DNA of 51,159 nucleotides from Sulfurimonadaceae bacterium (GTDB lineage: Bacteria > Campylobacterota > Campylobacteria > Campylobacterales > Sulfurimonadaceae): the NCBI GenBank assembly GCA_016744905.1, contig JADGDM010000012.1, forward strand, positions 1-51,159, read 5' to 3'. This document shows positions 1-51,159 of the stretch, one piece after another. The position numbers and the translations under genes are program-made. Below the pieces are notes generated by a model. That model ran no database searches. It was given only the letters and a program-made list of their open reading frames with translations, and was not told where the DNA came from. How positions within the stretch are numbered: position 1 is the first letter of the stretch; each line of letters opens with the position of its first letter.

Positions 1-129
1 AACACTGACTTATATATTGACTGTCATATTTTTAAGTTGTATCTTCTTAGAGTTGATATTTTCTTACTGTGTTGGTTGTCAGGTTTATTTTATTATTAAA
101 AAAATATATCCAGGATTTATGGAAGCATA

Positions 130-534
130 ATGGCAGGTATCAGTTCTAAAGGTATCTACGGATTAGCGGCGATGCATGTACTCTCTCACGCAGTTAATGG
201 ACGAACCATGCAGGTTAAAGAAATCGCAGCAATGACAAAAATTTCTCATGCCTACTTAGAACAACTGCTTTCAAGCCTACGTAAAAGTTCTTTAGTTGAG
301 AGTACTCGTGGTGTAGGTGGTGGATTCAAACTGTCACGACCTGCGCATGAGATTACGGTTTTGGAGATAATGCTCTCCTTAGAAGGCGAGATCTGTAAGG
401 TTGGTTCAAAAGTTGGAGACAGTGTGATTTTAGAGTATTTTTGGGCGGATATGCAAGAAAAAGTTCAAGCACTTTTTTCACTAAAACTTTCTGAATTAGA
501 TCAATCTTATCAACCGTATCATTTTGATATTTAG
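130..534 (+). CDS. Rrf2-family transcriptional regulator without Fe-S cysteines
   Basis: A 134-residue winged-helix regulator of the Rrf2 family. The N-terminal half has the family pattern: SSKGIYGLAAM, then the recognition-helix region ISHAYLEQLLSSLRK, then the wing VESTRGVGGGFKLSRP near residues 55-75. IscR and NsrR carry three clustered cysteines for an Fe-S cluster at about residues 90-106. This protein has a single cysteine there (GEICKVG), so it probably does not bind a cluster and may sense something else, as CymR-type members do. The start is the first ATG. The gene stands alone and its stop overlaps by 3-4 bases the end of the convergent kinase gene. The 129 bases upstream are AT-rich and hold no gene I can support; they may hold its own operator. 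Family is clear, target genes unknown. Confidence 0.9.
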   Translation: MAGISSKGIYGLAAMHVLSHAVNGRTMQVKEIAAMTKISHAYLEQLLSSLRKSSLVESTRGVGGGFKLSRPAHEITVLEIMLSLEGEICKVGSKVGDSVILEYFWADMQEKVQALFSLKLSELDQSYQPYHFDI

Positions 535-2186
535 ATTTTATTGAGTAGTTTTTCTAAATTTTCTACTTCAAGAGGTTTGGCAAGAAAATCATTCATCCCA
601 GCATCAAAACAGAGGTCACGATCTTCTTTAAACGCATTTGCTGTAAGTGCCACAATAGTGATGTTTTTTAAATGATGCTCTTTTTCATAAATGCGAATAT
701 TTTTAGTCGCTTCTAAACCATCCATCACAGGCATACGCATATCCATTAAGATAAGGTCATAATCCTTATCTATACGCGCTTGAAAACAGAGTTGTCCATT
801 ATCAACGATAGTGACTTGGTGCCCCTTATTATGATCTTCAAGCATCAATTCGATTAACATTTGATTGGTTTTATTGTCTTCAGCAACAAGGATATTTAAG
901 CTTTTTTTAGAACTTTTATTCTGTATCTCTTCTTGCTGAGTTTTTTTGTATAACTTACTCTCTATTTCTAGTACAAAGTAAAAAAGTGATCCTTGATTTT
1001 CTTGTGTCTCTAGATGTATTTTTGAACCCATTAACTCAATCAACTGTTTAGAGATACTAAGTCCTAATCCAGTCCCTCCATACTCTTTGGTTGTAGAACT
1101 GTCCGCTTGTGTAAAAGCTTCAAAAATCTTTTTAGAATTATCTAAACTCATTCCTATCCCGTTATCTTGTATGGATATACACAAGTGTTTTAATGACTCC
1201 TTATATTCTAGAGTAACTGTTATCAATCCATGCTCTGGAGTGAATTTTATGGCATTACTTATGAGGTTCAACAAGACCTGCTTCAAACGTAAAAGATCTA
1301 CATTAAAAACGTAGTTTTCTAAATTAATTTTATTAAATGAGAATTGAATATTTTTTTCTAAGGCTTTTGCTTCATAAAGTTTCTCAGTGCCAATGAGCAC
1401 TTCATGTAGATGACTATACGCATAATCAAGCTCAAGTTTGTGTCCCTCAATTTTTGATATATCTAAGACATCATTGATCACACCCAAAAGATGTGTAGAG
1501 TTTTGAGAAATTATCTTAATTTGCTTTTTTTGAACGTTGTCTAAAGAACTTTTTTCTAACTGTTGTACAAACCCTAAAATGCCGTTTAGAGGCGTTCTTA
1601 TTTCATGAGACATATTGGCGATAAAGATGCTTTTCGCTTGATTTGCTTGTTCTTTAAGCTGTACCTGTGTTTGATAAGACTCTTTAAGTGTGATGAAATT
1701 TTTAAGCATTAAATATACAAAGTATGAGACGATGGCGTAAACAAGTAGAAAGGAGATGAAATGCTGGCGTTCATAATAAGTATTAATGATGTTTAAATAA
1801 TCCATCATACCGATTAAAACAATACCAAGCGCATGAGATACATTCAAATATATCGCTTCTTTGAGTGTTTTAGAGTAAGTAAAGACAAAAGCAATAAATA
1901 AAATAGACCAATAAATAGCTGTCATATAGACACCCGCAACCACAATGACGTAGAGTAGAAGTAGAGAGAACAGGGGTATAAATATTAGATAGGTCATCCT
2001 GAAGTTTTTATATATGAGTTGTATAAGCAGTGTTGAACTGATCATACCCATGGCTATAAAGATCCCACTTGTTGGTACTTTTTCATCAATGGATAGATAC
2101 AAAAGGACAATACCAATTAAAATAACAACGAGTGCATAGATAAATATTTTCTCTTTATGCTGTGTTTCTATCTCTTCTTGTGTCAT
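531..2186 (-). CDS. Membrane hybrid sensor histidine kinase (TM-HisKA-HATPase-REC)
   Basis: A 551-residue hybrid two-component kinase. Residues 12-165 hold about six hydrophobic membrane segments with almost no periplasmic loop, so the stimulus may be membrane-borne or intracellular. A short linker leads to the HisKA dimerisation helix with the phospho-acceptor His194 (SHEIRTPLNG), then a HATPase_c domain with the N box (NLISNAIKF, about 307-315) and G boxes ([14 protein letters not shown]). A C-terminal receiver follows, with phospho-acceptor Asp482 (MDMRMPVMDG) and the conserved Lys537. There is no HPt domain, so phosphate must pass to a separate HPt protein or return to the kinase. It is a single gene, convergent with the Rrf2 regulator. 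The ligand cannot be told from sequence. Confidence 0.93.
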   Translation of the reverse strand: MTQEEIETQHKEKIFIYALVVILIGIVLLYLSIDEKVPTSGIFIAMGMISSTLLIQLIYKNFRMTYLIFIPLFSLLLLYVIVVAGVYMTAIYWSILFIAFVFTYSKTLKEAIYLNVSHALGIVLIGMMDYLNIINTYYERQHFISFLLVYAIVSYFVYLMLKNFITLKESYQTQVQLKEQANQAKSIFIANMSHEIRTPLNGILGFVQQLEKSSLDNVQKKQIKIISQNSTHLLGVINDVLDISKIEGHKLELDYAYSHLHEVLIGTEKLYEAKALEKNIQFSFNKINLENYVFNVDLLRLKQVLLNLISNAIKFTPEHGLITVTLEYKESLKHLCISIQDNGIGMSLDNSKKIFEAFTQADSSTTKEYGGTGLGLSISKQLIELMGSKIHLETQENQGSLFYFVLEIESKLYKKTQQEEIQNKSSKKSLNILVAEDNKTNQMLIELMLEDHNKGHQVTIVDNGQLCFQARIDKDYDLILMDMRMPVMDGLEATKNIRIYEKEHHLKNITIVALTANAFKEDRDLCFDAGMNDFLAKPLEVENLEKLLNKI

Positions 2187-2321
2187 ATGAACTCTTTTAT
2201 ATTTATATAAACATTTTAGTGAAAAGAGATTAAATATACCTTTTTTATATAGTTTGTACTTATATAAATATTATTGACCAATTAAATTTAATTACTACTA
2301 TACCCATGCTGAGTTCATATT

Positions 2322-3764
2322 TCATCTTGCTGGAGAAGACTTGTGTAAAACAAAGACCGTCATGAAATTTAATCCCAAGCCTATTACCCCTGCATGAAAA
2401 CCAAAGATTTTATTTTCCAGCGCGCTGAGTAAAAAGGTAAGGGTGAAGATAAGTCCAACGAACAATCCTGCAAGGATAGTTTGCGGAGTGATATTTTTAA
2501 ACCAAACACCCAACATAATAGCCGGAGCAATCTGAACCAATATCTCTAACTTAATTTGAATGAGCCACCAAATGGTTGAGGGTAGGGAGATGGCAAGATA
2601 GACCATAAATGCCATCATGAGCCATGAAAATAATTTTCCTACATAAGCCAACTCTTTGTTACTTGCCTGTGGACGATTACGGTGATAGATATCTTGGGTG
2701 AAAAGTGAGGCAATGGCCAACATAGCAGAGTCAACTGTAGACATAATGGCGGCAACGGCGGCTGCGACAAAGAGGGTGATAACGTATTGCATTCCTGCAA
2801 TGTCTACGATATTTGAGAGCATGAGTAAGATGATCTGTTCACTTTGTGTTTTATCCAAATCTGGAAAATGCGCCGCACCGATAATGGCGATAACGATCAA
2901 GGGAAGGGTGGTCAAAAAAGGCATGATAATCATCAACTGAAAAGAGCGCTTTAATGTCTGTTCATTTTTAGCCGAGTAGATACGTTGAATGGCTTGTGGA
3001 TAGACTGAAATACCAAAAAATATCAGTAGTAAAACACTGAGCCATTTTATCTGTTGCATCCCTGTTGGGTTTTCATAAAAATCACTGCGCAATGTTTGTA
3101 AGATTTGTGTTGCCTCTTCTACCGTACCGTAGTGATGCCAAATGACCACAAATATGATGAGTACACCGATAAATAGTAAAACCCCTTGAATGGCATCTGT
3201 CCACGCTACGGAACGCATTCCTCCGAGTGTTTCATAAATGACCATGATTATCGCCATTAAGATAATAGACTGAGCAAATCCCAGGTATCCACCTGTGACC
3301 ATTTCCACAATGTATCCGATGGCCTTAAGGTTGGTCAGCATATAGTTTGCTAGGGCAAAGATGCCAATAGCGATAACAAGATAGGTGAGAAGGTTATGTT
3401 TATATCGGTAATCAATATAGTCACCAATAGTGATGAAGTTGTGTTTTTTAGCTAAGACATAAAGCCGTGGGGCGTAGATCATATATCCTGCGACAATCGC
3501 AATCATAAAGGTTACAGCAACTAAGAAAAACCATCCACCGCGGTACGTGCTTCCTGCAAAACCGATGAGTGAATTTCCACTGTATTGCGTAGCATACATA
3601 GTGAGAAAAAGGATACCCACACCAAAACCACCACCAGCGAGATAAAAGTCTCCCATAGAGTCATTTTTAGAAGCGATCTTACCCGCAACACCCACTAAAA
3701 TCAACGAAGCAAGATAAGCAAAAAGAAAGTAGATTCCTCCTTGAGTCAGTAGCGCGCTACTCAT
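2322..3764 (-). CDS. Sodium:solute symporter (SSS family)
   Basis: A 480-residue inner-membrane secondary transporter of the sodium:solute symporter family (PutP/PanF-like, LeuT fold), with about 13 hydrophobic helices. Family marks are GDFYLAGGG near the N-terminus, TQYSGNSLIGFAGSTYRGG, the ETLGGMRSVAWTDAIQGVLL block, and AAAVAAIMSTVDSAMLAIASLF, which corresponds to the sodium-binding region of the family. I start it at the ATG giving MSSALL: this overlaps the stop of the upstream 60-residue membrane protein by 8 bases, fitting translational coupling. A longer reading from 3806 would run through that gene. It is the last gene of the operon that begins with FIST. The substrate is not evident; the DcaP-like porin in the operon hints at organic acids or amino acids, which is inference. 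Confidence 0.92.
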   Translation of the reverse strand: MSSALLTQGGIYFLFAYLASLILVGVAGKIASKNDSMGDFYLAGGGFGVGILFLTMYATQYSGNSLIGFAGSTYRGGWFFLVAVTFMIAIVAGYMIYAPRLYVLAKKHNFITIGDYIDYRYKHNLLTYLVIAIGIFALANYMLTNLKAIGYIVEMVTGGYLGFAQSIILMAIIMVIYETLGGMRSVAWTDAIQGVLLFIGVLIIFVVIWHHYGTVEEATQILQTLRSDFYENPTGMQQIKWLSVLLLIFFGISVYPQAIQRIYSAKNEQTLKRSFQLMIIMPFLTTLPLIVIAIIGAAHFPDLDKTQSEQIILLMLSNIVDIAGMQYVITLFVAAAVAAIMSTVDSAMLAIASLFTQDIYHRNRPQASNKELAYVGKLFSWLMMAFMVYLAISLPSTIWWLIQIKLEILVQIAPAIMLGVWFKNITPQTILAGLFVGLIFTLTFLLSALENKIFGFHAGVIGLGLNFMTVFVLHKSSPAR

Positions 3765-3939
3765 CTTCACTCTCTTTGAGTGCATTCCAGTTTTTTTCAA
3801 TAGCAAGGATCAACATCAAAGCAAACACCGCAGTAAAAAATAGAGACATAATTCCCCAAAGTGGAAGACCAAAATAGACCTTAGCACTGAAAAGGGGGAT
3901 GGTGAGAAGTAGGGCAATAAAAGAGAGTTTAAAAATCAT
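3757..3939 (-). CDS. Small two-helix membrane protein, likely symporter accessory subunit
   Basis: A 60-residue protein with two hydrophobic segments (about residues 3-20 and 26-47) and an acidic tail (ESEDE). It lies between the DcaP-like porin (11-base overlap) and the SSS symporter (8-base overlap). Small two-helix proteins directly upstream of SSS-family transporters are a recurrent arrangement; several DUF families (such as DUF997, DUF3311 and DUF4212) are of this kind. I infer that it is a small accessory subunit of the symporter, but I cannot place it in a named family from sequence alone. The tight overlaps on both sides make a real coding region likely. Confidence 0.8.
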   Translation of the reverse strand: MIFKLSFIALLLTIPLFSAKVYFGLPLWGIMSLFFTAVFALMLILAIEKNWNALKESEDE

Positions 3940-5122
3940 AACGCACCAACAGTGTCAGCATGTCTACATCTCCACGGTCTCCACTTTCAACATAACGTAT
4001 ACCTTTTGAATACTCTAGTCCACTGAGCATATTTTTGAGTGGGGTCCAGAGTAGATTGAGTTGTGCGCCATATATCTCTTTATTGATTTTACTGAGGTCT
4101 TGGGTATTTTGGAGTGTATTTTGTGTGCCGCTATAAGACAGAGCAATATTTGAACGTAATTTTTTATTCCAGAAATGTCGATATCCGATAAAGGCTCCAT
4201 AAGAAGGGTCTAAAGTGATATGACCACTGTCACTAAGCTCTCCTGCACTAAAGGCATTAAAAGAGAGATATCTTCCCATGCCTATACCATATTGAGCATT
4301 GAGTCTTATATCATCGAGTCCATGAATTTTCCACTTTAGTGAAGCATTGACTCCTAAACCTAAGGCTCGGTCTTGTGAGTTTGTATTGCCATTTGTAATG
4401 TCGGTGTAGTCTTGATTGATGTAGCGCGCCAAAAAGGCTATACTCATCTCACCAAAACTTGGGTAGTAACGTAAACGGGTAATAAAATCAGGAACTATGT
4501 CATCTTGGGGTGTGATAATGGCACCACTTGAGTCAGTTAAAGTGGTTTCAGGCTGTTCAAATGAGAAGTCATAACTCACTGCGTCCGTATCTATAGTGTA
4601 CCTGATAAGTGGTTGACGTACAAAGGTATGGTTGATTGGAAAAGTGATGGTATCAAGGGTAACACTGGAGTTAAAAGCAGAGTTGGTCTGGCCGATGGTA
4701 AAGCCAGCGAGTTCAAAGTAGGCGTGACGCAGTCTAAGGTTATGTGAGTTGGTGACTGTTTCTGTTCCTGATGAGCCTAAAAAATCTGTCTCAATTAAGG
4801 CGCGCACAACACCATACTCTGTTGGGGTACGTGTTTTTACCCAAAAGCGACTGTCACGTGCACTCATAATGAGTTGTCCATTTTCACCTTGTGCGGACAT
4901 AGGGATTCTTCCTGCATAAAAAGCACCCTCAGGCCAGCCATAAATAGCATGCAGTTGAATACGTCCACCGACACTTAAAACTGTCTTTTTATTTTTAAGT
5001 TCCAGCACCCCTTGCTGTTCCATAGGTGCCTCTTGCCCACGAACATCATCAACAATATAGTCGGTTTCTTGACTGAACAGTAAGCTTGTTAAAAGGCTTA
5101 ATAGAAAAAGTGTTCTATTCAT
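3929..5122 (-). CDS. DcaP-like outer-membrane porin
   Basis: A 397-residue exported protein. Residues 1-18 form a signal peptide ending LLFSQ. The mature part has the alternating pattern of a beta-barrel and ends in the aromatic YDF, typical of BAM-inserted barrels. The block VGGRIQLHAIYG, the R/W/V-rich SRFWVKTRTPTEYG and the ETDFLG strand followed by LRLRHAYFELAGFTIGQTNSAF match the DcaP trimeric porin group. DcaP proteins form outer-membrane channels, and dicarboxylate uptake has been proposed for the Acinetobacter founder. The gene overlaps the upstream lipoprotein gene by 8 bases and the downstream small membrane protein by 11. With the symporter it would give a path across both membranes for one solute (inference). 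Confidence 0.85.
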   Translation of the reverse strand: MNRTLFLLSLLTSLLFSQETDYIVDDVRGQEAPMEQQGVLELKNKKTVLSVGGRIQLHAIYGWPEGAFYAGRIPMSAQGENGQLIMSARDSRFWVKTRTPTEYGVVRALIETDFLGSSGTETVTNSHNLRLRHAYFELAGFTIGQTNSAFNSSVTLDTITFPINHTFVRQPLIRYTIDTDAVSYDFSFEQPETTLTDSSGAIITPQDDIVPDFITRLRYYPSFGEMSIAFLARYINQDYTDITNGNTNSQDRALGLGVNASLKWKIHGLDDIRLNAQYGIGMGRYLSFNAFSAGELSDSGHITLDPSYGAFIGYRHFWNKKLRSNIALSYSGTQNTLQNTQDLSKINKEIYGAQLNLLWTPLKNMLSGLEYSKGIRYVESGDRGDVDMLTLLVRYDF

Positions 5123-5573
5123 GCAATGAACCTATATATGTATGACAACTGGTACAAGTCTTTTCTAGTCGCTGCAGCTGTCCTGAAAGCCTTTCAAGTT
5201 CATAAAAGTCGGCACTTTTTTTAATCACACGTGCGTTATTTTGTAACTCATTAGCAAAGAGTGCAAAGTCATCAATATTGGCGAGAGGATATCTTTTATT
5301 TAGTGCCGCTTTATCTACTTTTTTCAGAGATTTGGAAAGATTTGAAACTACGGCACTGAGGGATAGTGCATAACGACGACGAATATCATCACGCTCAAGC
5401 TCACTTTTCGTTCTATCATAGATCACCATATCAAGTTCTTGAATTAAAAAGTCTAGTTTTTCTGCCTCTTTCATATGGATCTTGGCATAGGCAATATGGT
5501 CACCATTAGAAAGCTTTTTAGAGCTACAAGCATTAAACAATAGTACAGTGAGTGTTAAAAATATTAGTTTCAT
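5115..5573 (-). CDS. Lipoprotein with C-terminal CXXCH haem motif (cytochrome c'-like)
   Basis: A 152-residue lipoprotein. The chosen ATG gives MKLIFLTLTVLLFNAC, a lipoprotein signal with lipobox FNAC and acylated Cys16. Starting 9 codons earlier at 5600 would spoil the signal and overlap the kinase gene. The mature region is almost all charged helix, and near the end lies CTSCH (residues 140-144), a covalent haem c attachment motif. A helical bundle with a C-terminal CXXCH is the layout of class II cytochromes (c', c556 type), although this protein is not an obvious match to a named family. It starts 4 bases after the kinase stop and overlaps the porin start by 8. Its role beside a kinase and a porin is unknown; redox sensing or ligand binding at a membrane surface is possible. 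Confidence 0.8.
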   Translation of the reverse strand: MKLIFLTLTVLLFNACSSKKLSNGDHIAYAKIHMKEAEKLDFLIQELDMVIYDRTKSELERDDIRRRYALSLSAVVSNLSKSLKKVDKAALNKRYPLANIDDFALFANELQNNARVIKKSADFYELERLSGQLQRLEKTCTSCHTYIGSLHE

Positions 5574-5577
5574 AGGA

Positions 5578-8418
5578 TTAATTGTACTGATTTTTAACAT
5601 AAGTAGAAATTAATAAAAAATGCTCTTCCAGAGCTTTTGCGCCACTACTGTAATCATAATCCTCATTTTGTATAGCCATACTCTCAATCACTTTAGCTGT
5701 CTCACCAATATGTGTAAAGTTAAGAGTTAATGACGAACTTTTAAGATCATGTGCCGCATTTTTAATATCATCAAAATTATTGGTTTTGATACCATTATTT
5801 AGTTTTTCTAGTAGACGTTGAGCACTCTCTTCATAACTTAGAAACAGTCTTTTGATGATTTTATCAGGAAATTTTGTCTGTTTTTTAGTACTCTCAATCG
5901 CATCTTCGATATAACTACTACTTGGTTGAAAGTCACTACTGTTAGGCTTGTCTTCATCGGTGCTTTTTTCTTTATCCATCGTGGTATAGTGTTCTAAGAC
6001 CCGCTCTAACTCTTCAATAACAATAGGCTTAGCCAAATAATCATCCATTCCAAGGGCTAAAAATCGTTCTCTGTCTCCTTGTAAGGCATTGGCTGTGACC
6101 GCGATGATAGGAATTTTATAACCAAGTTCACGCAGTTTGATAGTAGCACTCTCTCCATCAAGTACAGGCATGTTAATATCCATAAAGATAAGATCAAATT
6201 CATTGCCTAAGATAATTTTATCTATGGCTATCTGTCCATTATTGGCAAATTCAAAATATATACCTTCATAATTAGACAATAACTCTTCAAGGAGAATCTG
6301 ATTGACCTCATAATCTTCAGCAATTAAAATACGAAGTTTATAGGTTTGAATATTTTGATCTTCAGTAGAAGGTTTCATAATAAAATTGGCTTCTAAAAGA
6401 ATATTGTAAAGTTGAGAAGGGCACTCATTATATCGTTGAATGATGTTGATATTGTCATTTTCTAAACTCTCGTTGGCATCGGGGTCAAGTAAAATAGTTT
6501 TTAGATTACTGTTAATATTTTCTAAGGTTTGAATAGAAGAGGTGATAATGAGTTCAATGTTTGGAAATTTATCTTTAATATTTATAATCTCGTGCGGTTT
6601 ACATAGTGAAAATTCAACATTAAAAGAGCTGAGTTGATTAATGGTATTGAGTGTCTGTGAATCTGCATTATCGACTATGACCAAGTTTCTATTTTCGAGG
6701 TGATGTGCAAGAGTCTCAACAGGAGTGCCCTTACTGAGTTTAAGATCAAAATAAAATTCACTTCCTTCATTCTCTTTTGAAGCGATACAAAGCTCTCCGC
6801 CCATCAGTTCAACCAATGACTTTGAGATACTTAGACCCAGACCTGTACCCCCAAATTGACGGGTAGTTGAAGAATCTGCTTGTGAGAAGGGTTGTAATAT
6901 TTTAGACTGTTTTTCTGGTGCAATACCAATACCTGTATCTTTAACACCAAAACGAATAAACTCAAAGTTTTCATACGTTCTTAATTTTTTAACTTCAACA
7001 ATAATGGTTCCATGCTCTGGAGTAAACTTAATGGCATTATTTATAAGATTTTGCATCACTTGACGAACGTGTAAATCATCAACGCTCAGTGACTCACTTA
7101 AGGTCTCATCAATACGTATCTGAAAAGAGATATTTTTATTTCTTGCCTGTGGCATAAAAGACATAAAAGATTTTTCAAACTCAATAAAAGGATTGATCTC
7201 AACAAAGTCACTCTGCATATGACCACTCTCTATTTTTGAAAAATCTAGAATATCATTAACTATGACTAGAAGTGTATTCATAGAAGATTGGGTGATATCA
7301 AGATATTTTTTCTGTCTCTCATCCAAAACCGTTTTGCTCAGGAGTTGAATAAATCCTGATATTCCATTCATAGGCGTACGTATCTCATGAGACATATTGG
7401 CTAAGAACTCACTCTTAGCGCGCTGCGCCGCCTCCGCTTCTTCACGGATACGTTCGATCTCTGTGATGTCCGAAAAAGTAGAAAGGACATAGTTTTTACC
7501 ATCTAAGAGTATTTCGCGTGCACGTACATTAAAGATAACTTGCTTGTTTTGTGTATCATTAATAAGTGCTTTGTGGACACGATTTGGATAGCTTAATATA
7601 TCTTCAGCCCAGTAGTGATCGTCTGTACTGGTTTTAAGATATCCCTCTTTTTCTATAAAAAGTTCACAAATACAGGCATGTTCTTGATGAAAGTCTTCAA
7701 AATCTTTAAAACCACTAACATCATAAAATTTTTGATTGGCTTGGACAACACCGGTATGATCATCAGAGATTATAATCATACTCTCTTGAGAATTCATAAT
7801 CTGTTCAGAACGTTCTAAAAGATGTGCACGTTCTTTTTCAAGTAACACTTGATCCGTTATCTCTTCTCTAAGTGCCATATACTCAATAATCTCACCATGG
7901 GTGTCTAAAATAGGAATGACGGTTGATCGAACATAATAAAGTACGCCACTTTTTGTAATATTTGAGATGGTACCTTTCCATATCTTTTTTGATTTTATGG
8001 TAGACCATAGCTCTTCAAAAGAAGAACTGGGCATATTTGGATCACGTATCACATTATGAGGTTGTCCAATTAACTCTTCTTCACTATATCCACTGAGTTG
8101 ACAAAAAGTTTTATTGGCATAGGTAATTATACCGTTGAGATCTGTCTTTGAGACAATCATACTGGCATCTATAGCGTGTTTATACTGCTGGAGGAGATTG
8201 AGCATTTCAACATTTTGATCTTGAATCATTTTATTGGCGCTGGTGAGTTCATCTGAATTAACATGTAAGGTACGTTCTAAAAAACTTTTTTCTTGATCAA
8301 AAGTATCATAACTTAGGTCAATGCTCTCTAACAGCTTTTGTGTCTCAGGTGACAGAGTGCTAAGGTCATACTCTTTTCCAAAAGCCCGTTTAATTTGTCG
8401 TTGAAGTAATCGATGCAT
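5578..8418 (-). CDS. Cytosolic hybrid histidine kinase with PAS, REC and HPt domains
   Basis: A 946-residue hybrid kinase with no membrane segment. Order: N-terminal helical region (1-80); PAS 1 (about 80-190, [16 protein letters not shown], ending in a PAC-like ALREEITDQ); PAS 2 (about 205-320); HisKA with His344 ([10 protein letters not shown]); HATPase_c (N box about 457-465, GGTGLGLS 523-530); a degenerate receiver-like segment (about 588-680) lacking the acidic pocket; an intact receiver with Asp747 ([10 protein letters not shown]) and Lys797; and an HPt domain with His890 (AAHDLKSSS). It therefore carries a complete phosphorelay and can hand phosphate to a separate receiver protein. It starts 9 bases after the FIST gene, so FIST is the likely sensory partner. 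The divergent REC-HD-GYP regulator is the nearest free receiver (inference). Confidence 0.93.
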
Positions 8419-8427
8419 GGTGTTGCC

Positions 8428-9561
8428 TTAGTCTTCGTATATGACGGTTAATGTCATCGTCTGGTTGTGGAGTTGACAGTTTAACAACTGATCTGAGAAA
8501 GGGGCAAGTTCACCATAAGAGTAAAAGCCGGTAAGATGAACATTTTCACCTACTGTCTCTTCAATAATCTCTAACTCTTCATCAGTGAGTTGATTCATAA
8601 CCAGTTTCCTTCCGATGCAGCTGACTACCAAACCTAAGGCTGTTTTATCATTTGCTTGAACGATACTTTTTGCTGCCTTCTCACTTCCATCAATTAATCC
8701 ATCAACATTACTTTTCATCAGTTTGGCCAAACTTCCTTGAGGAACATCTCCTGCGAAGGTCATGGATTGTTTCTCTTCATCCACGGCCAGTACTGTACGG
8801 ATGATTTCGCTGTCAGTTTCATCTTTTTTGATACTCAATGGATAGCGAAGACCACTGCCTGGTAGGTCAGCAGCTGCATTGCCAAGGTAGCGTTTATAGA
8901 GTTGAAGTGCTGGTTCATTATCTATCTCATAAACAACATTGGCTACTGATTTTGTGATGACTCTTTGTGCACCAAAGTTATCCCATCCAGAAGAACATCC
9001 ACTACTTATATGTAAAGATTCCCCATAAAAGCCAAGGGCCAGCACACGTTTTTCTTTTGGTACATCATTCGCCATAATTAAGGTACGTTCAAAACGGGCA
9101 TCATCCCCTGCCAATCCCCCTGTAATGAGTATGGACTTTTGCACTTCATTAACACTTTTTGCTAAAACTGAACCGTTCATATTTAGACCATCGGAGATGA
9201 CAAAAATAGATTTTAAATTGTTTTTATCAAAATCTTTTACTAAGTTTTTTGATACTTCAGCAAGGTCATCCTCCGTATCAAAATCAACCACCTTCAGTTT
9301 GACACTGCTTTTTTCAAAACTGATTGCTGTGGCCACAATACTATGCTCACTTACTTGTGTGTCTAAAACATTGCCAGAAGAGGATGAACCTACAATATCT
9401 GCATTGGGATAGAGTTCTTTTAAATAATTATAATGCATAGGATCAGCAAAGGTATCCGTGTCTCCAAAGACCAGTACCAAATCAATCTGTTCTTTGTTTG
9501 AGAAGCTCTCTTCTTCATAGTTCCAAGTTTTATCATTAAAGTAAAGTGTTTCGATTTGCAT
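8428..9561 (-). CDS. FIST domain signal-transduction sensor
   Basis: A 377-residue protein with FIST_N followed by FIST_C. Family blocks are DLVLVFGD, ADIVGSSSSGNVLDTQV, the ITGGLAGDDARFERTLI segment of FIST_N, and in FIST_C the YKRYLG region, RYPLSI and the C-terminal HLTGFYSYGELAPF. FIST domains are sensory modules predicted from gene neighbourhoods to bind small ligands such as amino acids, and often lie beside kinases or chemotaxis proteins. No signal peptide or membrane segment is seen, so it should act in the cytoplasm. It is the first gene of the six-gene operon, 9 bases ahead of the hybrid kinase. A TATAAT about 30 bases upstream is its likely promoter. Confidence 0.92.
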   Translation of the reverse strand: MQIETLYFNDKTWNYEEESFSNKEQIDLVLVFGDTDTFADPMHYNYLKELYPNADIVGSSSSGNVLDTQVSEHSIVATAISFEKSSVKLKVVDFDTEDDLAEVSKNLVKDFDKNNLKSIFVISDGLNMNGSVLAKSVNEVQKSILITGGLAGDDARFERTLIMANDVPKEKRVLALGFYGESLHISSGCSSGWDNFGAQRVITKSVANVVYEIDNEPALQLYKRYLGNAAADLPGSGLRYPLSIKKDETDSEIIRTVLAVDEEKQSMTFAGDVPQGSLAKLMKSNVDGLIDGSEKAAKSIVQANDKTALGLVVSCIGRKLVMNQLTDEELEIIEETVGENVHLTGFYSYGELAPFSDQLLNCQLHNQTMTLTVIYED

Positions 9562-9591
9562 TGCCTATACCCCTAGAATCTTTTATGATAA

Positions 9592-9597
9592 ATTATA
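9592..9597 (-). promoter_or_regulatory. Putative -10 element of the FIST operon
   Basis: On the minus strand this reads TATAAT, followed downstream by a leader of about 23 bases before the FIST start codon. It lies in the 72-base gap between the divergent FIST and REC-HD-GYP genes, the only possible control region for the six-gene operon. Campylobacterota housekeeping promoters are often recognised mainly by their -10 box, so no -35 is required. Assigned by position and consensus only. Confidence 0.5.
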
Positions 9598-9633
9598 ACA
9601 CACCTTTAAAGAATTATGTGATAAAGTTGAAGC

Positions 9634-10680
9634 ATGATAAATATATTAGCGATTGACGATGAACAGTTTAATCTAGACTTGATTGAAGCCACTTTTATGG
9701 ATGATGATGATCTTGAAATATTTTATGCGACTGGTGCGAGTGCTGGGATAGAGATTTTAAGTGTGCATAAAATAGATGTTATTTTATTAGATATCAGTAT
9801 GCCGGGTATTGATGGTTTGAAGGCTTTAGAACTGATACGGCATGAATACAAAACACTGCCTATTATTATGGTGACGGCCAATCCTGAAAAAAAATATCAG
9901 GCCTTAGAATTGGGTGCGAGTGATTTTATCTCTAAGCCTTATGATATTGATGAGTTACGACTGCGTACTATTAACTACGCAAATCTAAAACTTTATGGTG
10001 ACGCAGTTGAGTCTCAAAAAGAGAGTTTAGAAGCAGAGGTGAAGATTCGTACTAAAGAGTTAGAATCAACACTTCTAATGGCACAAGAAGCTGAAAAAGA
10101 GATCGCTACTCGCTTAGGACGTGTGGCAGAATACAGAGATATTGAAACAGGTGGACATATTCGTCGTATGAGTCACTATAGTGCGCTATTGGCAAAACTG
10201 TCAGGGCTTGAAGATAAGGAAGTTGAGTTAATTTTGCATGCTGCACCCTTACATGATGTGGGTAAGGTAGGTATTTCAGATGAGATATTACTAAAACCTG
10301 GACGTTTCGAGCCTGAAGAGTTTGAAGTTATGAAAACACATGCCTCTTTAGGGGCTAAAATGCTTGAAGGTGCTGAACAGTTCCCGACCATCGAAGCAGG
10401 GCGTATTATTGCGCTAGAACATCATGAAAAGTATGATGGTAGTGGTTATCCAAATGGAAAAAAAGCGCAAGATATTCATCTTTATGCCCGTATTATAGCT
10501 ATTGCTGATGTTTTTGATGCTTTGAATTCTAGACGGGTGTATAAACAAGCGATGAGTTTAAAAGATGTTTTATCTATTATGAAAGAGGGTCGAGGCACCC
10601 ATTTTGATCCTCGACTTTTAGATCTGTTTTTAGAAAATTTAGATGAATTTTTAGTGATACAAGATCAATTTCCAGAGTAA
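9634..10680 (+). CDS. Response regulator with HD-GYP c-di-GMP phosphodiesterase domain
   Basis: A 348-residue RpfG-type regulator. The N-terminal receiver has the acidic pair near residues 8-10, phospho-acceptor Asp53 (LLDISMPGIDG) and Lys101 in SKP. A coiled linker (about 120-155) leads to an HD-GYP domain with the HD pair at 207-208 in LHDVGKVG, the HHEKYDGSGYP signature at 263-273 and AIADVFDALNSRR. Intact HD-GYP domains hydrolyse c-di-GMP. It is transcribed away from the FIST/kinase operon and overlaps the end of the convergent REC-GGDEF gene by 16 bases. It is therefore the closest free receiver to the HPt kinase encoded on its other side. That pairing is inference. Confidence 0.94.
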   Translation: MINILAIDDEQFNLDLIEATFMDDDDLEIFYATGASAGIEILSVHKIDVILLDISMPGIDGLKALELIRHEYKTLPIIMVTANPEKKYQALELGASDFISKPYDIDELRLRTINYANLKLYGDAVESQKESLEAEVKIRTKELESTLLMAQEAEKEIATRLGRVAEYRDIETGGHIRRMSHYSALLAKLSGLEDKEVELILHAAPLHDVGKVGISDEILLKPGRFEPEEFEVMKTHASLGAKMLEGAEQFPTIEAGRIIALEHHEKYDGSGYPNGKKAQDIHLYARIIAIADVFDALNSRRVYKQAMSLKDVLSIMKEGRGTHFDPRLLDLFLENLDEFLVIQDQFPE

Positions 10681-11552
10681 ATTTTAGTCTGGTTTCTTCC
10701 ACTCTCTTTTGCCTCATAAAGTGCTTGATCGGCTTGCTTTAAAAGGGCATCAAAACTTTCAGACGATGCATTTATTTGTGTCATCCCAATACTGATAGTA
10801 ATCTCGATATTATTGGGACTCGATGCTTGTACTTTTTGACGAATGTTTTCTACTTTTGAGAAGCTGTCTTTTATATTGGTGTCTTTGAAAATAATAACGA
10901 ATTCTTCCCCACCAATACGTGCAACAACATCTTCTTCTCTAACATTGTCTTTTAACAGTAATGCTACTGCTTTTAGGACGACATCTCCAACATCATGACC
11001 ATAAGTGTCATTAACATTTTTAAAGTGATCGATATCTAGCATAGCTACACTAAGTTGTGCTTGATGTCTTTTTGTATAGGCAAAGGATTTAGATCCACTC
11101 TCTTCGAGGTAGTAACGATTATAAAGTGTCGTGAGTTGATCATGAAGGGCCATGTCTCTTAATTTTTCTTGAGTGCGCTTGAGTGTGATGTGGGTTTTAA
11201 CACGCATGAGTAAGATAGCGGGTCGTATGGGTTTAGTAATATAATCCACTGCACCAAATTGAAAGCCTCTCTCTTCACTCTCTTGTGAGTCCTCCGACGT
11301 TAGAAATATAACGGGGATATGTTCAAAGTTTTTATTTGACTTTATTTTTTCACACACTTTATAACCATCCATATCAGGCATAACAATGTCTAAAAGTACC
11401 AGATCAATATCCATATTTTCTTGAAGTATTAAAAGTGCTTGCTCACCACTATAGGCAAGTAAAACTTCATGCTCATCTTCTAAAACGGCTTCAATAACCT
11501 GTGCATTAGACGCCATATCATCAACAACTAAAACTTTAGTAGAACGCATCAT
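10665..11552 (-). CDS. Response regulator diguanylate cyclase (REC-GGDEF)
   Basis: A 295-residue protein. The receiver has the DD pair at 11-12, phospho-acceptor Asp55 (LLDIVMPDMDG) and Lys107 in TKP. The GGDEF domain follows, with the active-site variant GGEEF at 214-218, which is a functional form, and an RxxD inhibitory site (REED, 205-208) exactly five residues upstream, so product inhibition by c-di-GMP is expected. Its start overlaps the stop of the large upstream hybrid kinase by four bases (ATGA), so the two form an operon and probably a cognate kinase-to-cyclase pair. It converges on the HD-GYP gene. Confidence 0.95.
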   Translation of the reverse strand: MMRSTKVLVVDDMASNAQVIEAVLEDEHEVLLAYSGEQALLILQENMDIDLVLLDIVMPDMDGYKVCEKIKSNKNFEHIPVIFLTSEDSQESEERGFQFGAVDYITKPIRPAILLMRVKTHITLKRTQEKLRDMALHDQLTTLYNRYYLEESGSKSFAYTKRHQAQLSVAMLDIDHFKNVNDTYGHDVGDVVLKAVALLLKDNVREEDVVARIGGEEFVIIFKDTNIKDSFSKVENIRQKVQASSPNNIEITISIGMTQINASSESFDALLKQADQALYEAKESGRNQTKIYSGN

Positions 11553-14500
11553 TGTCTATCCTTGAGGTATTGGTTTAAAATATCATGCAGTTGATATGCA
11601 TCTTTTTTAAGTATATCAAAAAGTTTTTCAATGCCACTCATATTTGAGCTTTTTGCTAAAACTTCGATCTCTTTAGCATTTTCATTAACACGCAGCGCGC
11701 TGATATTGGCGCTAGAACCTTTGATGGTATGTGCAGCATTTTGGATGGATTGGAGATCATTATTTTCTAATGCTTGCTCTATATTTTGTATATTTTCTTG
11801 GTTTTCATTTATAAAGGCAGTGATGATATTTATTAAGATTTTCTCTTTTCCCATGACACGCGAGAGTGCAGATTCTTTATCCCAAATATCAGTATATTTT
11901 ACTTCATTTTTCTGTGCTACTTTAAGGTACTTTGATAAAATTAACTTTAATGCTTGTGGATCAATAGGTTTAGAAATATAATCAGTCATACCTACTTCCA
12001 AACACTTCTCTTTGTCTCCTTGCATGGCATTCGCCGTCATGGCTATAATAGGAACGAATTGATTGGTTTTGCCTACTTGCGCACTACGTATGGCTTCTGT
12101 TGTCTCAAAACCATCTAAAACAGGCATCTGACAATCCATACATATTAAATCATAGGCGTCTTCATTTTCTAAAATATTTAGAGCAATTTGACCATTTTTG
12201 GCAATATCTGCGTGGAGACCGAGGCCTTCTAGTATCCCTTGTGCAACCAGTTGATTGGTATAATTGTCTTCAACCAATAAAATTCTGTTTGTAGTGCTAA
12301 ATTTGAGGTTGATGTTTTTTTGGTTTTCTGTCTCAATATTGGAACTTCCCAATACAGAGTCTTGCGATAATTTGACATCAATTTCAAAACTAAAGGTAGT
12401 TCCTGTATCTTTTACACTACTAACACGCAACTCTCCACCCATAACTTCAACCAAGTTTTTAGCAATAGAAAGACCCAGTCCTGTTCCGCCATATTTACGT
12501 GTTGTCGAAGTATCTGCTTGCGTAAAAGAGTCAAAAAGAGTGGCCAATTTATCTTCATCAATGCCTATTCCACTATCTTCCACACTGATTTTTAGTTTTC
12601 CATGAGATTGATCAAGTGTGTATAAAGAAGCAGATAAAACTACCTCTCCCTCATGGGTAAACTTTATCGCATTTCCAACAAGGTTGTTTAGGATCTGTTT
12701 TAAGCGACCCATATCCGCCAAAATAGCTGAGTGGTTTATCTTTTTTAGATCAAGTAATAATTTGACATCTTTATCTTTTATATTGACGTTGATGGCTTCA
12801 ATAAAGTTATTGAGTTCAGCATTCAAATCAAATACTGTTGGATCCAGTTCTACCTTTCCTGCTTCTAGTTTTGAAAAGTCTAAAATATCATTAATGATAC
12901 TTAAAAGAGATTGGGCACTAGATTGTGCAATATTGACTTGGTGTTGCTGTTTTGTATCTAATTCAGTAGTAAGTAATAGACCAAGCATACCAATAACACC
13001 ATTCATCGGGGTGCGTATCTCATGACTCATACTGGCCAAGAAGTCACTTTTCGCCTGAACAGCACTTTCGGCTTTGAGGTTTGATTCGATTAACTCTTTT
13101 TCAATCTCTTTACTCTCTGTAATATCTGTTCTAATGGCGATATAACTTTGAGGTTTACCCTCTTTCATAAAGGGGACAATAGTGGTGTCAACCCAATAAA
13201 GTGAACCATCTTTCCTAATATTACAGATATTATTATCATTCCAAACTTTACCATGACTCACAGTTTCATACATTCTTTTCCAAAACGCTTTATCATGTTG
13301 TGAAGAGTTGAGTAGTCGGTGGTTTTGACCAATAAGCTCTTCTCTTGAATAACCACTAATCTCAACAAATTTGTCATTAACGTAGGTGATATTTCCTTTA
13401 ACATCTGTTGTCCCAACAATAGAGTGTGCATCAAGTGCGAGTTTTTGTTCATTTAGACTGTGTTGTTGCTCACGCATCTCTTTATTGTGCTTTTGCGCAT
13501 TACTTAATAACTGCTCAACATGTTGATTTTGACCAGCAGTGACAAAGGCGGTAGAAATAATAATATTTGCTTGATCAATAAAAGATTGTTCTTTGAGTGA
13601 AATGATACTGATTGTACCAAGTTCAAGAACACCTTGTAAGTTTCCTTGATAGATAAGTGGGAGTGTATAACTATTGAGAGCAGAACTCGAATTCGTCGCT
13701 GTTTCAATGTTTACTTCACTATTCTTAACTTCTCTTAATAGAATAGGGGAACGTTGAAGGGCTACTTGACCAACCGTTCCTTCTCCCAACTTAAATGTAT
13801 CCGTGTGTACTCCTTTAGTGCTGTAGGCATAAGAAGCATAGCGTAGTAGGTTTTTTGTCTCTTCTTCATAAAGGTAGAGGGTTCCTGTTCCAGTATTAAG
13901 GTAGGAGCAGACAAAGTTTAGCGCCTTGTTTGCTAACTCTTTAAGTTCTAATTTTCCATTTAGTTTTGTATTTAACTCTTTAAGGCCTTCCTCAATCCAG
14001 AGTGTGTCTTTGGTACTTTCTCTACTCTCTTTGAGTATGTTTATCATTCTATTCATAGAGATAGAGAGAAGATCATCTTTACTTCTAAGTACGGCATTCA
14101 CATTAAGATTACCATTAGATATATCTTTGGCTATATTGGTTGCATCATCAAGAGACTGCGTCATCTTATGTAGCGCGGTTCCTAAAACATCTTTACTGCT
14201 TTTAGGCTTTATAATCTCAGTATAGTCTCCGTGTGCAATATTTTCTGCTTGTTTAGCTACTTGACTAAGGGTATAGATGGTTTGATAAAGAGAGCTTATG
14301 ACTTTTGACATTTCATCATTAGAAGTAGACGTAGGATTTTGTATCTCATTATATTCACCGGATTCTATAATGGAGAGTTTACGATTAATTATTTTGAGTT
14401 TTTCTTGTATGGTTTTATTGATGTTATAAACCAATACAATGATGACAGCGATTAAGACAAAAGATATAAGAAGGTTTATACTTTTACTAAAGATTTCTAA

Positions 14501-14578
14501 AATCTCAAAAATGTTAGTGAGCAGTATGGCAAGAATGGAAACACTGGCTAAGGTGATAATTTTAGATGCTATAGTCAT
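11549..14578 (-). CDS. Membrane hybrid histidine kinase with HAMP, GAF, PAS, REC and HPt
   Basis: A 1009-residue hybrid kinase. Two hydrophobic helices at about 5-25 and 33-52 anchor it with almost no periplasmic domain. HAMP-like repeats follow (about 55-185, with SGEYNEI, HGDYTEI and NGNLNV segments), then GAF (about 200-345), PAS (about 375-490, GNITYVNDKFVEISGYSREEL), HisKA with His519 ([10 protein letters not shown]), HATPase_c (N box about 630-640, GGTGLGLS 697-704), a receiver with Asp815 (MDCQMPVLDG) and Lys870, and HPt with His950 (AAHTIKGSS). It can carry the whole phosphorelay to the downstream REC-GGDEF, with which it overlaps by four bases. The GAF and PAS domains suggest an intracellular or redox cue; the ligand is not evident. 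Confidence 0.94.
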   Translation of the reverse strand: MTIASKIITLASVSILAILLTNIFEILEIFSKSINLLISFVLIAVIIVLVYNINKTIQEKLKIINRKLSIIESGEYNEIQNPTSTSNDEMSKVISSLYQTIYTLSQVAKQAENIAHGDYTEIIKPKSSKDVLGTALHKMTQSLDDATNIAKDISNGNLNVNAVLRSKDDLLSISMNRMINILKESRESTKDTLWIEEGLKELNTKLNGKLELKELANKALNFVCSYLNTGTGTLYLYEEETKNLLRYASYAYSTKGVHTDTFKLGEGTVGQVALQRSPILLREVKNSEVNIETATNSSSALNSYTLPLIYQGNLQGVLELGTISIISLKEQSFIDQANIIISTAFVTAGQNQHVEQLLSNAQKHNKEMREQQHSLNEQKLALDAHSIVGTTDVKGNITYVNDKFVEISGYSREELIGQNHRLLNSSQHDKAFWKRMYETVSHGKVWNDNNICNIRKDGSLYWVDTTIVPFMKEGKPQSYIAIRTDITESKEIEKELIESNLKAESAVQAKSDFLASMSHEIRTPMNGVIGMLGLLLTTELDTKQQHQVNIAQSSAQSLLSIINDILDFSKLEAGKVELDPTVFDLNAELNNFIEAINVNIKDKDVKLLLDLKKINHSAILADMGRLKQILNNLVGNAIKFTHEGEVVLSASLYTLDQSHGKLKISVEDSGIGIDEDKLATLFDSFTQADTSTTRKYGGTGLGLSIAKNLVEVMGGELRVSSVKDTGTTFSFEIDVKLSQDSVLGSSNIETENQKNINLKFSTTNRILLVEDNYTNQLVAQGILEGLGLHADIAKNGQIALNILENEDAYDLICMDCQMPVLDGFETTEAIRSAQVGKTNQFVPIIAMTANAMQGDKEKCLEVGMTDYISKPIDPQALKLILSKYLKVAQKNEVKYTDIWDKESALSRVMGKEKILINIITAFINENQENIQNIEQALENNDLQSIQNAAHTIKGSSANISALRVNENAKEIEVLAKSSNMSGIEKLFDILKKDAYQLHDILNQYLKDRQ

Positions 14579-14649
14579 AAATAGTGCCTTAAAATCTTAA
14601 TAGGTACATTTTATATTACAATCCCCAATATAAAAACTACTTTATATGT

Positions 14650-15834
14650 TTACACTTTTTTCTTAAATATTAAAATAGGTGCAAACTTGATGCCCCAAAA
14701 CATAAAAAGAATAATCCATAACATGATTGAGATATCAAAAAGCCAAAATAGATTGAGGTCTGTTCCAAAGCTGAAAGAGTAGAGATAGCGCGCCAGCACT
14801 AAAATCTGAGTGAGTATAAATATCTTAATAAGTACCTTGTCTGCGTGAGGTGGCCGTCCTGAATGTCCCAGCGCAACGCGTGAACCAAAACCAATTAACA
14901 TCGTGAGTACAAACCCAAGTGCGATGAGGTGTGTCTGTGCATAAATAAAAGAAGTGCCTAAAAAGTACGCACTTAATTGACTCAGTGCACCAAGAAAAAG
15001 TCCTAAAGGTAACCAAAGTAGGGCAATATGTAAAATCTTTAAAATAGCTGGCGCGCTGGCTGTTTTGAGTTCCCATCGCATAAACTCTTTATAGAGAATG
15101 ATACTCAATGATATATCAATAATCGAAGCCACTACTTGTAAGTCCAACACTTCAAAAAAGGTTTTGATGAGTAAGATACTAAAAATAACATGAACAAAGA
15201 TAGGACGTTTATCTGCAAAAGAGTGTGAGAAAAAAGGAACCATGCGTTGCGCTATTGTAAAGGTGAAAAAGGTGATGTAGAGTGTAAATGCAATACTGTA
15301 AGCATGTAAATCAACACTTGATATTTCTTGTGAAATAGCCAGTATATGAGTGCTGACACCCAGCGCGCTGGCAAAAAGTATCCAGAAAGGATCATGTTTA
15401 AGATTTTTATCTGTAGGCAAGTAGAGTGTAAAAAGTTTGTAAAAGAAACTAAGCATTCCTAAAAAGCTAAACAGCATACCTATTATAAGAACTGTTTTAT
15501 TGTAAAAAGCACCCAAACTAAAAAGTAGTGCACCGACTTGAAAGAGTAAAAATGTCATCATATAATAGGACTTTTTAACTACTTCTCCCTGGGTGAAACG
15601 TGGATAGGTTGTAAAAATAAAACCGATAAAAAATTGAGTTAAAACAATAAATATTAGACTATATGAGTGAAACATCCATGGTGTAACAGTTAAAAGTACG
15701 GTCCCTTTTAATAAAAGTTTATAGGCTACAGCAAAAAGTGTCATCAGTGAAATGGCCCAAAATATGCCCGCTACAAAAAATGGCTGGTGTACCTGTGATA
15801 AGAAGTAGTTACTTGTCTGTTTCTCTTTCGTCAT
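14650..15834 (-). CDS. nnrS: NnrS family membrane protein
   Basis: A 394-residue protein with about 12 membrane helices. Family marks are an N-terminal HQPFFVAGIFW block, TYPRFTQGE in an early loop, and the C-terminal THLIALGFVLTMLIGFGSRVALGHSGRPP stretch. NnrS proteins are haem- and copper-associated membrane proteins linked to denitrification and to relief of nitrosative stress; the biochemical reaction is unsettled. I chose the ATG at 15834 because AAAGGA lies about 8 bases upstream; another ATG at 15858 would add 8 residues. No denitrification gene adjoins it, so it is probably for NO stress rather than respiration (inference). Confidence 0.9.
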   Translation of the reverse strand: MTKEKQTSNYFLSQVHQPFFVAGIFWAISLMTLFAVAYKLLLKGTVLLTVTPWMFHSYSLIFIVLTQFFIGFIFTTYPRFTQGEVVKKSYYMMTFLLFQVGALLFSLGAFYNKTVLIIGMLFSFLGMLSFFYKLFTLYLPTDKNLKHDPFWILFASALGVSTHILAISQEISSVDLHAYSIAFTLYITFFTFTIAQRMVPFFSHSFADKRPIFVHVIFSILLIKTFFEVLDLQVVASIIDISLSIILYKEFMRWELKTASAPAILKILHIALLWLPLGLFLGALSQLSAYFLGTSFIYAQTHLIALGFVLTMLIGFGSRVALGHSGRPPHADKVLIKIFILTQILVLARYLYSFSFGTDLNLFWLFDISIMLWIILFMFWGIKFAPILIFKKKV

Positions 15835-15959
15835 TGTCTTTTCCTTTAAATGAATCATACCTTTAAATGATGAGAAAAATCATGACATAATGCAATAGAA
15901 TCTTCACTAGCGTTATTTTTAGCTAAAATTCTATAAATAATAAATGTACTAGGATATGT

Positions 15960-17768
15960 ATGTCAATAGAAAAACCTGCAGATAAGTTTTCTGTTCTCTC
16001 TTCTCACTTTGGTTTTAAAACCTTTAGACCACTGCAAGAAGAGGCCGTTGATACTATCTTAAATCGTAACGATCTGTTGATGATTTTACCAACAGGTGGC
16101 GGAAAATCACTCTCTTATCAACTTCCAACACTTCTAATGGATGGAACCACGATTGTTATCTCTCCACTGTTGGCACTGATGCACGACCAAGTGGAGAGCT
16201 TAAAAGCACAAGATATGCGCGCTGAGATGCTCTCTTCTATGCAAACTTCTGAAGAGAGTGCCAACACCATAAGACGACTCTACGCCGGTGATATCCAATT
16301 TCTCTACCTCTCTCCTGAACGCCTCAATACTGACTTTATGCGTGAGACTTTAGGTGAAATTCCCCTGAACTATTTTGTGATTGATGAGGCGCACTGTATT
16401 AGTGAGTGGGGACATGAATTTCGTTCTGCATTTAGGTCTCTTTCTCAAATACGTGAGTATTTTCCTACAGTGCCTATCGCTGCGTTTACGGCTACAGCCA
16501 CACCAAATGTGCGTGATGATATTATCGCCCAACTTAGACTGCAAGAAGCGACAAGACTTCAAGGTAAAGTTTTTAGGGACAATCTTCAAATAACTGTACG
16601 TCACCGTCAAAGTGATGGACATGATCAGTTGATTGATTTTTTAAAAGATCATAAGGGTGAGAGTGGGATTGTTTATGCTTTTTCTCGAAAACAAGTAGAG
16701 TCCGTAGCGCGCTACTTAAATCAAAAAGGTTTTGAAGCACGTGGTTACCATGCGGGAATGCCCACGTTAGAGAGAAATGAAACTTTTCATGAGTTTGTAC
16801 ATGATAAGGTGAAAATAATTGTAGCCACCATCGCCTTTGGTATGGGTATTGATAAAAGTAATATCCGTTTTGTTGTGCATATGAGTCTGCCTAAGACCAT
16901 AGAAAATTACTATCAAGAGATAGGTCGTGGCGGTCGTGATGGTGATCATGCAGATGTAGTTCTGCTATTTTCAGCTTCGGATGTTATTCAACAGAAGCGA
17001 TTTATTGACCAAAATGAAGATGAGAGTTACAAACAACTTCAATTAAACAAACTTAATGCCATTAACCGTTTTGCTTCGAGTGAGAAGTGTCGTCATCAAC
17101 AACTGGCTGAGTATTTTGGTGATGAACTAGAAGCTTGTGAAAGTTCGTGTGACAACTGTTTAGATGATGATCATGAAAAAAGAGATGTGACTAAAGAGTC
17201 TCAGATGTTACTTTCTAGTGTTTACAGAACTGGGCAACGCTTTGGAAAGGCCTATGTTATTGATGTCTTACGTGGATCAAAAGAACAAAAAGTACTGTCA
17301 AATGGACATGATGAACTCTCTGTCTACGGTATCGGTGAAAAACTCAGTAAAAAGCAGTGGTTTGTACTTATTGACAGGCTTTTAGAACTTGAAGGTCTTG
17401 GAGTAAATGAGCACCAAGGACTGATTATTACTGAGAAAGGTTTGGGCTTTTTAAAAGGGCATGAAAGTGTAATGATTCGTAGTGATAGACTCAATGTAAA
17501 AGAAAAAACAGTCAAAAAATCTGCACCTGAAATCTTTGATTATGATAAAGATCTTTTTGATGAATTGCGTACTTTACGTCAGGAGATAGCGAGTGAAAAA
17601 GGGGTGCCTGCTTACATCGTTTTTAGTGATAAAACACTTAAAGAGATGTCTGTGGTTCGACCTCAAAACAAGGACGCTATGCTGAGTGTTGGTGGTGTTG
17701 GTGAAGTGAAATTTGAACGCTATGGAGAAGCATTTTTAGACTTACTCAAAGAAGGAAATATATTTTAA
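15960..17768 (+). CDS. recQ: ATP-dependent DNA helicase RecQ
   Basis: A 602-residue superfamily 2 helicase. Walker A is TGGGKS (45-50), the Walker B DEAH box is at 142-145 within DEAHCISEWGHEFR, motif III is FTATAT, and motif VI is QEIGRGGRDG. The zinc-binding region follows with CRHQQLAEYF and CESSCDNC, then the winged-helix RQC region and an HRDC domain in the last 80 residues. Length and order are those of full RecQ. It unwinds DNA with 3'-5' polarity in recombination and replication-fork repair. The start ATG is preceded by AGGA. An AT-rich TATAAATAAT about 20 bases upstream may be the -10. Confidence 0.96.
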   Translation: MSIEKPADKFSVLSSHFGFKTFRPLQEEAVDTILNRNDLLMILPTGGGKSLSYQLPTLLMDGTTIVISPLLALMHDQVESLKAQDMRAEMLSSMQTSEESANTIRRLYAGDIQFLYLSPERLNTDFMRETLGEIPLNYFVIDEAHCISEWGHEFRSAFRSLSQIREYFPTVPIAAFTATATPNVRDDIIAQLRLQEATRLQGKVFRDNLQITVRHRQSDGHDQLIDFLKDHKGESGIVYAFSRKQVESVARYLNQKGFEARGYHAGMPTLERNETFHEFVHDKVKIIVATIAFGMGIDKSNIRFVVHMSLPKTIENYYQEIGRGGRDGDHADVVLLFSASDVIQQKRFIDQNEDESYKQLQLNKLNAINRFASSEKCRHQQLAEYFGDELEACESSCDNCLDDDHEKRDVTKESQMLLSSVYRTGQRFGKAYVIDVLRGSKEQKVLSNGHDELSVYGIGEKLSKKQWFVLIDRLLELEGLGVNEHQGLIITEKGLGFLKGHESVMIRSDRLNVKEKTVKKSAPEIFDYDKDLFDELRTLRQEIASEKGVPAYIVFSDKTLKEMSVVRPQNKDAMLSVGGVGEVKFERYGEAFLDLLKEGNIF

Positions 17769-17815
17769 CATAAACAGTGTCTTCTTACAAACTGTGATAG
17801 TAAACAGAATTTAGA

Positions 17816-17821
17816 TATAAT
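17816..17821 (+). promoter_or_regulatory. Putative -10 element for the downstream gene pair
   Basis: TATAAT lies 48 bases after the recQ stop and 61 bases before the ATG of the nuclease-like gene. The resulting leader includes the GAGGA ribosome binding site. It would also drive truD, which begins directly after the next stop codon. Assigned by consensus and position only. Confidence 0.45.
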
Positions 17822-17881
17822 GATTACGGAAATTTGAAAAAGTTTTCGCAAATATCGAGTAAATTCGAGGAAAACATAATT

Positions 17882-19045
17882 ATGGCAACACACCACCCCG
17901 ACGCCGGTACCTACTTTAAAATGCCCAATACGATTAAGCATTTAGAAGACAGTGACCTAGGCGATAATCTACTTTACTATGACTACAGCACCAAACACTT
18001 GGCTTCTTTGAGTGGCAATGGCTACCAGGAAGAAGATCAAGCTTTTATGAGCTCTTATCGCTCTTTTGAAGGTGAGGTTTTTGAAAATTATATTTATGAA
18101 AAACTGGTACGTTACGCAGCTCAAAACCAAGATATTGTAAAGTTTATTGCTAAGGGCCCTCAGAGTAAAAAGCGTACCCATGAACAGCCTAAAACACTCT
18201 CTGTAAACTGGAAAGGTCAGATTGTTTATCGCACTAAGCGTAATGAGATAAACGAATTTGATGCACTGTTTTTTACTGAGACTGAGTGCTTTTTTGTTGA
18301 GATGACCTTAGTAAAATCAGTGACAAAATTGAAACGTCGTTTGAGAAAGAAGAAAGCACTTTTAGAGACTATCTTCCCTCAATACGTTGTTAAAACTCTG
18401 CTTATTTTAAATGAAGGTGTTGTTGGACTCAAACAATTGCCTACGTATAGCAGTGTTTGGGTGACCAAACCGTATACAGCGCGCAAGGTGTTTGAGCGTT
18501 TAATTATGGATACATCAAAACAAAAAGAGAAGTTTAAACGGATAAATTCAAAGTGCATCGTTGGTACGGATGCGGTTAAAATTACACCATTTAGATACTA
18601 CGAAGAGATGAATTGGTTACTGCGTCGTATTCGTGATAATCGTCGTGTACTTTTAGATATGAACTTTTTAAATGAAGAGAAAGCGACACGCACACTAGAG
18701 CTATTTACTAAGTTTTATATTGGTTATATGGATCAAACAGACTTTGAAGAGATGGTTCCAAATTTAAGTGTTCCTGTTCCTGAACGGGTTTATGTTAGTG
18801 TTGAAAAAGATCATACGGGCGCGCTTATATTGATGTATTTTCTCCCACATAGTCGTAAAAAATTGGACAATGTCTTAGTGACACCTGAGAAAGTAACGGT
18901 TGCTAAAAAAGACCCTTTTGGAATCACAGTAACAGAGATTGCGTATATCAAAGAGGTGATGCTTGATAGAGATAAATTAAGTATAAAAAATATAGAGCTG
19001 GTAAAAAAAATATTGGCACAAAATTCTCCAGAAAGAAAAAAATAG
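17882..19045 (+). CDS. Unrecognised protein with a PD-(D/E)XK-like core
   Basis: A 387-residue protein I cannot assign to a named family. I start it at the ATG at 17882, which has GAGGA upstream; a TTG at 17834 would add a poor 16-residue extension. The middle resembles the restriction-endonuclease-like fold: a helix with FEGEVFENYIYEKLV (about 62-76), then a strand and turn with EFDALFF (Asp127), then a strand FFVEMT (Glu140, Thr142), then a lysine/arginine-rich helix. In active enzymes the last motif is normally E-x-K; here Thr replaces Lys. This is the layout seen in Card1/Can2-type and RecB-like nucleases, but the match is by eye. It directly abuts truD and lies after recQ, so a nucleic-acid role is plausible but unproven. 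Confidence 0.75.
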   Translation: MATHHPDAGTYFKMPNTIKHLEDSDLGDNLLYYDYSTKHLASLSGNGYQEEDQAFMSSYRSFEGEVFENYIYEKLVRYAAQNQDIVKFIAKGPQSKKRTHEQPKTLSVNWKGQIVYRTKRNEINEFDALFFTETECFFVEMTLVKSVTKLKRRLRKKKALLETIFPQYVVKTLLILNEGVVGLKQLPTYSSVWVTKPYTARKVFERLIMDTSKQKEKFKRINSKCIVGTDAVKITPFRYYEEMNWLLRRIRDNRRVLLDMNFLNEEKATRTLELFTKFYIGYMDQTDFEEMVPNLSVPVPERVYVSVEKDHTGALILMYFLPHSRKKLDNVLVTPEKVTVAKKDPFGITVTEIAYIKEVMLDRDKLSIKNIELVKKILAQNSPERKK

Positions 19046-20092
19046 ATGAAACGTATATTTTTTCAAGACCATAATGCTATAAAAGCACATTTTAAACAGA
19101 GCAATGAAGATTTTTTTGTTGATGAAATCATGAATTTTAAAACAAAAGATGTGGGTAATTATCTTATTGTGAAGATTCAAAAACAAGATATGAGTACCTT
19201 AGAACTTTTAACACTTTTAGAAGAGTCTTTAAACTGTTTTAATATTGGTTACGCAGGACTTAAAGATAAATATGCGACCACCACGCAATATCTCTCTTTC
19301 CCATTAAAATTCTCTCGTGAGTTGAAGCACTTCAGACATCCTCAGATTAAAATTTTAGAGACTTTTCAAGCGCGCCAAGGGATAAGTATCGGAGATCTTG
19401 AGGGCAATCGCTTTACCGTTCGTCTTCATAAAGTAGGGCGCTTTAATGCATCTGAAATACAAGCGCATTTAGACAATGTTCTACGTAATGGTATGCCAAA
19501 CTATTTTGGCTATCAACGTTTTGGTAAAGATGTTGAAAATTTAGAAAAAGCACGTGAAATTGCTCATGGTGATATTGTTTTAAAAGACAGACGTTTAAAC
19601 AAACTGCTTAGTAACGCTTATCAAAGTTATCTTTTTAATGACTGGTTAAAAGAGCGTGTAGAACTTTCAAACACCATTAATGAGAGTGAAGAAGAGAAGT
19701 TAAAACTGAACAATCAACCTTTTCTATTTAGAGTTTTAGAAGGCGATGTCATGCTGAATACTAAAAGTCTTAAATGGGAAAATGTGACCGATATTCAGGC
19801 GCTTAAAAAGCCATACAAAGAGAAGAAACTTCTTCCAACAGGTCTTTTATGTGGATCAAAAGTATGGAATGCTCAGTCTGTTGCGGGTGAGATAGAAAAG
19901 AAATACAATGATCCTGATGTTCAGGCTAAGGGGGATAGACGTTTGGCTATTATTTTTCCTAGTAAAATTGCCAGTAAACATGATGATAAAAATGAAATCT
20001 TAGAGTTGTCTTTTACCTTACCTAAGGGCTCTTATGCCACGGTCTTAATAGAAAATCTTCTGAACGTGGATTTGACCCCTAAAGCTAAGTAG
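19046..20092 (+). CDS. truD: tRNA pseudouridine synthase D
   Basis: A 348-residue TruD enzyme, which converts uridine-13 of tRNA to pseudouridine. The catalytic segment GYAGLKDKYATTTQ carries Asp74, equivalent to the catalytic Asp of the GxKD motif. The later blocks GNRFTVRLH and MPNYFGYQRFG, followed by a C-terminal return to the catalytic core, are typical of the family including its inserted TRUD domain. Length is normal. The ATG follows directly after the stop codon of the upstream gene with no spacer, so the two are translationally coupled. The last few codons overlap a possible antisense microprotein gene. Confidence 0.96.
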   Translation: MKRIFFQDHNAIKAHFKQSNEDFFVDEIMNFKTKDVGNYLIVKIQKQDMSTLELLTLLEESLNCFNIGYAGLKDKYATTTQYLSFPLKFSRELKHFRHPQIKILETFQARQGISIGDLEGNRFTVRLHKVGRFNASEIQAHLDNVLRNGMPNYFGYQRFGKDVENLEKAREIAHGDIVLKDRRLNKLLSNAYQSYLFNDWLKERVELSNTINESEEEKLKLNNQPFLFRVLEGDVMLNTKSLKWENVTDIQALKKPYKEKKLLPTGLLCGSKVWNAQSVAGEIEKKYNDPDVQAKGDRRLAIIFPSKIASKHDDKNEILELSFTLPKGSYATVLIENLLNVDLTPKAK

Positions 20093-20216
20093 TAGGCGTC
20101 TTTAACTGTTTACTACATAATTTTTGAAATTTACTTAACCATTGCCTTGTCTGATTTTTTTCTAACAGAGTAATTTGATAGATGCTCTGTAGCCATCTTT
20201 TATGATTATGTCTCAT
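20085..20216 (-). CDS. Possible 43-residue basic microprotein
   Basis: A short open frame encoding 43 residues beginning MRHNHKRWLQSIYQ and ending QLKTPTT. The frame itself is unremarkable, but the ATG is preceded at 5 bases by AAGGAG within AAAAAGGAGAGG, the strongest Shine-Dalgarno-like sequence I noticed in the window, in a region with no other minus-strand gene to explain it. The product is basic, rich in Lys, Gln and Trp, with no membrane segment. Its end overlaps the final codons of truD on the other strand. I recognise no family. Comparison with related genomes would decide. Confidence 0.4.
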   Translation of the reverse strand: MRHNHKRWLQSIYQITLLEKNQTRQWLSKFQKLCSKQLKTPTT

Positions 20217-20288
20217 AACCTCTCCTTTTTTTTCTCTTATGCGTAGTTTATAAATTTAATATGTGGATTTAATGTTATCTCTATAAGT

Positions 20289-20294
20289 TATAAT
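20289..20294 (+). promoter_or_regulatory. Putative -10 element of the MTH1187-family gene
   Basis: TATAAT sits 27 bases before the preferred ATG of the thiamine-binding-type gene, in a gap of about 100 bases after the minus-strand microprotein. Assigned by consensus only. Confidence 0.45.
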
Positions 20295-20320
20295 TTTTCA
20301 AAAAATAAGTGAGTCATTTT

Positions 20321-20647
20321 ATGGATAGTTTTTTATTAGAGTTTGCGATGTTTCCAACCAGTGCTGATGGCCGTGAAGGTGCGGGAGTTTCTAAATCAGT
20401 GAGCAAGATTATTGATATGATTGATAAAAGTGGCGTAGCCTATCAATTAACACCCATGGGGACGATTATAGAGACGTCTACTATGAGAGAAGCCCTTGAC
20501 GTTATTGAGAAGGCTTATGAGATGTTAGGCGATTGTGAACGTGTTTACTCTTCTTTAAAGTTTGATATCCGTAAGGGAAAATCAAACCGTCTTAAAACCA
20601 AGATAGAGTCTGTAGAAAAGCAGTTAAATAGAACAGTTCAACATTAA
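20321..20647 (+). CDS. MTH1187/YkoF family thiamine-binding-type protein
   Basis: A 108-residue small protein of the MTH1187 (UPF0045) family. The N-terminal beta strand LLEFAMFPTS, the GVSKSVSKIIDMIDKSGVAYQLTPMGTIIET block and the C-terminal helix with DIRKGKSNRLKTKIESVEKQL fit the ferredoxin-like fold of this group, whose members bind thiamine or related small molecules in structures; their cell role is not settled. I prefer the ATG at 20321 (MDSFLLEF); a GTG at 20309 would add four residues. The gene is followed by 72 non-coding bases and then an unrelated small gene. Confidence 0.88.
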   Translation: MDSFLLEFAMFPTSADGREGAGVSKSVSKIIDMIDKSGVAYQLTPMGTIIETSTMREALDVIEKAYEMLGDCERVYSSLKFDIRKGKSNRLKTKIESVEKQLNRTVQH

Positions 20648-20685
20648 GCTTTTAAGCTCTACATTAATTTAACACTAATAATTTT

Positions 20686-20691
20686 TATAAT
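20686..20691 (+). promoter_or_regulatory. Putative -10 element of the 61-residue protein gene
   Basis: TATAAT, 28 bases before the ATG of the small gene, with an AGGTG ribosome binding site between them. Consensus and position only. Confidence 0.45.
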
Positions 20692-20719
20692 GCGAACATC
20701 TTAAAAAAAAGGTGTTCAA

Positions 20720-20905
20720 ATGCGCAGTACAGATTTAGCAACTATTGCCTACATAGTAAAAAAACTAGGTTTTGATAGTGAAACGATTGAGTTGGTTAAA
20801 AAGTATTATTCAGGTGAGCTTTGTGAGGATGATCAACAAGAGCTTAGTGCTCTTGTTGAGTTTATTAATGAAGAGTTAGAAGGTAAATTAATGCGCATCG
20901 CTTAG
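20720..20905 (+). CDS. Small acidic protein of unknown function
   Basis: A 61-residue protein, acidic and helical, with no membrane segment or cysteine motif beyond a single Cys (SGELCEDD). The ATG has AGGTG 7 bases upstream and a TATAAT box before that, so expression is credible. I recognise no family. An exact 11-base inverted repeat lies inside the coding sequence. The gene ends 18 bases into the convergent small membrane protein gene. Confidence 0.7.
   Translation: MRSTDLATIAYIVKKLGFDSETIELVKKYYSGELCEDDQQELSALVEFINEELEGKLMRIA
20833..20859. repeat. Perfect 11-bp inverted repeat inside a small coding region
   Basis: The arms TCAACAAGAGC and GCTCTTGTTGA pair without mismatch around the 5-base loop TTAGT. 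No U-run follows, so it is not a classic terminator on either strand, although it lies near the 3' ends of two convergent genes. It codes for QQELSALVE in the small protein. Confidence 0.85.
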
Positions 20906-21094
20906 TGCAATACCGCTCTTTTCTGAAGTGACTAAAGCATGTAAAAATGCTGCAAAAGCCAATGTTACATAAATAAGTTTTACATTACTGTCACCTACTA
21001 CCAACCATACAATTCCAAATACAAGTGCTAGACTTGATAGAATTAACATCACTTTATCATTACTGTGTTGTGCAATTTGTTCTTGTGTTGCCAA
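20888..21094 (-). CDS. Small two-helix membrane protein
   Basis: A 68-residue protein with two hydrophobic segments (about 15-33 and 38-53) after a polar N-terminus. It begins with TTG, which is supported by AAGGA 8 bases upstream; the next in-frame ATG would fall within the first membrane segment. Its last codons overlap the convergent 61-residue protein gene by 18 bases. Family not recognised. Confidence 0.7.
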   Translation of the reverse strand: MATQEQIAQHSNDKVMLILSSLALVFGIVWLVVGDSNVKLIYVTLAFAAFLHALVTSEKSGIALSDAH

Positions 21095-21131
21095 AATTAA
21101 ATCCTTAAACTGTTTTCTAAAAAATTATATC

Positions 21132-21224
21132 TTAATCTTTCTTTGCTTTTAAAATAAAAAACATGACCACTACTATTACTGCTAAAATGAGTACTTTTAC
21201 ACCATCATCAGGTATTTCGTCCAT
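21132..21224 (-). CDS. 30-residue single-helix membrane microprotein
   Basis: A 30-residue open frame starting MDEIPDDGVKVLILAV and ending LKAKKD. It has an acidic N-terminus, one hydrophobic helix (about residues 9-25) and a basic C-terminus, which predicts insertion with the C-terminus in the cytoplasm. GGAG lies 6 bases before the ATG. It sits between another small membrane protein gene and nadE, divergent from the latter. The amphipathic layout and good ribosome binding site make it a credible gene, but it is too short for family assignment by eye. Confidence 0.55.
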   Translation of the reverse strand: MDEIPDDGVKVLILAVIVVVMFFILKAKKD

Positions 21225-21244
21225 ATTATCTCCATGAATTAATG

Positions 21245-21250
21245 TATAAT
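21245..21250 (+). promoter_or_regulatory. Putative -10 element of nadE
   Basis: TATAAT about 30 bases ahead of the nadE ATG, with a GGAG ribosome binding site in between. Consensus and position only. Confidence 0.45.
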
Positions 21251-21280
21251 CATAACATCTTTTAATGGAGATTATAATTT

Positions 21281-23179
21281 ATGTATGAATTTTATAGACT
21301 GGGTTCAGCGCGTCCACATGTAGTGGTGGCTGATGTTCAAGAAAATATGAATAATTTAAAAATTTTAATGGATGAAGCAAAAGAGAAAGAAGTCTCTTTA
21401 AGTGTTTTTCCTGAACTTTGTATCACAGCCTACAGTTGTGCTGATCTTTTTTTGCAAACTGCTTTAATTGAAGCGAGTACAAATGCATTAGAAGAACTAC
21501 AAAGTTATTCTAAAAATTCAGATAATATTTTTGTCTTTGGTTCACCGCTCCCTCACCAAAACCACCTTTACAACTGTGCTATTGTTATTCAAAATGGTAC
21601 TATCTTAGGGGTTGTTCCAAAGTCACACCTTCCAAATTACAAAGAATTTTATGAAGCGCGCTGGTTTAAAAGTGGGAAAAATATCTCAGACAAAATGATA
21701 GAAATTAATGAGCAAGTGGTTCCATTTGGTGTAGATTTACTGTTTAAATATGACCGTTATTTTAACTTTGGTATCGAGGTGTGTGAGGATTTATGGGCAG
21801 TAATTCCGCCAAGTTCTTATCAAGCATTAAGTGGAGCAAACATACTTTTAAATCTCTCTGCAAGTAATGAGCTGGTCTCAAAAGCAAGTTACCGTAATGC
21901 CTTGGTACGCGCTCAGAGTGCTTCATGTATCTCAGCGTATGTTTACTCAAGTGCCGGCGTAGGAGAGTCAACAACTGACCAGCTTTTTAGTGGACACTGT
22001 ATGATCAGTGAAAATGGTGTGATGTTGGCTGAAAACCGTGATTTTGAAGACACCAACCTACTCCTAAGCGCGGATGTAGATACCCAACGTTTGATGATGA
22101 CACGTCAACATGAAGCAAGTTTTGATGATGAGATGGTGAAAACATTTAGAACGATTAAGCTTAAAAAGCCGATTCAACCAAAAGCCTTAGCGCGCTATGT
22201 TGATGCGCATCCTTTTGTGCCAAAAGATGAGAGTAAACGTGCAGAACGTTGTGAAGAGATATTTGCGATTCAATCCAGCGCGCTGGCTAAGCGTGTCAAA
22301 CATATAGGCTCAAAACGTTTGGTGATTGGGATATCAGGGGGGTTAGATTCGACCTTGGCTCTTTTAGTCTGTGTTGAAACTATGAAAAGGTTGGATCGTT
22401 CAAACAAAGATATATTGGCAATTACGATGCCTGGTTTTGGGACTACGGATCAAACATATAATAATGCTTTAGAGTTATGTAGCGCGCTGGATGTGGAACT
22501 CAGAGAGATTAATATTACAAAAGCCTCACTGCAACATTTTGAAGATATCTCTCATGATGTAAACACTCATGATGTAACGTATGAAAATACGCAGGCGCGC
22601 TACCGTACTCAGGTGCTGATGGATTTGGCAAATAAAGAGTATGGCATTGTCGTTGGCACTGGCGACTTGAGTGAAATAGCGCTGGGATGGTCTACGTACA
22701 ATGGGGATCACATGTCTATGTATGCAGTAAACTCCTCTATCCCAAAAACATTGATTTCGTATATGGTGGAGTATGTCGCGCACAGTAGTGATGCACGTAT
22801 CAGTAAGGTACTCAATGACATTGTGGCAACACCGATTTCCCCTGAGCTTCTACCAAAGTCGAAAAGTGGCGAGATAGAGCAGAAGACTGAAGATATCTTA
22901 GGTCCTTATGAACTGCATGATTTCTTTTTATTTCACATGATGAAGTATGGCGCCAGCGCAGATAAAATCTCGATGTTGGCAGTATTGGCATTTGAAGATA
23001 AGTACACACAGAAAAAGATAGATGAAACATTGACTCTATTTATAAAACGTTTTTTTACTCAGCAGTTTAAGCGCTCTGCTATGCCTGATGGGGTGAAAGT
23101 GGGAAGTATCTCACTCTCACCTAGAGCAGACTTGAAGATGCCTTCTGACGCCTCTTATCAAACCTGGTTAAAAAAATAA
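21281..23179 (+). CDS. nadE: Glutamine-dependent NAD+ synthetase
   Basis: A 632-residue two-domain enzyme that amidates nicotinic acid adenine dinucleotide to NAD+ using glutamine. The N-terminal nitrilase-type glutaminase domain (about 10-280) has the catalytic triad as Glu45 (FPEL), Lys114 (VVPKSHLPNY) and Cys168 (EVCEDLW). The C-terminal synthetase domain (about 320-620) has the ATP pyrophosphatase P-loop SGGLDS at 352-357, plus GTGDLSEIALGW and the YNGDHMSMYAVN block. Length matches the long glutamine-using form. GGAG lies 10 bases before the ATG. The gene holds four copies of the AGCGCGCT octamer. It is followed 4 bases later by ogt. Confidence 0.96.
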   Translation: MYEFYRLGSARPHVVVADVQENMNNLKILMDEAKEKEVSLSVFPELCITAYSCADLFLQTALIEASTNALEELQSYSKNSDNIFVFGSPLPHQNHLYNCAIVIQNGTILGVVPKSHLPNYKEFYEARWFKSGKNISDKMIEINEQVVPFGVDLLFKYDRYFNFGIEVCEDLWAVIPPSSYQALSGANILLNLSASNELVSKASYRNALVRAQSASCISAYVYSSAGVGESTTDQLFSGHCMISENGVMLAENRDFEDTNLLLSADVDTQRLMMTRQHEASFDDEMVKTFRTIKLKKPIQPKALARYVDAHPFVPKDESKRAERCEEIFAIQSSALAKRVKHIGSKRLVIGISGGLDSTLALLVCVETMKRLDRSNKDILAITMPGFGTTDQTYNNALELCSALDVELREINITKASLQHFEDISHDVNTHDVTYENTQARYRTQVLMDLANKEYGIVVGTGDLSEIALGWSTYNGDHMSMYAVNSSIPKTLISYMVEYVAHSSDARISKVLNDIVATPISPELLPKSKSGEIEQKTEDILGPYELHDFFLFHMMKYGASADKISMLAVLAFEDKYTQKKIDETLTLFIKRFFTQQFKRSAMPDGVKVGSISLSPRADLKMPSDASYQTWLKK

Positions 23180-23183
23180 TTTC

Positions 23184-23699
23184 ATGTCAGTCATTCATGT
23201 TCAGTATTATAAAAATTCTGATACAGAATTTATTATAGGTGCTTACGAAGATAAACTTTGTCTACTTGATTATCGGTACCGTAAAATGCGTGAGCAGATA
23301 GATAAACGTTTGCAAAAAGGTCTTAATGCTGAGTACCTATTTGAAGACACTGCAACATTACAGCGTGCCAGATTAGAACTTGATGAGTATTTTTCTCTCC
23401 AACGCAGCAGTTTTGATATACCTCTGTTAATGGTAGGCAGTGACTTTCAAAAAAGTGTTTGGGAGGGACTTTTACGGGTACCTTATGGAAAGACAGCGAG
23501 TTATCTAGAGTTGGCCAAAGATATTGGTAATGAAAAAGCAGTGCGCGCTGTGGCAAATGCCAATGGGGCCAATGCCATTAGTATTATGATTCCTTGTCAC
23601 CGGATTATTGGTTCCAATGGTAAGCTCACTGGTTACGCAGGTGGATTGGCTTTGAAAAAAAGATTATTAGATTTGGAACAAAATCTATTTATCAGTTAA
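23184..23699 (+). CDS. ogt: Methylated-DNA-protein cysteine methyltransferase
   Basis: A 171-residue O6-alkylguanine repair protein. The C-terminal DNA-binding and active-site domain is typical: SDFQKSVWEGLLRVPYGKTASY, the Arg-finger helix AVRAVANANGANA, and the acceptor Cys138 in IPCHRIIGSNGKLTGYAGG. The N-terminal half lacks the zinc and transcription-factor domain of Ada, so this is the stand-alone Ogt type, which takes the alkyl group irreversibly. It follows nadE with a 4-base gap. Its stop overlaps the convergent exported protein gene by 4 bases. Confidence 0.95.
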   Translation: MSVIHVQYYKNSDTEFIIGAYEDKLCLLDYRYRKMREQIDKRLQKGLNAEYLFEDTATLQRARLELDEYFSLQRSSFDIPLLMVGSDFQKSVWEGLLRVPYGKTASYLELAKDIGNEKAVRAVANANGANAISIMIPCHRIIGSNGKLTGYAGGLALKKRLLDLEQNLFIS

Positions 23700-24154
23700 T
23701 TGGTTTGAAGACCTGCTAAATAATTTATCTTCCATTCGCCTTCTCGCTCTTGAAGATAAATCTCTCTATGTTTACCATCTTCTTTGAGACGAACAAGGGC
23801 AATACTTTCACTGATATTTAGCTCCTCTTCGAGTACAACTTCTTTATCCTCGATACTTCTTAGTCTATTTTTAACCAAGTCTTGGACAATCTCTTGAGCG
23901 ATATCACTTTGAGAATAATCTCGTAGTATTGTATGAAAACCTACATCATTCAGGGCAATCGATTGTGCATAATTTTTCATATCACTGTGAAAAGATTCTG
24001 TGGTCATAAGTGCTTTTAATTGTTCTAAATCTGCACTATTGAGGGCTTGATAATACTCTGTTACAATTTGAGTGGGTGTACTTGATTGCTCGGCAAATAC
24101 AGAGCTACTAAGTAAAAGAGTGAAAAACAGACCTAATAAATTTTTTTTAATCAT
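23696..24154 (-). CDS. Exported NTF2-like protein
   Basis: A 152-residue protein with a clear Sec signal (about residues 1-21, cleaved after VFA). The mature part, TPTQIVTEYYQALNSADLEQLKALMT... and the C-terminal REIYLQEREGEWKINYLAG, has the cone-like NTF2/DUF4878 pattern: an N-terminal helix used for ligand or partner binding and a C-terminal sheet ending in WKI. Function unknown; such proteins are found in the periplasm. It is a single gene, transcribed divergently from the GGDEF-EAL gene. Confidence 0.72.
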   Translation of the reverse strand: MIKKNLLGLFFTLLLSSSVFAEQSSTPTQIVTEYYQALNSADLEQLKALMTTESFHSDMKNYAQSIALNDVGFHTILRDYSQSDIAQEIVQDLVKNRLRSIEDKEVVLEEELNISESIALVRLKEDGKHREIYLQEREGEWKINYLAGLQTN

Positions 24155-24255
24155 TTTATCTCCTCATTTTATATGGGGTATTTTATAAAAATAAGATGAA
24201 GGAAACATGAATTTAAAATGAAATAATAGTGAAAATACGTTACACGTCATTTAGT

Positions 24256-24284
24256 TTGACAAATTATATGATGCCCTATGTAAT
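24256..24284 (+). promoter_or_regulatory. Putative sigma-70-type promoter of the GGDEF-EAL gene
   Basis: TTGACA (24256-24261) and TGTAAT (24279-24284) are separated by 17 bases, close to the textbook spacing, about 57 bases ahead of the GTG start. A -35 this good is uncommon in Campylobacterota promoters. The rest of the 186-base gap holds nothing else I can support. Confidence 0.45.
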
Positions 24285-24340
24285 CATGTTAAGTGTTAAA
24301 GTAAGAAATATTTGGATAAAATTAATTCAAAGGCTTTAAT

Positions 24341-27300
24341 GTGATTTTTGAACTTCTATTTTCTTCTATATCGACCTTCTTATGGCTATTCGCATTTATT
24401 TTCGCATTAATTAAATTTATAAAAACACCTCGTGAAAATCTACTATTTTCTGTTTTTTATGGATTGATTTCTCTCTTTGCATTACGCTTTACTTTGGTTA
24501 ATTTAATAATTTTAGCACCCATTCTTGGAGAGAGTTTTGAGGTTTTTGAAAGTTTTCATACACTTATGAGTATAGAGTATTTTCGCTATATTTATGAAGC
24601 CATAGATCTGTTTATGGTGAGTTTGGTTCTGATATTTCTTATCAATGGATTTTTACATAGGCATGCGGCAAATCTTCAAAATACAGAGATTGAAAATGAT
24701 CTTTTACAACTTGAAGCAGATATATTAAAACGCCAAAGTGATAAACAAAAAGATGTCATTTTACTCTATGAGGCGATTGGAAAAATTAAACAGCGATTGT
24801 CAAAAACGAAAATAGTTGAGAAGGTATATACCGAGGCACTCCATGAACTGACCAATTTCAATCATTATCATGTCGCATTTTTTGGTTTTTTAGACTCAAA
24901 TACACGGGCATTAGAAGTGCCTTATTGTAAAGATGTTGCAGTGATGCCTTTTATGGGTACCTCGGTTAATATTGAAGCCAGTTATTATCATACAAGAGAG
25001 AATGATCCTACGATAGAAGCCATCGATAAATCAAACACCATTATTATTAAAAATCCTCTTAAAGATGTCTCGTTACAACACTTTCACTCTGCTATTAAGT
25101 TTTCAGGTATCAAATCTGTTATATCCGTACCTATGCGTGTTTCAAGTTATGAGAGACCGATGGGTGCACTGACACTATTTAGCGTTAAAGAACTCGATGA
25201 CAACTCTAGTGAAGTAGAGATGTTAGAAGATTTGGTTCAAAGTATTACAGCGAGAGTCATACTGCTTGAAGCAACCTCAAAGAGTGAGGCACAAGCTATA
25301 GAGATTATGGAAAAAAATGCACTTTTAGAAAAAATTATTGAAACGGTTCCTGCGCGTATCTTTTGGAAAGACAAAGAACTTATCTATCAAGGGTGTAATA
25401 GCGCGTTTGCCAATGATGCAGAGACTACGCCTAGCGGCGTCATAGGCAAAGGCGATCATCAACTCATCTGGGCCGATGATTCTAGTGATTATAGTGCAGA
25501 TGATAACTTTGTTATTGATAATGATGAAAATGTAGTTAACCGAATTGAGAAGCAGGGTGATAAGTGGATGCTGACCAATAAGGCACCTTTTAAAAATGAC
25601 AGTGGTTCAATAATTGGTGTGGTCGGGGTTTATGTTGATGTGACCTTACAGAAAAAAGCAGAAGATTACTTAAAAGAGAATGAAAAACGTTTTCGTGAGC
25701 TTTTAGAACTTATTCCTAATGTGGCGATTAATGGGTGTAATGCAAACTTTGAGATAATTTACTGGAACAAACAGTGTGAAAATCTTTATGGTTATAAAAA
25801 AGAAGAGGTGATGGGTAAGCGTTTAGATACGCTTATCTTAACTGATGAATATCGTACACGCTTTACATCAGGGATAGATGCTTGGGTTCGACGAAATGAA
25901 GCGCTTGAAGGCACTATTCAGATTATGAAGTCAAAGCAGGGTGGACGCCTTGAAGTTAACTCTTCACATGTCTTACTGAATCGTTTAAGCTCCTATCCTG
26001 AACTTTTTAATATAGACATAGATGTGACCAATGAAAAGATTGCGGAGCGTATGTTGATTAAATTGGCAAACTATGATTCATTAACCAATCTTCCTAATCG
26101 TTATAACCTTGAAGAGTACATGAAAAAACTCTCTAAATTTACAAAGAATAAAGAAGAGAGTTACGCACTGTTTTTTATTGATATTGATAACTTCAAATAT
26201 ATCAATGACTCTTTTGGTCATGATGTAGGGGATCATCTTCTTGTCAGTGTTGCAAATAGAATCAAAAAGAGTGTTCGTGAGCATGACTTTGTAGCGCGCT
26301 TTGGTGGAGATGAATTCATTGTTGTGGTGCGATATAAAGATAAAGATACGGTAGCCGCTATTGCTAAAAAGATTCATAACAGCATGAAAGAGATGTTTGA
26401 ACTTAAAAAACGTGAATTTTTTATCACGGTGAGTATGGGGGTCTCCTTTTTAGACTCTGAAGAAGCCAATGGAAAAACACTTTTAGCACAAGCCGACTCT
26501 GCTATGTATGCTGCCAAAGACATGGGCAAAAATAGTGTCAATTTCTTTACCCCATCTATGAGCCGCTCAATAGTGGAACATATGCGTGTTGAAGCGCTTC
26601 TTAGAAAAGCGATTTCTGATGAAAACTTGATGTTATATTATCAACCTCAGGTCTCTTTTAAAGATGGTACATTACACAGTTGTGAAGCATTAATTCGCTG
26701 GAAAGATAATGAAAACTTCATAGCACCGGATCTCTTTTTACCAATTGCTGAACAAGCACATATGATGGATGAGATTTCCAGATTTGTTATAAAAACAGCA
26801 CTAGATACCTTAAAAGAGTGGAAAAATACGGGATTACGTGATGTTCGTATTGATATTAATGTCCCTTCTAATCAGATTTATGATAGAGGAATGATTAATT
26901 TTATTTTACGTTCACTTAATGAGTCAGGGATTAATCCTAAAAATTTAGGTATTGAAATTACAGAAGGTAAGGTTTTAAATCTTGATGATTCACGTACCTT
27001 AGAAAATCTACATGCACTTAAAAAATCGGGTATTAACTTGAGTATTGATGACTTTGGAACAGGTTACTCTTCACTAAACTATCTTATGAGTTTTGATATT
27101 GATACTATTAAAATAGATAGAGAGTTTATTGTAAACCTTGATAATACCCACAATAAAACCTTAGTGAAATCTATCATTGCTATGACACAAGCCTTAGGTT
27201 ATAGTGTGGTTGCTGAGGGTGTAGAAACGGAAGATCAAAAAGAGTTTTTATTGGAAAATAACTGTGACTTAGCACAAGGTTTTGGTTATCATAAACCGAT

Positions 27301-27346
27301 GCCAAGAGAAGAGATGACTCTTCTCATTGAAAATAAAAAGTTATAA
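24341..27346 (+). CDS. Membrane GAF-PAS-GGDEF-EAL c-di-GMP protein
   Basis: A 1001-residue protein. Three hydrophobic segments (about 2-25, 35-60, 85-105) form a membrane anchor. A coiled stretch, a GAF domain (about 150-310) and two PAS domains (about 325-440 and 450-565) follow. The GGDEF domain has the intact motif GGDEF at 655-659 with an RxxD inhibitory site (REHD, 646-649) five residues before it. The EAL domain has EAL at 782-784 and the later DDFGTGYSS and EGVET motifs. Both enzymatic signatures look intact, so it could make or break c-di-GMP depending on its sensors. Start is GTG with AAAGG upstream. It ends convergent with the DUF1538 gene, overlapping by 6 bases. Confidence 0.94.
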   Translation: MIFELLFSSISTFLWLFAFIFALIKFIKTPRENLLFSVFYGLISLFALRFTLVNLIILAPILGESFEVFESFHTLMSIEYFRYIYEAIDLFMVSLVLIFLINGFLHRHAANLQNTEIENDLLQLEADILKRQSDKQKDVILLYEAIGKIKQRLSKTKIVEKVYTEALHELTNFNHYHVAFFGFLDSNTRALEVPYCKDVAVMPFMGTSVNIEASYYHTRENDPTIEAIDKSNTIIIKNPLKDVSLQHFHSAIKFSGIKSVISVPMRVSSYERPMGALTLFSVKELDDNSSEVEMLEDLVQSITARVILLEATSKSEAQAIEIMEKNALLEKIIETVPARIFWKDKELIYQGCNSAFANDAETTPSGVIGKGDHQLIWADDSSDYSADDNFVIDNDENVVNRIEKQGDKWMLTNKAPFKNDSGSIIGVVGVYVDVTLQKKAEDYLKENEKRFRELLELIPNVAINGCNANFEIIYWNKQCENLYGYKKEEVMGKRLDTLILTDEYRTRFTSGIDAWVRRNEALEGTIQIMKSKQGGRLEVNSSHVLLNRLSSYPELFNIDIDVTNEKIAERMLIKLANYDSLTNLPNRYNLEEYMKKLSKFTKNKEESYALFFIDIDNFKYINDSFGHDVGDHLLVSVANRIKKSVREHDFVARFGGDEFIVVVRYKDKDTVAAIAKKIHNSMKEMFELKKREFFITVSMGVSFLDSEEANGKTLLAQADSAMYAAKDMGKNSVNFFTPSMSRSIVEHMRVEALLRKAISDENLMLYYQPQVSFKDGTLHSCEALIRWKDNENFIAPDLFLPIAEQAHMMDEISRFVIKTALDTLKEWKNTGLRDVRIDINVPSNQIYDRGMINFILRSLNESGINPKNLGIEITEGKVLNLDDSRTLENLHALKKSGINLSIDDFGTGYSSLNYLMSFDIDTIKIDREFIVNLDNTHNKTLVKSIIAMTQALGYSVVAEGVETEDQKEFLLENNCDLAQGFGYHKPMPREEMTLLIENKKL

Positions 27347-29290
27347 ATCACTCATATTGAGTCTTAACCCTTTAAGGTGAGAGATTGGATGAGAGTAGGC
27401 GATACCTGAACCATCACCGGTAATGTCTAAGTCATTCATCACTTTTCTAATAATAGCATCAACATTTTTAGTTGGGGTGATAAACATAAGATTGGCATCC
27501 GTAGCCTCACTATGAAGTCTGTTGTAGAAGTTCTCCATCTGTCCAAGACCCATTCCATGAGCCGTCATGATGGTTACCCCTTTAGCCCCTGCATCTTTAG
27601 CGGCTAGTAGTGCTTCATCTTCTCTATCATGAGGCACGATAACGTGTACTGCTGAAAATTGAACCTGATAAGAGTGACGTTTATCCGTACCTTCAACGAC
27701 AACCGTTGAAAGATTCATATCATTGGCTGACTCAAGTGCATGAAGTAACTCATCTTGATGAATGGCTTCAAGCTCATGTGCCCCTTTAATCCCCATTTTC
27801 TCCGTGATAACACCATAGAGCATCACTGTAAGCATAGGAAAGAGTGAAGCAAAGGCAATAAGACCAAAACCATCAATCAGTGGGTCACGTCCTTCTATGT
27901 TGGTTGCAAGACCCAGTCCAAGTGCTGCTACTAAAGGGACAGTAACTGTTGAAGTTGTTACTCCACCACTGTCATAAGCGATAGCAATAATATATTTTGG
28001 CGCGATAAAAGTAAGGGCGATTACAAACATATATCCAACCATAATATAATAGACAATATTTCCACCATCAACAATTCTAAACGCACCTAAGGCAATACCA
28101 AAAGCAACGCCAAAGGCAACAAAGATACGCAGTACAAAATCATTAATCTTACCATCACTAATCTCTTTTGCTTTTTTTGCAATAGCGGTCAATGAAGGTT
28201 CAGCCATGGTGGTTGAAAAACCGATTGCAAAGGCAAACGTATAGATGATGGTGTTGCTGTCATTTTGCGTCAGTGCCGCAGCCATAGTTTCACCTAAAGG
28301 AAACAGACCCATCTCTAGACCGATGATAAAAGCATCAAGCCCTAAAACAACGAGTCCAAAACCAATCAATACCTCTTTTAAATTTTCAATACGCTTTTTT
28401 AAGATGACATATTGAAAAAATAGAATAACGGCTAAGATAGGCACCACGTCACCGAGAACACCAAGGAGGCCTTTTAGTATAGAAAGGAATGTAACACTCT
28501 CTTCAACAACAACCGCTTCTATAACGGGCGCGCTAATTTGAGTAGCTTCAAAAAGCGCAGGAGCTACGGTCGTGGTTACTTCAGCGATTTCATAAACATA
28601 GATACCATAAAACTGTACAAAAATCATCGGAGTTAATGAAGCAAAGGCAATTAAACCAAAACCATCTAAAACAGGATTTCTACCTTTAATGGTAGATGCA
28701 AGTCCAATACCAAGTGCGGCAACTAAAGGAACGGTTACTGTTGATGTGGTGACTCCACCAAGGTCAAAAGCAAGTCCAACGATGGCGTGTGGAGAGAAGG
28801 CAGTGGCTGCAATAACTAAGATATAACCACTGATGATGTAGTAGTGAATTGGATGACCTTTAATGATTCTCCAAACACCGATAACAATAGCAAATCCAAC
28901 AGAGAATGCAACCACCATTCTCAGAGTAAAGGCATCAATTCTGCCATCGCTGATACTTGCTGCTTTTTGGGCGATAACAACAAGTGCGGGTTCTGCAACA
29001 GTAGTACCAAAACCAATCATAAAAGAGAAGAGTATGATCCAAAAGGTAGAACCTTTATGTGCAAAATCACTGGCAAGACCTTCTCCAACAGGAAAGATAC
29101 CTACTTCAAGTCCCATTAAAAATATAGCAAGACCAATACCAACTATAAAAAGACCAGTCGCAACACTAAACCAATTTTCAGGGATGGTTTGAATGATGGC
29201 CAATTGAAAAAAGAGAACCACCAAAACGATAGGAAGTAGGTCTCTAAAGGACTCTTTGAGGAGCGTAAGAAATGAGGCGAAATTTAACAT
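27341..29290 (-). CDS. DUF1538 membrane protein with C-terminal PII-like domain
   Basis: A 649-residue inner-membrane protein. It has two homologous halves (about 5-250 and 270-510), each with FxMGLExGxFPxGE, then GxxTTVAEPALxVIAxKA or its equivalent, then GGVTTSTVTVPLVAALGxGLA, marking a DUF1538 duplication with inverted or pseudo-symmetric transporter character. The last about 110 residues are soluble and resemble PII proteins: VHVIVPHDREDEALLAAKDAGAKGVTIM, a short T-loop region, then an acidic strand and DAIIRKVMNDLDITGDGSGIAY. PII domains bind ATP/ADP and signal carbon, nitrogen or energy state. I infer a transporter or channel gated by its own PII domain. I know of no established substrate for this family. 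Confidence 0.88.
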   Translation of the reverse strand: MLNFASFLTLLKESFRDLLPIVLVVLFFQLAIIQTIPENWFSVATGLFIVGIGLAIFLMGLEVGIFPVGEGLASDFAHKGSTFWIILFSFMIGFGTTVAEPALVVIAQKAASISDGRIDAFTLRMVVAFSVGFAIVIGVWRIIKGHPIHYYIISGYILVIAATAFSPHAIVGLAFDLGGVTTSTVTVPLVAALGIGLASTIKGRNPVLDGFGLIAFASLTPMIFVQFYGIYVYEIAEVTTTVAPALFEATQISAPVIEAVVVEESVTFLSILKGLLGVLGDVVPILAVILFFQYVILKKRIENLKEVLIGFGLVVLGLDAFIIGLEMGLFPLGETMAAALTQNDSNTIIYTFAFAIGFSTTMAEPSLTAIAKKAKEISDGKINDFVLRIFVAFGVAFGIALGAFRIVDGGNIVYYIMVGYMFVIALTFIAPKYIIAIAYDSGGVTTSTVTVPLVAALGLGLATNIEGRDPLIDGFGLIAFASLFPMLTVMLYGVITEKMGIKGAHELEAIHQDELLHALESANDMNLSTVVVEGTDKRHSYQVQFSAVHVIVPHDREDEALLAAKDAGAKGVTIMTAHGMGLGQMENFYNRLHSEATDANLMFITPTKNVDAIIRKVMNDLDITGDGSGIAYSHPISHLKGLRLNMSDL

Positions 29291-29427
29291 ATTTTATCTT
29301 CGTATTAATTTTTCGTATTCTATCTAATTCTGAGGTTATTTGAGAAAAAATATATGCTAAATCTAATTAAAATTATAAGAAGTATGTATTAAGGTAATAG
29401 GTGGTGATAAAAGAGAAAATAATAACA

Positions 29428-32253
29428 CTATTTTTTATTGTCAATTCCATCTATTAGTACTTTTTCAAACTCTTTTGCAGGAAGAGGTCTTGAGTAGTAG
29501 TAACCTTGAATATTTGTACAACCATTGTTTAGTAAAAACTCTTTTTGATCCTTGGTTTCTACCCCTTCAGCAATGATAGTTAGATTTAAAACTTTCGCTA
29601 GGGCGATAATAGCTTGAGAGATGGCAATATCTTCGATATCATGAGGAATATCTCTAATAAATGATTGATCAATTTTTAATTTATCAATAGGGAATTTTTT
29701 CAGATAAGACAAAGAAGAGTAACCTGTTCCAAAATCATCAATCGCCAATTCAATACCTAAGGCACTAATCTGATTTAAAATTTCAATGGCCTCTTCTGGG
29801 TGTGTCATAACTTGTCCCTCAGTCACTTCTAGTTCAATCCACTGCGCCTTACATCTGGTTTCATGAAGTAAGCTTTTGAACATAAGTAGGAAATCTTTTT
29901 TTTCTAGCTGCTTGATAGCAAGGTTGAGGGCCAGTCGTCCTGGATTTAATCCTTGCTCATACCATTGAACGAACTGGATCATGGCAGTACGCATCACAAT
30001 TTGGTCAAGTTCGATGATAAGTCCAGTGAGTTCAGCTAAGGGGATGAATTTTGCAGGTGAAATAATGCCCATACTTGGGTGGTTCCACCTAACCAATGCT
30101 TCCATTCCTATGATTTTATTATTTTGCGCATCGACTTGTGCTTGATAGTAAACAATAAAGTCACCTCTTTTCAGTGATTCTCTTAAACTTGTTTCCATGA
30201 CGACACGTTCAAAGGCAAGTTCTGTCATCTCAGAACTGTAAAATTGATAATTATTACGACCTTCATCCTTAGCCTTATACATGGCTGCATCGGCGTATTT
30301 TAATAAATTTTGCGCCGATCCTCCATCATCTGGATAAAGACTGATTCCAATGCTACTGGAGACATATAAAATATTGTCTTCTATCTTTATGGGTGTAGAG
30401 AGTTCATCTATGATTTTTTGTGCCAGAAATGAGATATCTTGTGCATGATTGAGGTTTTCGACGATGATGGTGAATTCATCACCTCCTAAGCGCGCTAAGG
30501 TGTCTTCCTTTCGAATAGTTTGAGAGAGTCTATCCGTCACAGTTTTAAGTATCTCATCACCTACGGCATGTCCTAAAGAATCATTAATCTCTTTAAAATG
30601 ATCAAGATCAATAAAAAGCAGTGCCATAATTTGCTTGTTCCGTTGCGCTTTTTTAATACTATGTTCGAGTCTATCATTAAAAAGTAGACGGTTTGGTAGA
30701 CCTGTTAACGCATCATGATGGGCTTGAAAGTCTAGCGCATCTTGTGCTTTTTTCTTTTGTGTAATATCTTGACTGTATCCAATAAATCCAATAACATGAT
30801 TACTTTCATCTTTTAAAAGTGAAAGGGTCAAATCTGCGTCAATAACTATTTTACATTTTTTAACAAGATGGACCACTGAATGTACTTCCCCTGTCTCTTT
30901 TAGGCGCTTCATATTGTCTTGTAATTTTTGATGCTCCTCTTTTAAATAAATGATAGAAATATGTTTACCCAGTATCTCTTCTTTGGTATATCCAAGAATC
31001 ATCTCTGAGCCAATATTCCAACTGGTAATCATTCCCTCTAAATCAGTAGAAATAACACTGTCATGAATTTGATCAATAATCTGAGACTGTTGCGCATACT
31101 TAAGTTGTAAAGCTCTTTTTTCTGTTATGTCGGTATGGGTTCCTGTCATACGTATGGCTTTATGATTTTCATCATAGATAGTTTTACCTCTTGCTTGTAT
31201 CCATACCCATGAACCATCTTTATGTCTTAGTCTATGAACACGTTCAAAATATTTTGTCTCTGCATTAATATTTTCTTCTACACTAGAGAGAATATCTTCA
31301 ATGTCATGCGGATGTATACGCTCTTTCCAGGTAGAAAATTTATTTTCAAGTTCATTTTCAAGGTATCCCAACATCTCTTTCCATCGTGGAGAGAAATAGA
31401 CAGCATCATTAAGAAGATTCCAGTCCCAAAGTCCATCAAGATTGGCCTGTAGAGCAAGTTCCATTCTCTCATTTAGATGAAGAATCTTCTCATTTTTAGT
31501 ATGTATTTCTGTGATGTCGCGACTGATTCCAATAAGTCCAAGTGTTTCATTGGAATCATTATAAAAAGGTGTTTTTGATGTACTAAGTAGTACTTTCTTT
31601 CCATCAGGATAGTCAACCCACTCTTCATTGATGATAGTTTTTTGTTGTACCAACATTTCTAAGTCTTTATTTATAAAGAAGTTACCAACTTCTTCTCCAA
31701 AAAGTTCGATATCGTTGTGGTTGACAATCTCTTCATGAGTTTTTCCAACAAATTTTTCAAAGGCGCTATTACAGCCTAGATAATACCCATTATGATTGAG
31801 ATAATCTTTATAAAAAATTAAATCAGGGGTTGCATCGAGGACGGATCTCAGTAGGTTTTTTTGATAAACTTCTTTTTGCTGTGCTTCTACCTTTTGAGTA
31901 ATATCAACAATAATCCAGAGTACTTCATTTTGATTGGGAACAACGTCACCTGAGACATTAGCCCAAAAAAGTTCGCCATTTTTACGTTTAAATTGGTAAT
32001 CAATAGAAACAGATTCACCTTTTAAGACAAAGTCAAAGGCAAGTCTTGCAAATTCTTTGTATGTGGTGTGTGAAATATGTAAAATTTCAGCGCTACTATT
32101 AAGAAAATCTTCTTCATTAAAGCCAGACATCTCACATAAGTGTTGATTAACAAAAAGATTATTTCTATCTTTATCAACCACCAGTATTCCAATATGAGAA
32201 CTTTTTAATATCTGTTCTAACCAGTAGGGTTTTTGATCATATAATGTATTCAT
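29428..32253 (-). CDS. Multi-PAS GGDEF-EAL c-di-GMP protein
   Basis: A 941-residue cytosolic sensor. Four PAS/PAC modules run in series (about 10-125, 130-250, 265-380 and 390-500; for example GILVVDKDRNNLFVNQHLCEMSGF and the PAS_3-like LDGLWDWNLLNDAVYFSPRWKEMLGY). The GGDEF domain has GGDEF at 590-594 with the RxxD inhibitory site (RKED, 581-584). The EAL domain has EAL at 718-720 in GMEALVRW, with DDFGTGYSS and AEGVETKDQ later. Both signatures are intact. No membrane segments are seen. It is a single gene with 137 bases upstream of it to the DUF1538 start in the opposite sense of travel. The cue is unknown; redox or oxygen sensing is common for such PAS arrays. Confidence 0.94.
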   Translation of the reverse strand: MNTLYDQKPYWLEQILKSSHIGILVVDKDRNNLFVNQHLCEMSGFNEEDFLNSSAEILHISHTTYKEFARLAFDFVLKGESVSIDYQFKRKNGELFWANVSGDVVPNQNEVLWIIVDITQKVEAQQKEVYQKNLLRSVLDATPDLIFYKDYLNHNGYYLGCNSAFEKFVGKTHEEIVNHNDIELFGEEVGNFFINKDLEMLVQQKTIINEEWVDYPDGKKVLLSTSKTPFYNDSNETLGLIGISRDITEIHTKNEKILHLNERMELALQANLDGLWDWNLLNDAVYFSPRWKEMLGYLENELENKFSTWKERIHPHDIEDILSSVEENINAETKYFERVHRLRHKDGSWVWIQARGKTIYDENHKAIRMTGTHTDITEKRALQLKYAQQSQIIDQIHDSVISTDLEGMITSWNIGSEMILGYTKEEILGKHISIIYLKEEHQKLQDNMKRLKETGEVHSVVHLVKKCKIVIDADLTLSLLKDESNHVIGFIGYSQDITQKKKAQDALDFQAHHDALTGLPNRLLFNDRLEHSIKKAQRNKQIMALLFIDLDHFKEINDSLGHAVGDEILKTVTDRLSQTIRKEDTLARLGGDEFTIIVENLNHAQDISFLAQKIIDELSTPIKIEDNILYVSSSIGISLYPDDGGSAQNLLKYADAAMYKAKDEGRNNYQFYSSEMTELAFERVVMETSLRESLKRGDFIVYYQAQVDAQNNKIIGMEALVRWNHPSMGIISPAKFIPLAELTGLIIELDQIVMRTAMIQFVQWYEQGLNPGRLALNLAIKQLEKKDFLLMFKSLLHETRCKAQWIELEVTEGQVMTHPEEAIEILNQISALGIELAIDDFGTGYSSLSYLKKFPIDKLKIDQSFIRDIPHDIEDIAISQAIIALAKVLNLTIIAEGVETKDQKEFLLNNGCTNIQGYYYSRPLPAKEFEKVLIDGIDNKK

Positions 32254-32365
32254 ACTACATGATAGAAAAATTGCGATTAAAAGACAGTGAATATTAATCT
32301 AGAAAAAGAAAAGAGGATTGACTGTGAGAAGTTTTTGATAAAAAACCTGGAAGTTGTCTTGTGTT

Positions 32366-33253
32366 TTAAAACTTATAGGCTAAGGAGAGTGAACCATATC
32401 CATGGGACGCTTCTTGCGTACTGTACTCTTTTGAGAGGTAGGTGTCACTTAGGCTAAGTATATAACCTTGATATTCAAGGACTGCTCCTATATTGACCTG
32501 CGCTAAAAATTTACTTTTATCGACACTGGGACTGTCTTGAAAAGTATTTCCATCTAAAAAAATATCACGTACGACATAACTCAGCGCGCTGGAAGCATAA
32601 AAATAGAAGCTAAATTGTTTATTATTATGCAGACTTAATGCGTTCTCAAACCCTGCTTTAATAGGGGCGATACCAAAGTCATCTTTGATATGATAACCCA
32701 GACGATAACTTAGACCTACCGTGACACTGGTATCCACTGTACCGAGCGCAATATTATAGTTTAAGATAAGGTCTTGATACTCTTTTTTGAGGTACTTAAA
32801 GTACTCAGCATTAGAGAGATTAAAGGTGACTTCATCATGAAGTTGATAATCCCAAGCAGGAAGATCTGAACTGGGTGTATTTTGATGTAAGAGTTTTTGC
32901 ATAAAACCAGCCCCTGATGAAGGACCAAGCAGACCCAATTCAAAGTTGTAACTACTGAGTGAGTTTTTTGAAAAATAGTAGTTGGTAAAACTTAGATAAA
33001 TATAACCTGCATAAGGTCTGTCATTTGGATCAGGGGGAACCAATGAAGGATCGGATGGATTATAAATACTTTGCCCTAAAGCGATGGCGTACTTATTTTC
33101 ACTGTCTTTGCCTAGTATAAATGAGAGTTTCGCACCATGGGTATATTGTTTGTCACTTTGATTGGGTAGATCATTATCAACGCTAAGATTGATTTGATCC
33201 AGCGCGCTTAGGCGACTGAAAAAAAGTAGAAGTAGAAGGAGAAAAGTTCTTAT
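32366..33253 (-). CDS. lpxR: LpxR-like lipid A 3'-O-deacylase (DUF2219) with apparent ATA start
   Basis: A 295-residue outer-membrane beta-barrel of the LpxR/DUF2219 family, which removes 3'-acyloxyacyl chains from lipid A. Read from the ATA at 33253, the protein begins with a good signal peptide (MRTF, six leucines, FFSRLSA) and then the family's N-terminal block [20 protein letters not shown], with the Asn-Asp pair at 27-28 and Thr38. [25 protein letters not shown] (His123) and [10 protein letters not shown] follow, and it ends in AYKF. The first ordinary start, TTG at 33043, would lose the signal and the active-site Asn-Asp. ATA overlaps the dnaJ stop as ATAA, just as ATGA couplings do, and AAAGG lies 9 bases upstream. 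Confidence 0.82.
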
Positions 33254-34386
33254 TTGAACCAGCCTTTAACCTTGTCAAATGCAGAGTCTAAAGTGCTTTC
33301 AGATGGTTTAGATTCAATACCAAATGACTCTTGAAGTTTATTCAATAATTCACGTTGTTCGTCATTCATAGATTTTGGATAAGTGAGTGTAATTTGTGCA
33401 ATCAAATCACCCTTACCATGCCCATGAACATCTTCGATACCTTCACCTCTAAACTTATAGTGCTGTTTATCTTTAGTACCCTTATCAAGGTTAAGCTCAA
33501 GCTCACCTGTCAAAGAAGGGATGGTTAAAGTCTCACCAAGAACTGCTTGTGTAAAGAATACAGGTACTTCCAAGTAGATATCATTTTCACTTCTGATAAA
33601 GTGTTTGTCTTCTTGAACATTAAAAGTGACATAAAGATCACCACGGTTTCCACGTTTGCCGATGTTTCCTTTTCCAGAAACTCTTAAACGATTTCCATTG
33701 TCTATTCCAGCTGGAATGTTTACTTTAACACTCTCTTTAACGTTTTCATATCCTGAACCGTTACATGAGTTACATTTTGAGGTAGCACTTTGTCCCGCTC
33801 CATTACAAACTGGACAAGTCTGTGCAAATGTCATGAAACCTTGACGCATATGGACTTGTCCACTACCTCCACATTGACTACATGTAGAAACTTTGCCATC
33901 TTTGGCGCCGCTTCCCTTACATGGTTTACAAGAGGTTTTATATTTAAACTCGATATCTTTTTCACAACCAAATACGGCTTCATGAAAACTGATGGTCATT
34001 TCGATGCTAAGATCTAGTGAGTACTTGTCTTGATCCGCAGGATTTTGACGACGACGGCTTCCACCGCCTCCACCAAACATCTCTTCAAACATTGAACCAA
34101 GGTCATCAAAGCCACCTGATGAACGACGACCACCGCCGCCTCCGCCATTTTGCAGGCCTTCTTTACCATATCTGTCGTAGATGCCACGCTGTTGGTCATC
34201 GCTGAGCACTTGATAGGCTTCATTACAAAGCTTAAATTTGTGCTCTGCTTCCGTATCATCAGGATTTTTATCTGGGTGATACTTCTTTGCCATCTTTCTA
34301 TAAGCTTTTTTAATAATAGTCTTATCTGTGGTCTGTGTAATTTCTAAAATTTCGTAATAACTGAGGTCTTCCATTAATTCGTCCAT
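33250..34386 (-). CDS. dnaJ: Chaperone DnaJ
   Basis: A 378-residue Hsp40 co-chaperone that delivers unfolded proteins to DnaK and stimulates its ATPase. The J domain has the HPDKNP signature near residues 37-42. A glycine-rich linker ([12 protein letters not shown] and GGGGGSRRR) follows. The zinc region has four CXXCXGXG repeats: [24 protein letters not shown] and CNSCNGSG. C-terminal substrate-binding domains complete a full-length type I DnaJ. A second ATG four codons in is also possible ([10 protein letters not shown]). The end of the gene overlaps the apparent ATA start of the lpxR-like gene, so the two are probably one transcript. Confidence 0.97.
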
Positions 34387-34403
34387 AAAAAATATTTTCG
34401 CGA

Positions 34404-34409
34404 TTATAT
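34404..34409 (-). promoter_or_regulatory. Putative -10 element of dnaJ-lpxR
   Basis: On the minus strand this reads TATAAT followed by CGCGAAAATAT. The same arrangement (TATAAT-CGCGAATATTA) occurs upstream of frdC, which supports a shared promoter style. It lies 18 bases before the dnaJ start codon. Confidence 0.5.
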
Positions 34410-34443
34410 CTATTTACAGCAAATAATTGGCATAATTGCTCTT

Positions 34444-35556
34444 ATGAAATATAAATTAACCCTTTTACTTTTTTCCTTTTTTCTTCTTTCACTGTTTTCA
34501 GGATGTTCATTTAAAAATGATACCGTTAAAATTAATAACCTTGAACTGGAGCCTGCACATCATTCTAAACTGCCTGCGTGGGAGGAACAAAACTTTGATG
34601 TTTTACTCTCTCTTTTAAAGGATGAGTGTGTTTTTAAAAAGACACAAAAAGTCTATGGAGATATCTGTGCCAGCGCGCTGGATACAAATAACTCTCAAAC
34701 ATTTTTTGAAGAGTACTTCACCCTTTATCAGATTATAGATAGAGATAAAAAAGACAATATTGGGATGTTGACCGGTTATTATGAAGCCTCATTACATGGT
34801 TCTCGTACAAAAAGTGACATCTATAAATACCCACTTTATGAGGTGCCTGATGATTTGATTACCGTAGATTTGGGTTCTATCTATCCTGAGTTAAAACGTA
34901 AAAGATTGCGTGGTAAAGTCGTAGGGAATAAACTTGTTCCTTACTCAGTGCGTTCGGATATGCAAGATCTAAACAGTTCTATCATCTGTTATGTGGATGA
35001 TAAGGTTGATCGTTTCTTTTTAGAAGTACAAGGTTCAGGCCGTATCGAACTTGACAATAATGAAACAATCTTTGTAGGTTACGCCAATCAAAACGGACAT
35101 AAGTACCGCTCAATTGGTCGTTATTTGGTTAAAAATGAAGAGATACCCTTGAAAGATGTCTCACTTCAAAGTATCCGTGCATGGTTGGAAAAAAACCCCT
35201 CACGTGTGGATGAAGTGCTCAATTACAATGAATCATATGTCTTTTTTGAACAACGACAAAATGCGGCAACAGGCGCACTGGGTATTGAGTTACGTGCAGA
35301 ATACGCAGTGGCTGTTGATCCAAAGTACATTCCGTTAGGCTCTTTGCTTTTTGTAGATGCTACTTATCCAAATAGCGAAGAGAAGTTACAAAAACTGGTT
35401 TTTGCACAAGATACTGGTGGCGCTATCAAAGGTGCTGTACGCGCTGACTTCTTTTTTGGTTTTGGTGAGCGCGCTAGAGAACTCGCAGGTGAGATGAAAC
35501 AAGATCTGAAGATGTATATTTTGTTGCCGAATATTGAAGAGATTGAGTCATTATGA
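34444..35556 (+). CDS. mltA: Membrane-bound lytic murein transglycosylase A
   Basis: A 370-residue lipoprotein. The signal MKYKLTLLLFSFFLLSLFSGC has lipobox LFSGC. The MltA domain follows (MLTGYYEASLHGSRTKSD, KYPLYEVPDDL, DDKVDRFFLEVQGSGRIEL, VGYANQNGHKYRSIG), then the C-terminal 3D domain with FAQDTGGAIKGAVRADFFFG, where the Asp residues form the catalytic site. It cleaves peptidoglycan to 1,6-anhydromuropeptides during wall turnover. A CATAAT box ends about 7 bases before the ATG and no ribosome binding site is seen, so the mRNA may be leaderless. The stop overlaps the recR start by four bases (ATGA). Confidence 0.95.
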   Translation: MKYKLTLLLFSFFLLSLFSGCSFKNDTVKINNLELEPAHHSKLPAWEEQNFDVLLSLLKDECVFKKTQKVYGDICASALDTNNSQTFFEEYFTLYQIIDRDKKDNIGMLTGYYEASLHGSRTKSDIYKYPLYEVPDDLITVDLGSIYPELKRKRLRGKVVGNKLVPYSVRSDMQDLNSSIICYVDDKVDRFFLEVQGSGRIELDNNETIFVGYANQNGHKYRSIGRYLVKNEEIPLKDVSLQSIRAWLEKNPSRVDEVLNYNESYVFFEQRQNAATGALGIELRAEYAVAVDPKYIPLGSLLFVDATYPNSEEKLQKLVFAQDTGGAIKGAVRADFFFGFGERARELAGEMKQDLKMYILLPNIEEIESL

Positions 35557-36122
35557 AAAAAAATCTAGCCAAGTTTAAAGCCTTAGTTGAAGCATTAGAA
35601 GAGTTGCCAACCATAGGAAAAAAATCAGCCACCCGTTTGGCCTATCATATGGTAATGAGTGACAGTTTTGGAGCGATGAAAATTGCCCACGCTATAGAGA
35701 GCGCACTGGGAAGCCTCAGACGTTGTAGTTCATGTGGGGGAATTAGTGAAGATGAGCTGTGTGATATCTGCTCAGACATGGGGCGTGACCATGGACTGCT
35801 GTGTATTGTTCAAAGTGCCAAAGATATTTTAACCATTGAAGAAAATGGCCTCTTTGATGGTCGCTATTTTGTATTGGATTCTTTAGAAACTCTGGACATC
35901 GAACATCTACGTTCCATGGTTGAAAGTGGTATCAGTGAAGTCGTATTTGCTTTAAGCCCTTCTATCAGTTCTGACGCACTTATCCTCTATGTCGAGAATA
36001 AACTCGAACACTGTGATGTGCATTTTACAAGAATCGCCCAAGGCGTTCCAACAGGTGTAAGCTTAGAAAATGTAGATGTTATCTCACTCACACGTGCTTT
36101 GAGTGATAGGGTAAAGATTTAG
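35553..36122 (+). CDS. recR: Recombination mediator RecR
   Basis: A 189-residue protein of the RecFOR pathway, which helps load RecA at single-strand gaps. The helix-hairpin-helix region LPTIGKKSATRLAYHM is followed by a Cys4 zinc finger (CSSCGG and CDIC) and a Toprim domain (LLCIVQSAKDILTIEENGLFDGRYFVL). The C-terminal Walker-B-like region GVPTGVSLENVDVISLTRAL fits the family, and length is close to the normal 195-200. It is translationally coupled to mltA by a four-base overlap. Confidence 0.96.
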   Translation: MKKNLAKFKALVEALEELPTIGKKSATRLAYHMVMSDSFGAMKIAHAIESALGSLRRCSSCGGISEDELCDICSDMGRDHGLLCIVQSAKDILTIEENGLFDGRYFVLDSLETLDIEHLRSMVESGISEVVFALSPSISSDALILYVENKLEHCDVHFTRIAQGVPTGVSLENVDVISLTRALSDRVKI

Positions 36123-36137
36123 TCATTATAATTATGA

Positions 36138-36143
36138 TATAAT
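36138..36143 (+). promoter_or_regulatory. Putative -10 element giving a leaderless start
   Basis: TATAAT ends 5 bases before the ATG of the 75-residue membrane protein. A start point about 7 bases past the box would fall on the start codon itself. No ribosome binding site lies in between. Confidence 0.4.
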
Positions 36144-36148
36144 TTGTT

Positions 36149-36376
36149 ATGGCTAAATTAGATGAGATTAAAGAATTTATAGGATTTTTAAAAGCAATAT
36201 TCATCATGCTGGCGGTAATAAATACCTCTTTGATTGCATGGGTTTTTAAAAGTTTTAATACTGAACTAGAATTTAAACTTTATATTGTCAATGGTTTAAT
36301 AGTTTTTATTAGTATTGCGATAGCCTTACTTTTTTTAAAAATATTAAAAGAAATCAAAAAGTTAAAGGATTTGTAA
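36149..36376 (+). CDS. Small two-helix membrane protein
   Basis: A 75-residue protein with two hydrophobic helices (about 12-33 and 42-64), a short polar loop and a lysine-rich tail (KILKEIKKLKDL). I recognise no named family. It is 27 bases after recR, but a TATAAT box just upstream suggests its own, possibly leaderless, transcript. A second, even smaller membrane protein begins 1 base after its stop, so the two are probably produced together, as in some toxin, holin-like or regulatory microprotein pairs; nothing in the sequence decides between these. Confidence 0.7.
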   Translation: MAKLDEIKEFIGFLKAIFIMLAVINTSLIAWVFKSFNTELEFKLYIVNGLIVFISIAIALLFLKILKEIKKLKDL

Positions 36377-36377
36377 G

Positions 36378-36461
36378 ATGATATCTTTATTACTTTCTCT
36401 CTTTACAGGAATTGCATTAATAATTTTTATGGCAATTCAAATTAGAAAATTTCAATATTAG
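36378..36461 (+). CDS. 27-residue membrane microprotein
   Basis: A 27-residue open frame (MISLLLSLFTGIALIIFMAI then QIRKFQY) with one hydrophobic helix and a basic tail. AAAGGA lies 8 bases before its ATG, inside the end of the preceding 75-residue membrane protein gene, and the ATG is 1 base after that gene's stop. A hairpin with U-run begins at its stop codon. The ribosome binding site, tight spacing and terminator together make it a likely real gene. Family unknown. Confidence 0.6.
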   Translation: MISLLLSLFTGIALIIFMAIQIRKFQY

Positions 36462-36478
36462 AAACTTTCTAATTTTTT
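36457..36478 (+). terminator. Intrinsic terminator after the two small membrane proteins
   Basis: ATTAGAA and TTCTAAT form a perfect 7-bp stem around the loop ACT, followed by a run of five T. It begins at the stop codon of the 27-residue protein. The stem is AT-rich, so efficiency may be modest. Confidence 0.55.
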
Positions 36479-36536
36479 AAATCCCTATCAACTACTCAGT
36501 TCTATGCGCTATCTTTATTTTCTAAGCCCCTATTGA

Positions 36537-37368
36537 CTACCCATCACACTGTGTATCACTTTGGTTGACTATATAAAGTTTTTGTCTTTTTATATAAAAT
36601 TTATTATCTACCCCTTTTGCAACTAAGACTATATATCCTGTAAAATATCCACTTCTATTATTCTTAAATTATTTTCGAGGAAGTCTCTTCTTGGATGATT
36701 AAAGACAGCTATAGTCGAGTACTCATTGGTATCTTGCAAGATAGCGTACGAAGTTAATTCTATCTTTGAGCTTATTTTTAATGTGGCTCCTGAAGATCCA
36801 GAACCAATACATTTTCCATCTGACATATCATAGCTTTCTGGAAATTCAAGATTTAGATGTTTCTCAATAGGAGTTATACTTCCATATAAATTTTTTATTG
36901 CACTATCAATAGACTTGCTTTCCCATATATGAGGATTTGTTTTATGATAATTTATAGAAGACTCACTAGTTTTTTTTAAGCTTAATTGAGAATTTATTCC
37001 TTGATAATTTTTGATTTTCACTTTTAATTCAATTCGTTCGTTGTGATTGTCTGTGGCTGAGAGTATAAGTGTATCTCCAAATCCTTGGTATTTGTAGTTA
37101 AACTTAATAACCGGTTTTTTAGATAGGTATTGATTGCTTGACATATCAAAGACAATATGATTATTGACACGAGCTGTCATCTTAGTAACAAATTTAGCAT
37201 TTTTTTGTCACCCGTAGTCTTTATTGCCTGAAAATAGGTGATCATAGGGTGTTTGAGTAGAAACTTTGCATAGATATAATCACCTTTTTGTTTGGCTTTA
37301 AACTTCCCCGAGTCAAATGAAAAAAGCTGTGTTGTAAGAATAAAAAGTAATATTATCATTTTAATCAT
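36537..37368 (-). pseudogene. Broken exported SoxZ-SoxY fusion (thiosulfate carrier type)
   Basis: Three frame pieces together spell a sulfur-carrier protein. Piece 1 (37368 to about 37207) has a signal peptide and SoxZ start: KGDYIYAKFLLKHPMITYF. A one-base shift at a run of seven A (37200-37206) leads to piece 2, which completes SoxZ (KKNAKFVTKMTARVNNHIVF, LSKKPVIKFNYKY) and enters a SoxY-like domain (SAIKNLYGSITPIEKHLNLE, ELTSYAILQDTNEYSTIAVF). A second one-base shift near 36629-36665 leads to piece 3 (YIVLVAKGVDNKFYIKRQ), ending QCDG with a Cys third from the end, where SoxY has its sulfur-carrying GGCGG arm. Domain order Z then Y is the reverse of the known fused SoxYZ-like carriers. No other sox gene is in the window. 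Read as separate genes the pieces would look hypothetical. Confidence 0.75.
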
Positions 37369-37378
37369 AAATCATTTT

Positions 37379-39406
37379 TCATTCTTGTATTGAGCTTTGA
37401 ATCTCGTCTAACTGCTCAATTTTATGAGCTATCTTCGCTTTTTCTCCACGCACATACTCTATCTGTTTGGTGTTGATTTCTCTAAACTGTTCTTGTGCAC
37501 CTTCGATGATTTTGTAGAGGTAATTTCGTCTTGATGTTAATAGTGTCTCTATTTTAGTGTATGAAAAATCTTTTTTAAGCCCCTCTAATATAGTCGATAT
37601 CTCTGGTTTAAAAATGGAGTACTTGAGTGGTTCACTCTCGTAGAGTTTAATTTGTTTTTCAATAGTGGAGCTGACTGAAAAGATATTTTTTTCCACACTT
37701 CCTCGGGTAGAAAAACTCATCGCCGCACTAAAGTAAGCAAACTCTCTCTCCAGTGCACTGATATTGGCAAGTGTAGCGCGGTGATATTCTAAGATGACAT
37801 TTTCATACACTTTTGATACAAATTGACGGGTATTGGCAAATTCCCTATCTGAAGCGATTTCACGATGTTTTTTGATCTGTTCATATGGTTCTTGCCACGT
37901 TTGAATGGCATGTTTAAGGAGTCTGAAAACTTCTTTGAAGTCCTCACTACTCTCATTTTCGATATTTTTGAAGTATCTAATGGCAGATTTCATCTGTTTA
38001 TCGATGTACTCATCTTGATAAAAAAGCTCTTGCATAATAGCATCATGATCAACTCTAAGACTCTCATAAGCCACTTTTGAAATTTTCTCACCAAGTAAAC
38101 TTTTATTACTCTCATAGCGTGTTGATTGCGTGGGGATAATATGCTTGAATATACTCTGCGCCACACTTTGTAAAATATCCTCTATCTTTTCATGCATAAA
38201 AAACAACTCTTTAGAGTGCTTGATATAGACCGCATCAAAGCCTTTAATCACTTCATCCTCTTTATGGATAAGTATCTCTTCTAGTGCGCTGTAAACGCCA
38301 AGAATACTTTGATACTCTTTAGTAATAATCTCGCACAGTGAACTCAGGTCTTTTTTGATAGAAAAATTTTTAGCTTGGATAGCTTGTGGACGTAAGGTCT
38401 CTTCTATAAAACTCAAAACTTCAGAAATATTTGACGCTTCCATATTCGCTATATCATCACTTTGATCATGCGCTTTAATACGTGTGACCTCTTGAAGGTA
38501 ACTTTTAAATTCACGATCAAAGAACTCCATATCTTGTGCATCACTATTCTCAGCACTTGAGCGCTGGAACTCCTGCTGTAGCTCTATTAAAGCAGTTTGT
38601 AAACGTACCTCTTTTTCATTGACTCTCGAATCCAGCGCTTGTTTGGCTGAGATGGGAACAATACGTGCAAAAAATGAAGAAAATGTCTCTTGCATATACT
38701 TGCTAGTTGTCTCTATTTGCTCTTGTGTAAACTTGTCTTTTTGATTTAAAACACACAACGATTTGTCTTTAAAATTGGCAAGGTACTGTTTAAGTACCTG
38801 CGACTCACTCTCTTTTCCTGCATTGTCGATTAATGTTAACCAGATAATTCCATCAACGTCGCGTAAGATCTTTTTAGTGATTTCAGTGTCACTAAGGGAG
38901 AGGGAGTTTAGACCGGGAGTATCGACAAAAGAGATATCTTTTAACATCTCATTTGGCGCATAGAGTGTGAGATATTTAACATCTTCGATACTTTCACGCT
39001 GATCGGTGAATTTGGAGATATGATCAAGTGAATGATACTCATGTGCGCCATTTTTATACGATACTTTGAGCTTGTACTCTTTATCGTAGTTGATAAAGTT
39101 TACTTTTGATGTGACGGGTGTGATGCCTGTTGGTAGGATGTCTTTTGAGAGTAGGGCGTTTAAAAAGGTAGACTTTCCACTGGAGAATTGTCCTACAATA
39201 GCGACTTCCATTGGATACTGACTACGACGTAGCAGTTTATCAAATAGTAAAGAGAGTTGCATGGATGGATGAAACTGCTCATCAAGCAGAGCGCGCTGGA
39301 TACGTTTAATCTCGCCCTCTATTCCTTCTTCTTTTTTGATTGATGTTTCTTGAAACTGTGCATGGTACTCTTTTACCAGTGGTCTTAAATATCTCATATT
39401 GAACAC
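37379..39406 (-). CDS. Dynamin-like GTPase, second of a tandem pair
   Basis: A 675-residue bacterial dynamin-like protein. GTPase motifs are G1 GQFSSGKST (72-80), G2 around Thr96/Thr99 (PTGITPVTS), G3 DTPG (162-165) and G4 NQKD (221-224). Long helices follow, forming the neck, trunk and membrane-binding region. In Campylobacter jejuni two such proteins, DLP1 and DLP2 (Cj0411 and Cj0412), form a heterotetramer that tethers membranes; this pair has the same arrangement. It overlaps the end of the other dynamin gene by 13 bases. The start could be the first ATG or the one three codons later (MRYLRPL). Confidence 0.93.
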   Translation of the reverse strand: MFNMRYLRPLVKEYHAQFQETSIKKEEGIEGEIKRIQRALLDEQFHPSMQLSLLFDKLLRRSQYPMEVAIVGQFSSGKSTFLNALLSKDILPTGITPVTSKVNFINYDKEYKLKVSYKNGAHEYHSLDHISKFTDQRESIEDVKYLTLYAPNEMLKDISFVDTPGLNSLSLSDTEITKKILRDVDGIIWLTLIDNAGKESESQVLKQYLANFKDKSLCVLNQKDKFTQEQIETTSKYMQETFSSFFARIVPISAKQALDSRVNEKEVRLQTALIELQQEFQRSSAENSDAQDMEFFDREFKSYLQEVTRIKAHDQSDDIANMEASNISEVLSFIEETLRPQAIQAKNFSIKKDLSSLCEIITKEYQSILGVYSALEEILIHKEDEVIKGFDAVYIKHSKELFFMHEKIEDILQSVAQSIFKHIIPTQSTRYESNKSLLGEKISKVAYESLRVDHDAIMQELFYQDEYIDKQMKSAIRYFKNIENESSEDFKEVFRLLKHAIQTWQEPYEQIKKHREIASDREFANTRQFVSKVYENVILEYHRATLANISALEREFAYFSAAMSFSTRGSVEKNIFSVSSTIEKQIKLYESEPLKYSIFKPEISTILEGLKKDFSYTKIETLLTSRRNYLYKIIEGAQEQFREINTKQIEYVRGEKAKIAHKIEQLDEIQSSIQE

Positions 39407-41682
39407 CGACTTGTAATTAATTCTATATTTTTAATACGCCCATGAAGTTCAAGTGCTTTACTTTCACTGTTTTGTGAGGCATCATTCAGTAGCGCGCTGT
39501 GTTTTTCTAAAAGTTCGTTTTGCACGTTGATATTGTTTTTAAGTTCACTCAGTGGAGATTGGAGATGCTTGAAAAATTGTTCACTAAGCGTGAGATATAA
39601 GGCATCAGATTTCTCTTTGAGAAGCTTTTCAAAGTAGTCAAACTCTTTGGAAAGCAGTTCCAGTAGTGCGCTGTCAAGTTGTGAAAGTTTGTTCTCTTGT
39701 GTCAGTTTAAAACTCTTTTGGATAAATAGTTCGATATTGGTGTTGATAGTGATCTGATTGTGTGCTTCACCAAAATGCTTTTCTAAGCTCAGTGTTTTAA
39801 ACTCTTCATTATTAAGAGGATAATTCATTAATATTGACTCTTTTAAACGCGACATCTTTTTAATCAAACCATAACGATAATCACGTAATAAATCAACAAA
39901 ACCATGACGCAATGAATTTTCTACTAAAGTACTAATTCGTTTGAGTGTCGGCTTACTTTTTTCTTTTTCTAGTGCATAAGCAGTCTCATCAATCAGACGC
40001 TGTTTTAAAATACCTTGGAGCTTTTTACAGTCCTCTTTTAAGATGTACTCTAAAGACTCTTCATATTTGCTCAGTTCAGATTTGAAAGCATGTATCTGTG
40101 ATGAGAGCGCGCTGAGTTTTTTCTCTTGTGCTGCTTGATTGAGTTTAGAATATTCAATCTCTTGCGCCAACTCAGTATCTGATTTGTTGAGCAATGAAAG
40201 TTCGTATTTTAGTAGTTCAATATTTTGACCGGTTGCCTTAAATAGACGTTTTTTAGATGCGTGTAAAATAAGATTTGAGCGTTGTGAATCTGCACCATAA
40301 AGAGTATCATGAAGATACTTTTCAAGTTCAGGAAGTCCACTTTTCTCGAGAGAGTAACCTTGCTCTAAAGCGATATCAGCTTGTCCCATTTTATGATGCA
40401 AGGCCATCTTTGAACTTAGCGCTATAAACTGGATATTTTTAAGAATAAAATCAAGTTTTGCATCACTGTTGTACTCTTGAAGTTTTTGAGTGAGTGCTCT
40501 CTTAGTATACGCAATGACTTCTTGAATATCACTCTCTTTGACCATATCAACACGCGTAATAACGATGAGTATCTGTGTTATATTTTGAAAACGTACTGCA
40601 TCGATGATAAACTCTACATCGATTTCCGTCGCACTTTGAGAGACATTCATCAGATGAATCATCAAGTCACAGCGCGCCACATACTCCTTGGTAATCTCTT
40701 CGCGCTGTATAACCACGTCATCAAGACCTGGCGTATCTACTATCTCTATGTTTTCACGTAGAAAATGAAGGTCTGAACCCAGCTCAATCATTTTGACAAG
40801 GTTCGAGTGTTTACCAGCGGCTGAAGTGTATTCACCCAGTTTTTTCATGTCAATAATATCCTCACGAGACGACTCTAATATATATTCGTTAAGATTTCCT
40901 TTAAAAGTCTCTTTACTGTCTGTTACAAATTTCTTCATAGAGTCAAGTTCCAACGCACTGTTTTCAATACGTGACCACTGTGCTTTGTTCCAATAAATGA
41001 CTTTAGCGTAAGGCTCGGGTGCGTGTTTGATAAGTGAAAGGTTGGCTGTCTCTGGGATGACATTGGTGCCCAATATCTCTTCACCCATGAGTGCGTTAAT
41101 CATACTGGATTTCCCCGCATTCATAACCCCTGTAATTCCAATAGAAAAACGTTGATCTTGAATATAAGTTAAAAGTTCATCAAAGGCTTTTGTATCACTA
41201 CAAAGCTCTTTTAACTCATTGATAGCGGTGACTAAAGCGTGTTTATTATGGATAAAGTCATTGGTGTTTTTTTCAAACTCTGGTAACGTTGGCTCTTCAA
41301 CTTTTTCATGCTCAAAAAGAGAACAGATTTTTTTATGATTATCATGAGAGATAATTTTTTCATCAAGAAGATAGTGTAGAGGGGTGTCAAGTAGATGGAC
41401 ATCGGAGAAAGAACGCGCTTCAATAAAGTGGTAAATGATACTGTGTTGAAGATGATAAAGGTGCTCATTTGAGACAAGTTCTTGAGGTATGAATTTATGC
41501 GTCATCTCTTTGAAGCTTAGAAGTGAAGAGAAAGAATCAAGTTGATGACGGGTGATAGAAAGTATCAGTGCGCTGAGCTCAAAAAAGTCTTCATCGCTGA
41601 GTGTTTTATCAAAAACAGTGGGTGGGTTATCAGGGGTTGAAGTCCCATGATACAGTAGAAAGTAGTCATCAACTAAGGACAT
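39394..41682 (-). CDS. Dynamin-like GTPase, first of a tandem pair
   Basis: A 762-residue partner of the downstream dynamin. An N-terminal helical region of about 170 residues precedes the GTPase domain: G1 GVMNAGKSS (185-193), G2 near PETANLS, G3 DTPG (316-319) and G4 TRVD (376-379). Long coiled segments follow (for example LSLLNKSDTELAQEIEYSKLNQAAQEK). The longer N-terminus matches the DLP1-type partner of the Campylobacter pair. Membrane remodelling or tethering at the inner membrane is the likely role. The ATG is preceded by AAGAG, and this gene leads a two-gene operon. Confidence 0.93.
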   Translation of the reverse strand: MSLVDDYFLLYHGTSTPDNPPTVFDKTLSDEDFFELSALILSITRHQLDSFSSLLSFKEMTHKFIPQELVSNEHLYHLQHSIIYHFIEARSFSDVHLLDTPLHYLLDEKIISHDNHKKICSLFEHEKVEEPTLPEFEKNTNDFIHNKHALVTAINELKELCSDTKAFDELLTYIQDQRFSIGITGVMNAGKSSMINALMGEEILGTNVIPETANLSLIKHAPEPYAKVIYWNKAQWSRIENSALELDSMKKFVTDSKETFKGNLNEYILESSREDIIDMKKLGEYTSAAGKHSNLVKMIELGSDLHFLRENIEIVDTPGLDDVVIQREEITKEYVARCDLMIHLMNVSQSATEIDVEFIIDAVRFQNITQILIVITRVDMVKESDIQEVIAYTKRALTQKLQEYNSDAKLDFILKNIQFIALSSKMALHHKMGQADIALEQGYSLEKSGLPELEKYLHDTLYGADSQRSNLILHASKKRLFKATGQNIELLKYELSLLNKSDTELAQEIEYSKLNQAAQEKKLSALSSQIHAFKSELSKYEESLEYILKEDCKKLQGILKQRLIDETAYALEKEKSKPTLKRISTLVENSLRHGFVDLLRDYRYGLIKKMSRLKESILMNYPLNNEEFKTLSLEKHFGEAHNQITINTNIELFIQKSFKLTQENKLSQLDSALLELLSKEFDYFEKLLKEKSDALYLTLSEQFFKHLQSPLSELKNNINVQNELLEKHSALLNDASQNSESKALELHGRIKNIELITSRCSI

Positions 41683-41747
41683 GTTTTTCTCTTTTAAATA
41701 TTATTTTTATTGATGATATTTTATCATGTTATACTAAAGAAGAGTGC

Positions 41748-42122
41748 TTAGAATGTATTAAATGATAAAACAGCTTTGGCTACCACCCGTACATCTGTGT
41801 ATTCATACAAAAGATGAGAAAATGCAGAGTTGATAGAGACAAAAGTCATACCTCTCTCTTCTCTTTTTGCTTGCTTGATCCACATCTTCTCTTCTTTGTA
41901 CACAAGATAAATGCCTCCATCCTCAATCTCTTTTTGAGAAAGATCTGCCACAACCAATGCACGATCTTGAATAAAGGGTTGCATAGATTGACCATCAACT
42001 TTTATCACAAAAAGTGAGCCTTTATTGACTGGTTCTTTGAGTAAATCTTCTGAGAATTCTAAAACTTTTTTTTCATTTTTTCCATCAAGTATATCGACGT
42101 AATCAAGAGTAATAAGAGACAT
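41748..42122 (-). CDS. S24 peptidase-like protein without DNA-binding domain
   Basis: A 124-residue protein that is only the LexA/UmuD-type S24 domain. The catalytic Ser46 is in VDGQSMQPF and the general-base Lys83 is in MWIKQAKRE; the block IEDGGIYLVYKEEKMWIK is typical. The helix-turn-helix domain of LexA or phage repressors is absent, so it resembles UmuD in layout, though no UmuC polymerase follows. I start it at MSLITLDY, with AAAGGA 6-7 bases upstream; a start 10 codons earlier adds a basic tail. It may be a self-cleaving partner for another protein, or an inert remnant. Confidence 0.8.
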   Translation of the reverse strand: MSLITLDYVDILDGKNEKKVLEFSEDLLKEPVNKGSLFVIKVDGQSMQPFIQDRALVVADLSQKEIEDGGIYLVYKEEKMWIKQAKREERGMTFVSINSAFSHLLYEYTDVRVVAKAVLSFNTF

Positions 42123-42167
42123 TTTTTTCCTTTTAGTATAGGTTTTATGCATTTTATTATATAAAAC

Positions 42168-42521
42168 TTATTTTTTCATTGAAAAGATAATGATCGTTAA
42201 AATAGTAAAGGTAAGAAAAAATAGAGGAACAGCAAATACTAAAAATAATATGCCGAAACAGGTATAAGAGAGAGATGAAAAAAAACTTGTTAAAAAAACG
42301 ATAGAGATACGTTTTACTGTATGATATTTTTGAAGATTTTTGCTTAGAAGTTTCCAAAAAAGTGAAGCAAAAATAAAATGAATACTAAAACTCAATAATA
42401 GACATAGATAGAAATCTTGAAGGGCATCATTTAAAAGAACCAATATGGGAAAAATCCAGCTAGTCAGACCACTATATACTGCAAATCGAAACCATGCTTC
42501 TTTTGAAATTGTTCCTAGCAT
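42168..42521 (-). CDS. Four-helix membrane protein of unknown function
   Basis: A 117-residue protein with about four hydrophobic helices (roughly 10-30, 35-57, 70-88 and 89-113) and almost no loops. GAGGT lies 6 bases before the ATG. The ATG overlaps the last codon and stop of the decayed acpH gene (ATGCTAG), so the two were once co-translated. I recognise no family. Confidence 0.65.
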   Translation of the reverse strand: MLGTISKEAWFRFAVYSGLTSWIFPILVLLNDALQDFYLCLLLSFSIHFIFASLFWKLLSKNLQKYHTVKRISIVFLTSFFSSLSYTCFGILFLVFAVPLFFLTFTILTIIIFSMKK

Positions 42522-43022
42522 TGATTACCTCGATTTCTCATATCTTCTAAATCCTCAATATTAGCACTTACTGCGTCAATATAACTGACTGCAGATTCTC
42601 TTGATAACAGTTTTTTGGAGAGTCGCATATCAATACGTTTAAAAGATTTTCTAGCTCTTCTAAATTACGATACCTATTGAGTCCATTATTTTCTGCCAAC
42701 AAAGATACTAACCGTTTCGCATCAGTAGGTAAGTCATTTGAACGTTTTATGGCTTGTTGGTTAAAGGTGTCAATAAATAATCATAGGTCAAATCAATAAT
42801 GACAGGTTTCAACAAGCCTTTTTCTCTCAATCGAGACTTACTTTTAGAGACAGTTTTATGAGTATCAGTAAATGAATCAATGGTTATATGTGTTTTTATC
42901 GCTCTTCTCATATCATCACTCGTACTGTCCCATAATTTACCTTTTAAAGGATCTGCTAAATAATTTCCAATTTGAAAATCGATTTTTAGTTCAGATAAAA
43001 ATACGTGTGCGAGCCAGTTCAT
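42515..43022 (-). pseudogene. acpH: Decayed acyl carrier protein phosphodiesterase (AcpH family)
   Basis: Three frames together give an AcpH/DUF479 protein, which in intact form removes the phosphopantetheine arm from acyl carrier protein. Piece 1 (43022 to about 42772): MNWLAHVFLSE, IGNYLADPLKG, THITIDSFTD, VIIDLTYDYLL. Piece 2 (about 42765 to 42651): FNQQAIKRSNDLPTDAKRLV, RYRNLEELE. Piece 3 (about 42650 to 42515): KSFKRIDMRLSKKLLSRES and NIEDLED. The joins are at 42766-42772 and at the T-run 42647-42650. About 15-20 residues usual after the DYLL region are missing at the first join, and the usual C-terminal FFPEL-type end is absent. Deletion plus shifts argue for real decay, not a read error. 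Confidence 0.75.
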
Positions 43023-43131
43023 GATAACCTTTTTCTAATTTATAATTATATCGATGTTGCAAGAGAATAAAGAAAATACTTGGATGAAGTTTGTAATAAA
43101 ATAATATTGAAAATGGAGCGAATTTAGAAGT

Positions 43132-43158
43132 CTAAACACAGGAAAAACCTATGTTTAG
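43132..43158. repeat. Imperfect inverted repeat between frdB and acpH
   Basis: CTAAACACAGG and CCTATGTTTAG pair with one mismatch around an AAAAA loop (TTTTT on the minus strand), just past the frdB stop in the direction of frd transcription. It could end or stabilise the frdCAB mRNA, but no long U-run follows. The rest of the 142-base gap has no gene. Confidence 0.6.
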
Positions 43159-43164
43159 TAGTTA

Positions 43165-43908
43165 TTATTTGTCTTTAAGAGAAACCATTTTACGGCGTAA
43201 GTAAGCGATTTTTGATTGTAGTGGAAGGTCTTTTGGACAGCTGTCTTCACAGCCTAGTAGTGACATACAGCCAAATACACCATCTTCATCACCAACAAGA
43301 TCGTAGTAATCATCATCAGTACGTTCATCTCTAGGATCTAGTGAGTAGCGCGCTATTTTATTCATACCAACTGCGCCAACAAAGTTCTCGCGCATCACGA
43401 TTGTTCCACAGCCAGCGACACAACATCCACACTCAACACAGCGGTCAAGTTCGTAGATTTCATCACTTAAATCTGGATCCATCTTCTCTTCAAGACGATC
43501 AATTGAGTGTTCAGCTTTCCCTTCTTCTTTATGAATCCACGTCTCTAAACGCTCATTCATTCCAGACATCCATTTACCAGTGTTGATGGAAAGATCACCG
43601 ATAAGCTCAAATACTGGAAGTGGTGCCAAAGAGATCTCTGGATCCATTTTAGATGTGAGTGCACGACACGCTAAAGTTGGTTTACCATTAACCAACATAC
43701 TACAAGAGCCACAGATTCCCGCACGACAAACAAAGTCGAATTTTAGAGAGTTGTCTTGGTGTTGACGGATATCATTAAGGGCGATAAAAAGTGTCATTCC
43801 TGGAGCTTCTTCGATCTCGTAAGTTTCCATACGTGGTTTATCATCTTTGATGTTTGGATCGTAACGTAGGATGGATACTTTTAACATTCTACCTTTTGTT
43901 TCACTCAT
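43165..43908 (-). CDS. frdB: Fumarate reductase iron-sulfur subunit
   Basis: A 247-residue subunit carrying electrons from the FrdC haems to FrdA. The plant-type [2Fe-2S] cluster is held by Cys61, Cys66, Cys69 and Cys81 (CRAGICGSC ... CRA). The [3Fe-4S] and [4Fe-4S] sites come from [11 protein letters not shown] (157-167) and the C-terminal [14 protein letters not shown]. The start overlaps the frdA stop by four bases (ATGA). It is the last gene of frdCAB, in the gene order of Wolinella and relatives. In this group the enzyme can work as fumarate reductase with menaquinol. Confidence 0.96.
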
Positions 43909-45908
43909 GACTCTTCTCCTTCAAATTTTTCATACAGACGTTCATTTTTATCTTGGTAACGCTCCGGTAACATCTCTCTAAATGGCATCAACGCCTCTTG
44001 AATTTCAAAACGGTCTTTACCTTCAGCCTCTAAATCCTCACGGATTTTATCAACCTGTGCTTGACGCTTTTCAGATTCAGGATGGTGGATAGTCATATCT
44101 TTTCCATAACCACGAAAACCAGGAGGAAGTTCCATATCTGAGATATCGATATCTTCATAGGTCACTGTTGGAATGGTTTGATTATCATCAGGCCATGTTG
44201 TAATGGTACGTTTTAGATACTCTGCATCATTACGTTCTGGAAAATCTTCACGAGAGTGTGCTCCACGTGACTCTTTTCTATCCAATGCACCTTTAGCAGT
44301 ACAAAGTGCGAGCTTTAACATTCTTTGTGTTCTATAAGCGTTAAAAAGCTCTGGACTTGCAGAAAGTGTTTTTGATTTAACCACGATATTACGTGAACGA
44401 ATAAGCAACTGCTCGAGTTCATCAACGGCGTCTTGAAGGTCTTCCCCATTACGGAAAATACCAACCTTATCCATCATGATGTCTTCCATGCGCGCACGTA
44501 AAACATAGGCATCTTCAGCATCTGCTTTGTCTTTAAGTAAGAAGTCTAGTTTGTCTTGTTCTTTATCCATAAACTCTTTTACTAAAGAGGTGTGAATGTC
44601 AATATTACTCTCTTCACTTTCACAGTAATCAGCCACATATTCAGCCACCAACATTCCTGAAACAACAGTCTCTGCTACGGAGTTACCACCAAGACGGTTA
44701 AATCCGTGCATATCCCAACAAGCAGCCTCTCCACAAGAGAAAAGACCTTTCATAGTTTGAGATTCACCTCTAAAGTCGGTTCTGATACCACCCATAGAGT
44801 AGTGTTGTGTAGGACGAACTGGGATAGGCTCTTCAGCTGGATCAATTCCTAAAAAGCTCTCACAAATTTCTTTTACTTCACGTAGATTTTTCTCGATGTG
44901 ATCGCGTCCAAGGATAGTGATATCTAACCAGAGGTGATCTCCATAACGAGACTTAACCCCTTTACCTTTTCTCATGTGCTCAACCATACGACGAGATACA
45001 ACGTCACGTGATGCAAGCTCTTTCTTCTCAGGCTCATAATCTGGCATAAATCTGTATCCATCAACATCTGTTAAAAGACCACCATCACCACGACAACCTT
45101 CGGTTGTTAGAATACCAACAGGTACAATAGCTGTTGGGTGAAACTGAATAGCTTCCATATTTCCTAAAGTAGCTACCCCTGTTTCAAGTGCCATAGCTTG
45201 ACCCATACCTTGACAGATAACAGCGTTTGTAGAGACTTTATAGATACGTCCAAAACCACCTGTAGCAATGATAGTTGATTTTGCGATGTACGCAACCAAT
45301 TCACCTGTCATCAAGTTACGTGCTACTGCGCCATAACAGCGACCATTTTCATGAATAATTGCCATAGCTTCCATACGTTCACGTACTTCGATACCATCTT
45401 CATGGGCCTTGTTATCCATAGCAAAAAGCATTGAGTGACCTGTTCCATCAGAGGTATAACACGTTCTCCACTTCTTAGTTCCACCAAAGTCACGTGCATG
45501 AATCAGACCATGTGCATCTGTTTTTTCAGTAATGATTACTTTTTGTGCATTGATAACTACTTGATGATCACCCTCGCGAATACGGGTCCAAGGGACACCC
45601 CAGTTAGAGAGTTGACGAATGGCTTTAGGTGCGGTGTTTACAAATAAACGGGCAACTTTTTGATCTGCTCCCCAGTCACTACCTTTGATGGTATCTTCAA
45701 AGTGAACATCTTCATTATCGCCTTCACCTTTGATCGCATTACCGAGGCTGGCTTGCATACCCCCTTGGGCGGCTGCTGAGTGAGAACGCTTAGGCGGAAC
45801 CAATGTCAAAAGGATACAGTCTTGACCTCTTTGTTTAACACCAGTTGCAGCGCGTAGACCCGCAAGCCCTCCGCCAACAACTAAAACATCTGTATAAGTA
45901 ATTTTCAT
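43905..45908 (-). CDS. frdA: Fumarate reductase flavoprotein subunit
   Basis: A 667-residue catalytic subunit. The N-terminal dinucleotide fold [12 protein letters not shown] is followed by [10 protein letters not shown], where His43 is the expected covalent FAD link. Later blocks are [26 protein letters not shown], the fumarate-binding [10 protein letters not shown] and [23 protein letters not shown]. Length fits the epsilon-type FrdA with its C-terminal helical extension. The start overlaps the frdC stop by one base (TAATG). It reduces fumarate to succinate on the cytoplasmic side. Confidence 0.97.
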
Positions 45909-46687
45909 TAGTGTACTCCTTTTTCAATACTACTTTGTGGAATATAACGTGAACCAACCTTGTCTGCATCTATTTGAGCCAGACCGATTTTAATGTATGC
46001 TGCTAGTGATAAAAATCCTAAAGTTAAAAAGAAAAAGGTAATAAACCATTTATACATTTTAAGTTTTTTACGAGATTTTTTAGCATCTTTTCCTTCAAAC
46101 CAGCCCCATTTTACTGCAAGACGGTACAAACCGATAGAACCATGAAATTCTACAGCTAGTAAAAGAAGAATATATACAGGCCACATCCACTCACTAACAA
46201 TTCTGTCTGCTGATGCATAAGGACCAATGTCTGCTGGGTTTGTCATAATGATAAAAAGGTGAACAGATCCCAAGAAGAACATTACAAAGCCTGTCATAAC
46301 TTGATAAAACCAAAGATTGGTGTCACCATGCTTCATCCGTTTCATATGTGCACGGTAAAGACGATACTCTTTCCATGACCCTGGAAACTTTCTAATGGCG
46401 ATAGCGGCATGTGTAATAAAAATAGTAAAGATAAAGATAGCAGTAAGTGTGACTAATATAGGATAAGATTCCCCAAGTATAGGCTCACCTTCAAGTAGTT
46501 TAGTAACCTTGTACATCATCTCTTCGCCAAGAAGGATACTCGATACCAACATCATATGTGCCCACATAAAGAGCGCGAGGAAAAGACCTGTTGCACTTTG
46601 TGCGTAGTCTAGTCTTGCCGGTGTACGACTTTTTTTAACACCTTGTTCGATTTTAATCTCTTCGACTCTATTGAGATGAGTATCCAT
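45908..46687 (-). CDS. frdC: Fumarate reductase dihaem cytochrome b subunit
   Basis: A 259-residue membrane subunit with five helices. It carries the axial haem ligands at the same positions reported for Wolinella succinogenes: His44, His93, His143 and His182. Glu66, needed there for menaquinol oxidation, and Glu180, needed there for the compensating proton path, are also present (LLEGEP and VEFHG). This makes a menaquinol:fumarate reductase of the Wolinella type very likely. The ATG has AGGGG upstream and a TATAAT box about 30 bases before it. First gene of frdCAB. Confidence 0.97.
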
Positions 46688-46715
46688 AATTTGCCCCTAT
46701 TTAATAATATTCGCG

Positions 46716-46721
46716 ATTATA
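46716..46721 (-). promoter_or_regulatory. Putative -10 element of frdCAB
   Basis: Minus-strand TATAAT followed by CGCGAATATTA, the same arrangement as upstream of dnaJ, 29 bases before the frdC start codon. Confidence 0.5.
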
Positions 46722-46754
46722 TATAAAGTATTGTTATAGCTGGATGAGAGATAA

Positions 46755-47546
46755 CTAAAAAAGAAAACTTTCTTTCATCTTGTCTTCAATTGTTTCACTT
46801 TTGTAAGCATTTTGAGTAAATAACATAGAAGCAAGTACACCTTGCCCCAATAACATATCTGCACCATCTTTGTTGGGTTTATTATATTTATTACAAAGTT
46901 GAAGAAATGGAGTCACTTTTCCATAGATGGCATCAGCACAGTAGGTTGATTTTTCTATCAAGGGTTCAAGTAAGTTTAGTGGAGCAGGGTAGTTCTCATC
47001 ACTGAGTCCTGCACTGGTGGTATTTAGTATCAAGTCAAAAGCTTTATTTGGGATAGTTTTATGTGTAAACGTAGTAAAGCCATCATCTTGATACTCTTTA
47101 AGACGTCCTTCGCTTCTATTAACGATACTGACATCTAGGCCTTCTTCTCGTAACTTTGTACTTAGTGCCTTAGCCGTTCCACCAGCGCCTAAAACTAAAA
47201 CAGTTTTAATACCTTTAAACTCTTTGATGGAGTAGATAAAACCATCGGCGTCTGTGTTGTATCCAATGAGTTTTCCATTTTCATTTATGATGGTGTTGAC
47301 AACGCCCACCTTATTGGCAAAACCACGGATTTCATCACAGGCATTAAATGCTGCTTCTTTGTGAGGGACAGTGACATTAACACCACTAAGTTTAAGATTT
47401 AAAAATGTTTTTTTTAGTTTTGAACCATCTTCTAGTTTTATACGTGTATAGGTGCCTTTATATCCGAGTGCTTTGAATACACTATTGTGCATTAGGGGAG
47501 ATCTTGAGTGTGATACGGGATTTCCAAAGATAGCAAAAAGTTTCAT
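46755..47546 (-). CDS. aroE: Shikimate dehydrogenase
   Basis: A 263-residue NADPH-dependent enzyme that reduces 3-dehydroshikimate to shikimate in aromatic amino-acid synthesis. Substrate-binding SHSRSPLMHN near the N-terminus, the catalytic Lys63 in NVTVPHKEAAF, the NTDADGF block, the nucleotide loop GAGGTAKAL and the C-terminal GADMLLGQGVLASMLF are all present. Length is normal. It stands 68 bases upstream of frdC on the same strand and has its own TATAAT. Confidence 0.96.
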   Translation of the reverse strand: MKLFAIFGNPVSHSRSPLMHNSVFKALGYKGTYTRIKLEDGSKLKKTFLNLKLSGVNVTVPHKEAAFNACDEIRGFANKVGVVNTIINENGKLIGYNTDADGFIYSIKEFKGIKTVLVLGAGGTAKALSTKLREEGLDVSIVNRSEGRLKEYQDDGFTTFTHKTIPNKAFDLILNTTSAGLSDENYPAPLNLLEPLIEKSTYCADAIYGKVTPFLQLCNKYNKPNKDGADMLLGQGVLASMLFTQNAYKSETIEDKMKESFLF

Positions 47547-47569
47547 ATAATTCTCTATTTTTTGTGCTG

Positions 47570-47575
47570 ATTATA
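47570..47575 (-). promoter_or_regulatory. Putative -10 element of aroE
   Basis: Minus-strand TATAAT 24 bases before the aroE start codon. Consensus and position only. Confidence 0.45.
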
Positions 47576-47652
47576 TCACATTTGCTATTTTATCAATCTT
47601 TTTAGTGATTACTTTAGTTGGATGTAAGCTTAAAAATTGGATAATGACCATA

Positions 47653-47658
47653 TATAAT
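47653..47658 (+). promoter_or_regulatory. Putative -10 element of the chemoreceptor gene
   Basis: TATAAT 33 bases ahead of the preferred ATG of the chemoreceptor, with AAGGA between them. Consensus and position only. Confidence 0.45.
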
Positions 47659-47690
47659 AAATAGTGATTTATAGACTTAAGGATAGAGTA

Positions 47691-49955
47691 ATGAATTTAA
47701 AAAGTATCAAAGTTAGGTTAATCCTTCTAATCGTAACTGCCATGGTTGTTTTAGGGATAGTTTTAAGTGCAACGATCATATCTCGTGCGGAAGCTACACT
47801 TCTCAAAGCAAGAATTGAACAACTAGATTCGATTAAAGAGAGTAAAAAAGAGCATATCCAAGATTATCTTTCACAAATTAAAGCACTCATGTTGACTAAG
47901 GCATTTGATCAACGCATTGTTGAGATGTTATGGGCTTTGGATGAAGGTTTTGAAGGACTTGAAGAGTTAGAACTTGATATAGATATGGTGAAATCTAAAG
48001 TACTTGAAAAATACAATACAGAGTATCTTAATAAAATCGACTTCTCACTTCCAGGGGTAGAGGCTAAAAAAGAGGCAAAACAGTATCTTCCAAAAAATAT
48101 AAATGGTCTTATCGCCCAATACCTGTATATAGTAGAAAACCCTAATTCAAGTGAAAAACGTTATCTGTATGCAATGAATAAAAAACATACAGATGATTAC
48201 TCAAAACAACATGTTGAGTATCATAATGGAATGATCGCACTGCTTGAACAGTTTGGCTTGTATGATATTTTTATTATTAATAATGCGGGTGATGTTCTCT
48301 ATAGTGTTACAAAAGAGATGGATTATGGAACCAATCTTGAAGAGGGTGCGTATAAAAACTCTGGGTTGGCACGTACATTTAGAAATGCTAAGAAACTTCA
48401 AAAAGGTGAGGTTGCTTTTGAAGACTACTCATTTTATGAACCAAGTCTAAATAAAGCACAGTCTTTTCTGTCTACACCTCTTGTTTACGCTGGTGATAGT
48501 GAAGGGATTCTAGTTTTTCAACTGCCTAAAGACAAAATCAATGCAATAATGAATTTTAATTCTAAATATGAAGAGGCAGGTCTAGGAGAGAGTGGTCAAG
48601 CTTTTTTACTTGGATCAGATCATTATATGAAAACGGAGAGCCGTTTTAAAGAGTCAATTGATAACGAGATTGTTAGAAGAACTGGCTCAACGATTAATGT
48701 GGTTGAAATTAAAACAGAAATTGCAGACAGAGTTTTAGCAGGTGAAAATGGTTCGACAGTAGCGCGTGACTATAGAGGGCTTGATGTTATTGGCTCTTTT
48801 GTTCCAGTAGATGTCTTTGGCTCAAATTGGGGTGCTATAGTTATTATTGATAAAGAAGAAGCTTTTCAAGATCTTAATGATACTAAATTTATCATCTTCT
48901 TAATTGGTGCAGGATTGATTTTCTTTGGTATTTTAATTGCTATCTTTGCTATCCAACAACTGGTAATTACTAAACTTAAGACACTTCAAGATGCCAGTTA
49001 TGATTTGGCCAAAGGTGAGGGTGATTTAACGCAAAGAATTATCGTACCACAAGGTGATGAGATCTCAGAAGTGAGTGAACATATGAATGACTTTATTGAA
49101 AAAGTAAGAGAAACTGTCTCTCAAGCAAAACAGTCCTCATCTGAAAACAGCACTATTGCCGAGGAGGTGTCAAAAACATCTCTGGTTATTGGTGCAAAAG
49201 TTGAAGAAGAGGCTCGCATCACTAAAGATGTAAGTCAAATAGGTGGAGCACTTCAAGGAACCTTAACGGCAGCGATTTCTCAAGCAGAATCAACTAAAGA
49301 TGAGATAGATGTTGCTGGGGTTAGACTGAAAAGTGCCAGTGATAAAATTCAAAACCTTGTGTCGGATGTTAATTACCGATCAGAAGTAGAATCAGAACTG
49401 TCAGACAAACTCTCTGTTCTAAGTAATGAAGCGCAACAGGTTAAAGATGTATTAACAGTTATCAGTGATATTGCGGATCAAACAAATCTTCTCGCTCTTA
49501 ATGCTGCTATCGAAGCGGCGCGTGCTGGTGAACATGGACGTGGATTTGCGGTTGTTGCTGACGAGGTTAGAAAACTGGCTGAGCGCACACAAAAATCTTT
49601 AACTGAGATTAATGCAACCATTAATGTTATTGTTCAGTCAATCATTGATGCCAGCGATCAGATTTCTAAAAATGCAAAGGCTATTGAAGAGTTGGCTGTG
49701 AGTGCACAAGATGTTGAAGATGAGATTACACAGAGTACTGATATTATGACTATTGCCGTTGTTAATGTTGGTGAAACAGTTTCTGGGTATGTTGAAAATG
49801 CAAAAACAGTTCAAGGTATGATTACGAAGGTAGATACTATTGATAAACTCTCTAATGAAAATGCACACAGTGTCGAAGAGATTTCCAAAGCATCTGAGCA
49901 TTTATCTAAAATGACAGACAATCTAAAAAATATGTTAGATGAGTATAGAACATAA
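47691..49955 (+). CDS. Methyl-accepting chemotaxis protein
   Basis: A 754-residue transmembrane chemoreceptor. The ATG at 47691 has AAGGA 7 bases upstream and gives a clean first helix ([23 protein letters not shown]); a GTG at 47664 would add nine polar residues. A periplasmic region of about 350 residues follows, long enough for a double Cache domain ([34 protein letters not shown]). Then come a second helix ([20 protein letters not shown]), a HAMP domain and the signalling domain with the conserved hairpin tip [38 protein letters not shown]. No CheR-binding pentapeptide is seen at the C-terminus. The ligand is unknown. Confidence 0.95.
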
Positions 49956-49983
49956 GTAAAAGTTTTAATACTAAACTTTTACT
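49955..49983 (+). terminator. Hairpin terminator after the chemoreceptor gene
   Basis: AGTAAAAGTTT and AAACTTTTACT form a perfect 11-bp stem around the 7-base loop TAATACT, starting at the last base of the stop codon. It lacks a clear U-run beyond the stem, so it may work partly through stem stability. Confidence 0.6.
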
Positions 49984-50027
49984 ACACACTAAAATCGTAT
50001 ACTTCATCATAACAAATATAAAGGTTT

Positions 50028-50720
50028 ATGATGAAAACGATGACTACTCTTTTAACGATATCCCTCACCGCCCTTTTAACAACTGCTTGTAACAACTCCG
50101 ACTCTACATCTATTGAGAGTGGAGATAGTGCACGTGCGTCAATAGATCTCTCCACATATACGATGCAAGAGCCAACAGAAACACAAAAGTATGCACTGGC
50201 ATATATGTGGAATGAAGAGCGTTTGGCACATGATATTTATCTAAATTTATATGCACTTTATCCTCAAAACCAATTTAAAAATATTGCTAATAATAGTGAA
50301 ACAAAACATATTGAATTGGTTCAGAACTTGGTTGAGTATTATGATCTGAATATTACAAATCTGGTAGATTATAAAGAGCATTATTCGGTAACAGAACTGG
50401 AAGCAATGCCATCTGGTGTTTATGCGATAGCACCCTTACAAGACTTGTATGACACTTTGTATGCAGAGGGCAGTGTTTCAGCGCAAGCAGCACTTCAGGT
50501 GGGTTGTAAGGTAGAGGTGACCGATATTGACGACTTAAGAGAAGATATTATTAGTTCAGCAGGCAACCAAGCGATGCTGGATACTTTTAATATTCTTTTA
50601 GATGGGAGTTATAAACACTACTGGGCATTTGATAAGGGACTTAAAAATAATGGGGTTAGTGATGGTTGTTGTTCACTTGGAGATTATTTTTGTAAAGACT
50701 CAAATGATTATCCACAATAA
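50028..50720 (+). CDS. DUF2202 ferritin-like lipoprotein
   Basis: A 230-residue protein. Residues 1-21 form a lipoprotein signal with lipobox TTAC. The body fits DUF2202, a predicted ferritin-like helical domain: LAYMWNEERLAHDIYLNLYALYPQNQFKNIANNSETKHIELVQNLV carries the E-x-x-x-H and E-x-x-H residues expected of a di-metal site. The C-terminus is cysteine-rich (DGCCSLGDYFC). Function is unknown; metal or redox handling in the periplasm is inference. AAAGG lies 4-8 bases before two adjacent ATGs. It converges on the alkylation repair gene with a 1-base gap. Confidence 0.82.
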   Translation: MMKTMTTLLTISLTALLTTACNNSDSTSIESGDSARASIDLSTYTMQEPTETQKYALAYMWNEERLAHDIYLNLYALYPQNQFKNIANNSETKHIELVQNLVEYYDLNITNLVDYKEHYSVTELEAMPSGVYAIAPLQDLYDTLYAEGSVSAQAALQVGCKVEVTDIDDLREDIISSAGNQAMLDTFNILLDGSYKHYWAFDKGLKNNGVSDGCCSLGDYFCKDSNDYPQ

Positions 50721-50721
50721 A

Positions 50722-51159
50722 TTATTTTAACTTCAATGTAAAGGCTTGTGGTTCACCTAATTGTTTACCATTGACTTGAAGTTGAAGAAATTGTTCCCCT
50801 TCATAATAGGCTCTGGTTGTGGCTTTTTTGAGCGGGTGTTTTTTATTTAAGACTAACTTTTTATCTACATCAATTTTTTTAATGCTCAATTTAAAAACCT
50901 TGGGTCTATTTTGTCCATTGGCTTTTTTGAAGTAGAGTAAGTAATCGATAACAACCTTCTCTTCAGTTTTATTACTGAACTCTATGGCGCATTCAAATTC
51001 TAAAGAGCCTCCTAAAATAATATCTTTATTTTTAATCTTTAACTTGACATGATTAATAGCTATATCAGGATTGAAGCCCAAAAGTTTTAAGGTAGGAATA
51101 TGTCCCTCTTTTAATAATGAACGAGTTGCATGGGCAATAATCCAATCAATATCTTTTAT
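50722..51159 (-). CDS. DNA alkylation repair protein, C-terminal part (runs off window)
   Basis: A partial gene: the frame is open from 51159 to the stop at 50722, so its start lies outside. It begins KDIDWIIAHATRSLLKEGHI and continues LLGFNPDIAINHVKL, the end of an AlkC/AlkD-type HEAT-repeat glycosylase, then a C-terminal beta domain with KKHPLKKATTRAYYEGEQFLQLQVNG, seen in AlkC-like enzymes. These remove alkylated bases such as 3-methyladenine. A TTG at 51081 could be misread as a start of a 119-residue protein, but the repeat sequence upstream is clearly coding. Confidence 0.82.
   Translation of the reverse strand: MKDIDWIIAHATRSLLKEGHIPTLKLLGFNPDIAINHVKLKIKNKDIILGGSLEFECAIEFSNKTEEKVVIDYLLYFKKANGQNRPKVFKLSIKKIDVDKKLVLNKKHPLKKATTRAYYEGEQFLQLQVNGKQLGEPQAFTLKLK

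Follow-up and report, generated by a model that had tools for sequence, protein, structure and literature searches.

A single-chain SoxZ-SoxY carrier gene spread over three frames in a Sulfurimonadaceae genome, probably a remnant, and its intact relatives

Two neighbouring short open reading frames of a Sulfurimonadaceae genome (GCA_016744905.1), both taken as hypothetical genes, raise the question of whether they are parts of one gene, a fusion of the Sox carrier proteins SoxZ and SoxY, and, if they are, whether this gene is dead, misread in the assembly or recoded. In the following, the window is the whole stretch of DNA analysed (51,159 nucleotides, contig C92). It belongs to a genome of 3.0 Mb in 122 contigs that is 99.99% complete (G000, here called the source genome). 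Among named genomes, its SdhA is best matched (87%) by that of a MAG labelled Helicobacteraceae, with Sulfurimonas and Sulfurimonadaceae MAGs next, which places the host in Campylobacterota and probably in Sulfurimonadaceae.

One reading over three frames

The gene occupies positions 37368-36537 of the minus strand. The first ORF (37368-37177, minus strand, 63 aa) has a hydrophobic N-terminus, and the segment of the gene that it contains (segment 1, 37202..37368, minus strand) comprises a Sec-like signal peptide (MIKMIILLFILTTQLFSFDS) followed by the N-terminal part of SoxZ. The frame first breaks at a run of seven A on the minus strand (37206-37200), with a net shift of -1; past this run, what is left of the ORF, as far as 37177, is out of frame. 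Segment 2 (36654..37200, minus strand) lies inside the second ORF (37180-36629, minus strand, 183 aa) and comprises the C-terminal part of SoxZ, a linker and most of SoxY. The second break, again net -1, falls within 36654..36662 (minus strand) and outside any long homopolymer. Its exact base is uncertain; alignments with two intact fusions (those of genomes G201 and G034) and with stand-alone SoxY span it. Segment 3 (36537..36653, minus strand) supplies the C-terminal strand and the arm of SoxY, and is read in a third frame (36653-36537) that is absent from the ORF list. Its tail, ...NQSDTQCDG*, places a Cys third from the end, downstream of the frame break. The glycines that precede this Cys in GGCGG are not kept in QCDG, and the SoxY half carries about nine extra residues close to the domain start. 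The first-pass annotation had described a SoxZ-SoxY fusion over three frames with this signal peptide, these two kinds of break site and this C-terminal Cys, and its coordinates and anatomy are correct.

To identify the domains, we used SoxZ and SoxY profiles built from stand-alone proteins of relatives (47 SoxZ and 47 SoxY, with the window sequence excluded). The three pieces match consecutive profile positions in the correct order, each piece on its own. Segment 1 matches SoxZ positions 7-45 (30.0 bits), segment 2 matches SoxZ positions 41-105 (56.8 bits) and SoxY positions 30-123 (53.0 bits), and segment 3 matches SoxY positions 128-150 (12.1 bits, compared to at most 2.6 bits for 200 shuffles of the same piece). 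As the first-pass annotation had expected of the merged translation, SoxY is matched beyond the first shift. With these profiles, every other stop-to-stop piece of the region stays at or below 5.0 bits.

With the public models, the joined reading scores 63.6 bits against Pfam SoxZ (PF08770) and passes its cut-off of 25, with the halves apart scoring 17.8 and 25.3 bits; against TIGR04490 (SoxZ equivalog) it scores 64.3, under the cut-off of 76. Pfam SoxY (PF13501) gives no match to the joined reading at E 0.1, and TIGR04488 (SoxY) gives 15.2 bits, short of its cut-off of 125. The relatives' SoxY profile gives 73.3 bits, and residues 129-264 are 36% identical to a SoxY of G006 (E 1.4e-14). Since Pfam SoxY and TIGR04488 miss their thresholds, the SoxY half is divergent and detectable only by the relatives' profiles or by direct matches. 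A sequence search of solved structures yielded no meaningful match, plasmid and phage records yielded none, and no relative was found in the named genomes scanned with the joined protein. The alignment of the fusions offered no stretch of sufficient conservation for such a scan. We conclude that the joined reading is SoxZ followed by SoxY in one chain.

Intact Z-then-Y fusions and the known carriers

The first-pass annotation had staked its reading beforehand on the existence of fused homologues. In a search of 228 genomes of the family, the source genome included, intact SoxZ-SoxY fusions were found in the source genome and in at least six of the 227 other genomes; these counts are of the matches listed and are lower bounds. 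Among the matches listed, Z-then-Y open frames occur in G034, G042 (two), G054, G106, G201 and G183, and two lie on contig C114 of the source genome. A third fusion of the source genome is apparently split across the ends of contigs C15 and C114, and we infer that these contigs are adjacent in the genome. Among 397 high-quality genomes sampled across the class, the source genome was the only one in which Z-Y fusions were recognised.

The closest of the matches listed, that of G201, is colinear with the window reading over residues 2-263 (E 1.4e-21) and the fusion of G034 over residues 21-260 (E 4.6e-12), and both span the two breaks. The linker just after SoxZ is alike in G201 and the window reading (KIKSSKGIN and KIKNYQGIN, respectively). 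The identity of the intact fusions to the window reading is only 19-28%. The features by which we propose to delimit the Z-Y group, that is SoxZ then SoxY, one chain and a Sec-like signal peptide, are all present in the window reading. The other Z-Y fusions, including those on C114 and C15, have the same order and, where the start is known, a Sec-like signal peptide. In trees of the SoxZ and SoxY halves, the fusions form long branches; the SoxZ-half tree is compatible with one origin of the fusions (90/88), and the SoxY-half tree does not resolve the origin.

Whereas the window reading has a Cys in its tail, most of its relatives do not. Cys tails are found in two intact fusions (G106 ...GGGCSG and G034 ...TCDGS). 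Tails without Cys end both C114 members (AVAGGN in C114a, SLAGTNI in C114b), the member split over C15 and C114 (GGSEG), the fusions of G054 (GGGEV) and G042 (GGGGV and AGRNMGG) and that of G201; the G183 fusion has no recognisable arm. Extra domains occur in the fusions of G034 (ankyrin repeats), G054 (cytochrome c), G201 (Sel1 repeats) and G042. A metallohydrolase adjoins the fusions of G054, G042 and C114 of the source genome, and the metallohydrolases of G054 and the source genome are related to TIGR04558/TIGR04559.

Individual loci show further architectures. The G034 protein (L036:423-3473, plus strand, contig C49) has 1016 aa, with a propeller-like part and the ankyrin repeats ahead of its C-terminal SoxZ-SoxY. 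The source genome probably has three Z-Y fusions in tandem (L042:6142-8185 and L041:3-758, both minus strand), split at the C15/C114 contig ends. Two of them carry an additional N-terminal domain, all three lack the Cys, and a SoxH-like metallohydrolase lies next to them. In G053 (L082:239-2191, minus strand, contig C214), a 650-aa protein has an N-terminal SoxY domain with an internal GGCDG, and its Cys arm would not be at the free end; on reading its sequence, the part after SoxY has a von Willebrand A or YfbK-like look.

Compared to SoxYZ of Sox thiosulfate oxidation (PF13501/TIGR04488; PF08770/TIGR04490), the window reading has both domains and, past the second break, a Cys third from the end, but it is fused in the order Z-Y, its tail is QCDG and not GGCGG or GGCEG, and a twin-arginine signal peptide is absent, with a Sec-like one in its place. 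A twin-arginine motif is present in 46 of the 47 stand-alone SoxY and in none of the nine fusion N-termini examined, all nine of which are hydrophobic and Sec-like. For instance, the stand-alone SoxY of the source genome starts with MERRNFL and ends in GGCEG. The switch from twin-arginine to Sec-like suggests that the fusion took over from co-export of SoxZ and SoxY.

The quinoprotein dehydrogenase-associated SoxYZ-like carrier (TIGR04557) is likewise a single chain with both domains, and some of the relatives' Z-Y fusions also resemble it in adjoining a SoxH-like metallohydrolase. However, its order is Y-Z, with SoxY aligned at model positions 9-113 and SoxZ at 137-226, which bears out the earlier claim that the order in the window is the reverse of that in the described fused carrier. 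The window reading scores 36.4 bits against this model, below the cut-off of 140, and only its SoxZ half is matched.

Decay, misreading or recoding

We infer that the gene is probably a dead copy, the remnant of a single-chain Sox carrier with SoxZ N-terminal and SoxY C-terminal. In our judgement, a pseudogene is the most likely explanation of the frame breaks, sequencing error comes second and programmed recoding is unlikely. The GC content is 0.293 in the gene and 0.363 in the window, and the first-position GC is 0.35 in segments 1 and 2, lower than in every intact gene tested (0.41-0.58). The log2 odds per codon are 0.225, 0.121 and -0.079 in the three joined frames (the last with the stop included), compared to -0.87 to -1.33 in other frames and 0.136-0.419 in intact genes. 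As codon use in the joined frames is still coding-like, the decay, if real, is recent.

A second gene of the window is broken as well. At a distance of 5 kb, acpH (PF04336, acyl carrier protein phosphodiesterase; 42747-43022, onward to about 42570, minus strand) is spread over two or more frames, perhaps three, with matches to positions 1-86 and 106-147 of the ACP_PD model, and is a probable second pseudogene. Inspection of the ORFs revealed no further broken genes in the window, and the large genes are open. With the breaks confined to two genes, we judge decay to be likelier than scattered error, which is a judgement and not a computed probability. At the loci of the neighbouring dynamin-like gene in 18 relatives, some of which are cut by contig ends, there is no Sox match. 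None of the genomes compared, of which G000 alone is of its genus, offers a sufficiently close ortholog for a test of selection. Like the broken gene, a very AT-rich 75-aa membrane-protein-like ORF of no confident family (36149-36376, plus strand, GC 0.24) lies between recR and the dynamin-like pair.

Alternatively, the gene might be intact and the assembly might have lost one base per site by a sequencing or assembly error, which we regard as rather unlikely. Both breaks are net -1, the segments retain coding-like codon use, and the first break lies in a homopolymer, the A run, where a single-base loss is most plausible. However, the second site lies outside a long homopolymer, and nearly all of the 44 A/T runs of at least seven in the window are without an evident break. 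Furthermore, the large surrounding genes are open, some over 667-1009 codons, and the breaks cluster in soxZ-soxY and acpH only.

The first-pass annotation had also suggested that slippage or phase variation at the seven-A run could restore the frame, and this part of it found no support. That the full protein is made by programmed frameshifting, transcriptional slippage or phase variation is very improbable, because the site (C AAA AAA A) is no canonical X XXY YYZ slippery heptamer in frame and because the second break would be left unrepaired and demand a second event. In addition, runs of this length are common in the window, and the intact homologues use a single frame. Pseudogene decay accounts better for both shifts. 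Lastly, it is scarcely credible that the 63-aa and 183-aa proteins are separately made and functional, since, although each is an ORF with an ATG, the break falls in the middle of the SoxZ domain, the second ORF begins within SoxZ and lacks a signal peptide, and neither ORF matches a profile in its out-of-frame end.

Proposed function and the Z-Y family

Taking decay as the preferred explanation for the window copy, we turn to what an intact protein might do. It would carry its own Sec-type signal peptide for export to the periplasm, and the C-terminal arm of its SoxY half would be free, with a Cys to which sulfur could bind. Oxidation of the bound sulfur might fall to partners like SoxCD, and its release to a hydrolase of the SoxB or SoxH kind. 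As SoxY is placed last, the arm stays at the free end, which is impossible in a Y-then-Z fusion; the described fused Sox carriers have SoxY first, so that their arm cannot sit there. On contig C74 of the source genome, soxC scores over its cut-off and lies close to soxY and soxZ. There is no match to SoxA in the source genome (6 of the 12 genomes searched together have one over the cut-off) and no SoxB over the cut-off. A Sox set of SoxCDYZ only is also listed for two Sulfurimonas strains (PMC7952632), and in Sulfurovum, SoxH2 has been proposed to free sulfate from SoxY2Z2 (PMC10045233).

Fused SoxYZ has been reported in lucinid symbionts and Alphaproteobacteria (compare the SoxYZ-S2/S4 fusions; PMC11237559). 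We recognised no Z-then-Y fusion in the open-licence literature searched, which is not proof of absence. The reverse-order fusion family is rare and little noticed, and is a variant of the known fused Sox carriers.

We tentatively propose that the Z-Y fusions are distinct single-chain Sox-like carriers of a sulfur-oxidising family of Campylobacterota, exported by Sec and not by Tat. In some of them, the sulfur-binding Cys may still sit on a free C-terminal arm; others, having lost it, may work in a different role together with a SoxH-like metallohydrolase. On this view, the window would hold a Cys-bearing member that was broken recently or is misread. Alone, the window copy is of small import, but it shows that members get lost and it points to the Z-Y family. 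What role a Sox carrier has without its sulfur-binding residue is a question posed by the members that lack the Cys and lie next to SoxH-like hydrolases. A Z-then-Y chain with a free arm would give a one-gene carrier, which is directly testable.
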